Below, one piece after another: positions 1-40,611 of a stretch of DNA of 40,611 nucleotides (the stretch's first letter is position 1; each line of letters opens with the position of its first letter). Source of the DNA: Candidatus Poribacteria bacterium (GTDB taxonomy: Bacteria > Poribacteria > WGA-4E > WGA-3G). Under the pieces are notes generated by a model. The model did not search any database, was not told the origin of the DNA, and saw only the letters and a program-made list of their open reading frames with translations. Both the position numbers and the translations under genes were made by a program. The DNA is taken from NCBI GenBank assembly GCA_022822275.1, contig JAJEBZ010000138.1:1-40611 (forward strand). Direction: 5' to 3'.

Positions 1-20
1 ATTTAATGGCATTAAAAGAT

Positions 21-44
21 GTTGTTTATGCATAAATAAACAAC
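21..44. other. 8-bp inverted repeat with 8-nt loop
   Basis: GTTGTTTA (21-28) is perfectly repeated in inverse at 37-44. The structure lies about 190 nt downstream of the minus-strand tRNA. It is AT-rich and has no clear U tract, so a terminator role is only a guess. I see no gene in 1-230. Confidence 0.35.
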
Positions 45-164
45 ATAATATTAAACATGTTACATATAGTCAATTAGCACAAGTCGTTATACTACAATTG
101 TAAAAGATAGTTACAATTTTTTCACACCGTCATTTTAGTACCTTGATGAGGTTTTCTGGGATAA

Positions 165-201
165 AACCAAAAAAATAGCGATGGTTCAACACACATTGAA
201 C
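165..201 (-). terminator. possible terminator of the tRNA-Ala transcript
   Basis: Read on the minus strand, a GTTCAA...TTGAAC stem with a 6-nt loop (201-184) is followed by a run of seven Ts around 167-175. It lies about 30 nt beyond the tRNA 3' end. The stem is short (6 bp) and the T run begins several nt after it, so the call is tentative. Confidence 0.3.
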
Positions 202-230
202 AACCGCCTAACATAACTTTGCAATAAAAA

Positions 231-306
231 TGGTGGAGGATACCAGACTTGAACTGGTGACCCCTTGCATGCCATGCAAGTGCTCTCCCAACTGAGCTAA
301 TCCCCC
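231..306 (-). tRNA. tRNA-Ala (anticodon GGC)
   Basis: On the minus strand the sequence folds into a standard cloverleaf. The acceptor GGGGGAT pairs with ATCCTCC (one G-T pair), the D arm begins TTAGCTCAGTTGGGAGAGC, the anticodon stem CTTGC/GCAAG encloses the loop ATGGCAT giving anticodon GGC, and the T arm is GTTCAAGTC-like. The discriminator is A and the terminal CCA is encoded (231-233). A GGC anticodon reads GCC/GCU alanine codons. The gene stands alone and diverges from the lipid megaenzyme downstream. Confidence 0.95.
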
Positions 307-384
307 ACTTTATCTATACTTTAATAATAACATATATCTAACCGAAAAGCAAATATATTTTCAATTCGCAAATTCATAATAATC

Positions 385-413
385 TTGACTTTTTATCCTG
401 AACATGTTAAAGT
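385..413 (+). promoter_or_regulatory. sigma70-type promoter with overlapping palindrome
   Basis: TTGACT (385-390), a 17-nt spacer and TAAAGT (408-413). A 7-bp inverted repeat AAGTATT-tc-AATACTT (410-425) covers the -10 end and the expected transcription start, where a repressor could bind. It faces the megaenzyme gene starting at 518, leaving a leader of roughly 95 nt. Confidence 0.6.
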
Positions 414-517
414 ATTTCAATACTTAACTTAATAGACTACCACAAAATTACATACGATGTGAACAAACAAAGCAGACGTGTTTTATTGTCCTATCGGTGA
501 AATCAGCAAAGGAAATT

Positions 518-3500
518 ATGTCAATAACCGATTTTTTTCGTGGGAAGGTCTTACTGATTACAGGTGGAACCGCCTTCCTTGGGCAACCGATGGTTGCGAA
601 GATATTAACTTCTCTCCCCGACGTACAACAAATTTACCTCCTTATTAGAAGTCGAATTGATTCAAATGGTAAAGTCACTTCTGCACAAGAACGTTTTGAA
701 AAGGAGTTGTTAACCTCCGATGTTTTTGGGGAGTTGCGCCAGTCACACGGTACAAAGTTTGAGGGTTGGGCGAAGGAGAAAGTTACTGCCATTGAAGGAG
801 AACTTACAGATGAACGTCTCGGATTTAGCGATGCAGACTATGATCGCCTCCAAGATGAAATAGACGTATTTATTAACATTGCGGGACTTGTTGATTTTGA
901 CCCGCCTTTTGATGCTTCACTAAAAGGGAACTCACTTGCCGCCAAACATGTGGTGACGTTTGCGAAAGGATGTTCCAAAGTTGTTTTTTTGCATGTTTCT
1001 ACTGCCTATGTCTGTGGAGATAAGCCCGGACATGTTCCAGAAGAATTGCACCCGCCTTATGAGCAGTTTGCACAACAACATAACGAAAAAAACGAAAACA
1101 CGATCCCCGCAACACTCTCGGATGAAATTGACTATCTCCTTAAATTAAGTCAATCTATTAGAGAGGAAGCAGACACACCAGAAAAAAATACCCACTTTCA
1201 GCAAATTGCACAGAAACAGTTAGACGCGGATAAACGTGCGAGCCGGAAAACAGTTGAAACACTTACTGAAGAGGTGAAAGCAGAATGGCTTGAAACTCAA
1301 CTTGTTGAGGCAGGACTCCAACATGCACGGTCTCGAGGCTGGAACGATACTTATACCTACATGAAATTCCTTGCAGAGCAAGTTGTGATGGAGATGCGGG
1401 GTGACCTACCTACTGCAATTATTCGGCCCTCCATTATAGAAAGTAGTTTTGCTGAACCACATCCTGGCTGGCTCGGAAAGTATCGGATGTCTGAACCGTT
1501 GATTGTCGGTTTCGCGAAAGGACGTATCCCCGACTTTCCCGCAAATCCTGATATCATATTAGATATTATACCTGTTGATTTTGTTGTGAATGCGATGTTA
1601 GCTGCTGCCGAGGCAATAGCAAAAAGTGGTGGAATTGAAGTTTATCATGTGGCAACAGGCACACAGAATCCGTTATATTTTCGTGGTATTGTGGACGCAA
1701 CTTCAGGCTATTTTACTGAACATCCGATGATAGAAAATGGTAAACCTATTGCAGTTCCGGTTTGGAAATTTCCCAGTTTGGAGGATTTCCAAAAGAAGGT
1801 GGAAGGCAAAATGCGGATGCTTGATCGCGCAATTCAACTGCTTTCAATGTTGCCTTTGAAATCAGCTAAACGCCAAAGACGAAGATTGGCAATCAAACAA
1901 AGCGGTATAAAAGCACTTCTCCATTACATTCGGATTTACGCCCCTTACACGCGAACGAACTTTGAATTTGAAACAGATAAGATGCAGGCACTTTACAACT
2001 CTCTCTCTCCTGATGAACAGAAACATTTTTGCTTTGATGTATCGCAAATTCAGTGGCAGCAATATTTTCAAGAGATACATATTCCGGGCATCAAACGGCA
2101 TGTGTTAAAACTCGAAGATAGAACAGCGAATACAGAAGAACAGAAAGAGAAAGTAGACGAACTGCCTGCCCCCGCTCCTAATCCGATTGATAGTATTTCA
2201 CCTAAAACAATAGTAGATTTAATAGAGATTCAGGCAAAACGGATTCCCGATAAAATTGCACTCCAAATGGTTACCGAAGGAGAATGGGAGCGATATACCT
2301 ACGCTGAAACCTATACACGTTCACGGCAAGCAGCATTCCAATTATGGAATAGTGGTATACGTGAAAGGGATCGGGTTGTGTTAGTATCGGAAAATCAACC
2401 GGAATGGTGCATTGCTTACCTTGCAGCCTCACAAATTGGGTGTGCAGTTGTACCTCTTGACGCACAAACGCCAACACGAGAGATTGTTGCCATAGCTAAA
2501 TTCACCGATGCAAAAGCAATCCTTGCATCTGATCATGTATTAACTCAGTCAGGTACAGAATTGACTGAAACTAATTTACTTGTGCAAAATATAAACCAGT
2601 TCCATGAAAACGTTGATGCAATTGAAAACATCCCGTCAGATTTTCCGGATGTAGAGATTAAACCCGATACCGTGGCATCTATTATTTTCACAATGGGAAC
2701 GACAGTAGACGCGAAAGGGGCAATGCTAACGCATGGCGGATTTATTTCCAATGTAAAAGCAGTCGCTAAGGCTCTACCACCTACAGATGAGGAACGTATC
2801 TTGTCAGCACTTCCATTGTACCATGCGCTCAGTTTTTCATGCAGTCTGTTGATGGCACTCTATAGCGGCACAACTGCCACTTTTGTTAATGCATTTCGTC
2901 CGACAACCCTTCTGAAAACGATGCGTGAGGACAAAACGACTGCATTTATCAGTGTGCCACGACTTTTTCAGATGCTGCAAAACACCATTGAACGACAGGT
3001 GTTGCGAGAAGATACGCCGGGAGAAACTTTGGCAGAAAAAGCACAAACAATTATGGGCGGACACATTCGGGTCCTTGTCAGTGGCGGGGCTGCACTCGGC
3101 GATGCAATATATGATGGTTTCCAAAAATTGGGGTTGACGCTTTATCAAGGTTACGGAATGACCGAAACGGCTCCTGTTCTCAGTGTCAATCCATATCAAA
3201 ATAGTAAACGCGGATCCGTCGGTCCCCCAGTGGAAGGCGTGGAATTTCAGATTGTAGCTCCAGGTAGCAATGGTATTGGTGAAATAATTGCTAAAGGTCC
3301 CAGTAATATGAAGGGGTACTATAATAATCAAAATGCTACGGAGAAAGCAATTCGTGACGGATGGCTGTACACAGGCGATCTTGGATATATTGATGACGAC
3401 GGTTATCTCTATCTCACTGGACATTGTAAGGACATAATCGTACCTGCTTCCGGCAAAAACATTTACCCCGTTGAAATGGAGGCACTCTATCAGAATAGTC

Positions 3501-4768
3501 CTGCGATTGCTGAAATGTGTGTCGTTGGCATCCCTGACGATGATGGTTCTGATACTGCAATCCATGCAGTGATTGTCCCAACAACAAACGATGAAACGAC
3601 TGAAGCAGAAATCCATAAACATGTGCAGCTTGTTGCGAAGCAACTCCCAAGTTATCAGCAATATCATAAATTGCATCTGTTTCCAGAATCTTTGCCAAAG
3701 ACCGAAGATGGGGAAATTGATAGAGCGCGTGTCAAAGAACAATTAGTTGAATTTCTTGCTAATGAACAAACCTTATTGGCAGATGAATCTAAACAGCAAA
3801 ACGAAAAATCTGACGCACGTCCAACAGAAAATATACCAAAAGATATTTTACAACCGCTTGCACAATTAGCACGTATGCCTGCAAACAAGATTTATCTTGA
3901 TAGTAATTTGGACATAGACCTTGGACTTGATTCGCTGACACGACTTGATTTACTCATGCTTCTTGAAGCACGGCTTGGTCAAACAATTCCTGACTCAATG
4001 CTTGCTAATTTGCAGACAGTCAGAGATGTCGTTGAGTTATCGCAGACTTTTGAGAAATCGGATCGTGTGGAATCAACGCCGACAGTAAAACCGTTACAGT
4101 TACGTAAAAAACCGCATTGGTATGCGCGTGCACTTCGTGCTTGTGTCCGCAGCTTATACCGTCATCGCTTTTCGTTTGAATGTTTCGGCATAGAAAATAT
4201 TCCTCAGGATAAACCTTATATTATTACACCGAACCACACGAGTCATTTAGACACATTGACAGTGATAACCGCGCTGGGGCAAGAATCACATCGCCTATGG
4301 ACGCTCGCTGCACGTGATTACTGGTTCGGTAATAAGATTCAGGGCTGGTTCGCGCACAACTGCCTCAATGCACTACCGATTGAACGTGATGGTAATTTCG
4401 CGCAGTTTCTGCAGGATTTGCGAATGGCTAATGAGGTGACAGAACAAAATAACGGTTTACTGATTTTTCCAGAAGGCACGAGATCGCTTGACGGAAAACT
4501 ACAGCCTTTCAAACCTGGGATTCTTAGTTTGCTGATTTATGGGCAGCAAGTTCCGATCATTCCTACGTATATTAAAGGAGCTTATGAAGTCCTTCCGAAA
4601 GGACAAGGTATTCCGAAAAAACACCCAATTCAGATTATTTTTGGGGAACCACTTCTTTTTGAAGTATCACAGAATCCGGGGGACATCACAGAAAACTCGG
4701 ATATCTATCAGAAATTCTTGACAGAACTTGAAAGTCGTGTCGCAAGACTCGGAGAAACACTCGGTTAG
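518..4768 (+). CDS. Fatty-acyl reductase / acyl-AMP ligase / acyl carrier / PlsC acyltransferase fusion
   Basis: A single 1416-residue protein carries four lipid domains. Residues about 8-430 form an SDR of the fatty-acyl-CoA reductase (male sterility) type, with nucleotide loop TGGTAFLG at 15-22 and a YTYMK catalytic pair (Y279, K283); a charged helical insert lies near 190-260. Residues about 575-1085 form an AMP-binding acyl-CoA synthetase: FTMGTT P-loop near 724, YGMTE at 879-883, TGD ending at D954, and SGKN with K980. An acyl carrier domain follows, LGLDSL with phosphopantetheine serine S1139. The C-terminus is PlsC: NHTSHLD (H1240, D1245) and FPEGTR at 1317-1322. The ATG at 518 follows AAAGGAA at good spacing; an upstream GTG at 497 would add 7 residues but lacks a site. 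The likely role, inferred, is to activate a fatty acid, hold it on the carrier, and either reduce it to an alcohol or esterify it to a glycerol backbone, as in ether lipid, wax ester or glycolipid synthesis. Confidence 0.88.
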   Translation: MSITDFFRGKVLLITGGTAFLGQPMVAKILTSLPDVQQIYLLIRSRIDSNGKVTSAQERFEKELLTSDVFGELRQSHGTKFEGWAKEKVTAIEGELTDERLGFSDADYDRLQDEIDVFINIAGLVDFDPPFDASLKGNSLAAKHVVTFAKGCSKVVFLHVSTAYVCGDKPGHVPEELHPPYEQFAQQHNEKNENTIPATLSDEIDYLLKLSQSIREEADTPEKNTHFQQIAQKQLDADKRASRKTVETLTEEVKAEWLETQLVEAGLQHARSRGWNDTYTYMKFLAEQVVMEMRGDLPTAIIRPSIIESSFAEPHPGWLGKYRMSEPLIVGFAKGRIPDFPANPDIILDIIPVDFVVNAMLAAAEAIAKSGGIEVYHVATGTQNPLYFRGIVDATSGYFTEHPMIENGKPIAVPVWKFPSLEDFQKKVEGKMRMLDRAIQLLSMLPLKSAKRQRRRLAIKQSGIKALLHYIRIYAPYTRTNFEFETDKMQALYNSLSPDEQKHFCFDVSQIQWQQYFQEIHIPGIKRHVLKLEDRTANTEEQKEKVDELPAPAPNPIDSISPKTIVDLIEIQAKRIPDKIALQMVTEGEWERYTYAETYTRSRQAAFQLWNSGIRERDRVVLVSENQPEWCIAYLAASQIGCAVVPLDAQTPTREIVAIAKFTDAKAILASDHVLTQSGTELTETNLLVQNINQFHENVDAIENIPSDFPDVEIKPDTVASIIFTMGTTVDAKGAMLTHGGFISNVKAVAKALPPTDEERILSALPLYHALSFSCSLLMALYSGTTATFVNAFRPTTLLKTMREDKTTAFISVPRLFQMLQNTIERQVLREDTPGETLAEKAQTIMGGHIRVLVSGGAALGDAIYDGFQKLGLTLYQGYGMTETAPVLSVNPYQNSKRGSVGPPVEGVEFQIVAPGSNGIGEIIAKGPSNMKGYYNNQNATEKAIRDGWLYTGDLGYIDDDGYLYLTGHCKDIIVPASGKNIYPVEMEALYQNSPAIAEMCVVGIPDDDGSDTAIHAVIVPTTNDETTEAEIHKHVQLVAKQLPSYQQYHKLHLFPESLPKTEDGEIDRARVKEQLVEFLANEQTLLADESKQQNEKSDARPTENIPKDILQPLAQLARMPANKIYLDSNLDIDLGLDSLTRLDLLMLLEARLGQTIPDSMLANLQTVRDVVELSQTFEKSDRVESTPTVKPLQLRKKPHWYARALRACVRSLYRHRFSFECFGIENIPQDKPYIITPNHTSHLDTLTVITALGQESHRLWTLAARDYWFGNKIQGWFAHNCLNALPIERDGNFAQFLQDLRMANEVTEQNNGLLIFPEGTRSLDGKLQPFKPGILSLLIYGQQVPIIPTYIKGAYEVLPKGQGIPKKHPIQIIFGEPLLFEVSQNPGDITENSDIYQKFLTELESRVARLGETLG

Positions 4769-4776
4769 GAAATAGG

Positions 4777-5463
4777 ATGGAAACGTTTCAGAAAAAAGCC
4801 ATCGCCTTTTTTGATGTAGACGGTACGTTGTTGAGTTCAACGATTGTGCATTGCTACTTATGGTTGCGGACCTCCTCGTTATCTTCTGTTCAGAAACTTT
4901 TCTGGATCATCGGTTTTCTCCCGAAGATCGTATACTACCTAATTCTTGACAAGATTAGCAGGGTGCGATTTAATCAGGTTTTCTATCGGAATTATCGTGG
5001 GATGGAAGCAACAAAAGTAAAAACGTTAGCATCTGATATGTTTGCAAACTATCTCAGCCAGAAAATCTTTCCGGAAGCCATTTCGCAGATAGAGGAACAT
5101 AAGGCACAAGGTGACCATGTCGTGCTATTGACAGGTTCGTTAGATTTTATTGTGGGTCCTATCGCGGAACATTTCGGTGTAGAGGCTGTTTTAGCTGCTA
5201 AACTTTCGGAACATGCTGGAAAGTTCACGGGAGAACTGACAACTGAACCGCTTATCGGTGAACAAAAAGCAATTGCGATGAAAAAGTTTGCTGAACAAAG
5301 AGGAATATCCTTGGATATCTGCTATGCGTATAGTGATAGCAAATCTGATCTGCCGATGTTAAATTGTGTTGGTAATCCGATAGCGGTAAACCCCAGCAAA
5401 GCATTACGTAAACTTGCCCTTGAAACAGATTGGGAAATCCATGAATGGATGAAAGCAACATAA
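4777..5463 (+). CDS. HAD-IB family phosphatase
   Basis: A 228-residue protein of the HAD subfamily IB (SerB/CicA-like, TIGR01490 type). Motif I is FFDVDGT with D13 as predicted nucleophile and D15 as acid. Motif II is LLTGS around residues 117-121. A lysine occurs in the GEQKAIAM segment, and motif IV YAYSDSKSD supplies D187 and D191. A hydrophobic stretch near residues 40-65 suggests membrane contact. It starts 8 nt after the megaenzyme stop with a GGAAATAGG site, so the two are one operon. Members of this family are often linked to PlsC. Here a phosphatidate, lysophosphatidate or alkyl-glycerol-phosphate substrate is inferred, which would complete glycerolipid assembly by the neighbouring protein. 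A phosphoserine phosphatase is less likely from context. Confidence 0.85.
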   Translation: METFQKKAIAFFDVDGTLLSSTIVHCYLWLRTSSLSSVQKLFWIIGFLPKIVYYLILDKISRVRFNQVFYRNYRGMEATKVKTLASDMFANYLSQKIFPEAISQIEEHKAQGDHVVLLTGSLDFIVGPIAEHFGVEAVLAAKLSEHAGKFTGELTTEPLIGEQKAIAMKKFAEQRGISLDICYAYSDSKSDLPMLNCVGNPIAVNPSKALRKLALETDWEIHEWMKAT

Positions 5464-5480
5464 CCTTATGAGGAGAACAA

Positions 5481-5693
5481 ATGGAAGTTAAACGTTATTT
5501 AGAATCAATGTCTGAACCGAATGATACCATGTTTATTGAATTTTCTGATATGTACCGTTTCACACGACGTGGTCAAGATTGGGAAAAATTCCGACAAGAT
5601 ATAATTGAAGTTCTTGAACAGACTGTTTCTGAAGAACTGTCTAAAGAATTCGCTGAAGCTACAGAGGACTGGAGTTCGGAGGATGCGATATAG
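5481..5693 (+). CDS. small acidic hypothetical protein
   Basis: A 70-residue acidic protein with no family I recognise. It starts with ATG 7 nt after a clear AGGAG site and 17 nt after the phosphatase stop, so it is probably the last gene of the lipid operon. The sequence is mostly predicted helix with a central FTRRGQDWEKFRQDIIEVLEQ segment and an acidic tail. There are no cysteines and no membrane segment. Position suggests a regulator or accessory of the lipid genes, but nothing in the sequence shows that. Confidence 0.6.
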   Translation: MEVKRYLESMSEPNDTMFIEFSDMYRFTRRGQDWEKFRQDIIEVLEQTVSEELSKEFAEATEDWSSEDAI

Positions 5694-5719
5694 ATGTGTG
5701 TAAAATACTTTAAACACCC

Positions 5720-5748
5720 TTGACAAACAGACCTCGTTAGGATAAAAT
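5720..5748 (+). promoter_or_regulatory. consensus sigma70 promoter
   Basis: TTGACA (5720-5725), exactly 17 nt, then TAAAAT (5743-5748). The expected start of transcription is only a few nt before the TTG at 5759, so the truncated toxin frame would have almost no leader. It likely drives the toxin-antitoxin pair. Confidence 0.7.
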
Positions 5749-5758
5749 TTGAATTGTT

Positions 5759-5947
5759 TTGTATCCGATTGTTCAACGAGCGAAATCTCAAGGCAATAAT
5801 CCGGTTTACTATGTCTTAGGACAAACAAACGAGGGACGCTATCTATTTTGTGTTATCATTCGATTTCCCGATGGTAGAGGCTATCCAGTCACAGCAAGAT
5901 CGATGACCGATAAAGAAAAACGGCAATATAGACGATGGAGGAATTGA
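5759..5947 (+). CDS. BrnT-like toxin, N-terminal half missing
   Basis: The 62-residue frame matches the C-terminal half of BrnT/DUF497-type RNase toxins. It contains YYVLGQTNEGRYLFCV, then YPVTARSMTDKEKRQYRR, the characteristic beta strands and closing basic helix. Family members are about 90 residues and begin with a WDxxN...H segment, and none of the three frames upstream of 5759 encodes it. The only start is TTG, directly downstream of the promoter at 5720, and an in-frame stop sits at 5750. The stop overlaps the antitoxin ATG by one base (TGATG), the normal toxin-first BrnT order. I infer a decayed toxin, or a short variant; the missing N-terminus carries active-site residues in BrnT, so RNase activity is doubtful. 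Confidence 0.5.
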   Translation: MYPIVQRAKSQGNNPVYYVLGQTNEGRYLFCVIIRFPDGRGYPVTARSMTDKEKRQYRRWRN

Positions 5948-6210
5948 TGAACCGTACAAAAATGCCACAGACAGACTCAATTCAAGAACTTGCCCATTTT
6001 TGGGACACACATGACTTAACCGATTTTGAGAATGAACTTGAAGAAGTGGATGAACCTATCTTTGAACTTCTAACGGAGTTGATCGTTCCCTTGCAACCTA
6101 AAGAGGCAGAAGCTCTGATGATACTTGCTAAGACGCGTGGCATTTCACCTGTCAATCTTATTCGAGAATGGGTCCTTGAACATATTGATACACCAGCGGC
6201 AGTCAGATGA
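5947..6210 (+). CDS. CopG/BrnA-like antitoxin
   Basis: An 87-residue protein with the layout of CopG-type antitoxins paired with BrnT. An acidic N-terminal part, ELAHFWDTHDLTDFENE (a FWxTHD motif typical of the family), binds toxin. A C-terminal ribbon-helix-helix follows: strand LIVPLQP, helix KEAEALMILAKTRG, helix SPVNLIREWVLEHI. The ATG at 5947 is preferred over 5935 because GGAGGAA lies 4 nt before it. In the family this protein binds its own promoter and neutralises the toxin. It appears intact although the toxin is cut short, which is how such loci look when the toxin has been lost first. Confidence 0.7.
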   Translation: MNRTKMPQTDSIQELAHFWDTHDLTDFENELEEVDEPIFELLTELIVPLQPKEAEALMILAKTRGISPVNLIREWVLEHIDTPAAVR

Positions 6211-6333
6211 TATTGTCGGATATACGCAGTTCTATGTAGTGAAGACGTGCAACAGATACAACTATCGTGAACTAATATTTTTTAAGCGTTTCTAAAGATG
6301 TGCAGGTATTTCTAAATCATAAGGAAACCAACG

Positions 6334-7053
6334 ATGTTGTTTACAAAATTTGATGTCACTGTAGCAGATTATAAAGATTTCATGAATTCATTGCCTGCAG
6401 GATCAGTGGATCTTATTTTAACGGATCCTCCATACTGCATTAGCAAAAAAACTGGATTTTCAGATGTTGTAAACGGTGTCCAGAGATTTGCTGTTAGCAT
6501 GGACTTTGGACCCTGGGATCATGTTGAGATAAATCTTGACGCTATGGCAAAGGTGTTCTATCAGTCCTTACGCCGAGGCGGCACTGCTATTGTCTGGTAT
6601 GACCTATGGAAAATAGGCAAGGTGAAGGATGCAATGGAATCGGCAGGTTTCAAAATGTTCCGTCAGATTATATGGCAGAAGACCAACCCTGTGCCATTAA
6701 ATATGCGCGCAACTTATCTGTCTAATAGTCGAGAAATGGCTGTTGTCGGTGTCAAAGTTGGCAAACCTACCTTCAATAGCGAGTATGACTCAGGTATCTA
6801 TGAGTATCCGATTCCTCGACACAAAGGCAAAAGGCAACATCCCACACAAAAACCACTGTTATTATTTGAGGATTTAGTCCGTAAACATAGTAACCAAGAG
6901 GATCTTGTTGTAGACCCGTTCCTCGGATCTGGCACGACCGGAGTTGCAGCATTGAGAAATTTTAGAAACTTTACTGGATGTGATATAGATGATAATTATG
7001 TGAGAATTACACAAAAAAGAATGGAAGATGCACAGAAAAAGTTAAATATATGA
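6334..7053 (+). CDS. site-specific DNA methyltransferase (N6-adenine or N4-cytosine)
   Basis: A 239-residue beta-class amino-methyltransferase. The catalytic motif DPPY (D31-Y34) comes first, and the S-adenosylmethionine motif DPFLGSGTTG (194-203) comes near the C-terminus; this order defines the beta class. The typical HPTQKP segment precedes the SAM motif. There is no separate target-recognition region of note, and no endonuclease gene in the window, so it is an orphan methylase. The start follows AAGGA with 8-nt spacing. Its stop overlaps the metG start (ATGA), so the two are translated together. The target could be a short palindrome used for regulation or phage defence; it cannot be read from the sequence. 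Confidence 0.88.
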   Translation: MLFTKFDVTVADYKDFMNSLPAGSVDLILTDPPYCISKKTGFSDVVNGVQRFAVSMDFGPWDHVEINLDAMAKVFYQSLRRGGTAIVWYDLWKIGKVKDAMESAGFKMFRQIIWQKTNPVPLNMRATYLSNSREMAVVGVKVGKPTFNSEYDSGIYEYPIPRHKGKRQHPTQKPLLLFEDLVRKHSNQEDLVVDPFLGSGTTGVAALRNFRNFTGCDIDDNYVRITQKRMEDAQKKLNI

Positions 7054-8942
7054 ACACATTTTACGTCACCACCCCTATTTACTACGCCAATGGTGAACCC
7101 CATGCGGGACACGCTTACACGACTATCGCTGCTGATGCATTAGCACGTTATCACCGTATCAAAGGTAATAACGTGTTTTTTCTGACTGGCGTTGATGAAC
7201 ACGGCGCAAACATTGATAAGACAGCTGAAGCCGAAGGGCTTTCCCCGCAAGCATTTTGCGACAAATTAGCACCAATTTTTACCAAGTTGTGGGAACGGCT
7301 AAATATATCAAATGACATCTTTCTCCGAACAACAAGCGAGCTCCACAAACGTGGAATAAAAAAGTTTCTTACTGCCTTATATGAGAGTGGAGATGTCTAC
7401 AAAGCACCTTATGAAGGGTATTACTGCCGTCCATGTGAACGTTTTTTCCCTGAGAAAGAGTTAACCGATGATAAAATCTGTCCGATTCATAAATTGCCGT
7501 TAGAATGGGTGAAAGAGGAAAACTATTTTTTTCGTCTCTCCAAGTATCAGGACCGTTTGATACAACATTACAATGAGAATCCCGATTTTGTGTATCCTGA
7601 AAGTCGACGGAATGAGCTCTTAAACGTGTTGGAATCAGGATTAGAAGATACAAGCATTTCACGTTCCTCTGTCTCGTGGGGAATACCTTTACCGTTTGAC
7701 CCCGAGCACATTGCTTATGTCTGGATAGATGCACTTCCGAACTATATAACCGCTTTGGGGTATGATGCCGATAGTGAAAGGTATCATGCATTTTGGCCTG
7801 CTGATGTACACATGATGGCAAAGGAAATCACCCGTTTTCACGCGCTACTTTGGCCCGCAATGTTAATGGCAGCGAACCTGCCACTTCCCAAACAGATTGT
7901 CGCACACGGTTGGTTGACCAAGGACGGCGAAGCACTGAGCAAAACACGGGGCATCTTTATTGATATGGATGGTGATATTGCCACCTATGGTGTTGATGCG
8001 TTTCGTTATTACCTTCTGCGTGAATTTAGTTTCGGGAATGATGGTGACTACCGTCCTGCACGTTTGCATGCACGTTATAACGCAGATCTTGCAAACGATC
8101 TGGGGAATTTGCTTAATCGTGTACTTGGATTGGTGAACAAGAACTTTGATGAAATACCTGCCCCCACAACGCCCGGTGATTTTGACGATGAAATCAAGGA
8201 GATGGCACAAACCACAGTGGATCAATTGGACGCGCAAATGGAGACATTTGCTTTTGACACTGCATTAGAAACGATATGGGAATTTGTGCGCCGCGTCAAC
8301 CGTTATATCCAGCAAACTGAAGTCTGGACACTGGCTAAACCAGAAACGAAACCGAGAATGGGAACTATCCTTTACAATAGCTTAGAAGCACTACGATTTA
8401 TCTCTGTGCTGTTATCACCGTTTATTCCAGAGACTGCAGAGAAGATACAGAAACAGATCGGTTTGGCTGAGTTTGATACCGTCGCAGAATGGGGACGTTT
8501 ATCTATAGGTTTAAAAGTCAGCAAAGGTGAACCCATCTTCCCGAGAGTTGATCTGAAGAAAGAAAAAGCACCACAATCAAAAGCAGCTAAACCTAAACAG
8601 AAATTAGAAAAGAAGACTACCGATCTTATCTCCTTTGCTGATTTTCAAAAACTGGATTTAAGAGTTGGTAACGTTATCTCTGCTGAGCCGATTGAAGATG
8701 CTGATCGTCTTCTCAAACTACAGGTTGACCTCGGAACAGAAAAACGCCAGGTAGTTGCAGGTATAGCAGAACACTATAAACCGGATATCCTAATCGGCAA
8801 ACAGGTCATCATCGTTGTAAATTTAGAACCCGCGACGATACGTAATGTTGAATCACAAGGTATGATTCTCGCGGCAAGTGGTGATGCTGTCGTCTTAGCA
8901 ACACCTGAAACGAAAGTACCACTTGGCACAAAAGTTCGGTAG
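7050..8942 (+). CDS. metG: methionine-tRNA ligase
   Basis: A 630-residue class I methionyl-tRNA synthetase, charging tRNA-Met. The HIGH motif is HAGH (18-21). A zinc knuckle CRPC...CPIH lies near residues 127-148, and the KMSKS equivalent is ALSKT (295-299). The anticodon-binding helical domain follows (about 340-500). A lysine-rich linker leads to a C-terminal tRNA-binding OB fold (about 525-630, LDLRVGNV), found in dimeric bacterial enzymes. The CxxC...CxxH zinc set and overall layout recall Thermus-type enzymes. Length is normal. It overlaps the methylase gene by 4 nt, an odd pairing of a housekeeping gene behind a DNA methylase. Confidence 0.97.
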   Translation: MNTFYVTTPIYYANGEPHAGHAYTTIAADALARYHRIKGNNVFFLTGVDEHGANIDKTAEAEGLSPQAFCDKLAPIFTKLWERLNISNDIFLRTTSELHKRGIKKFLTALYESGDVYKAPYEGYYCRPCERFFPEKELTDDKICPIHKLPLEWVKEENYFFRLSKYQDRLIQHYNENPDFVYPESRRNELLNVLESGLEDTSISRSSVSWGIPLPFDPEHIAYVWIDALPNYITALGYDADSERYHAFWPADVHMMAKEITRFHALLWPAMLMAANLPLPKQIVAHGWLTKDGEALSKTRGIFIDMDGDIATYGVDAFRYYLLREFSFGNDGDYRPARLHARYNADLANDLGNLLNRVLGLVNKNFDEIPAPTTPGDFDDEIKEMAQTTVDQLDAQMETFAFDTALETIWEFVRRVNRYIQQTEVWTLAKPETKPRMGTILYNSLEALRFISVLLSPFIPETAEKIQKQIGLAEFDTVAEWGRLSIGLKVSKGEPIFPRVDLKKEKAPQSKAAKPKQKLEKKTTDLISFADFQKLDLRVGNVISAEPIEDADRLLKLQVDLGTEKRQVVAGIAEHYKPDILIGKQVIIVVNLEPATIRNVESQGMILAASGDAVVLATPETKVPLGTKVR

Positions 8943-8965
8943 AAGGCAGGCTGCAATTTCCCAAG

Positions 8966-11900
8966 ATGCATGATATAGAAAACACCATCAAAACGCTTAT
9001 TCGTGAAGATAGGGCAGAAACCTGTGTTATCATTGTGCCTAATGATGCTGCGCGCTTAAAACGGCAACGCGAGTTGATTGCATATCACCCAAACCGGGCT
9101 GTCGCCAATATGCAGGTATATGACATTGAGAACTTTGTCCAAAGGTTATACAGCCAAGTTCGTCCGCTACGAGAACATATATCATCAGGCATCCAAAGTC
9201 TTTGGCTGCACGAAATAGTCAATCCTAACTCGGATAATACCGATTCCAACACATATAATGCATTTCGCCCAAATCCCGATGTTGCTGTCCCCGATAGCAC
9301 ACTCTCTCTCATCACTGACACAATAAATAACCTCAAAGAACGTGGAGAGACTGCTCAAAACATCAAAACAGATACACCCACCAAAACTGAACTATCTCAT
9401 ATCTATACCAAATATGAGGATAAACTCTACGAACATTGGATAGATGACAGAGGCAAACATCTCTACCTTGCAAACAACTTTAAACATGACTACTTTAACA
9501 GTGTATTTTCCCAAGCAGACCTTGTTGTTGTAGAGGGTTTCACAGTCCTGACAAAAGCTGACATCAAACTTTTGAAAGGTATTGCTGGAATACCTGATTT
9601 AGAGATGTGGTTCCGCACGGACTGTTTTTCAAAAAATGAACACCTCTATAAAAATATCACTGACCTTGTCAAAGAATTTGAAGAGGTAGGTATTTACATT
9701 GATTCCGAATATGAGCGCGATGCTGACACTCACAACCATTTCGCAAAAAACCTGTTCCAAACGATGAGTGCTGCAAACCGCAAAATTGACCTAACGGATC
9801 AAATTAGAGTTTTAGAACCATCTAATCGGACCGAAGAAATAGAGCAAATTGCATACTTAACTCATAAATATGTGTCAGAAGGTAAATGCAAATTGAGCGA
9901 AATCTGTGTTACGTTCTACAATATCAGCAATTATCAACAGCGGATTGCAGAAATTTTTCATGCTTTTGGAATTCCATACTCACTTGCAGAAAGTATCCCG
10001 TTAACAAAATCAGGAGTTGTCAAAGAGATATTTTCTCAACTTTCACCAAACCGACAACCTATAGGCAATACCTATTTTGAGGGGAATAATAATTTATCAT
10101 CTAACCAGTCCTTTTATCCCGATGATTTTCAGGAATATGTTGAAAAACTGCTAAACACTGGTGGAGTCCTTCAACGGATTCTAAACCCGATGCTGCGGAG
10201 AAATACCGAAATTGTTGAGAATGAAATAAATGCATTTCATCAATTCAGAAGAGTTGTCAAAGAACTATGTGATGTCTTGAAATCTGAGCGTGATGGAACT
10301 TACAATCTGAATGATTATGTAAGACAACTCACCTACATGGCAAGGCACACACACTATCAGAATAGGGCGGAGACAAAAGCAGGAGCAGTCAAAATTGCGA
10401 CACTCGGAGAACTCAGGAGCTCGGAGTATAGAATCGTCTTTTTAGGAGATTTTGTAGATGGTGGTTTCCCGCCACATTATCGACCCGACCCATTACTCCC
10501 AGACACACCCTATCGCACTGAAGACGAACTATTGCACGATAATAGATTCCTTTTTTATCGTGTGCTAAAGTCCTTTAGCACACGGTTATATCTCCTTATA
10601 CCAAAACGCGAAAATGTGTCGGAACTCATCCCATCTTTATTTCTAACGCAATTACAAGCAATCGCGAACATCGGAACGGAAGAAATTGCCAATCCTACAG
10701 AGAAAAGTGTTCCCGGTTTCATGAGTGCTTACGGTGATTATGTGTGGAAAGTAGATGAACCTTCTGATGTGGAATTCCCATCCGAAGTCGCAGATATGCA
10801 ACAACTCATAAATCATGTCGTTAAAGTTGAAAAGAGCCGCGAAGAAACACACGATAAATTAGCGTATGAAGGAATATTGACAAAAAAAGCACTCTCTTCT
10901 CAGAGCCATTCCGTTTTGGATAATTTGCGGAATCAACCTTTTTCAGCGACGGATTTGGAAACTTACGCGAAATGTCCATTTCAGTACTTTATCTCCAAAG
11001 TGCTAAAATCCAAGCCGAAAGAGGAAGAGGAAGAAGTTGAACCATCAAGTCTTGAGAAAGGAGATTTAGCACATAAAATTCTTTGCAGCTTCTATATGGA
11101 ACGTAGAGAACATGAAGATTTACCCATTAGACAATGTAGTGATGACAACTTTGAACAAGCAAAACAGCAATTAGATGCAATTCTAAATCGCGAATCTGAA
11201 GAAAAACGTAATGGCCGCAAAGAAATAAGTGAAAACAATCTTTTTTGGAAAATAGAGATAGAAAAACTACAGACTGCCCTACATAATTGGCTTGAAGCAG
11301 AACGAACTTACGAGTTTCCTGTTATTCCACACTTCTTTGAAGTAAATATTGGACATACAGATCAACCCGGTGATCCTAAATTGATTTGTCCTGAACCGTT
11401 ATCCATTAGTGGTGTGAAAATACGGGGTAGAATTGATCGTATTGACATCGGTAAAGGCAGTTTTAATATCATTGATTATAAAACCGGCAGTTCAAAGGTA
11501 CTAATTCGAGATATACTTGAGGGACGGAGTCTGCAACTGCCCATTTATCTACAGATCGCGGAGCAGTTGCTTGATGAAAATGGTTTCCCCGGATTAGAGG
11601 CATCGGCAGGACTCTATCACAAAATTAGACTGGACGAATGCCAAGTTGAACTCGGCATCGGTGCAGAGGCATTAAATGACATTGCTTATGGAACTTACAA
11701 CGGTCAAGAATGGAAAAAGGCAAATAAAAGTGGTCAATTATTAGAAGAAACAACTTTTAGAGCACTCCTTAAACGCGTCAATGGATATGTTGAGCAGTAT
11801 GTTGATAGCATTACAAACGGTATATTCCCCCTTATCACGCGTGTTGATACTTACGTAGAGTCGGAAGATGAGGGCGATACGCCTATCAAACCTAAAGAGA

Positions 11901-11983
11901 TTAACGCACCGTGTAATTACTGCGCTTACAAACAGATATGTCGTGTGGGGGCATTTGTCGAAGCAAGCCAAACTGAAGAATAG
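8966..11983 (+). CDS. AddB-like PD-(D/E)XK Fe-S nuclease
   Basis: A 1005-residue protein with the layout of AddB/RexB, the nuclease subunit of the AddAB recombination machine that resects double-strand breaks. The N-terminal helicase-like part lacks a GKT/S Walker A loop, as expected for the inactive AddB helicase fold. The C-terminal PD-(D/E)XK nuclease core shows RGRIDRIDI and IIDYKTG (D837, K839). Four cysteines match the Fe-S staple: C670 (CPFQYF) and C983-x2-C986-x5-C992 at the C-terminus. The start ATG at 8966 lies 23 nt after metG and has a weak site. No AddA helicase gene lies next to it, which is unusual, since addB and addA are normally adjacent. It could instead be a lone CRISPR-Cas4-like or RecB-family nuclease. 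Confidence 0.8.
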   Translation: MHDIENTIKTLIREDRAETCVIIVPNDAARLKRQRELIAYHPNRAVANMQVYDIENFVQRLYSQVRPLREHISSGIQSLWLHEIVNPNSDNTDSNTYNAFRPNPDVAVPDSTLSLITDTINNLKERGETAQNIKTDTPTKTELSHIYTKYEDKLYEHWIDDRGKHLYLANNFKHDYFNSVFSQADLVVVEGFTVLTKADIKLLKGIAGIPDLEMWFRTDCFSKNEHLYKNITDLVKEFEEVGIYIDSEYERDADTHNHFAKNLFQTMSAANRKIDLTDQIRVLEPSNRTEEIEQIAYLTHKYVSEGKCKLSEICVTFYNISNYQQRIAEIFHAFGIPYSLAESIPLTKSGVVKEIFSQLSPNRQPIGNTYFEGNNNLSSNQSFYPDDFQEYVEKLLNTGGVLQRILNPMLRRNTEIVENEINAFHQFRRVVKELCDVLKSERDGTYNLNDYVRQLTYMARHTHYQNRAETKAGAVKIATLGELRSSEYRIVFLGDFVDGGFPPHYRPDPLLPDTPYRTEDELLHDNRFLFYRVLKSFSTRLYLLIPKRENVSELIPSLFLTQLQAIANIGTEEIANPTEKSVPGFMSAYGDYVWKVDEPSDVEFPSEVADMQQLINHVVKVEKSREETHDKLAYEGILTKKALSSQSHSVLDNLRNQPFSATDLETYAKCPFQYFISKVLKSKPKEEEEEVEPSSLEKGDLAHKILCSFYMERREHEDLPIRQCSDDNFEQAKQQLDAILNRESEEKRNGRKEISENNLFWKIEIEKLQTALHNWLEAERTYEFPVIPHFFEVNIGHTDQPGDPKLICPEPLSISGVKIRGRIDRIDIGKGSFNIIDYKTGSSKVLIRDILEGRSLQLPIYLQIAEQLLDENGFPGLEASAGLYHKIRLDECQVELGIGAEALNDIAYGTYNGQEWKKANKSGQLLEETTFRALLKRVNGYVEQYVDSITNGIFPLITRVDTYVESEDEGDTPIKPKEINAPCNYCAYKQICRVGAFVEASQTEE

Positions 11984-12027
11984 CTGCTACTTATATGTCA
12001 ACTGATTAAATGCTTGTTGTAGCAGGA

Positions 12028-12160
12028 TGTGTAAAGTTTTCACATATTCAATATTCACGAAAATTTCGTTTTTTCCAAATTTAGAAGAATTGAATGCATA
12101 ATTCTATTTTAGCAACACAAAAAACGAGCAAAAATATGTATTGTACAAAAACTTTACACA
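12028..12160. repeat. MITE-like element, copy 1 (133 bp)
   Basis: The ends are a perfect 13-bp inverted repeat, TGTGTAAAGTTTT (12028-12040) and its complement (12148-12160). About 75 bp at the right side (from GAATTGAATG to the right end) is nearly identical to the right side of a second element at 21853-22234. No coding frame lies inside. The element lies between the addB-like stop and the consensus promoter at 12179, which begins 18 nt beyond it. It is most likely a non-autonomous derivative of an insertion sequence. Confidence 0.7.
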
Positions 12161-12178
12161 ATCTTGATTGATTTTCCC

Positions 12179-12207
12179 TTGACATAGTGTTTTTAATCAG
12201 ATATAAT
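12179..12207 (+). promoter_or_regulatory. perfect consensus sigma70 promoter
   Basis: TTGACA (12179-12184), 17 nt, TATAAT (12202-12207). It faces the DUF1501 gene starting at 12457, giving a leader of about 240 nt. Confidence 0.75.
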
Positions 12208-12456
12208 TAAACTAAATTCTCATCGTGAAGTGCGGTTAGGAAGGTTTTCCGCTCCGAAACTCGCATTATTACCAAGGTAAAACCCTCCGATGTAATATGC
12301 AAAAATGTTGTAAAAAAAGAAAGTTCAACTTGTCCCTTTGCCGGTAAATTTACCGAACAAATAGGAATTTATCAGAACTAATCTCATAAATGTGTGTTGT
12401 TAGTACACTCATCAGAACTATGAGAGAACAACTAACCAAACTTTAGGAGAACAATT
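12208..12456 (+). other. long leader before the DUF1501 gene
   Basis: There is no gene in this stretch. It begins with a GTGCGGTTAGGAA segment (12230-12242) identical to part of the palindromic repeat at 39126-39147, here followed by a partial pairing to CCGC (12250-12253). A CCGGTAAATTTACCG-type palindrome occurs near 12340-12354. AGGAGA (12444-12449) is the ribosome site. The 240-nt length invites a regulatory role, but no known riboswitch is recognised. Confidence 0.35.
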
Positions 12457-13770
12457 ATGTCCCAAAGAGACTGCACAAAAACAGACTGCGAAGGATTTTA
12501 TCGTAGAGATCTGATTAAGGCTGGTGTCTTAGGGTTATTTGGTTTTGGTCTTACGGACTTTTTCCGTCTAAAAGCTGTAGCGAAAGCGACAGCTAAACCT
12601 GCCACCGCAAAATCAGTTATTTTGGTATGGTTAGGCGGAGGTCCGAGCCACCTTGATATGTGGGACCTCAAACCCAATGCACCAGAAGAGATCCGTGGTT
12701 TGTTCAAACCTATATCCACAAACGCCGATGGTGTTCAAATCAGTGAACACATGCCGAAACTTGCACAACATGCAGATAAAATGTGTGTCATCCGTTCAAT
12801 GACTTCTCCCGAAGGTGCGCATGAACGTGGAACACATTATATGATCACAGGTTATCAACCATTACCTGGTTTTGCTGTTCCTGGACATGGTGCTGTTGTT
12901 GCAGAACTCAAAGAGCAACGTAGTGCCTTACCGCCTTATATTGCAATCCCCTCACCAGTGGCTTATGCTGGCGGTGGTTTCTTAGGCGCATCACTGGATC
13001 CGTTTTCACCAGATGGCAATCCAGCAAGCAATAACTTCAAAGTCCGCGATTTAGAACCACCGAAAGGTGTCACTTATGAACGGGTTGAAAACAGAAAGGA
13101 CCTAAGGGCAGCCGTGGATAACGCCTTCAAAAAATACGAGGCAGGGAATCCAAGGGTCGAAGCTATGGATAATTTCTACAATGCAGCCTACAACCTCATG
13201 AGTTCAGAAGACGCACGCGCTGCATTTGACTTGTCAAAAGAACCTAAAAATATGCGCGATGCATACAGACGTGATACATTCGGGCAAAGCTGCCTCCTCG
13301 CACGCAGGCTCGTTGAAGCTGGTGTAAATTTTGTCACCGTCAGCAATGGCGGTTGGGACAATCACAACAACATCTTCTCAACCCTGTCGGGCAAACTCAG
13401 AAGCTTTGACCAGACAGTCGCAACCCTAATTAGTGACCTTTCACAACGGGGACTGCTTGAAAGCACTCTCGTCGTCACTATGGGTGAATTCGGAAGAACA
13501 CCTGTCATTAACCGAAACGGTGGACGTGATCACCACCCACGTGTCTTCTCTATCATGTTAGCTGGTGGTGGCGTTAAAGGTGGACAGGTTGTCGGCGCAT
13601 CCGATCCGTTCGGAATCGAACCTGCCGAAACACCCGTCCGACCAGAAGACTTGTCTGCTACTATCTATCAGAGTCTCGGAATTGATTACAATCAGAGCAT
13701 TGAATCGCCTGATGGTGTCCGTATTGTCCTTTCACGAGGCGGACAACCGATCCGAGGTGTCTTGGCTTAA
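12457..13770 (+). CDS. DUF1501 family protein, Tat-exported
   Basis: A 437-residue protein of the DUF1501 family (alkaline-phosphatase/sulfatase superfamily fold), abundant in Planctomycetes and related groups. The N-terminus has a twin-arginine motif YRRDLIKAG followed by a hydrophobic segment (VLGLFGFGL), so export by Tat is likely. Family marks seen are VWLGGGPSHLDMWDLKP, SPEGAHERGTHYMITG, NGGWDNHNN and TMGEFGRTP...GRDHHP, which carry the Asp/His residues expected to bind metal. It has a strong promoter and an AGGAG site. The downstream WD40 and haem-c/PPC genes are the usual company of DUF1501 in such genomes. No reaction is established for the family. Confidence 0.9.
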   Translation: MSQRDCTKTDCEGFYRRDLIKAGVLGLFGFGLTDFFRLKAVAKATAKPATAKSVILVWLGGGPSHLDMWDLKPNAPEEIRGLFKPISTNADGVQISEHMPKLAQHADKMCVIRSMTSPEGAHERGTHYMITGYQPLPGFAVPGHGAVVAELKEQRSALPPYIAIPSPVAYAGGGFLGASLDPFSPDGNPASNNFKVRDLEPPKGVTYERVENRKDLRAAVDNAFKKYEAGNPRVEAMDNFYNAAYNLMSSEDARAAFDLSKEPKNMRDAYRRDTFGQSCLLARRLVEAGVNFVTVSNGGWDNHNNIFSTLSGKLRSFDQTVATLISDLSQRGLLESTLVVTMGEFGRTPVINRNGGRDHHPRVFSIMLAGGGVKGGQVVGASDPFGIEPAETPVRPEDLSATIYQSLGIDYNQSIESPDGVRIVLSRGGQPIRGVLA

Positions 13771-13794
13771 GCAGAAAACATGCTGTTATCAATG

Positions 13795-13832
13795 TAACAT
13801 AAGGTCAGCTGTCTAACGTTGGCCTTATGTTA
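13795..13832 (+). terminator. strong stem-loop after the DUF1501 gene
   Basis: TAACATAAGG (13795-13804) pairs perfectly with 13823-13832, and two further pairs (one G-T) extend the stem. It starts 25 nt after the stop. There is no T run directly after it, so it may be an mRNA-end stabiliser rather than an intrinsic terminator. Confidence 0.5.
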
Positions 13833-13905
13833 TCTGCTGCTAACTGAGGTTGAGACATTATTGTTGTCTGAATTACGGATGGCTTATACCTAATTATCCT
13901 GATTT

Positions 13906-13945
13906 GTAATGTGAGGTACTTGATACCTTACATTGTTGACTTTTT
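13906..13945 (+). terminator. second stem-loop with nearby T run
   Basis: AATGTGAGGTA (13908-13918) pairs with TACCTTACATT (13924-13934) with one G-T pair and a 5-nt loop. TTTTT follows at 13941-13945, 6 nt after the stem. The distance is long for a classic terminator. The rest of 13771-14096 holds no gene that I can see. Confidence 0.4.
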
Positions 13946-14096
13946 CGGAAAATTCAAATCAAGTTAATTTGATATGAGGTGACTTGTAGTAGCAGAATTA
14001 TTACACGTCCTATTGAAGGGCGGTACCTACTACATTCCTACATATTCTCTCATCATTAAATTAATGTCCTACCCTCATTACCTTAACATTGAGATT

Positions 14097-15140
14097 ATGA
14101 AAAAACGCACATACAACATACTTGCTGTCCTATCAATCTTTACGTTTATTATACTTTTGGGAAATATAATAAACGCAGATGAACCGGGACCGAAGAATGA
14201 AAAGATCTTATCTCCTATCTGGGCACTCAAATTTAGTCCTGATGGAAAAACACTCGCCGTAGGAAGATACCAGTGGGTAGAACTCTGGGATCTTGAGACC
14301 CAAGAAACAATTCATGCTTATGAACCGCACATTGGTAGAGTCCGATGTATAACGTTCTCACCGGACGGTAAAATGCTATACGCAGGTGGAGGTGAGGCAG
14401 CCCGAAGCGGTGAAATCCGTTTATGGAATGTGGAAACAGAAGCACTCATCAAAACATTTGAGATACACGGTGATACCATCGAATCTATCGCCATCAGTCC
14501 TGATCATAAAAAATTATTGACCGCAAGCATGGACGAATATAGTACTATCATTGACTTAGAGAACCTTGATGATGGCATGCCATTAGGAGATCAGGCAAAA
14601 TGGTTAACACAGCACGTCGGAAGGGTACTTTGCACTTTATATCACCCTAACGGCGACTACTATGTCACTGGAAGTGAAGATAAGACCCTAAAGGTGTGGA
14701 ATCCTGAAGACAATACAGTTCTCGTCAGCTTTGATGGCAACGATGACGCAGTTTATTCGCTTGCTTATGCAACACGAGAAAACCTTATTGTTTCCGGTGC
14801 TGCTGATAATGTCGTCCGAACTTGGAGAGTCACAGAAAATAACAATGGGAATACACGTGGGACGCTTGTGCGACAATTCAACGGACATCAAGGTCCCGTC
14901 TATAGCGTTGATTGCGGTATCGCGAACAACCAAGAATATATCGTCTCTGGTAGTGCCGACACATCAGTGATTGTGTGGAATATCCAAACTGGTGGACGCC
15001 GCAGAACTTTTAACGACTCTCCAGAACCTGTCTATGCCGTTCAGATAAACCTTGACGGTAATCTTGTCGCTGCAGGTGGACGTGACGGAAAAGTGCGAAT
15101 CTGGAATATCCGAAATAATAGATTGATCCACGAATTCTAA
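14097..15140 (+). CDS. secreted WD40-repeat protein
   Basis: A 347-residue protein starting at the ATG at 14097, which gives a clean signal peptide (MKKRTYNILAVLSIFTFIILL, cleavage near INA-DEP); an upstream in-frame start at 14013 would bury it. The remainder is about seven WD40 repeats, recognised by ALKFSPDGKTLA, VELWD, ITFSPDGKML, IRLWN, LKVWN, VRTWR, VIVWN and VRIWN, which should close as one seven-bladed propeller. It acts in the periplasm or at the outer surface as a binding scaffold, with no catalytic residues. It lies between DUF1501 and the haem-c/PPC gene on the same strand. The ribosome site is weak. Confidence 0.88.
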   Translation: MKKRTYNILAVLSIFTFIILLGNIINADEPGPKNEKILSPIWALKFSPDGKTLAVGRYQWVELWDLETQETIHAYEPHIGRVRCITFSPDGKMLYAGGGEAARSGEIRLWNVETEALIKTFEIHGDTIESIAISPDHKKLLTASMDEYSTIIDLENLDDGMPLGDQAKWLTQHVGRVLCTLYHPNGDYYVTGSEDKTLKVWNPEDNTVLVSFDGNDDAVYSLAYATRENLIVSGAADNVVRTWRVTENNNGNTRGTLVRQFNGHQGPVYSVDCGIANNQEYIVSGSADTSVIVWNIQTGGRRRTFNDSPEPVYAVQINLDGNLVAAGGRDGKVRIWNIRNNRLIHEF

Positions 15141-15273
15141 GGCTGTTTTTGTAGGAACGAATACCCGAATTCTACCGATTTTAGTCGTTCTTAATCGGTT
15201 TTCGGTCATGATGAAAAAGTCCCTTAACTGGCAGCCGATAACTGAATATTGAAAGCTACTTTGGAGGTAAATT

Positions 15274-18200
15274 ATGATGCGCGTCAAGAAAAAATATATG
15301 CTTTCATGTCTAAATCAACACCTCAATTCGCGAGCAAGATGGAGTTGGAAACCTTTGCTGCTTGTACTGCTTCTTGTAACAATGTCCGCTCCGAATACTA
15401 TTTTTGCCCAAGCTACACCACGTCTGAATTCTCTTTTTCCCGCTGGGGCACAAATCGGAAAAACGGTTGAGGTGAAAATTCAAGGCTCAGATTTGGATGG
15501 AGCACATACACTCATTGTTGAAGGTGAACCCGGCATTACAGGCAAACTCAACGCCGGCGGCGGAAAAGTTGACGAAACCCATAAACCTGTTTTTGAAGCA
15601 AACTGTGGACAGTGCCATGAACTTCGCTCACCAAGCAACCGTTCTATGACCGGAACACAATGGGCAGCCGTTGTGAAACGCATGGTGGAAGACAAAGGGG
15701 CTGATATCAGTGACGACGACCAAACGAAAATCATTGACTATCTAAAATCCGCTGCACGGGCAGCCGGCGGCATGACTGCCGAATTAGTTATTGCTCCCGA
15801 TGCACCCATCGGTGTACGTGAAATACGTATTGTCGGTAGAAATGGCGCATCAACAGCATGGCCCTTTGAAATCACGAATGTACCAGACACTGTTGAAACT
15901 GAATCAAACAACGATACAGACTCCGCTACTTCCGTCGAATTGCCAACCATCGTCAATGGTGTCATTAATTATGGCGGTGATGAAGATTATTTTGCATTTA
16001 AGGGAACAAAAGGGGACCGTTGTGTCTTCAACGTCAAAGCATATAGATATAACCACATTAGCCAACAATTCTTCAATCCTACGATCTCACTTTTCAATGC
16101 ACAAGGAAGGGAATTAGCACGAAGCAATGGATTCTATAGCCTTGATCCGCTTATTGACCATACGCTAACTGAAGATGGCACCTATTATCTCCGAATACGT
16201 GACCTGCTCTATCGTGGAAATCCGGATTCTGTTTACCGTTTAACAATAGGCGTAGTACCATACAATACCTATATTTTCCCAACAGGTGGGGAAATTGGGA
16301 ACGTCATACAAACGACTATTGGCGGAGAAAATCTCCCCGAAATTAACTTTGAAGTCAAACTACCGAAAGATCAACAGCCTGGCGTTACACTTGTCCGCAC
16401 TCAGTACGGTATCTTTCCATTTATTGCAAACGAATTTGGAGAAGATATTGAAAAGTTAACAGAAAAAAATGTAGACCAGGCAACTGAAAATGGTTCTGGG
16501 GAAAAAGAAGAACATGCAAAGAGTGTGGAAACTGAAATCCTCTTCCAAACGAAGTGTACGGCTTGTCATGAACTTCGCTCACCAGAGAATCGCGCACTAA
16601 CCGCTCAGCAGTGGGAGAATACTATCACACGCATGGCGGCGAAGGAAAACTCTGATATTACAGACACTGAACGTGACAAAATTATCACGTTTGTTGGTGA
16701 AGAAGTTGTCCGTATGGGACAACTGATTGCGAAACAGATCGGGAATGCACAACACATCGCAACTCCTGGCGCAATAAGTGGTCGAATTTCTCAACCCGGA
16801 GAGGTAGACTATTACCGCTTTACGATCACAGAAGGTTCTCGGCTCGGACCTTGGTGGGTCATCCATCCTTTTGATAACTCAGACGAAAAAGGATTTGACA
16901 CCGTCTATCCACCCGAACTTGAAATTGATCTTGAAAAAGAATATACCGGTAAAAATGGACGGAAAATAAAATGGTATAGGACCAATCGTAGAGGGGAAAG
17001 CGTTTTCTCTGACGTGGCAGAAGACGATGTTACAGGATACGCCTTAACCTACTTCAAATCTCAACGGGATCAAAAGTACATCTTGTCACTCGGTTCAGAT
17101 GATACAATTAAGATTTGGGTAAACGATAAATTGGTCTTCAGTAAATACGTCCATAGACCTCTCAACCGTGGTGATGATGTCATAGAGTTACCAGTAACTA
17201 AAGGCGAAAACAAAATTCTCGTTAAGGTTACAAACGGATACGGGCCTTGGGGATTTTTCGCTGATATTGGTGGTTACTCCATTGATTTGTCCGCAGAAAA
17301 ACTGAACTCTCCGCTAAGTCCTTCGTTAACTTTATTGAATTCAGAAGGGCGAGTTTTAAGAAATAACGCTGGCAGAGGCGGTGAACGGAATGCTATTATC
17401 GATTACAGTTTCGCTCAACCGGGTGAATATGCGCTCCGTGTAGAAGATGTTTCAGGGAAAGGGGGAGCAGGCTATGTCTACCACTTAGACATCCGACCAA
17501 CAGTCCCAAACTTTGCACTATCGGTGACACCCGATAACCCGAACATCGGACGTGGAGGAACAGTACTTCTGGATGTAACGCTACAACGTCGAGTCGGATT
17601 TACAGAACCTATATTACTCTCTGTTGAGAACCTACCGCCTGGCATCACAGCAAGCCAAAGTGCTATCCTCTCCGCAGGTGGAAACAACCGAGGCTATCTG
17701 ACACTGACTGCAGCTCCAGATGCCAAATTAACACATAGCGTGGTACAGGTAGTCGGTACCGTTACAACCGCATCCGGTAATCAGATACGACGTGCCGCAA
17801 CACCAGTAGAAATATACCGAATACGGAATAATGATCAGACTGTTCAGCGAAAAAATGTTGTTGTAAGTATAACAGATTCGTCACCTATTACCGTATCTAC
17901 TGTCCCTAATGAAGTCGTGGTAACACCAGAAGGTCCAGTGGATATCACCGTGAAAGTTGATCGCAAGAGAGGAAACCGACAAAACATGAACTTGACTGTG
18001 GCTGGATTACCTTCGGGTGTTAGGGTTCAGAGACAAACAACTGTACTCCAAAGAGGCAAATCCGAGGCAACAATTACGCTTGTTCCTGATATTGTTTCCG
18101 GTGGAAACAATGAAATACGTCGAAATCCATTCATCGGAAATCAACAGACAAGACCGCATACCTTTGTCATCATTGCCACAGTTGGCAATCGACGCATTGC

Positions 18201-18276
18201 CAGTAGTCCAGCAGTAAAACTCTGGCTCAGAAACTCATCAGATTCTGATAGTCAAGCAATGTTAGAGGACAATTAA
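15274..18276 (+). CDS. large exported protein with two haem-c motifs and pre-peptidase domains
   Basis: A 1000-residue protein with a signal peptide around residues 22-48 (KPLLLVLLLVTMSAPNTIFAQA). Two similar modules each carry a haem-c motif: CGQCH (111-115) and CTACH (428-432), both followed by ELRSPxNRxxT and a helical tail, so the module was duplicated. Between and after them are pre-peptidase C-terminal (PPC) beta domains (about 205-325 and 490-515), a PA14/carbohydrate-binding-like region (about 600-670) with IKIWVNDKLVF, and Ig-like repeats toward the C-terminus. Such proteins accompany DUF1501/DUF1549 genes in Planctomycetes-like genomes. I infer electron transfer or redox sensing at the cell surface. 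The site GGAGG precedes the ATG; a second ATG is the next codon. Confidence 0.8.
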   Translation: MMRVKKKYMLSCLNQHLNSRARWSWKPLLLVLLLVTMSAPNTIFAQATPRLNSLFPAGAQIGKTVEVKIQGSDLDGAHTLIVEGEPGITGKLNAGGGKVDETHKPVFEANCGQCHELRSPSNRSMTGTQWAAVVKRMVEDKGADISDDDQTKIIDYLKSAARAAGGMTAELVIAPDAPIGVREIRIVGRNGASTAWPFEITNVPDTVETESNNDTDSATSVELPTIVNGVINYGGDEDYFAFKGTKGDRCVFNVKAYRYNHISQQFFNPTISLFNAQGRELARSNGFYSLDPLIDHTLTEDGTYYLRIRDLLYRGNPDSVYRLTIGVVPYNTYIFPTGGEIGNVIQTTIGGENLPEINFEVKLPKDQQPGVTLVRTQYGIFPFIANEFGEDIEKLTEKNVDQATENGSGEKEEHAKSVETEILFQTKCTACHELRSPENRALTAQQWENTITRMAAKENSDITDTERDKIITFVGEEVVRMGQLIAKQIGNAQHIATPGAISGRISQPGEVDYYRFTITEGSRLGPWWVIHPFDNSDEKGFDTVYPPELEIDLEKEYTGKNGRKIKWYRTNRRGESVFSDVAEDDVTGYALTYFKSQRDQKYILSLGSDDTIKIWVNDKLVFSKYVHRPLNRGDDVIELPVTKGENKILVKVTNGYGPWGFFADIGGYSIDLSAEKLNSPLSPSLTLLNSEGRVLRNNAGRGGERNAIIDYSFAQPGEYALRVEDVSGKGGAGYVYHLDIRPTVPNFALSVTPDNPNIGRGGTVLLDVTLQRRVGFTEPILLSVENLPPGITASQSAILSAGGNNRGYLTLTAAPDAKLTHSVVQVVGTVTTASGNQIRRAATPVEIYRIRNNDQTVQRKNVVVSITDSSPITVSTVPNEVVVTPEGPVDITVKVDRKRGNRQNMNLTVAGLPSGVRVQRQTTVLQRGKSEATITLVPDIVSGGNNEIRRNPFIGNQQTRPHTFVIIATVGNRRIASSPAVKLWLRNSSDSDSQAMLEDN

Positions 18277-18306
18277 TTTGTCTCTATTTTGTGTAATGCT
18301 ACGAAA

Positions 18307-18340
18307 ACGCTAAGACGTAGTTCCAATTTCGCCTTAGCGT
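18307..18340 (+). terminator. stem-loop downstream of the haem-c/PPC gene
   Basis: ACGCTAAG (18307-18314) pairs with CTTAGCGT (18333-18340). There is no T tract. It may end or protect the transcript. It starts 30 nt after the stop. Confidence 0.35.
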
Positions 18341-18350
18341 CAAATCTATA

Positions 18351-18430
18351 GGGCGAGGTCTCCAACGAATCATGGCATAAGTCATGTGTACTTATGCCAC
18401 TTGCCGTTGATGCGGTTTGGTGCCTCGCCT
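18351..18430 (+). repeat. palindromic repeat interrupted by a hairpin insert (three-way-junction fold)
   Basis: The outer stem GGCGAGG (18352-18358) pairs with 18423-18429. CCAA (18362-18365) pairs with TTGG (18417-18420). A 9-bp inner hairpin TGGCATAAG (18373-18381) pairs with 18391-18399, and CCG/CGG (18404-18406, 18413-18415) may pair. The tail CGTTGAT(GCGG)TTTGGT matches the insert in the palindrome at 39276-39336, so I read it as an interrupted REP-type repeat rather than a known riboswitch. It ends about 58 nt before the Tricorn start. Confidence 0.55.
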
Positions 18431-18487
18431 TTCATATTTCTTAACCTTGTTTTCAACATAATACTAATTCCTTCTATGGAGGTGTAA

Positions 18488-21400
18488 ATGTCAGGATACT
18501 ATCGATTTCCAACTATTTCAAATGACACCATTGTTTTTGTTTGTGAAGATGACTTATGGACAGTCCCAATCAGAGGAGGTATAGCACGTAGACTCACATC
18601 AAATTTAGGCGCAACCAGTTCACCACAATTATCACCAAACGGTGAACATCTTGCATTTGCCGGACGTGAAGAAGGTCCCGCAGAAGTATACATTATGCCC
18701 GCACTCGGAGGAGAAGCAAAACGACTCACCTACCAAGGAAGCAATGCCAGTATTGTCGGATGGGGTGCGGATGGTGAAAACATCCTCTATTCCAGCGGTG
18801 CAGGATCCGCATTTGGCGCATGGTTATGGACCATCTCTCCTGATGGGGGTGAACCGAAACGACTCCCTTACGGTCCAGCTAATCACATCGCATTCGGGAG
18901 GGATGGCGGCGTTGTTCTCGGTAGGTTAACACGAGAACCCGCACGCTGGAAACGCTACCGTGGCGGTACTGCAGGACAACTCTGGATTGATACAAATGGA
19001 GATGGAGAATTTGAACCTTTTGCACCTGTTGAAAGTAACTTTACGACTCCCTTATGGATTGGAGATCGTATCTACTTTATCTCCGACCACGAAGGCGTTG
19101 GAAATATCTATTCCTGCCTAACCTCTGGTGAAGACATACAACGGCACACACATCAAGAAACCTACTACGCACGTTCAGCACAAACTGACGGTGACCACAT
19201 AGTCTACCATGCAGGTGCAGATTTATGGATTTATGATATTGAAGAAGATACAAATCATCAAGTTGACGTGGAATTCCGCAGTCCGCGCATTCAACGCCAA
19301 CGGAAATTCGTCAACGCCTCACAGTACCTTCAAGATTATGCACCATCCGCAGACGGTAGATCTATAACGTTTACTTCCCGTGGTAAACTTTTTACAATGG
19401 CAAATTGGGATGGTGCTGTTCTCCAACACGGAGAACGCAACGGCACACGGTATCGTATGCCGCAATGGCTAAATGATGGAAAACGTATCTTGACGCTTTC
19501 AGATGCTGGTGGAGAAGAGGCACTTGAAATTCACACATGCGATGGGAGTGAAGAAGTAAAACGTCTTGACGAACTGGACATAGGACATGTGCGACAACTT
19601 GCTGTCTGCCCGAAAGGAGATGACCTGAAAGACCAACTCCTCATCGTCAACCAACGTTTTGAATTGCTGCACATAGAACTTGAAAAATTTGAAATGCGTG
19701 TGCTTGACAAAAGCCTATATAACCGTATCCAAGGCGCAAAATGGTCGCCTGATGGAAAATGGATCGCATACAGCTTCCCCGCCACCGAGACCACATCTTC
19801 AATCAAACTGTGTAATGTTGAAACAGGAGAAACTACCTATATCACGAAAACTGAATTCAGTGATTATGCTCCCGCTTGGGATCCTGATGGAAAGTATCTC
19901 TATTTTCTTTCTCATCGCGAATTTGACCCTGTCGGTGATGCATTACAATTTGAGCTTAGTTTTCCTATTGCCACACGTCCGTTGCTGGTGACTTTGCAGA
20001 AAGAACTACCGAACCCGTTTCTCCCTGCAACACCGCCACCTGAAGATGAAAAGGAAAAAGATAAAAAGGAAAATGGCGACAAGGATACTGAAGAAAAAGC
20101 CGATGAAAAAGATGGTGATTCTAAAAAGAAAAAAGATGAGAAAAAGAAGAAACCCATCAAAATTGAGTTAGACGGTATTGAACAGCGCGTTGTTGCCTTT
20201 CCCTATTCACACGGACGTTACAGACAGATCGCTGGCATTGAAGGTAAAGCGATATTTACATCTTTTCCGATTCAGCACGCGCAAAATACACCTGAAGGCG
20301 ATGGTTCAAGCGCGAAAGGTAAACTCCATGCTTACGATTTTAAAGAGCAGAAAAAAGAGGTACTCGTTCCAGATATTGACTCCTTCCAACTTTCGCGAGA
20401 TTACAAAAGCCTTTTATATCGTACAGGAAATCGTTTGCGTATCATAAAAGCAGGTAGAAAAGCTGATGGTGACCAAAAACAGGATAACAAAGGGGGGAAC
20501 CCCCGACATAACGGTTGGATAGAAATCAATCGCGCCAGACCCTCTGTTATACCCGCTGCCGAATGGAAACAGATGTATCGTGAAGCATGGCGACTGCAAC
20601 GCGATTATTTCTGGACTGAGGACATGTCCGATGTTGATTGGGAAAATGTGTACCAACGGTATCTGCCACAACTGGAAAGAATTGCCACCCGTGCCGAATT
20701 TTCTGACCTCATGTGGGAGATGCAAGGAGAACTTGGCACCTCACACGCTTATGAATCTGGCGGGGATTATCGCAGTTCTCCTAACTACGGACAAGGTTTC
20801 CTCGGTGCTGATCTTGTTTACGATCCAGACAACAACGGCTATCGCATCACACACATCGTCCGTGGTGACACATGGCATGAAAGAAGAGACTCACCACTCA
20901 GTGCTCCCGGTATCAATGTCCAAGAAGGGGATATCCTCCTTTCTATCGGTGGACAACCACTCAGCGAAAATGTTTCACCAGGTGAGTTATTAGTCAGCCT
21001 TGGTGGACAAGAGGTTCAAACGACATTCAAGAACAAAAGTGATGGCGAGAAACGCGTTGTCACGATAAAGGTACTTGGCGGCGAAGGCGAATTGCGTTAT
21101 CGCGAATGGGTCGCACAGAATCGCAAATATGTCCACGAAAAAACGGACGGAAAGGTCGGCTATGTCCACATTCCTGATATGGGCAGACGTGGCTATGCTG
21201 AGTTTCACCGCGGCTATCTTGCTGAAGTGAGTTATCCCGGTTTGCTCATCGATGTACGTTACAACGGTGGAGGCAATGTGTCACAACTGATTTTAGAGAA
21301 GTTATCTCGTCGGCGTATCGGCTATGATATACCCCGATGGGGCACACCGCATCCATATCCCACTGCTTCCGTGTTAGGTCCAATGATCGCAGTCACAAAC

Positions 21401-21775
21401 GAGAACGCGGGTTCCGATGGCGACATCTTCTCGCACTGCTTCAAATTGATGGGGTTAGGGAAACTCATCGGTAAGCGAACGTGGGGGGGTGTCATCGGTA
21501 TCTCTCCACATCAAGGTTTCGTAGATGGCGGTTCAACAACGCAACCGGAGTACTCCTTCTGGTTCGTTGATGTTGGCTGGAACGTTGAGAACTACGGCAC
21601 TGACCCAGATATTGAAGTGGATTACCGCCCGCAGGACTATATCGCAGAAGGTGACCCACAACTTGATAAGGCAATTGAGCTTCTCCTCCAAGAGATGGAA
21701 GAGAACCCACCCGAACTCCCCGATTTCGGCGACCGTCCACGCTTAACACTGCCTACCTTGCCAAAAGTGGAATAG
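18488..21775 (+). CDS. Tricorn protease homologue (S41 family)
   Basis: A 1095-residue cytoplasmic serine peptidase of the Tricorn type, which cuts peptides released by other proteases. N-terminal repeats (about 1-480) build the two beta propellers that gate substrate (RFPTISNDTIVFVCEDDLWTVP, SPDGKWIAYSF). A charged low-complexity linker (about 518-557, Lys/Glu/Asp only) is unusual and interrupts the second propeller. The core has GTSH with S752-H753, a PDZ domain (about 800-860), NAGSDGD with nucleophile S976 and D977, and E1021 in QPEYSFW. These match the Ser-His-Ser-Glu set of Thermoplasma Tricorn. No signal peptide is present. The site GGAGG is 6 nt before the ATG. Confidence 0.93.
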   Translation: MSGYYRFPTISNDTIVFVCEDDLWTVPIRGGIARRLTSNLGATSSPQLSPNGEHLAFAGREEGPAEVYIMPALGGEAKRLTYQGSNASIVGWGADGENILYSSGAGSAFGAWLWTISPDGGEPKRLPYGPANHIAFGRDGGVVLGRLTREPARWKRYRGGTAGQLWIDTNGDGEFEPFAPVESNFTTPLWIGDRIYFISDHEGVGNIYSCLTSGEDIQRHTHQETYYARSAQTDGDHIVYHAGADLWIYDIEEDTNHQVDVEFRSPRIQRQRKFVNASQYLQDYAPSADGRSITFTSRGKLFTMANWDGAVLQHGERNGTRYRMPQWLNDGKRILTLSDAGGEEALEIHTCDGSEEVKRLDELDIGHVRQLAVCPKGDDLKDQLLIVNQRFELLHIELEKFEMRVLDKSLYNRIQGAKWSPDGKWIAYSFPATETTSSIKLCNVETGETTYITKTEFSDYAPAWDPDGKYLYFLSHREFDPVGDALQFELSFPIATRPLLVTLQKELPNPFLPATPPPEDEKEKDKKENGDKDTEEKADEKDGDSKKKKDEKKKKPIKIELDGIEQRVVAFPYSHGRYRQIAGIEGKAIFTSFPIQHAQNTPEGDGSSAKGKLHAYDFKEQKKEVLVPDIDSFQLSRDYKSLLYRTGNRLRIIKAGRKADGDQKQDNKGGNPRHNGWIEINRARPSVIPAAEWKQMYREAWRLQRDYFWTEDMSDVDWENVYQRYLPQLERIATRAEFSDLMWEMQGELGTSHAYESGGDYRSSPNYGQGFLGADLVYDPDNNGYRITHIVRGDTWHERRDSPLSAPGINVQEGDILLSIGGQPLSENVSPGELLVSLGGQEVQTTFKNKSDGEKRVVTIKVLGGEGELRYREWVAQNRKYVHEKTDGKVGYVHIPDMGRRGYAEFHRGYLAEVSYPGLLIDVRYNGGGNVSQLILEKLSRRRIGYDIPRWGTPHPYPTASVLGPMIAVTNENAGSDGDIFSHCFKLMGLGKLIGKRTWGGVIGISPHQGFVDGGSTTQPEYSFWFVDVGWNVENYGTDPDIEVDYRPQDYIAEGDPQLDKAIELLLQEMEENPPELPDFGDRPRLTLPTLPKVE

Positions 21776-21797
21776 TATTATCAGTAATGTTCTCATT

Positions 21798-21825
21798 AGG
21801 CGCGTTTTCCCAGCGCGCCTTTTTG
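21798..21825 (+). terminator. intrinsic terminator of the Tricorn gene
   Basis: AGGCGCG (21798-21804) pairs with CGCGCCT (21814-21820) around a 9-nt loop, followed at once by TTTTGTTT. It is a clear rho-independent signal 22 nt after the stop. Confidence 0.85.
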
Positions 21826-21940
21826 TTTAAGCAAAGGACGTATTTTGTAGGGTGTGTAAAGTTTTGTACATTATTTTTGAAAAATCCAAATACACATGAA
21901 ACTTATTGGAAATCCCAATAAACAAACACAAAAAACAAAA

Positions 21941-21968
21941 TTGTCCTCACCCTAAAATAGTGTATAAT
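21941..21968 (+). promoter_or_regulatory. promoter inside MITE-like element
   Basis: TTGTCC (21941-21946), 16 nt, TATAAT (21963-21968). Transcription would begin about at the ATG at 21975. Confidence 0.45.
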
Positions 21969-21974
21969 ATAACT

Positions 21975-22175
21975 ATGAAAACGCAACAAAAAATCACACA
22001 AAACTCAAGAAAAGATAAAAAACTCAGAAAAAAACATGTGTTTTCGAAAAAAACACCTTTCAGCCCCGACTACGACTGGACTAAAAGCCAATTTTCAAAA
22101 CATACCACGGTATGTTATTTCATACCACGTGGTATGTTTTGCAGAATCAGTGCTAACGAAAAATTGAATGTATAA
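21975..22175 (+). CDS. short basic frame inside MITE-like element
   Basis: A 66-residue frame, lysine-rich at the start (MKTQQKITQNSRKDKKLRKK) and then FSPDYDWTKSQF. It lies wholly inside the repeat and starts right at the predicted transcription start. It may be the deleted N-terminus of a transposase, or chance. No family is recognised. Confidence 0.25.
   Translation: MKTQQKITQNSRKDKKLRKKHVFSKKTPFSPDYDWTKSQFSKHTTVCYFIPRGMFCRISANEKLNV
22101..22136. promoter_or_regulatory. twin palindromes in the MITE-like element
   Basis: CATACCACGGTATG (22101-22114) and the perfect 16-bp palindrome CATACCACGTGGTATG (22121-22136) lie 6 nt apart. They look like paired binding sites for a dimeric regulator or transposase subterminal sites. 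Confidence 0.45.
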
Positions 22176-22255
22176 CTCTATTTAAGCAGCGCAAAAAAAC
22201 GAGCAAAATATGTATTGTACAAAAACTTTACACACCCCAGACAAAGAGAAACGAT

Positions 22256-22284
22256 TTGACATTCACTTTGTCATACGTTAAAAT
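22256..22284 (+). promoter_or_regulatory. consensus sigma70 promoter
   Basis: TTGACA (22256-22261), 17 nt, TAAAAT (22279-22284). It begins 21 nt after MITE copy 2 and faces the antitoxin-like gene at 22374. Confidence 0.7.
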
Positions 22285-22373
22285 GTTATCAATCAATAGA
22301 AAAGTCTCTAATCCTAATAAGCACAGAAAGTATACAAAAACCAAGTTGCTAATTTAACAAAAGGACAGTAAGT

Positions 22374-22703
22374 ATGATACCTCCTATAACCAAACTGCTC
22401 ATAAAAATTGATCAACTTGAATGGGATTTAGCAGAAATAAAAAAAGAGTTAGAAAAACTTCAAGCACCGGTCATGAAGTCACTCACATCCGAGGAGCGCA
22501 AGGCAGTACGATCTGCCCGCGTCCGAGCACAAAGGGAAAGATTACGTCCGTCACTTGAAAATACCCTCGGGAAACCCGACCCCGATATTGAAGTACCTAC
22601 GGCAGAAGAACTTCAACAGCTTCTATTGAAGGAAGGGATAAAGCCAGAGGACAATTTGGGCAGTCGTGCTATCATCAAAGAGCGGGAAAGGCGGAGCGAG
22701 TGA
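22374..22703 (+). CDS. coiled-coil antitoxin-like protein
   Basis: A 109-residue protein with a predicted N-terminal coiled coil (residues 5-32, LLIKIDQLEWDLAEIKKELEKLQ) and a basic RSARVRAQRERLR segment, then a PTAEELQQLLLKEGIKPEDN stretch. I do not recognise a named family. Two facts mark it as an antitoxin: its stop overlaps by 4 nt (GTGA) the start of a PIN-domain fragment, and the tail reads like the toxin-binding peptides of VapB-type proteins. It has its own promoter at 22256 and an AAAGGA site. Only the toxin is broken. Confidence 0.55.
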   Translation: MIPPITKLLIKIDQLEWDLAEIKKELEKLQAPVMKSLTSEERKAVRSARVRAQRERLRPSLENTLGKPDPDIEVPTAEELQQLLLKEGIKPEDNLGSRAIIKERERRSE

Positions 22704-22756
22704 ATTATTTCTGGTTAGATGCAAGCGCGTATGCTAAAAAGCACCTTGATCATTAA
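22700..22756 (+). pseudogene. PIN-domain (VapC-like) toxin remnant
   Basis: From the GTG at 22700 the frame reads a PIN N-terminus, NYFWLDASAYAKKHLDH, with the first catalytic aspartate of the fold, then stops at 22754. Intact PIN toxins run about 130 residues. The GTGA overlap with the antitoxin gene is the normal coupling for such pairs. The next 50 nt show no continuation in any frame, so most of the gene has been deleted. Confidence 0.55.
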
Positions 22757-22804
22757 CCTTTTCTTTACCAATATTTTTCATGAACGGATGTGGAGACAAT
22801 AAGC

Positions 22805-23102
22805 ATGGCAAAAACACAAGTTGAAGTCCAATTCACACTTCCTATTGACGAAACACTGCTGCATCATAAAACTGATGCAGAAAAAAACAAAAGAGGCTTT
22901 TGTGCTTGAACTCCTGCGGCAAGGTGACATAAGCGCGGGCAAAGCTGCAGAACTTCTTAATATATCGCGATGGGATCTCTCAGAGTTGATGTTTGCTGCC
23001 GGAATTTCTCCTTTTGCTGAGCAGACTGCAGAAGAATTGGCAACTGAAGTCGAAAGTGCTTTAGAAGTTTTAACTAACCAACATAAGAATTCAGATTTAT
23101 AG
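22805..23102 (+). pseudogene. UPF0175 antitoxin-like gene split by a frameshift in A7
   Basis: The frame from the ATG at 22805 encodes the UPF0175 N-terminus (QVEVQFTLPIDETLLHH) and stops within 35 codons. The rest of the family (KTKEAFVLELLRQGDISAGK, AAELLNIS, GISPFAEQTAEEL) is in another frame through 23102. Reading a run of seven As (22881-22887) as six would join them into one normal 98-residue protein. UPF0175 proteins contain a helix-turn-helix and usually precede a PIN-type DUF3368 toxin, which is absent here. Either the gene is dead, the run slips during transcription, or the assembly has a base error. Confidence 0.7.
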
Positions 23103-23160
23103 ATAGTTAATTACTATTTGACAAAATAACATATATGCGATATTATAACTAAGGGAGAAT

Positions 23161-24285
23161 ATGCAAAATAATTCTTTTTTTGATGAAGCTAGAGAACAGT
23201 CACAGGTTAAGGCAAGAATTGTTGAGAAATACTTCGGGGCTTGGGCGGATGTAATTATTGGCACAGAGAACAGAATTAATAAAATTGGCTTTGTTGATTT
23301 TTTTGCTGGGCCAGGTAAATATGCAGATGGATATAAATCTACCCCACTTCTTGTACTTGAGAAAGCTATTGAAAATGAAAAAACACGAGATAGGTTAGTT
23401 AGTGTTTTTAACGATGCTAAGTCGGACTATGCCAAAAATCTTGAGGAATCCATTAGCTTAACTCAAGGTATTGACACTCTTAAATACTATCCAATCGTTA
23501 GAAACTTAAAATTAGGGGAAGAAGAGGACGTGTCTGCTCAGATTTTTGATCCTGTTAAGAGAATACCGACACTGTTTTTTGTGGATCCATGGGGTTACAA
23601 AGGACTTACACTCAATCTTATCATTACGGCTCTGCAAGATTGGGGTTGTGACTGTATATTTTTCTTTAACTATAACAGTATTAATAGGAGTATTAAAATT
23701 CAATCTGTTGCGAAACATATAGATGCTCTATTCGGTAAAAAAAGATCTGCTGAACTCCGAAATCTCCCACCGTCTATGAGTTCATCTGAACGAGAGTTAA
23801 CCATAATTGAGACAATTAGTCAGGCACTGAAAGAGAATGCTGGACAGTACGTTTTACCATTTCGCTTTAAATCTGATAGTGGCAGACGTTCAAGTCATCA
23901 CATGATCTTCGTTTCTAAACATATAAGGGGTTATCATATTATGAAAGAAATCATGGCTAATGAAAGTACAGATGCAGACCAAGGAGTTCCATCATTTGAA
24001 TATAATCCTGCGAGTCGTCTACAACCCCTATTGTTTGAATTATCACGTCCCCTTGACGATCTAGCTGAAATATTGTTAGAGAATTTCGCAGGTAAGACGA
24101 TGACAAGACAACAAATTTATGACCGGCACCACGTTGGCACACCGTATCTTAAAAAGAACTACAGAACGATCCTTATCAAACTTGAAGATGATGGAAAAAT
24201 CCAGACTGAACCACCCGCTAACAAACGTCGAAAAAACACTTTTGGTGATAATGTCAAAGTTACGTTTCCACCCAAGAACGAGTAA
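23161..24285 (+). CDS. tcmP: three-Cys-motif partner protein TcmP
   Basis: A 374-residue protein of the TcmP family, defined by its constant pairing with a Gp37/Gp68-type three-cysteine protein, which is indeed the next gene. The sequence has a Rossmann-like core: FVDFFAGPG (D46-G52) resembles the SAM-binding loop of DNA methyltransferases, and FFVDPWG (D142-G145) stands where they have DPPY. A winged-helix-like C-terminal segment (about 300-365) contains MTRQQIYDRHHVGTPYLKKNYR. The function of the family is not established. From motifs I infer a nucleotide- or SAM-binding enzyme that acts with its partner, perhaps on nucleic acid. It starts with ATG 5 nt after GGGAG. Confidence 0.85.
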   Translation: MQNNSFFDEAREQSQVKARIVEKYFGAWADVIIGTENRINKIGFVDFFAGPGKYADGYKSTPLLVLEKAIENEKTRDRLVSVFNDAKSDYAKNLEESISLTQGIDTLKYYPIVRNLKLGEEEDVSAQIFDPVKRIPTLFFVDPWGYKGLTLNLIITALQDWGCDCIFFFNYNSINRSIKIQSVAKHIDALFGKKRSAELRNLPPSMSSSERELTIIETISQALKENAGQYVLPFRFKSDSGRRSSHHMIFVSKHIRGYHIMKEIMANESTDADQGVPSFEYNPASRLQPLLFELSRPLDDLAEILLENFAGKTMTRQQIYDRHHVGTPYLKKNYRTILIKLEDDGKIQTEPPANKRRKNTFGDNVKVTFPPKNE

Positions 24286-24312
24286 TGTTTCCACCTAAGA
24301 AGGTACCTCAAA

Positions 24313-25071
24313 ATGGCAACTAAATCCGCAATTGAGTGGACACAATCAACGTGGAATCCTGTCCGAGGCTGTACCCGTGTTTCCGAAGGATGTCGATACT
24401 GTTACGCTGAACGAATCGCTGCACGGTTTTCAAAAAAAGGTTACGCCTATGAAGGGCTTGCGAAAATGACAAAAGCAGGCCCAAGATGGGAAAATAAAGT
24501 ACGACTCGTTGAAGAATCACTTGAATTGCCTTTGAGTTGGAAAAAACCACAATTGATTTTTGTCAATTCCATGAGCGATTTATTCCATGAAGATGTTCCA
24601 CTGAAGTTTATTCAAAAGGTTTTTTCCACAATGCGTAAAGCTAAGCAGCATCACTTTCAAATACTTACAAAGAGATCAGCCCGGTTGGTTGAACTTAACT
24701 CCGAACTACAGTGGTCCGACAATGTATGGATGGGAGTTAGTGTAGAGAATCAAGACTATACTTACCGCATTGAAGATTTACGGAAAACTGATGCTAATAT
24801 CAAATTTTTGTCTCTTGAGCCACTTATTGGTGAACTACGAGATCTTGATTTAACAGATATTGATTGGGTTATAGTAGGTGGAGAATCTGGACCTGGGGCG
24901 CGACCTATTGAAGAAAAGTGGGTAATTGATATTCGTGATCAATGCAAAGATGCTTCAGTACCTTTCTTTTTCAAACAGTGGGGTGGACAAAAGAAAAAGA
25001 AAGGCGATAGAGTTTTAGAAGGTAAAACTTGGGATGCTTTACCCCTTGCTTATAATGGGATTAGCGTATGA
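24313..25071 (+). CDS. DUF5131 (phage Gp37/Gp68-like) three-cysteine protein
   Basis: A 252-residue protein of PF07505. The cluster motif GCTRVSEGCRYCYAE has C20-x6-C27-x2-C30, similar to but wider than the radical-SAM CxxxCxxC. Other family marks are IEWTQSTWNPVRG, FVNSMSDLFHE, FQILTKR, WMGVSVENQ, FLSLEPLIG and WVIVGGESGPGARP, which match a TIM-barrel radical-SAM-like layout, and FFFKQWGG near the end. It follows tcmP by 27 nt and the pair is surely one unit. Such proteins are frequent in phages and islands. The chemistry is unproven; an Fe-S cluster is likely. A 20-nt near-tandem repeat (GTTTCCACC...AAGAA) spans the tcmP stop and leader of this gene. Confidence 0.87.
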   Translation: MATKSAIEWTQSTWNPVRGCTRVSEGCRYCYAERIAARFSKKGYAYEGLAKMTKAGPRWENKVRLVEESLELPLSWKKPQLIFVNSMSDLFHEDVPLKFIQKVFSTMRKAKQHHFQILTKRSARLVELNSELQWSDNVWMGVSVENQDYTYRIEDLRKTDANIKFLSLEPLIGELRDLDLTDIDWVIVGGESGPGARPIEEKWVIDIRDQCKDASVPFFFKQWGGQKKKKGDRVLEGKTWDALPLAYNGISV

Positions 25072-25112
25072 CACCGTTCTTTTATAAACTTCAAAAATAA
25101 CAAAAAACCACT

Positions 25113-26309
25113 ATGCGAATACTCTGTGCAAACGTAGGAAGCACCTCGTTCAAATACCAAATCATAGATATGGAAACAACCACCTCCCTCGTCAAGGGTG
25201 GGGTAGAACGCATCGGCAATTCACCCTCTGCCTTCACACATGCGGTACCAGACAAACCGCCACGCGAAGGCGAAATTGATGCACCATCACACATTGACGC
25301 AATTGCCCATGCCATACAACTCATCACCGATCCGGAAGTCGGTTGTCTTACAGACCTGAACCAATTGGACGGTGTCGGGTTCAAAACCATTCTCGCCAAA
25401 GGATACTGGCGTTCAGCACAGATTACAGAAGACGTTATCGCTGCATTGGAAGCATCCACACCCCTTGCTCCGATGCACAATCCGTTCTATATAGCCTCAA
25501 TCCGTGCCTTTCAAGAACTCCTTCCGAACACACCGCTCGTTGCAGTCTTTGAAACATGGTTTCACCAGACTATTCCCGATTACGCCTACGAATTCGGAGT
25601 GCCACGTTTCTGGGTGGAAAAACACGCCATTCGCAAATATGGATTTCACGGAGCATCACACCGCTACATATCCGAACGCGTGCCGCAAATGCTCGGTCAG
25701 AAAAATGGCGAAGGACTTCGGATTATCTCCTGCCACCTCGGTGGGAGTTCCTCTATCTGTGCCATCAAAGACGGAAAATCTATTGACACCTCAATGGGAG
25801 CATCAACACAATACGGCATGGTACAATCTACTCGGTGCGGGGATTTAGATGCCTTTGCTGTCCTCTATCTGATAGACAAAGAAGGTTACTCTACCGACGA
25901 GATCAGACGGCAACTGATAGAGGAATCGGGTGTTAAAGGCATCTCTGGTACAAGTGGTGACATGCGTGATGTGGAAGCAGCAATTATTGCTGGAAACGAC
26001 AATGCCCGTTTAGCATTGGAGACATACACTTACGGTGTGAAAAAGTATATTGGTGCTTATATTGCTGCACTCGGTGGTGTTGATGTTATTGCCTTTGCGG
26101 GGGGTATCGGAGAGAAAAGTTCAACGACACGTGCACAAATCTGTGATGGACTTGAATGGTGCGGTATCCATTTAGACACAGAAAAAAATGAGAATGCTAT
26201 TGGAGAAACCGACCTCTCAGCAGATGACAGCCGCGCAAAAATTCTTATTGTTTCTACGAATGAGGAACTAATTGTATCCCGTGAAACTGCGCGGGTGTTA
26301 TCCAATTAG
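25113..26309 (+). CDS. acetate kinase family protein, altered active site
   Basis: A 398-residue ASKHA-fold acyl-phosphate kinase. Motifs seen are NVGSTSFKYQ near the N-terminus, APMHNP, KYGFHGASHRY, IDTSMGAST, STRCGDLD, and FAGGIGEKSS at the end. Acetate kinases make acetyl phosphate and ADP from acetate and ATP. Compared with the well-studied Methanosarcina enzyme, this one shows K91 in place of the catalytic arginine (VGFKTI for VGHRVV), E147 in place of the catalytic aspartate (VFETWFHQT for FDTAFHQT), and HLGGSSS for HLGNGAS, while the second arginine (STRCGD) and FHGASH histidines remain. So a different acid or weak activity is possible. No pta gene is nearby. The ribosome site is poor. 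Confidence 0.82.
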   Translation: MRILCANVGSTSFKYQIIDMETTTSLVKGGVERIGNSPSAFTHAVPDKPPREGEIDAPSHIDAIAHAIQLITDPEVGCLTDLNQLDGVGFKTILAKGYWRSAQITEDVIAALEASTPLAPMHNPFYIASIRAFQELLPNTPLVAVFETWFHQTIPDYAYEFGVPRFWVEKHAIRKYGFHGASHRYISERVPQMLGQKNGEGLRIISCHLGGSSSICAIKDGKSIDTSMGASTQYGMVQSTRCGDLDAFAVLYLIDKEGYSTDEIRRQLIEESGVKGISGTSGDMRDVEAAIIAGNDNARLALETYTYGVKKYIGAYIAALGGVDVIAFAGGIGEKSSTTRAQICDGLEWCGIHLDTEKNENAIGETDLSADDSRAKILIVSTNEELIVSRETARVLSN

Positions 26310-26344
26310 TTCTTTAAAGTTGCATTGATTGTTGCTTGGACTTC

Positions 26345-27124
26345 CTACACCAAATACTCTCTTTCCTTGAAGATTCGAACAGCGAGCCACATCCCGCCTG
26401 CTGTTAGTAAGCAGATCACTAACGCTGCTACCAACACGTTTGGCGGTGTCTCTCCCAACAAATCATCAAGTATGTCACCTCGTATTTTGAAATCCGGAAA
26501 CAGTGTCATCAAGTAATGTGATAACGAGATACGTTTGATTCCACTCGGCATTGGAGGAATTGATGTGATCCTTTCCCAACCGAACACAAACAACAAACCC
26601 CAAAGAACAGGATGTTTAAATCGAACAGACAAAAGCATTCCCAAAGTTCCATAAACTAACAATCCCAACGCTAACGCGCCCGTATAATAGAAACTCATTC
26701 CAAATACTAACAAGCGATCCCTTAATTTTGGATGCGTTTCCATAATGCCTGTTAGAAGTAGGTGGGAAAGTGCAATCAAGACAACTGTTCCGATCATGTA
26801 TGCGGCGAATTTGCTAAGCAAAATCAATGATTTACGGAGCGGACGCATCTGGAGATATGTTAACCCTCTGCCATCAATTTCATCCGATACGATTGCTGAA
26901 CCGTAAAAAATTGCACATAAATTCGTCAAAAACCCATAGTAAAGAAACGTCAGATTAGGAATAAAGCTGTTGACCAAGCCCGATCTTTGCGCATAGAATC
27001 GAACCAAAAGAGCAATGGCAATCGGCAAAAGACCACCAATCAGAATTAGAAGTCCTCTTCGACTCCAGAATAGTTGGCGGAAGGTCAATTTAAATAGGGC
27101 AAAATAGGCAGGTTTAACTAACAT
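26345..27124 (-). CDS. ABC-2 type transporter permease
   Basis: A 259-residue membrane protein with about six hydrophobic spans (near residues 25-43, 60-77, 108-127, 143-168, 174-185, 231-250) and the SDEIDGRGLTYLQMRPLRKS loop that is typical of ABC-2 permeases contacting the ATPase. It converges with the acetate-kinase-like gene, with 35 nt between stops. No ATP-binding subunit lies beside it, so the partner must be elsewhere. The substrate is unknown. The permease is the only minus-strand gene in this part. Confidence 0.8.
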   Translation of the reverse strand: MLVKPAYFALFKLTFRQLFWSRRGLLILIGGLLPIAIALLVRFYAQRSGLVNSFIPNLTFLYYGFLTNLCAIFYGSAIVSDEIDGRGLTYLQMRPLRKSLILLSKFAAYMIGTVVLIALSHLLLTGIMETHPKLRDRLLVFGMSFYYTGALALGLLVYGTLGMLLSVRFKHPVLWGLLFVFGWERITSIPPMPSGIKRISLSHYLMTLFPDFKIRGDILDDLLGETPPNVLVAALVICLLTAGGMWLAVRIFKEREYLV

Positions 27125-27301
27125 TCAGTGCACTTTCTAATAGTTGAATTTCTCTATGTAGTATGGTATCATAAAACCACAGATTTTGCCAATGTTGTTT
27201 TAGGGATTTTATGTTTTTGATGCCCTATTCTTATTCTATATGAGTATTGTATTATACCATAAGGTGAATAGGTGTCTTATTGAAAGTTGAAAAGGAGGCA
27301 C

Positions 27302-28150
27302 ATGCAAAAAATAATTGATACACATCAACATCTGTGGGATACCTCTATTTTAGAATACCCATGGTTAGAAGGGTTTGACCTACTCCAACAGAAATATACA
27401 CCACAGGAGTACCGTGATGCTATCGAGGACATAAAAGTCGTCAAATCTGTTCATGTGGAAGGTGATCCTGCCGAGACGCATGTTGTACAAGAGGTGGAAT
27501 GGCTATCAAATCTCGCGGAAGCAGATGGGATGATAGGTGCAATTGTCGCCGCGGCACCATTGGAAAAGCCGAATGCTGAGGTCATCCTTGAACAACTTGC
27601 GGCGTTTGATCTCGTCGTGGGTATACGTCGAATGGCGTGGCACCGCACTGACAATCAGTTTTACGCTACTCCCGAACTTATGAACGGTGTGAAACTATTG
27701 GCGAAATATGACCTCTCTTTTGACCTCTGTGCAAAACACGATCAACTTCCCGCTGCAGTAAAACTGGTAAAAGCGACCCCTGAGATCAGACATGCTGTCA
27801 ACCACTGTGGCGGTCCGAATATAAAAGACGGAGAGTTTGAGCCGTGGGCAACCCACATGCACGAACTCGCCGCCTTTGAAAATGTTCACTGCAAAGTATC
27901 GGGTATTGTGACAACTGCCAGTGAAAACTGGACTGCTGAGGAACTGAAACCTTACATCCGACATCTTGTAGAAGTATTCGGATATGACCGACTCATGTTT
28001 GGCAGCGATTGGCCTGTATGCACATTAGCTACCAAATATCGTGAGTGGTTTGAGGCATTACTCTCGGCTATTGACGATGCGTCCGATGCAGAAAAAAACC
28101 GACTTTTCTACCAAAACGCTTTAGAATTCTACAAAATATCAAACGCGTAG
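27302..28150 (+). CDS. amidohydrolase / lactonase-type TIM-barrel hydrolase
   Basis: A 282-residue metal-dependent hydrolase of the amidohydrolase-2 group (COG3618), which includes sugar lactonases and 2-pyrone-4,6-dicarboxylate lactonase. The N-terminal metal motif is DTHQHLWD. VHVEGDP, VGIRRMAWH, DLCAKHDQLP, HAVNHCGGPNIKDG and the closing FGSDWPVC, with its metal-binding aspartate, follow in the usual order. The ATG at 27302 is chosen because AAAGGAGG lies 4 nt before it; an upstream start at 27287 would place the ribosome site inside the gene. It is divergent from the ABC permease and seems to be a single-gene unit. A sugar-lactone substrate is a guess from the family. Confidence 0.87.
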   Translation: MQKIIDTHQHLWDTSILEYPWLEGFDLLQQKYTPQEYRDAIEDIKVVKSVHVEGDPAETHVVQEVEWLSNLAEADGMIGAIVAAAPLEKPNAEVILEQLAAFDLVVGIRRMAWHRTDNQFYATPELMNGVKLLAKYDLSFDLCAKHDQLPAAVKLVKATPEIRHAVNHCGGPNIKDGEFEPWATHMHELAAFENVHCKVSGIVTTASENWTAEELKPYIRHLVEVFGYDRLMFGSDWPVCTLATKYREWFEALLSAIDDASDAEKNRLFYQNALEFYKISNA

Positions 28151-28173
28151 GGTGTATACTCAAAATGCGAAAT

Positions 28174-30120
28174 CTATTGAGGTGTAATCAAAATAGGTTC
28201 AACCCCTTGTGACTCCTGAATTTGCTGTTTGAGACTCTCCGCTTCTGAACGTTGTGCGAATTCCCCAATTGTCACCCGATGCATTGTTGTGCCATTTACC
28301 GATACAGTGTATATTTGTACCTTCTCATTCGGATATAGGTGTTTTAGGTTATCAGCCAACATATCGGCATTACGCCGCTCAGTGAATGACCCAACCATTA
28401 GGACTAACTTAGGTTGATCTGCTGTCTCATTTCCGCTCTCGGTTTGTCCACTACCGAACTGTAGTTGTGCCTGATGAACGGTCTGATTTCCTGCAATATC
28501 TCTAACACTTATGGCAAATTTGTAAGTTTTTGATGTTGACTGCGGGATTTTCGTCAAGACAATGTTTTCTGGTGGTGGACCTTTCCCTTCGCTCTTTTCA
28601 ACCAGTTTATTAGCCGTGTCGTATATCTCCAGTTTCCAATCAGCAATGGGATTGATGTCCCATGTTTTCACTGCGACACTTGCAGCTGATTTCTTAGAGA
28701 TTTCTAATGTTGCTGGAATTAGATCAACAGTGATTTTTTTGCTGTTTCTGAGATGCGGTGTGCCTTTTCCATCTATGATGTACAGTTGCGCGACGTAATC
28801 TCCATCAGGTACTAACTTGTCGGCATTGCCTTTTCCATCCCAGACAACACCTTCGGGGGGCGAACCTGTTCCAGTTTTTTCCCACACCTGTTCTGTATAT
28901 GCATCACGAAGTGTCAATTTCCATTCGTCATCGGCTCTAACCTGAAAACGGAATGTTGTTGTATCTGAGATGCCGTCACTGTTTGGTGAAATTGCAACTT
29001 CCGAGAGTTGTAATTCCCCAGTTGATACCACACTTTCCGTATCCGGAACCAGTGTTTTGGGCATCAGAATCGGTGATGTTGTGTCTGTATCAGGAACATC
29101 CTGGTGTTTAACCTCTGTGACAGAAGGAGTATCTTCAATATGTGCAGAGTCTTTAATATGTGCAGAGTCTTTCTTTTTTCCTCCCCACCGCAGCGTCGCC
29201 GAAATCCAATGTAAACTTTGATCCAACTCACCGCCTCTAACGTGAGCATAGTCTAACTGCCCCGCTCCATTCCGAAAACTAATTCCTTGTGTCCATTCAC
29301 CTGCACTAAATCTTTCAGAGGCGGTGAGTGCAGTATATCCGACGCGAAGTCCTAAATGTTTGTTGAATAACCAACGTTCTACCCCGAAATGCACCCGCAG
29401 CCTTTCTCCCCAACTTGCATCATTTTGTCCACGGATAGCCATATCCGCGGATAATAACGTTAAACTATCTGGGCGATATGTTGTCCCGAAACGCACAGCT
29501 AAAGGTAGACTTTCTATAAGCACACCATTTTCCCGGATTCCATTGCTTAATTCCGACAGATTTATGCCTACCGTGACCGAATCACCTAACTTTTTTAGTG
29601 GGTAGGTCGCCTGCATGCCGAGATCAACACTCCAAAGATAATTGGTTCTGCTTGGAACGTTGTTCTGGTAGTACCGTAAGTTTGCACCTGCGGAGGCTTG
29701 TTTCCCAAGTGCTATACCGTATCCTAAAAGCACAATTTGAGTAGACTCGTTGTTGCTATTATTCCATCCATTGAACCAAGACGCTATAGAGAGATTTCCA
29801 ATGTTTTTATTCGTCAAACCGAGGCTGTTTGGACTTGCTGCTAATGAAAATGCCTGATCGGGACCTGAAGATTCTCCAGTAAACGGAATACCGCCCATGT
29901 TCACTTCCAAACCGTTCATGAACCCAAGTGAGGAGGGATTCCAGAGAAACCCGTTATTTGCTGAGGGGCCAGCGGTGAATGCGCTGCCCATGCCGACAGC
30001 TCGCGCGCTTGCGCCGACAAAAATATCGCGATTGTTTATGCCTGATGTTCCCTCTGCAACCACTATATTTCCTAACACAATTACTACAATACTGATAAGA
30101 ACGAGAGTTTTCAATTGCAT
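28174..30120 (-). CDS. PorV/OMP-type barrel fused to FlgD-like Ig and SPOR domains
   Basis: A 648-residue envelope protein. A signal peptide (1-22, TLVLISIVVIVLGNIVVAEG) leads into an outer-membrane barrel of the PorV/UPF0164 type, recognised by GASARAVGMGSAFTAGP and FLWNPSSLG, spanning about residues 25-315. A linker with a duplicated KDSAHI unit follows. Next is a FlgD/gliding-type Ig segment (about 370-560; SEVAISPNSDGISDTTTFRF, VWDGKGN, VPDGDYVAQLYI). The C-terminus is a SPOR domain (about 575-646; LVLMVGSFTERRNADMLADNL, HRVTIGEFAQRSEAESL), which binds denuded peptidoglycan at division sites. It would tie an outer-membrane barrel to the cell wall. A GGAG site lies 8 nt before the ATG. It is divergent from the sigma-factor gene. 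Confidence 0.82.
   Translation of the reverse strand: MQLKTLVLISIVVIVLGNIVVAEGTSGINNRDIFVGASARAVGMGSAFTAGPSANNGFLWNPSSLGFMNGLEVNMGGIPFTGESSGPDQAFSLAASPNSLGLTNKNIGNLSIASWFNGWNNSNNESTQIVLLGYGIALGKQASAGANLRYYQNNVPSRTNYLWSVDLGMQATYPLKKLGDSVTVGINLSELSNGIRENGVLIESLPLAVRFGTTYRPDSLTLLSADMAIRGQNDASWGERLRVHFGVERWLFNKHLGLRVGYTALTASERFSAGEWTQGISFRNGAGQLDYAHVRGGELDQSLHWISATLRWGGKKKDSAHIKDSAHIEDTPSVTEVKHQDVPDTDTTSPILMPKTLVPDTESVVSTGELQLSEVAISPNSDGISDTTTFRFQVRADDEWKLTLRDAYTEQVWEKTGTGSPPEGVVWDGKGNADKLVPDGDYVAQLYIIDGKGTPHLRNSKKITVDLIPATLEISKKSAASVAVKTWDINPIADWKLEIYDTANKLVEKSEGKGPPPENIVLTKIPQSTSKTYKFAISVRDIAGNQTVHQAQLQFGSGQTESGNETADQPKLVLMVGSFTERRNADMLADNLKHLYPNEKVQIYTVSVNGTTMHRVTIGEFAQRSEAESLKQQIQESQGVEPILITPQ
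29137..29172. repeat. 18-bp tandem duplication inside the OMP/SPOR gene
   Basis: AATATGTGCAGAGTCTTT occurs twice without change (29137-29154 and 29155-29172). It is in frame and encodes the repeated KDSAHI in the linker between barrel and Ig domains, so unit number could vary. Confidence 0.85.
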
Positions 30121-30252
30121 TTTTTAAACTCCATTTATTTTCTGCCAATTTTAATGGTAAATTACTCTATAATTCTAACGTCTAAACTATAAACTTGGGT
30201 ACACTTGAACAACTTAGAATTTTACAATCACATGCTATTCTCCAATGGCAAA

Positions 30253-30282
30253 TTTTATGGATTTACTATAAAATCCATAAAA
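30253..30282. promoter_or_regulatory. perfect 12-bp inverted repeat between divergent genes
   Basis: TTTTATGGATTT (30253-30264) is exactly repeated in inverse at 30271-30282 around ACTATA. It lies 70 nt before the sigma-factor start and 130 nt before the OMP gene start, where a shared operator would be expected. The rest of 30121-30352 shows no gene. Confidence 0.5.
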
Positions 30283-30352
30283 TAATGCAACCTTTTTAAT
30301 TTTAAAACTCGTCACTTTAATTAAGTAGTGATACCACATCGGAGTGCTTTTT

Positions 30353-33300
30353 ATGCAAAATAACGATCCTGAATTGATTCAGCGAACATTGGACGGTGAC
30401 CAAGCGGCATTTACTGCCCTCGTTGAAAAATATCAAAAGGGAATTCACGCACTTGCCTGGCGGAAAATCGGGGATTTTCATATCGCACAAGAAATTACGC
30501 AAGACGCTTTTCTCAGAGCTTATCAAAGACTCAGGACTTTGAAAGACCATAGTTTGTTTCCAGGATGGGTATATGTGATTACATCTCACCTATGCACTGA
30601 ATGGCATCGGAAAAAGAAACTTCCGACCCAATCTTTAGAAACTACTGATGTCTCGGAGATTGATCAAGTGTCACATTCACAATATATAGCAGAGAAACGA
30701 GACACTGAAGCGGCTGAAGCCCGGCGCGAAATCGTCCAAAAACTGCTCAAAAAATTGCCTGAGAGCGAACGCACAGTCATGGCACTCCACTATCTTGGAG
30801 AAATGACATGTGAGACGATTGGCAAGATGCTCGGTGTATCCTCAAATACGATTAAAAGCCGACTCAGTCGCGCACGCAACCGTTTAAGGAAAGAGGAAGC
30901 GATTATTAGGGAAAATCTGAGCAGCTTCCAACTTCCAACGCAATTTACAGAAAATATAATAAAGGAAATCTCGCGCATTAATCCTATTGTTCCATCAAGC
31001 AGCAAGCCATTTGTGCCGTGGATAGTTTCTGCTGCCTCCGCTATTTTAGTTCTATTACTAATAGGTATCGGAGTCCAACACCTTTCTATCTCTTTCCAAC
31101 CGTACGATCTCAATTCCGAATCGATGTTAACAGTTGAAATCGTTGATACGCCTGTTAGTGCAATCCGTCAAATAAAACCTGATTCGCGTAATCAACTCGG
31201 AACCACCGATATTTCCAGTAATAGTCAAGGTGCTGGTGAAAAAGTGGATACATCTCAAAACGTAAACTTCGCCAATATTATCCCAACAATTGAAACAGAG
31301 ATACCACTCTCAACGGAACGGTGGACTCAACTTGACAGCCCTGATCCGGTAAAAATATCTACGCTATTTGCCACGAAAACAAATGACCTTTATGCGGTGA
31401 CTCCAATAGGACTTTATCGATTGACGACTGCTAACAAAGGGTGGCACTTAATCAACAGGAACCTTCCTATTACGCACAAAAAGATGCCGATAGCTGAGCA
31501 AGATGGGACCCTCTATATTGTAACGGATGAGGCAGTCTTCACTTCAAAAGATAAAGGTGAAACGTGGAAATCTCTCGGTCCGCGTCCGAAAGGACGGGCA
31601 ATGGACTTGATCGTAAAAGATAATGCACAAGGCTCTATTGAACTTTACCTCGCGCTTCTTCAGAGAATATTTTACTCTGATGATGCAGGAGTCTCTTGGA
31701 CACCTCTAAACAAAGGCTTGGTAAGGAGAAAAATCTATACATTAACCTCCCATGAAAACACACTATTTGCTGGTACCGATAGAGGACTTTTCCGCTTCAA
31801 TCTGGAACCGAATTCGGAAAACGGTCTTGATAGATCAGGTGTATGGAAAAAATTACCAGTAGCGGAATCTAAATCTATTCACGCATTTGCAGTGTCTGAA
31901 CATCGTCTTTATGTTCTTGTAGGAAGCCGCAAAATTCCGGCTGATATGAATTTTATAGATATTGCGGCTTTGGCGAAGACACCTCTAAGTAAACAGTTTT
32001 TATGGTCAGTTTTTAGATCAACGGATCAAGGGAACTCGTGGACAGATATTACACCAAAAAACTTTTTTCAAAAAGGTGAAATATCTACAACTTTCAAGAT
32101 TGTTGCGGCAGGAAAAACATTGGTGTTAATAGGTTCTAAGGACATTTTGCGTTCAACGGATGAGGGGAAAACATGGATGCTCGTTGATAAATCAACACCT
32201 TACAAAAGGTTTTCAGGTCTGAGTGTTGTTGCTGCTTTGAAAGTCCAAAGTAACGATGTATCCTCTAATCAACAACATGCTACAAGTGCCAAGCCTCAAT
32301 TTTACATAGGGGATTATAACGGAATCCGCCGGTCAACCGATGGTGGTGATTCGTGGAAACGATTTAACACCGGATTAGGTGGCAAAATACAAAATCTAAC
32401 TGTCTTTAAAAATAAACTCTACGTAGTGGCAGATGAAAAACTTATTACATCAACCAACGGTGGGCAGTCATGGAAAGTAATTCCTGTGAATGCAGATGAG
32501 ACGAATATGACTTTTTTTAACAAGAAAATAACGCTGCCCAAGGCAAGAGCACAACAAATAGTAAGAATACAACAAATAGTAGAAGCAGATGGACTTCTTT
32601 ACGCAAAGGGATACATAATTTTCCAACCAGAGTTTTTTCGCTTAGACGAACAAAATGGGACGCTTATCCCGGTCCAAGGTGTGCCTGCCTTTGGGGAAAG
32701 GGATCTCATAGCAGAATTTATGAAGACAATCCAGGATGCCAATGAAAAAAATGCCAGCAATTTGCAAGGAAAATTTCTCAGCATGGGAGCGGATATCTGG
32801 GGTGCATTTGCTGTGAGCGGAAACACATTCTATGTTGAACACAGCCGGAAACTTCTAATATGGAACCCTTCATCTGAAATGAACAGCGGTACAGGTTGGT
32901 ATGATGCTAAGATCGAAGATACTCGCGACATTGCAGACTTAGCTTCTCCTAATAGTTTCAAGTTCGGAGTTTCTGGTGACACTGTCTACGTTGGCAAACC
33001 TGATGGTATTTTACTTCACTCTGTTGATAGAGGACGCAATTGGAAAACCGTCCCATTACCGATTCCTGCTAAGTTCTTCAAACAAATTCTCATCGTTGAC
33101 AAAACTGTTTACGTGGCAACTGACAAAGAAGCTCTATATTCAAACGATGGCACGGTATGGAACATTATTACCACTTCAGATGGACAACAGCTGATATTAG
33201 ACCGTTTTGCTACAGATGATAGCACTTTATATGCTGTGTGTACTTCAAAAAATGTTCAAGGTGGGGTGTATCGATTAACAAGTGCAGATAGCACTTGGGA

Positions 33301-33421
33301 ACGGATAACACCAGAAATTCCGGACGATGCAACTTCTGTCACTGTTACCAATGGCATACTTTATGTTGGCACCGAGAACAGCGGTTTGCAAGTTATTGGG
33401 CTTGCAGACTTTCCACAGTAA
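30353..33421 (+). CDS. ECF sigma factor with transmembrane segment and Asp-box beta-propeller
   Basis: A 1022-residue protein in which residues 1-182 are an ECF sigma factor: region 2 with FTALVEKYQKGIHALAWRKI and TQDAFLRAYQRL, region 4 (about 130-182) with LPESERTVMALHYLGEMT and the helix-turn-helix GVSSNTIKSRLSRARNRL. A single hydrophobic span follows (about 224-243). The remaining 780 residues are repeats of sialidase/BNR type, with seven clear Asp boxes such as SKDKGETW, SDDAGVSW, STDQGNSW, STDEGKTW, STDGGDSW, STNGGQSW and SVDRGRNW, making one or two propellers outside the membrane. No separate anti-sigma gene is seen. I infer that the outer propeller senses something and that release or cleavage frees the sigma domain. 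The ATG at 30353 has GGAG 8 nt upstream; a GTG at 30344 overlaps that site. Confidence 0.9.
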   Translation: MQNNDPELIQRTLDGDQAAFTALVEKYQKGIHALAWRKIGDFHIAQEITQDAFLRAYQRLRTLKDHSLFPGWVYVITSHLCTEWHRKKKLPTQSLETTDVSEIDQVSHSQYIAEKRDTEAAEARREIVQKLLKKLPESERTVMALHYLGEMTCETIGKMLGVSSNTIKSRLSRARNRLRKEEAIIRENLSSFQLPTQFTENIIKEISRINPIVPSSSKPFVPWIVSAASAILVLLLIGIGVQHLSISFQPYDLNSESMLTVEIVDTPVSAIRQIKPDSRNQLGTTDISSNSQGAGEKVDTSQNVNFANIIPTIETEIPLSTERWTQLDSPDPVKISTLFATKTNDLYAVTPIGLYRLTTANKGWHLINRNLPITHKKMPIAEQDGTLYIVTDEAVFTSKDKGETWKSLGPRPKGRAMDLIVKDNAQGSIELYLALLQRIFYSDDAGVSWTPLNKGLVRRKIYTLTSHENTLFAGTDRGLFRFNLEPNSENGLDRSGVWKKLPVAESKSIHAFAVSEHRLYVLVGSRKIPADMNFIDIAALAKTPLSKQFLWSVFRSTDQGNSWTDITPKNFFQKGEISTTFKIVAAGKTLVLIGSKDILRSTDEGKTWMLVDKSTPYKRFSGLSVVAALKVQSNDVSSNQQHATSAKPQFYIGDYNGIRRSTDGGDSWKRFNTGLGGKIQNLTVFKNKLYVVADEKLITSTNGGQSWKVIPVNADETNMTFFNKKITLPKARAQQIVRIQQIVEADGLLYAKGYIIFQPEFFRLDEQNGTLIPVQGVPAFGERDLIAEFMKTIQDANEKNASNLQGKFLSMGADIWGAFAVSGNTFYVEHSRKLLIWNPSSEMNSGTGWYDAKIEDTRDIADLASPNSFKFGVSGDTVYVGKPDGILLHSVDRGRNWKTVPLPIPAKFFKQILIVDKTVYVATDKEALYSNDGTVWNIITTSDGQQLILDRFATDDSTLYAVCTSKNVQGGVYRLTSADSTWERITPEIPDDATSVTVTNGILYVGTENSGLQVIGLADFPQ

Positions 33422-33515
33422 AGCCACGAAGGACTCGCGACAGGTGGACGCGTGCAGAGAAAGAATCCACCGTATAAGAAGTTAAGTCTAACTCAAAGAG
33501 CGTCCTCGTTGTTTT

Positions 33516-33544
33516 ACGGGGATATGAGATATGCCCGTTCTTTT
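33516..33544 (+). terminator. terminator after the sigma-factor gene
   Basis: ACGGGgATAT-gag-ATATgCCCGT (33516-33538), broken only by one G-G mismatch, is followed by TTCTTTT. It is a good intrinsic terminator about 95 nt after the stop. The rest of 33422-33706 holds no gene I would defend, though a 9-codon frame with a strong site starts at 33606. Confidence 0.65.
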
Positions 33545-33706
33545 CAGTTCATAAACTTATAGGGCACCTGAAGTTTACCAGATATTATTTTATTTGGAGG
33601 GACAGATGCAAGGGCATGTCTCTTTTATTAAATAAACGAAGTCTCCAAAATGGAGAACAAATTAACCAAAACCGCCAAATTCTGGCGCAAGAAAGGAAGA
33701 TGCAAA

Positions 33707-34309
33707 ATGCACAAAAATTTAAACGCCCTTTATTGTGGCGTACATAATGTCTTTACGGTAAGAAATAAGTCGTTATATATGTTAACTATTCTTATCCTCG
33801 CAGCGTGTTTCACTATAGGCTGTGAAAGCGGTTCATCAACACGTTTTTCAACAAGGCTGCTTGAAGCTTTTGACGAAGGTTTTCTTGATCTAAATAGAAC
33901 AATTACGGTAACACTTGGTGAAAAGGATGGTAGTGGGATTACCGGCACAGCGATTTTTATGGAATATGTAGATTCAGATACGGGATCCTCCGGATCATAT
34001 AAGATTCAGAATTTTGATGTTGAGATTCAGAATGCGGTCCCTGGCCGTAAATACGCTGCATATATCTATTCTGGTAATAGTTGCGACACGCCTGGTAGTA
34101 TCTGGGAAGTGGACGGTTTCACTTCATATTCTTTTACAGCTGATGAACATGGTGTAGGGATCAATAGTTACCTCACTGACCTCACAATTGACACCAATCC
34201 ATCAACCGATATACTCGGTAAAGTCGTTGTCATTCACGAACAGGTTGGAACTGGTGGTTTAGCAGATGGCACGCAAGTGAGTTGTGGTGTTGTAACACTC
34301 TCGGAATAG
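33707..34309 (+). CDS. lipoprotein with Cu/Zn-superoxide-dismutase-like fold, metal ligands apparently lost
   Basis: A 200-residue protein starting at the ATG at 33707 (AAAGGAAG 7 nt upstream). A hydrophobic stretch ends in the lipobox FTIGC with C39, so the mature protein is probably a lipoprotein. The rest resembles Cu/Zn SOD: ITGTAIF, VPGRKYAAYIYSGNSCDTPGS where SOD has GxHGFHxHxxGDC, and near the C-terminus STDILGKVVVIHEQVGTGG...GTQVSCGVVTL, which matches the IVGR-VVH...RxACGVI segment including the disulphide cysteine. The copper histidines of the GFHxH motif are replaced by AAYIY. One late histidine (VIHE) remains. It is likely a structural relative without dismutase activity. Confidence 0.6.
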   Translation: MHKNLNALYCGVHNVFTVRNKSLYMLTILILAACFTIGCESGSSTRFSTRLLEAFDEGFLDLNRTITVTLGEKDGSGITGTAIFMEYVDSDTGSSGSYKIQNFDVEIQNAVPGRKYAAYIYSGNSCDTPGSIWEVDGFTSYSFTADEHGVGINSYLTDLTIDTNPSTDILGKVVVIHEQVGTGGLADGTQVSCGVVTLSE

Positions 34310-34329
34310 TGCTTAGTCAACATACTATT

Positions 34330-34400
34330 TGTAGGTCGCGATTCGGAGATCGCTCCTACAGAAATCTTTTGCATTGTAGGAGGGAACTCCGAATCCCGAC
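34330..34400. repeat. pair of related palindromic (REP-like) repeats
   Basis: Unit 1 (34331-34359) folds as GTAGGTCGCGAT...ATCGCTCCTAC with TCGGAG in the loop. Unit 2 (34375-34400) reads TGTAGGAGGGAACTCCGAAT, in the opposite orientation to unit 1. The two meet as an inverted pair. The 34310-34503 gap between the lipoprotein and aminotransferase genes, which converge, holds only this. Confidence 0.6.
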
Positions 34401-34503
34401 TGTCTTTTAGCCCCTTCAATAAACACTTGACTAAGCAATAGTTCTTTTTGGTGAAGCGCGGAATGTTGTGTATTCGGTTGACTACTACGTTACGTGCTTC
34501 ACT

Positions 34504-35805
34504 TTACGACAATTGAATGGTTCTGATAACTTGTGCAATTTTATTGAAGACATCTTCAATATCAGATTCTTGGAGACAGGAATAAGCAATTCGTATTTCA
34601 TTTTCACTCAGTGCGATTGTGCCAATTCCGTGTTCCTCAAGAAGCGTTTGACGGACCTCTTCAGCATTTCCTGATCTAAGGGATAGGCATGCGAAGTAAC
34701 CTGCATGGTTTGGGTAGACTTCCCACAGGTTTTCGTATTTTTTGTGAGTCGCAACCTGTTTTACTTTCAATGCTCGTGCCTTTAGTATCTCATAGTTGCG
34801 TTGTTTTTGTTCTGTATACTCTGTTGCGTTCATTGCTTGAAGTACAAGCGTTTGAGAGATTTGCGATGCTCCAGAGGTATTTGCGCGGATGAGTCCGCTT
34901 ACCTTCCCCTCAATTCCTTTCATTACCTTTTCTGCAAGCCCGAAAGTCAGAAACCCGACGCGCAGTCCCCATGCGTATTCTTCTTTTGTTGCCCCATCAA
35001 TTTTCACTGCGATGATATTTTGGTGGCAGTCTACGAGCATACCGAAAAGTGATTCTTGCATGACCGCGTCATCGTAGTAGAAGCCAGCATAAGCATCATC
35101 TATCAGGACGAGGGTACGACATCCAGTTTCTGCACATTTTACAATCGCATTTCTGATCTGCTGTGCTTCGGCATGTGAAATAGCGTATCCAGTCGGATTG
35201 TGGGGAAAATTCAACAGCATCAGCAATTTGTTTCCAGTATGTTTAGAAAGGGCATCGCTAAACCCTCTGATATTAAAGCATCTATCACTGCTAAAGAACG
35301 GGTAGGTATGTAAATTCGCACCTGCTTTCGTCTGGAATATAAGTTTGTAATTTCCCCATATCTTGTCTGGCAGAATAAGTGTGTCATTCACATTGGCAAA
35401 TAGATCCGCGAGTAGGCTGAAGCCGTGTGTCATACCGCATGTCACAATCGGGAGGCTGAGTGTTGCCTCTGTAAGAAGTGGATTTTGTGTGCGAATGTGA
35501 TTTTGCCATGCAGTTCGTAATTCCCGGTTACCGAGTATAGGTGGATAGCTGTATACGGTTTCTGGTGTTAGTTCAGGAACGAATTGATGCGAAACGTTCA
35601 GGTGCATTATTTCATTTTTTGCTAATGCCACTGCGCGTGTTGCATTATAACGAGATGCTTTTTCGTTTGCTTCAGCACTTTGACTTAGGATTCCTTTTGG
35701 TAGATAGATTTGTTTGCCTAAATCGGAGAGAAGCGCGTAGACTTCTGGAGAAGTGTCGCGGATTTGTTGATTTAATTCAGCTGCTAATGGATTTATTGCT
35801 TGCAT
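34504..35805 (-). CDS. PLP-dependent class I/II aminotransferase
   Basis: A 433-residue fold-type I aminotransferase. Family marks are SYPPILGNRELRTAW, VTCGMTHGFSLLADLF, LPDKIWGNYKLIF, LLNFPHNPTGYAIS (with the substrate/PLP-region NPTG), LVLIDDAYAGFYYDD (the PLP-ring aspartate), VKIDGATKEEYAWGLRVGF with the Schiff-base lysine in ATKEE, and a C-terminal IRIAYSCL arginine for the substrate carboxylate. Such enzymes transfer amino groups from aromatic or branched amino acids to 2-oxo acids; the exact substrate is not readable. It converges on the lipoprotein gene. No pathway neighbours are present. Confidence 0.88.
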   Translation of the reverse strand: MQAINPLAAELNQQIRDTSPEVYALLSDLGKQIYLPKGILSQSAEANEKASRYNATRAVALAKNEIMHLNVSHQFVPELTPETVYSYPPILGNRELRTAWQNHIRTQNPLLTEATLSLPIVTCGMTHGFSLLADLFANVNDTLILPDKIWGNYKLIFQTKAGANLHTYPFFSSDRCFNIRGFSDALSKHTGNKLLMLLNFPHNPTGYAISHAEAQQIRNAIVKCAETGCRTLVLIDDAYAGFYYDDAVMQESLFGMLVDCHQNIIAVKIDGATKEEYAWGLRVGFLTFGLAEKVMKGIEGKVSGLIRANTSGASQISQTLVLQAMNATEYTEQKQRNYEILKARALKVKQVATHKKYENLWEVYPNHAGYFACLSLRSGNAEEVRQTLLEEHGIGTIALSENEIRIAYSCLQESDIEDVFNKIAQVIRTIQLS

Positions 35806-35921
35806 ATCAGTGTTTTAGAATTTTGTCATTCCTGTATTGTGTTTAATTATCCAATATTTTACCATAAATGTTCTGTCCGATACAATAGCGGTGTTGTGCA
35901 ACATGTCCCAATCGTAAAAAT

Positions 35922-36035
35922 TTTAGTTGTTTTTTTGTTTTTTTTGCAATTTTTTCATTAGTGTTCTCGATCCTGTCGTGGTATGGGTTTATGTAAGTTT
36001 TGTAAATTTGCGAAATTTTGAAAAAAACAACTAAA
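35922..36035. repeat. 114-bp structure with 15-bp perfect terminal inverted repeats
   Basis: TTTAGTTGTTTTTTT (35922-35936) is exactly repeated in inverse at 36021-36035. The interior is T-rich and without a gene. It may be a small mobile element, or a paired terminator region of the minus-strand fragment ending at 36031. The remaining 35806-36030 is the upstream region of the aminotransferase gene. Confidence 0.4.
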
Positions 36036-36366
36036 TGGATTTTTTATCGTTTTTTGTTGTTGTTTTGGACTTGTGAGCTGCTTTTAGTGCAGCGATTTGT
36101 TCTTTTGTGTTTGAGAGGGGAATGTCGTCTATTGCCTCTAAGTATTCTTGTCTTTCTTTTTTCCAGTATTCACCGAATTTTTTGTGTGGCCATCGTGGGT
36201 CTGTTGGTTTTAGGTAGCTGATTCGTTGTAGTAAGAATTTTTTTGTATTGTCGTATCCGCAGACGTTTGCGAATTTGAAGACGTGGAAGGGTGTATCGCA
36301 TATTAGATTTTCGTCGTTTTCGTTTCGTTTTATAATGGGCAACGTCAACGGGCAACTGTGCTGCAA
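36031..36366 (-). CDS. hypothetical protein fragment fused to a transposase relic
   Basis: The frame is at most 111 residues. From about residue 20 it reads like a genuine protein (FHVFKFANVCGYDNTKKFLLQRISYLKP, then WPHKKFGEYWKKERQEY and a lysine-rich tail) of no family I know. Its first 15-20 codons lie on sequence that, in another frame, encodes a transposase N-terminus. So the original start seems to have been replaced when the relic joined near 36312-36325. The only start is a TTG at 36366. It is probably a remnant. Confidence 0.4.
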   Translation of the reverse strand: MQHSCPLTLPIIKRNENDENLICDTPFHVFKFANVCGYDNTKKFLLQRISYLKPTDPRWPHKKFGEYWKKERQEYLEAIDDIPLSNTKEQIAALKAAHKSKTTTKNDKKSI

Positions 36367-36515
36367 TTGTCCTTATTTCAAAATGTTTTGGTGCGAAGAC
36401 ACGCCAAAATCACCAAAATAAGATTTCTGAGAACGGGACGTTTCACCACTGTTTTGAACCCTTGTTTTACTTGTGAGATAAGCACGCGTGGAGGGACTTT
36501 GTCCGATGCAATCTG
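36312..36515 (-). pseudogene. transposase N-terminal relic
   Basis: On the minus strand, PPRVLISQVKQGFKTVVKRP, then VLRNLILVILACLRTKTF stops, and in the next frame IRTIAAQLPVDVAHYKTKRKR continues. Removing one T from the TTTT before the stop would join them. The pattern (arginine/leucine helix, then RxIAxxLP, then KRKR) is that of IS4-like DDE transposase N-termini. No catalytic part survives. Family assignment is uncertain. Confidence 0.4.
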
Positions 36516-36661
36516 TTTCAGTGGAATACCTCTAAAATATATGCGATAAAATAAGATTTGAAAGCAGTTTAGCGGACAAAACACTTTTGCACAGCTATTT
36601 TGAGAATACAAAAAAATATGGACCCTCGAAAACTGGGGGTAAATCAGGAACAAAAACCCAC

Positions 36662-36691
36662 TTGACAAATCATCAGAAAAAATGATAAAAT
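36662..36691 (+). promoter_or_regulatory. sigma70 promoter for the ManA-like gene
   Basis: TTGACA (36662-36667), 18 nt, TAAAAT (36686-36691). The start ATG at 36723 follows with AAAGGA in the leader. Confidence 0.7.
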
Positions 36692-36722
36692 AAAATCCTA
36701 ACGATAAAGAAAGGAAAAAAAT

Positions 36723-37829
36723 ATGGCATCACAAACCGAGTTAAAGTCAATGTTAAACGCACCCATTGCTTTAGCACCGAACACATACCTGCACTTCTAT
36801 AACGGCGGGAAACTTCGCGCTGAATTCATGGGTGAACCCGATCCAAAAGATGATTATTACTCAGAAGAATGGATCTTTTCTACAAATAGAGCAATCACAC
36901 CCGGCAGAGATAACCCTCCAGAAAAGGGTTTCAGTATCATACAACTCCCAAGCGGTGAAAAAGTTTTACTAAAAGAATTGTTGGACGCATACCCCGAAGA
37001 AACACTTGGCAGTGCACACGTCGCAAAATTCGGCACCGATTTAGGAGTACTGCTCAAGATTTTTGATGTCGGTGAAGGCGCACATATACCCATCCATTGG
37101 CACCCAAACCCAGACTTCGCAAAAGAACACCTTGATTCTCCATTCGGCAAAAATGAAGCATGGATACTTATCGGCACACGCCCCGGCGCAAAGGCATGGA
37201 TCGGTTGGAAAGAACCTATGGACAAAGCCGAATTTCGACGCTTGATGGACGCACAAGATATAGATACGCTGCGAAGCCTCATGCACGTCGTAGAACCAAA
37301 GGTCGGAGAAGTCTATTTCTTACGCACACCAATCGTACATTCACTCGGCACAGGACTCTGCGTACTTGAACCACAGGAACCGACAGATTGGAACATCCTT
37401 GCAGAATGGGAAGGTTTCCCCTACGGTAAAGAAGATGGACACCTCGGCCTCGGTTGGGACTTAGCAGTAGACGCCGCCGAATTCGACAAACTGGATTTGG
37501 ATTATCTCAACAACTACATTAGACGCACACCAGAACTTGTAAGAGCAGAAGGTGAAAACCGAGAAGACCGAATCGTACCAGAGGAAGCATTACAATACTT
37601 CGGATGTTCACGTTTGACCGTCCACTCAACACTCAGCATGCCTGCAGGAAAAGGGTTCTATGCACTCGTAACATTGGGAGGCGAAGGCATACTACGAGGC
37701 GATTTTGAAGATGTCCCGCTCAAACGCGGCAAATCTGTCTTCATTCCACGATGCTTATCCAGCTTCGTTATCGTAAGCACGGGGGATACACCGATGGAAG
37801 TTATCTGTTGCTATCCACCAAACCTATAA
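36723..37829 (+). CDS. class I mannose-6-phosphate isomerase-like cupin
   Basis: A 368-residue cupin metalloprotein. It has HIPIHWHPN with H125 and H127, then FGKNEAWILIGTRPGAKAWIGW (E of KNEAW is a predicted zinc ligand), then VYFLRTPIVHSLGTG with the last histidine ligand. These are the zinc set of type I phosphomannose isomerases, which interconvert mannose-6-phosphate and fructose-6-phosphate. The N-terminal LHFYNGGKLRAEFMG and SEEWIFST segments are typical of the divergent ManA-like subgroup. A second, degenerate cupin fills the C-terminus. It has its own promoter. A different sugar phosphate or lyxose-type substrate cannot be excluded. Confidence 0.78.
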   Translation: MASQTELKSMLNAPIALAPNTYLHFYNGGKLRAEFMGEPDPKDDYYSEEWIFSTNRAITPGRDNPPEKGFSIIQLPSGEKVLLKELLDAYPEETLGSAHVAKFGTDLGVLLKIFDVGEGAHIPIHWHPNPDFAKEHLDSPFGKNEAWILIGTRPGAKAWIGWKEPMDKAEFRRLMDAQDIDTLRSLMHVVEPKVGEVYFLRTPIVHSLGTGLCVLEPQEPTDWNILAEWEGFPYGKEDGHLGLGWDLAVDAAEFDKLDLDYLNNYIRRTPELVRAEGENREDRIVPEEALQYFGCSRLTVHSTLSMPAGKGFYALVTLGGEGILRGDFEDVPLKRGKSVFIPRCLSSFVIVSTGDTPMEVICCYPPNL

Positions 37830-37869
37830 GTGTTTTGCAGCATACCGAGATACACAACATTAGCACGCA

Positions 37870-39126
37870 ATGTTAGACTTTAAACCTCCGAAACCTAATT
37901 TGTCGGTAATAAAAATTGCCAGTGCAATTATGCCGTTATACAATCGGCTGTATCTGAAGGGGTTGACTTTAGAGATTGACGCGGAATCTATAGCACGGTT
38001 AGAAGCAACTCAGGGGTACGCCACGTTAATTTCCCCTAACCATGCCGCATCTGCTGATCCGATAGTGATGTTTCTGTTGTCTAAACATTTAGTTCAACCG
38101 TTTTACTATATGGCGGCAAGAGAAACTTACGGCAAAGGTGCGTTTAAAGGGCTTCGCGGGTTTCTGATGCAACGTCTCGGAGTTTATTCGGTAGTTCGTG
38201 GTACTGCGGATAGAAATGCCTTCAGAACAACCCGCCAAGTTTTAACTGAGGGAAAATGGCCACTTGTGATCTTCGGCGAGGGAGAAATATCACGCCAGAA
38301 TGACACGGTGATGCGTTTCGAAAGGGGACCTATCCAACTCTGTTTCTGGGCAATGGACGACATGAAGAAAGCGGAAATTGACAAACCGCTTTATGTTCTT
38401 CCACTCGGCATCAAATATCGTTATACAAAAGATATGTGGAACGCAATTGATTCGGCATTGACTGCGTTGGAGCGGAATATACTGCCACCGGCAGCGCGTA
38501 CACCAATAGAACGGTATCAACGCCTGAGACGTATCGGTATCGCTGTCCTGAAAACACTCGCAGATGAATACCAATTCAAAGTAAACCTTTCCGCTTCACT
38601 CAACGAACAAATTCAAGGACTCAAGGAACAGATACTATCACACGCGGAAAAAATAATGGGGATCCAATCCGATAACGATGTCCTAACTCGTGTCCGCGCC
38701 TTGAAAAACCTCGTCGATGCTGAAGTCTATAGAGATGTCGAACAGATGACCGAGTATGAACGGAAAATACATGAAGAACAACTTCAGAAATTTCAACAAT
38801 TCTATCCGGATTTGAATCGCTTAATAAACTTCATCGCGATTTCCGATGGGTACGTAGCAGAAGAACACTCACCAGAACGGTATCTTGAGGTGATATTCAG
38901 ATTGGAAAAAGAGGTATTTGGTGATGCAAAAATGCAAGGACCGCGCATAGCGTCAATCCGTGCTGGCGAACCAAAAAATCTCTTAGAACACTACAACGCT
39001 TACAAATCACACAAAAAAGAGACAGTTGAGAAAATTACAACCGAACTTGAAACAGAAGTACAAAACTTAGTTACAAATTTGTCATCAGAACATAATCTAA
39101 CTCAGGAAGGTGAACACCCCCGGTAG
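37870..39126 (+). CDS. PlsC-like 1-acylglycerol-phosphate acyltransferase with long C-terminal extension
   Basis: A 418-residue protein whose first 220 residues are a PlsC acyltransferase: NHAASADP with H58 and D63 (HX4D), and FGEGEISR (135-142) in place of FPEGTRS. The proline-to-glycine change at the second motif is unusual. The C-terminal 200 residues are helical and highly charged with no known domain, ending in a glutamate-rich coiled stretch. The family transfers acyl chains to lysophosphatidate or related alcohols at the membrane. It starts 40 nt after the ManA-like gene with a poor ribosome site. It is a second acyltransferase beside the megaenzyme far upstream. Confidence 0.8.
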   Translation: MLDFKPPKPNLSVIKIASAIMPLYNRLYLKGLTLEIDAESIARLEATQGYATLISPNHAASADPIVMFLLSKHLVQPFYYMAARETYGKGAFKGLRGFLMQRLGVYSVVRGTADRNAFRTTRQVLTEGKWPLVIFGEGEISRQNDTVMRFERGPIQLCFWAMDDMKKAEIDKPLYVLPLGIKYRYTKDMWNAIDSALTALERNILPPAARTPIERYQRLRRIGIAVLKTLADEYQFKVNLSASLNEQIQGLKEQILSHAEKIMGIQSDNDVLTRVRALKNLVDAEVYRDVEQMTEYERKIHEEQLQKFQQFYPDLNRLINFIAISDGYVAEEHSPERYLEVIFRLEKEVFGDAKMQGPRIASIRAGEPKNLLEHYNAYKSHKKETVEKITTELETEVQNLVTNLSSEHNLTQEGEHPR

Positions 39127-39147
39127 GTGCGGTTAGGAAACCGCACC
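39126..39147. repeat. REP-like hairpin at the PlsC stop
   Basis: GGTGCGGTT (39126-39134) pairs perfectly with AACCGCACC (39139-39147) around AGGA. It begins at the last base of the stop codon. The half GTGCGGTTAGGAA also occurs at 12230. Confidence 0.6.
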
Positions 39148-39224
39148 ATAAGCGTCAATTTAAGAAAAAGTCTGGGTTATTGTGAACACCTCTAAATACG
39201 CATGATTATTGAGATTGTCCCCTC

Positions 39225-39380
39225 TTTAGTCCCGTAGGGACGCTATGTTTATAGAGGACGTTTATCCGCGGTGTTTTTAGTCCCGACAGAAGCCATACGC
39301 GCTTCTGGCGTTGATTTGGTAGGGACGCTATGTAGATACCATGACAAGTGCTATAAACATATCGTCCCTACGGGACTAAA
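39225..39380. repeat. cluster of three TTTAGTCCC-type palindromic repeats
   Basis: Unit A (39225-39254) begins TTTAGTCCCGTAGGGACG and ends GTTTATAG. Unit C (39351-39380) is its inverse with 29 of 30 bases equal. Unit B (39276-39336) has the same two halves, but a hairpin-bearing insert (CAGAAGC-loop-GCTTCTG, 39287-39307) splits them. The IS630 element begins at the TA inside unit C. There is no gene in 39148-39378. Confidence 0.75.
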
Positions 39381-39383
39381 TGG

Positions 39384-39411
39384 TTGACTCGCCAAGATTT
39401 TATGATATAAT
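39384..39411 (+). promoter_or_regulatory. transposase promoter overlapping the left IS end
   Basis: TTGACT (39384-39389), 16 nt, TATAAT (39406-39411). The -35 lies within the terminal inverted repeat, so transposase bound at the end could repress it. Confidence 0.65.
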
Positions 39412-39465
39412 TCTTCTATCTATTGGATCAAAAATTATTAGGTAAAAATGGAGAGGAGAATTTAG

Positions 39466-39993
39466 ATGGGCAAACGAGTACATCACCTACGCGAGGTTAA
39501 TGAAGAAGAAGCACAACAGCTGAGGACACTTTCTGGTTCACGCACGGAACCCTATCGGATGGTGCAGCGTGCGAAATTGATTGTTAGCATGCTTGATGAC
39601 AAGAAACTCACAGCTACCCAAGCAGCACAACAGGCAGGTTTCAAATCCGGCAACTCAGGTGCGTGTTGGGTCAAAAGGTTCAATGACGATGGTATTCAAG
39701 GACTTTCTGATAAACCGAAAAGTGGTAAACCCCGCATCCATACAGATGAGGTAAGGGGTCAACTGATTGATTTAGCGTTGCAAAAACCGCGTAGTCTTGG
39801 TTATCCATTTGAGTTGTGGACACTGAAACGCTTACAAACTGCGTTTAGAGAGCGGGTAGGTATTCATCTTTCTGATTCAACGATTTGGGAGTGGTTGAAA
39901 GAGGAGGGTTTGCATTGGAAGCGTCAACAAAGTTGGTTTCGTGAAGCAGAGAAACAAGATGAGGCGTTTGTAGAAAAAAGGGGGCCATCATAG
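39466..39993 (+). CDS. IS630 transposase, first frame (DNA-binding part)
   Basis: A 175-residue frame holding the helix-turn-helix DNA-binding half of an IS630 transposase: [20 protein letters not shown], the basic linker [14 protein letters not shown] and the second helical set [19 protein letters not shown]. It ends at TAG 39991 just after an A6G5 run (39974-39984) where the second frame takes over. GGAGAGGAG lies before the ATG. Alone it may bind IS ends and act as an inhibitor. Confidence 0.87.
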
Positions 39994-40595
39994 CAGCCTA
40001 TAGTGCTCCACCTGCGAAGACGCGTGTTATCTGTATTGATGAGATGGGGCCGGTAGCAGTCAAGACGTATCCGGGTGCGGTTTGGCAACCGGGTTTGTGT
40101 CGTGCGACTTTTGATCCGGACTATGATCGTCGTGGTAAAGTATGGGTTCATGGTGCGTTTGAACCTGCAACGGGTCAAGCAGAAATAGTGATTTCAGAAC
40201 GGAGGGATAGTGTGAGCCATCTTGCACTAATAGAGAAAGTCATAGAGAAGTTTCCATCAGAAAAGTGGCTTCTGATTGAAGATAATCTTTCTACTCACCA
40301 TGGGCGTGATGTGAAAACGGCATTATTGGCGTGGCCTGAGATAGGTGTGCAGTTTATACCGAAATATGCATGTTGGTTGAACTTGATAGAACCATGGTGG
40401 AAACAGTTGAAATCGTTGGCATTGAAAGGGAGAAGATTTGAGACACGAGAAGAACTGACCGATGCTCTGAAAAATGCGGTGTGTTGGTGGAATGCACATA
40501 AACACCCTTACCATTGGAAGAAACAACCGCAAAAACAACCTTTATACACATTAGGACCTTACGGTTCTATAATTGAAAATATGTCTAAAACTTAG
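39978..40595 (+). CDS. IS630 transposase, second frame (DDE catalytic part, reached by -1 frameshift)
   Basis: In the -1 frame from the A6G5 run the protein continues [20 protein letters not shown] and carries all three catalytic residues: ICIDEMG (D at 40038), [11 protein letters not shown] (D at 40281) and WLNLIEPWW (E at 40389), with 35 residues between the last two. The fused product would be about 375 residues, normal for the family. An internal ATG at 40044 would omit the first aspartate, so frameshifting or transcript slippage is needed for an active enzyme. The DDE set is intact, so the element may still move. Confidence 0.85.
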
Positions 40596-40611
40596 CGAGT
40601 AAACCATTTAG

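Follow-up and report, generated by a model that had tools for sequence, protein, structure and literature searches.

A single protein that joins an ECF sigma factor, one transmembrane span and an Asp-box propeller is encoded at 30353..33421 on the forward strand of the window, the 40,611-nucleotide stretch of a Candidatus Poribacteria genome bin analysed here. This protein, 1022 residues in one open reading frame, is read as a membrane-held ECF sigma factor that serves as its own receptor and that, as we infer, is freed by proteolytic cleavage; a probability of about 0.6 is given to this reading. In the usual scheme, ECF signalling runs through a sigma factor, a separate anti-sigma factor and a protease. 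In the Poribacteria, a phylum known for sponge symbionts, an entire bacterial family instead has one-chain receptors by the dozen; no anti-sigma factor is recognisable in them, and most have a readable promoter. One-chain ECF and membrane-sensor proteins (IutY, ECF48/52/53) and ECF-WD40 fusions in Planctomycetes are already known (PMC8999054, PMC8567305). What is new is a large, lineage-expanded set without recognisable anti-sigma factor and with exchangeable outside sensors, some of which are dead copies of a neighbouring exported protein. No account of this family was found in the literature searched on Poribacteria and sigma factors, or on ECF factors with Asp-box or propeller domains.

The open reading frame starts with the ATG at 30353, which has a Shine-Dalgarno-like GGAG on its 5' side, and its stop codon ends at 33421. 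A GTG start at 30344 was dropped in favour of this ATG because most family matches begin only at the fourth residue when the query is numbered from the GTG. Sigma-70 region 2 (residues 23-89, 30419..30619; PF04542, E 9.6e-10) and region 4 (residues 126-178, 30728..30886; PF08281, E 1.3e-13), both on the forward strand, were matched above the Pfam cut-off as Sigma70_r2 and Sigma70_r4_2, and are followed by Sortilin-Vps10, PSII_BNR and BNR matches. The presence of regions 2 and 4 without region 3 is that of an ECF sigma-70 factor, and NCBIfam TIGR02937 is also above cut-off. The N-terminal model was matched best by Foldseek to SigW, AlgU and E. coli sigma-E, and region 2 to sigma-E region 2 and SigW. 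Conservation within the family is highest in regions 2 and 4 (0.83-1.09 bits). The intact ECF sigma factor that had been proposed from the sequence alone is thus borne out by both the Pfam and the fold matches.

A transmembrane prediction was run on the full protein. Exactly one span was obtained by hydropathy, at residues 223-241 (31019..31075, +), where the mean KD value is 2.52 versus 1.24 for the next best window; the sequence-only reading had placed it at 224-243. In a non-redundant sample, 68 of 73 family members have the span. AlphaFold2, run with eight relatives, models the span as a helix at 224-247 with low confidence, preceded by a helix at 197-209 in a linker that is also of low confidence. 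Residues 189-333 are of low confidence, the linker is not resolved in a prediction on residues 1-270 either, and no inhibitory contact is visible in the models. The inner juxtamembrane segment (residues 183-222, 30899..31018, +) carries the motif FQLPxxxTENIMxEI..P..KPxxPW, which is conserved in the family. Its sequence has 0 Cys and 0 His, so no zinc-finger anti-sigma motif is present in it; a hidden zinc-finger anti-sigma domain in the linker was rejected on this ground and for want of a Pfam match. On the other side of the span lies a second conserved motif, QxLxxFQxPYxLxAxSExxVEIVDxP (residues 242-268, 31076..31156, +). Across members with unrelated sensors, the entropy of residues 242-262 is 1.20 bits versus 1.09 bits for sigma region 2. 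Conservation this close to that of sigma region 2 would be expected of a site shared by all members for a protease or partner, and the motif is a candidate recognition site of that kind.

The propeller with its 7 Asp-boxes occupies residues 337-1018 (31361..33406, +), as indicated by AlphaFold2, Foldseek and Pfam. The boxes, of the S-x-D-x-G-x-x-W type, are at residues 398, 442, 556, 601, 661, 700 and 890. The model, made with eight relatives, is all-beta; most blocks have a pLDDT of 60-87 and the loops are of low confidence. The best Foldseek matches of the whole model are the HTCS extracellular domain BT4673 of Bacteroides and GH74 xyloglucanases. About 780 residues of Asp-box repeats had been expected directly after the span; the Asp-box propeller is there, but about residues 242-336 proved to be the juxtamembrane motif and a low-confidence linker. 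The propeller probably binds a ligand, which we infer to be a glycan or a surface ligand.

The union of sensor, anchor and sigma factor in one chain, as the sequence-only reading had it, recurs in 10 orthologs (62-89% identity) and in about 18 to at least 29 paralogs per genome. An assembly fusion, a gene-calling artefact or chance was therefore ruled out, since the same chain occurs in these 10 orthologs and in dozens of paralogs. One ortholog (L023, 6010-9074) has a stop near the C-terminus that breaks the chain. The named relatives are all Candidatus Poribacteria; the genomes surveyed are almost all metagenome bins, and promoters, topology and release are predictions. The sigma head plus span (residues 1-280) was matched at E < 1e-40 in 70 of 85 Poribacteria genomes. 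All 18 genomes of the window genus carry 18 to at least 29 such matches, a second genus has 8 to at least 29 per genome, and other genera have 0-3. The genome of the window holds about 19 members, and another genome of this genus, which is closed (G010), holds 23, of which 18 have the span and 5 do not. Span-less members number about 5 per genome and share their sigma head with the others; their C-termini are of WD40, Asp-box (one member), beta/gamma-crystallin and thioredoxin-like types. Across the family, the head is joined to Asp-box, WD40, C-type lectin and M16 peptidase sensors; judged by sequence, the sensors are interchangeable on a common sigma-plus-span head. Outside Poribacteria, a single-sequence scan of genome contigs gave Asp-box-only matches, in Tenacibaculum and in one Flavobacteriaceae record. 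The wealth of WD40 proteins in Poribacteria has long been noted, in a paper from which sigma factors are absent (PMC3909097), and the present family may account for part of it. In G010, the members at 7683-10839 and 1377-3884 of locus L271 are truncated or broken by a stop or frameshift; the locus sits in a tandem cluster, which suggests a turnover of copies there.

Several sensors resemble the product of an adjacent gene. In genome G000 (contig C21, region 5459-9011), the sigma-span-M16 gene L067 lies 56 nt after a gene for a secreted M16 peptidase. The neighbouring peptidase has a signal peptide and the site HLIEH. Its fused counterpart shares 69% identity with it over 412 residues and has NLIMR at the active site. 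The corresponding pair in G010 (L277, 4329-7943) is 77.5% identical, with HLIEH in the neighbour and SLIMH in the fused copy, so that HxxEH is lost from the sensor copies of both genomes. In each genome, a family-type promoter lies 114 nt 5' of the peptidase gene and none before the sigma gene, as would be seen in an operon. At L270 of G010 (2712-8014), a sigma-span-C-type-lectin gene is flanked on both sides by homologues that encode signal peptides, and Pfam identifies the product of one flanking gene as a C-type lectin. In G000, a sigma-span-WD40 gene is followed by the gene of a WD40 protein with a signal peptide. Among span-less members, the adjacent homologue has no signal peptide in two of the three cases that could be read (L073, 50% over 658 residues; L281, 55% over 690 residues). 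The exception is the beta/gamma-crystallin member L280, whose neighbour has an N-terminal span; for L071 of G000, the neighbour is 56% identical over the 164 residues read and is cut by the contig end. The span-less L073 itself (562-5922, G000:C72) has a long domain with a match to AhpC/TSA (peroxiredoxin/thioredoxin-like).

These pairs tentatively suggest, at somewhat less than even odds, that a portable sigma-plus-span head has repeatedly acquired a duplicate of a protein encoded next to it, in many cases an exported one. The duplicate, sometimes catalytically dead, would have become a receptor for what the intact neighbour acts on, switching on both that neighbour and itself. Such repeated joining, if true, would explain the large self-regulating receptor sets in one Poribacteria family. 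From the dead-copy sensors, one can make a first guess at the targets that single receptors sense. The integrated decoys of plant immune receptors offer a likeness to this duplicate-turned-receptor scheme. For the window gene, no look-alike of the sensor is present among the adjacent genes; those assigned encode a SPOR-domain protein, an amidohydrolase-like protein, an aminotransferase-like protein and a lipoprotein.

The earlier reading depended on a sensor outside the cytoplasm, and the region after the span is indeed best read as extracytoplasmic. The predicted location of the sensor outside the inner membrane is well supported by hydropathy, homology, fold matches and a modest charge bias (2.9 versus 1.8 K+R). 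It is indicated by the pairing of span-bearing heads with exported look-alikes in four of four cases, including the lectin and M16 sensors, and by the propeller's best fold matches, which are extracellular or secreted domains.

A predicted ECF promoter of the window gene lies at 30286..30314 (+), with the -35 element TGCAACC, a 17-nt spacer and the -10 element CGTCA; a promoter of this kind ahead of their own gene is typical of ECF sigma factors, though not obligatory. This block is conserved in all aligned orthologs while the remaining upstream sequence drifts. The same block, with variants, precedes most paralogs as TGCA(A/C)CC-N16/17-CGTCA. The strict pattern TGCAMCC-N16/17-CGTCA has 10 matches in the 4.53 Mb genome, and 9 of these precede family members; the reversed pattern, used as a control, has 2. 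Of 52 upstream regions of family members, a set that includes orthologs of one another, 30 carry the promoter motif, versus 0.05 in shuffles and 0 on the opposite strand. The tenth strict match (G000:C271, L082 782-2308) is 83 nt 5' of a gene whose TPR product carries a signal peptide, possibly a further sigma target.

The promoter variants were compared with the recognition helix of region 4 in a non-redundant set of 51 members whose motif could be read, and residues 168 and 172 track the promoter type family-wide. Arg at 172 goes with TGCACC (7/9, versus 4/42 members without it; Fisher 9e-5), Arg at 168 goes with GTCT (9/10 versus 5/41; 6e-6), and the helix VRSRLH occurs with TGCAATT-N16 in all six of its members and in no others (6e-8). 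With the remainder of the sigma head controlled for, helix and promoter were still correlated in a partial Mantel test (r 0.24, p 0.0025). The R172/TGCACC pairing has at least two joint origins on the tree, and VRSRLH/TGCAATT is one clade. Three members (L263, L236 and L175) are counterexamples to the pairing. Clade-marking columns elsewhere in the protein associate with the promoter as strongly as the helix residues do, which indicates that the association is in part shared ancestry. There is good evidence, short of proof, from this sequence comparison that each sigma head reads the promoter in front of its own gene, and the associations can be taken as predicted sigma-promoter pairs. Given the own-promoter motif and the variants that track the recognition helix, the family members are apparently working, self-regulating sigma factors, and their autoregulation is well supported in this way.

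The genome of the window has seven zf-HC2 matches in all, each a zinc-finger membrane anti-sigma gene directly 3' of a stand-alone ECF gene of about 200 residues, and none of the seven is beside a fusion gene. The earlier statement that no anti-sigma gene lies alongside the window gene therefore holds. A site-2 protease of the RseP-type M50 group is encoded in the genome. Proteases of this type were found in 14 of 14 control genomes, and because they are near universal, their presence gives little support for cleavage.

Known systems share parts of this architecture. The Bacteroides hybrid two-component sensors BT4673 and BT4663, to which the best fold match leads, also place a propeller ectodomain on a single-chain sensor-regulator, with no family relation to the window protein. 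The output of such hybrid sensors is a histidine kinase with an AraC-type regulator and not a sigma factor. IutY (ECF243) of Pseudomonas putida, a FecI-FecR fusion activated by Prc/RseP cleavage, likewise has an ECF sigma factor, a membrane-bound part and an outside region in one chain (PMC8999054). IutY differs in having a FecR-type anti-sigma domain and a TonB-dependent receptor as partner, whereas the outside part of the window protein is itself a large binding-type domain. No FecR domain was matched in it by Pfam at E<1, and no TonB-dependent receptor gene was recognised among the assigned neighbours. In ECF52, ECF48 and ECF53 (e.g. SCO4117 of Streptomyces), an ECF sigma factor is also fused to a span, and SCO4117 has an outside carbohydrate-binding domain with proteolytic activation proposed (PMC8999054, PMC5826349). 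The window protein agrees with these groups in its one span (223-241, where they have 1-2) and outside extension; however, they belong to another phylum and carry a zinc-finger (ZAS) motif in the extension, whereas the window linker is without Cys and His. ECF57 and the ECF-WD40 proteins of Planctomycetes share with the family an ECF sigma factor, long C-terminal propeller repeats and paralog expansion (PMC8999054, PMC8567305), the propeller being WD40 in the paralogs and of the Asp-box type in the window gene. The Cys pair said to link sigma-2 and sigma-4 in ECF57 is not conserved in the Poribacteria family (C81 97%, C153 43%). The SigI-RsgI systems of Clostridium thermocellum resemble the family in their paralogs, one shared signalling head, differing outside sensors (carbohydrate-binding, glycosidase and peptidase-like) and proteolytic release (PMC12203970). 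There, the head is an anti-sigma factor with a separate sigma factor, whereas in Poribacteria the sigma factor itself is the head.

In the scheme of membrane holding and proteolytic release, the propeller would sense a signal outside the inner membrane while the single span keeps the sigma domains at the membrane's inner face. The signal would lead to a first cut in the conserved motif on the outer side of the span, followed by a second within the span. The freed sigma fragment of about 26 kDa would drive its own promoter (30286-30314) and probably also the conserved lipoprotein gene downstream. Proteolytic release is favoured because of the conserved outer motif, the presence of an RseP-type protease and the analogy with IutY. 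The five of 23 members in the closed genome that lack a span weigh against this scheme, as their heads must be controllable in another way, and they indicate that tethering is not the sole control of the sigma head. In some of them, the conserved helix FQLPxxxTENIM is kept and perhaps provides that control.

This observation is also a ground for a conformational switch without cleavage, which is considered unlikely. The helix FQLPxxxTENIMxEI between region 4 and the span would fold onto the sigma domains in the manner of an anti-sigma helix and detach upon ligand binding, with the sigma factor staying in the membrane or in the soluble chain. The motif is kept in the span-less L070 (FELPENLTDNIM) and L072_7432 (LQLSDNLKENIM), such members cannot use intramembrane release, and the fused extensions of the ECF41/ECF42/ECF57 type are thought to act by conformation or protein contact (PMC8999054). 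However, the models give no confident contact between helix and sigma domains, and the conserved outer motif would be left unexplained. That motif also speaks against a sigma factor that is never released, as its strong conservation suggests a transmembrane event. In such a case, which we rate as quite improbable, the tethered sigma factor would recruit RNA polymerase at the membrane and transcribe membrane-near genes, with the tether only setting the location. Membrane-bound one-component regulators do exist in other families, and neither the chain itself nor its neighbours show an anti-sigma domain, but in the absence of any signalling step the sensor would serve no purpose.

It is very improbable that the span is spurious or the sensor cytoplasmic, which would make the protein a soluble sigma factor with a regulatory propeller. 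The span-less relatives, whose C-termini are of the four types named above (WD40, Asp-box, beta/gamma-crystallin, thioredoxin-like), fit such a soluble form; the hydropathy of 2.52, in a position shared with 68 of 73 members, does not, nor does the contrast between the lectin and M16 sensors of span members, which have adjacent homologues with signal peptides, and the readable span-less members, two of three of which do not. A sigma part that is a relic or decoy and no longer directs transcription is hardly credible: some family members are truncated or broken by stops, but regions 2 and 4 are the best conserved of the whole chain and track the promoter.

The lipoprotein gene (33650..34309, +; start at 33650, 33713 or later) encodes a signal sequence with a Cys within LAACFTIGC. 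The protein has no Pfam match above cut-off, and the gene is single copy in the genome. Of all neighbours, this gene, which the sequence-only reading does not mention, is alone in being retained in every one of the 10 orthologs (61-88% identity), even where the rest of the synteny has broken down, and it is a candidate target or partner of the window sigma factor. The intergenic leader between the two genes (33428..33650, +) is highly conserved in the 10 orthologs, single copy in the genome, and folds better than shuffles (z -3.26). A known riboswitch was rejected for this leader, in which an Rfam search with E values up to 1 gave no match. Two-sided change was seen in 1 of 53 pairs, so the predicted RNA structure is suggested by its folding energy. 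Elsewhere in the window, Rfam at gathering threshold lists no tRNA, and ARAGORN calls a tRNA-Ala (ggc) at 231-306 (-). By eye, a further fusion was seen in G000 (C81; L129, 582-2375, -), where an ECF sigma factor is joined to a C-terminal domain with the FtsZ/tubulin-like GTPase motif GVGGAGCNAVKRL in a protein of about 598 residues.
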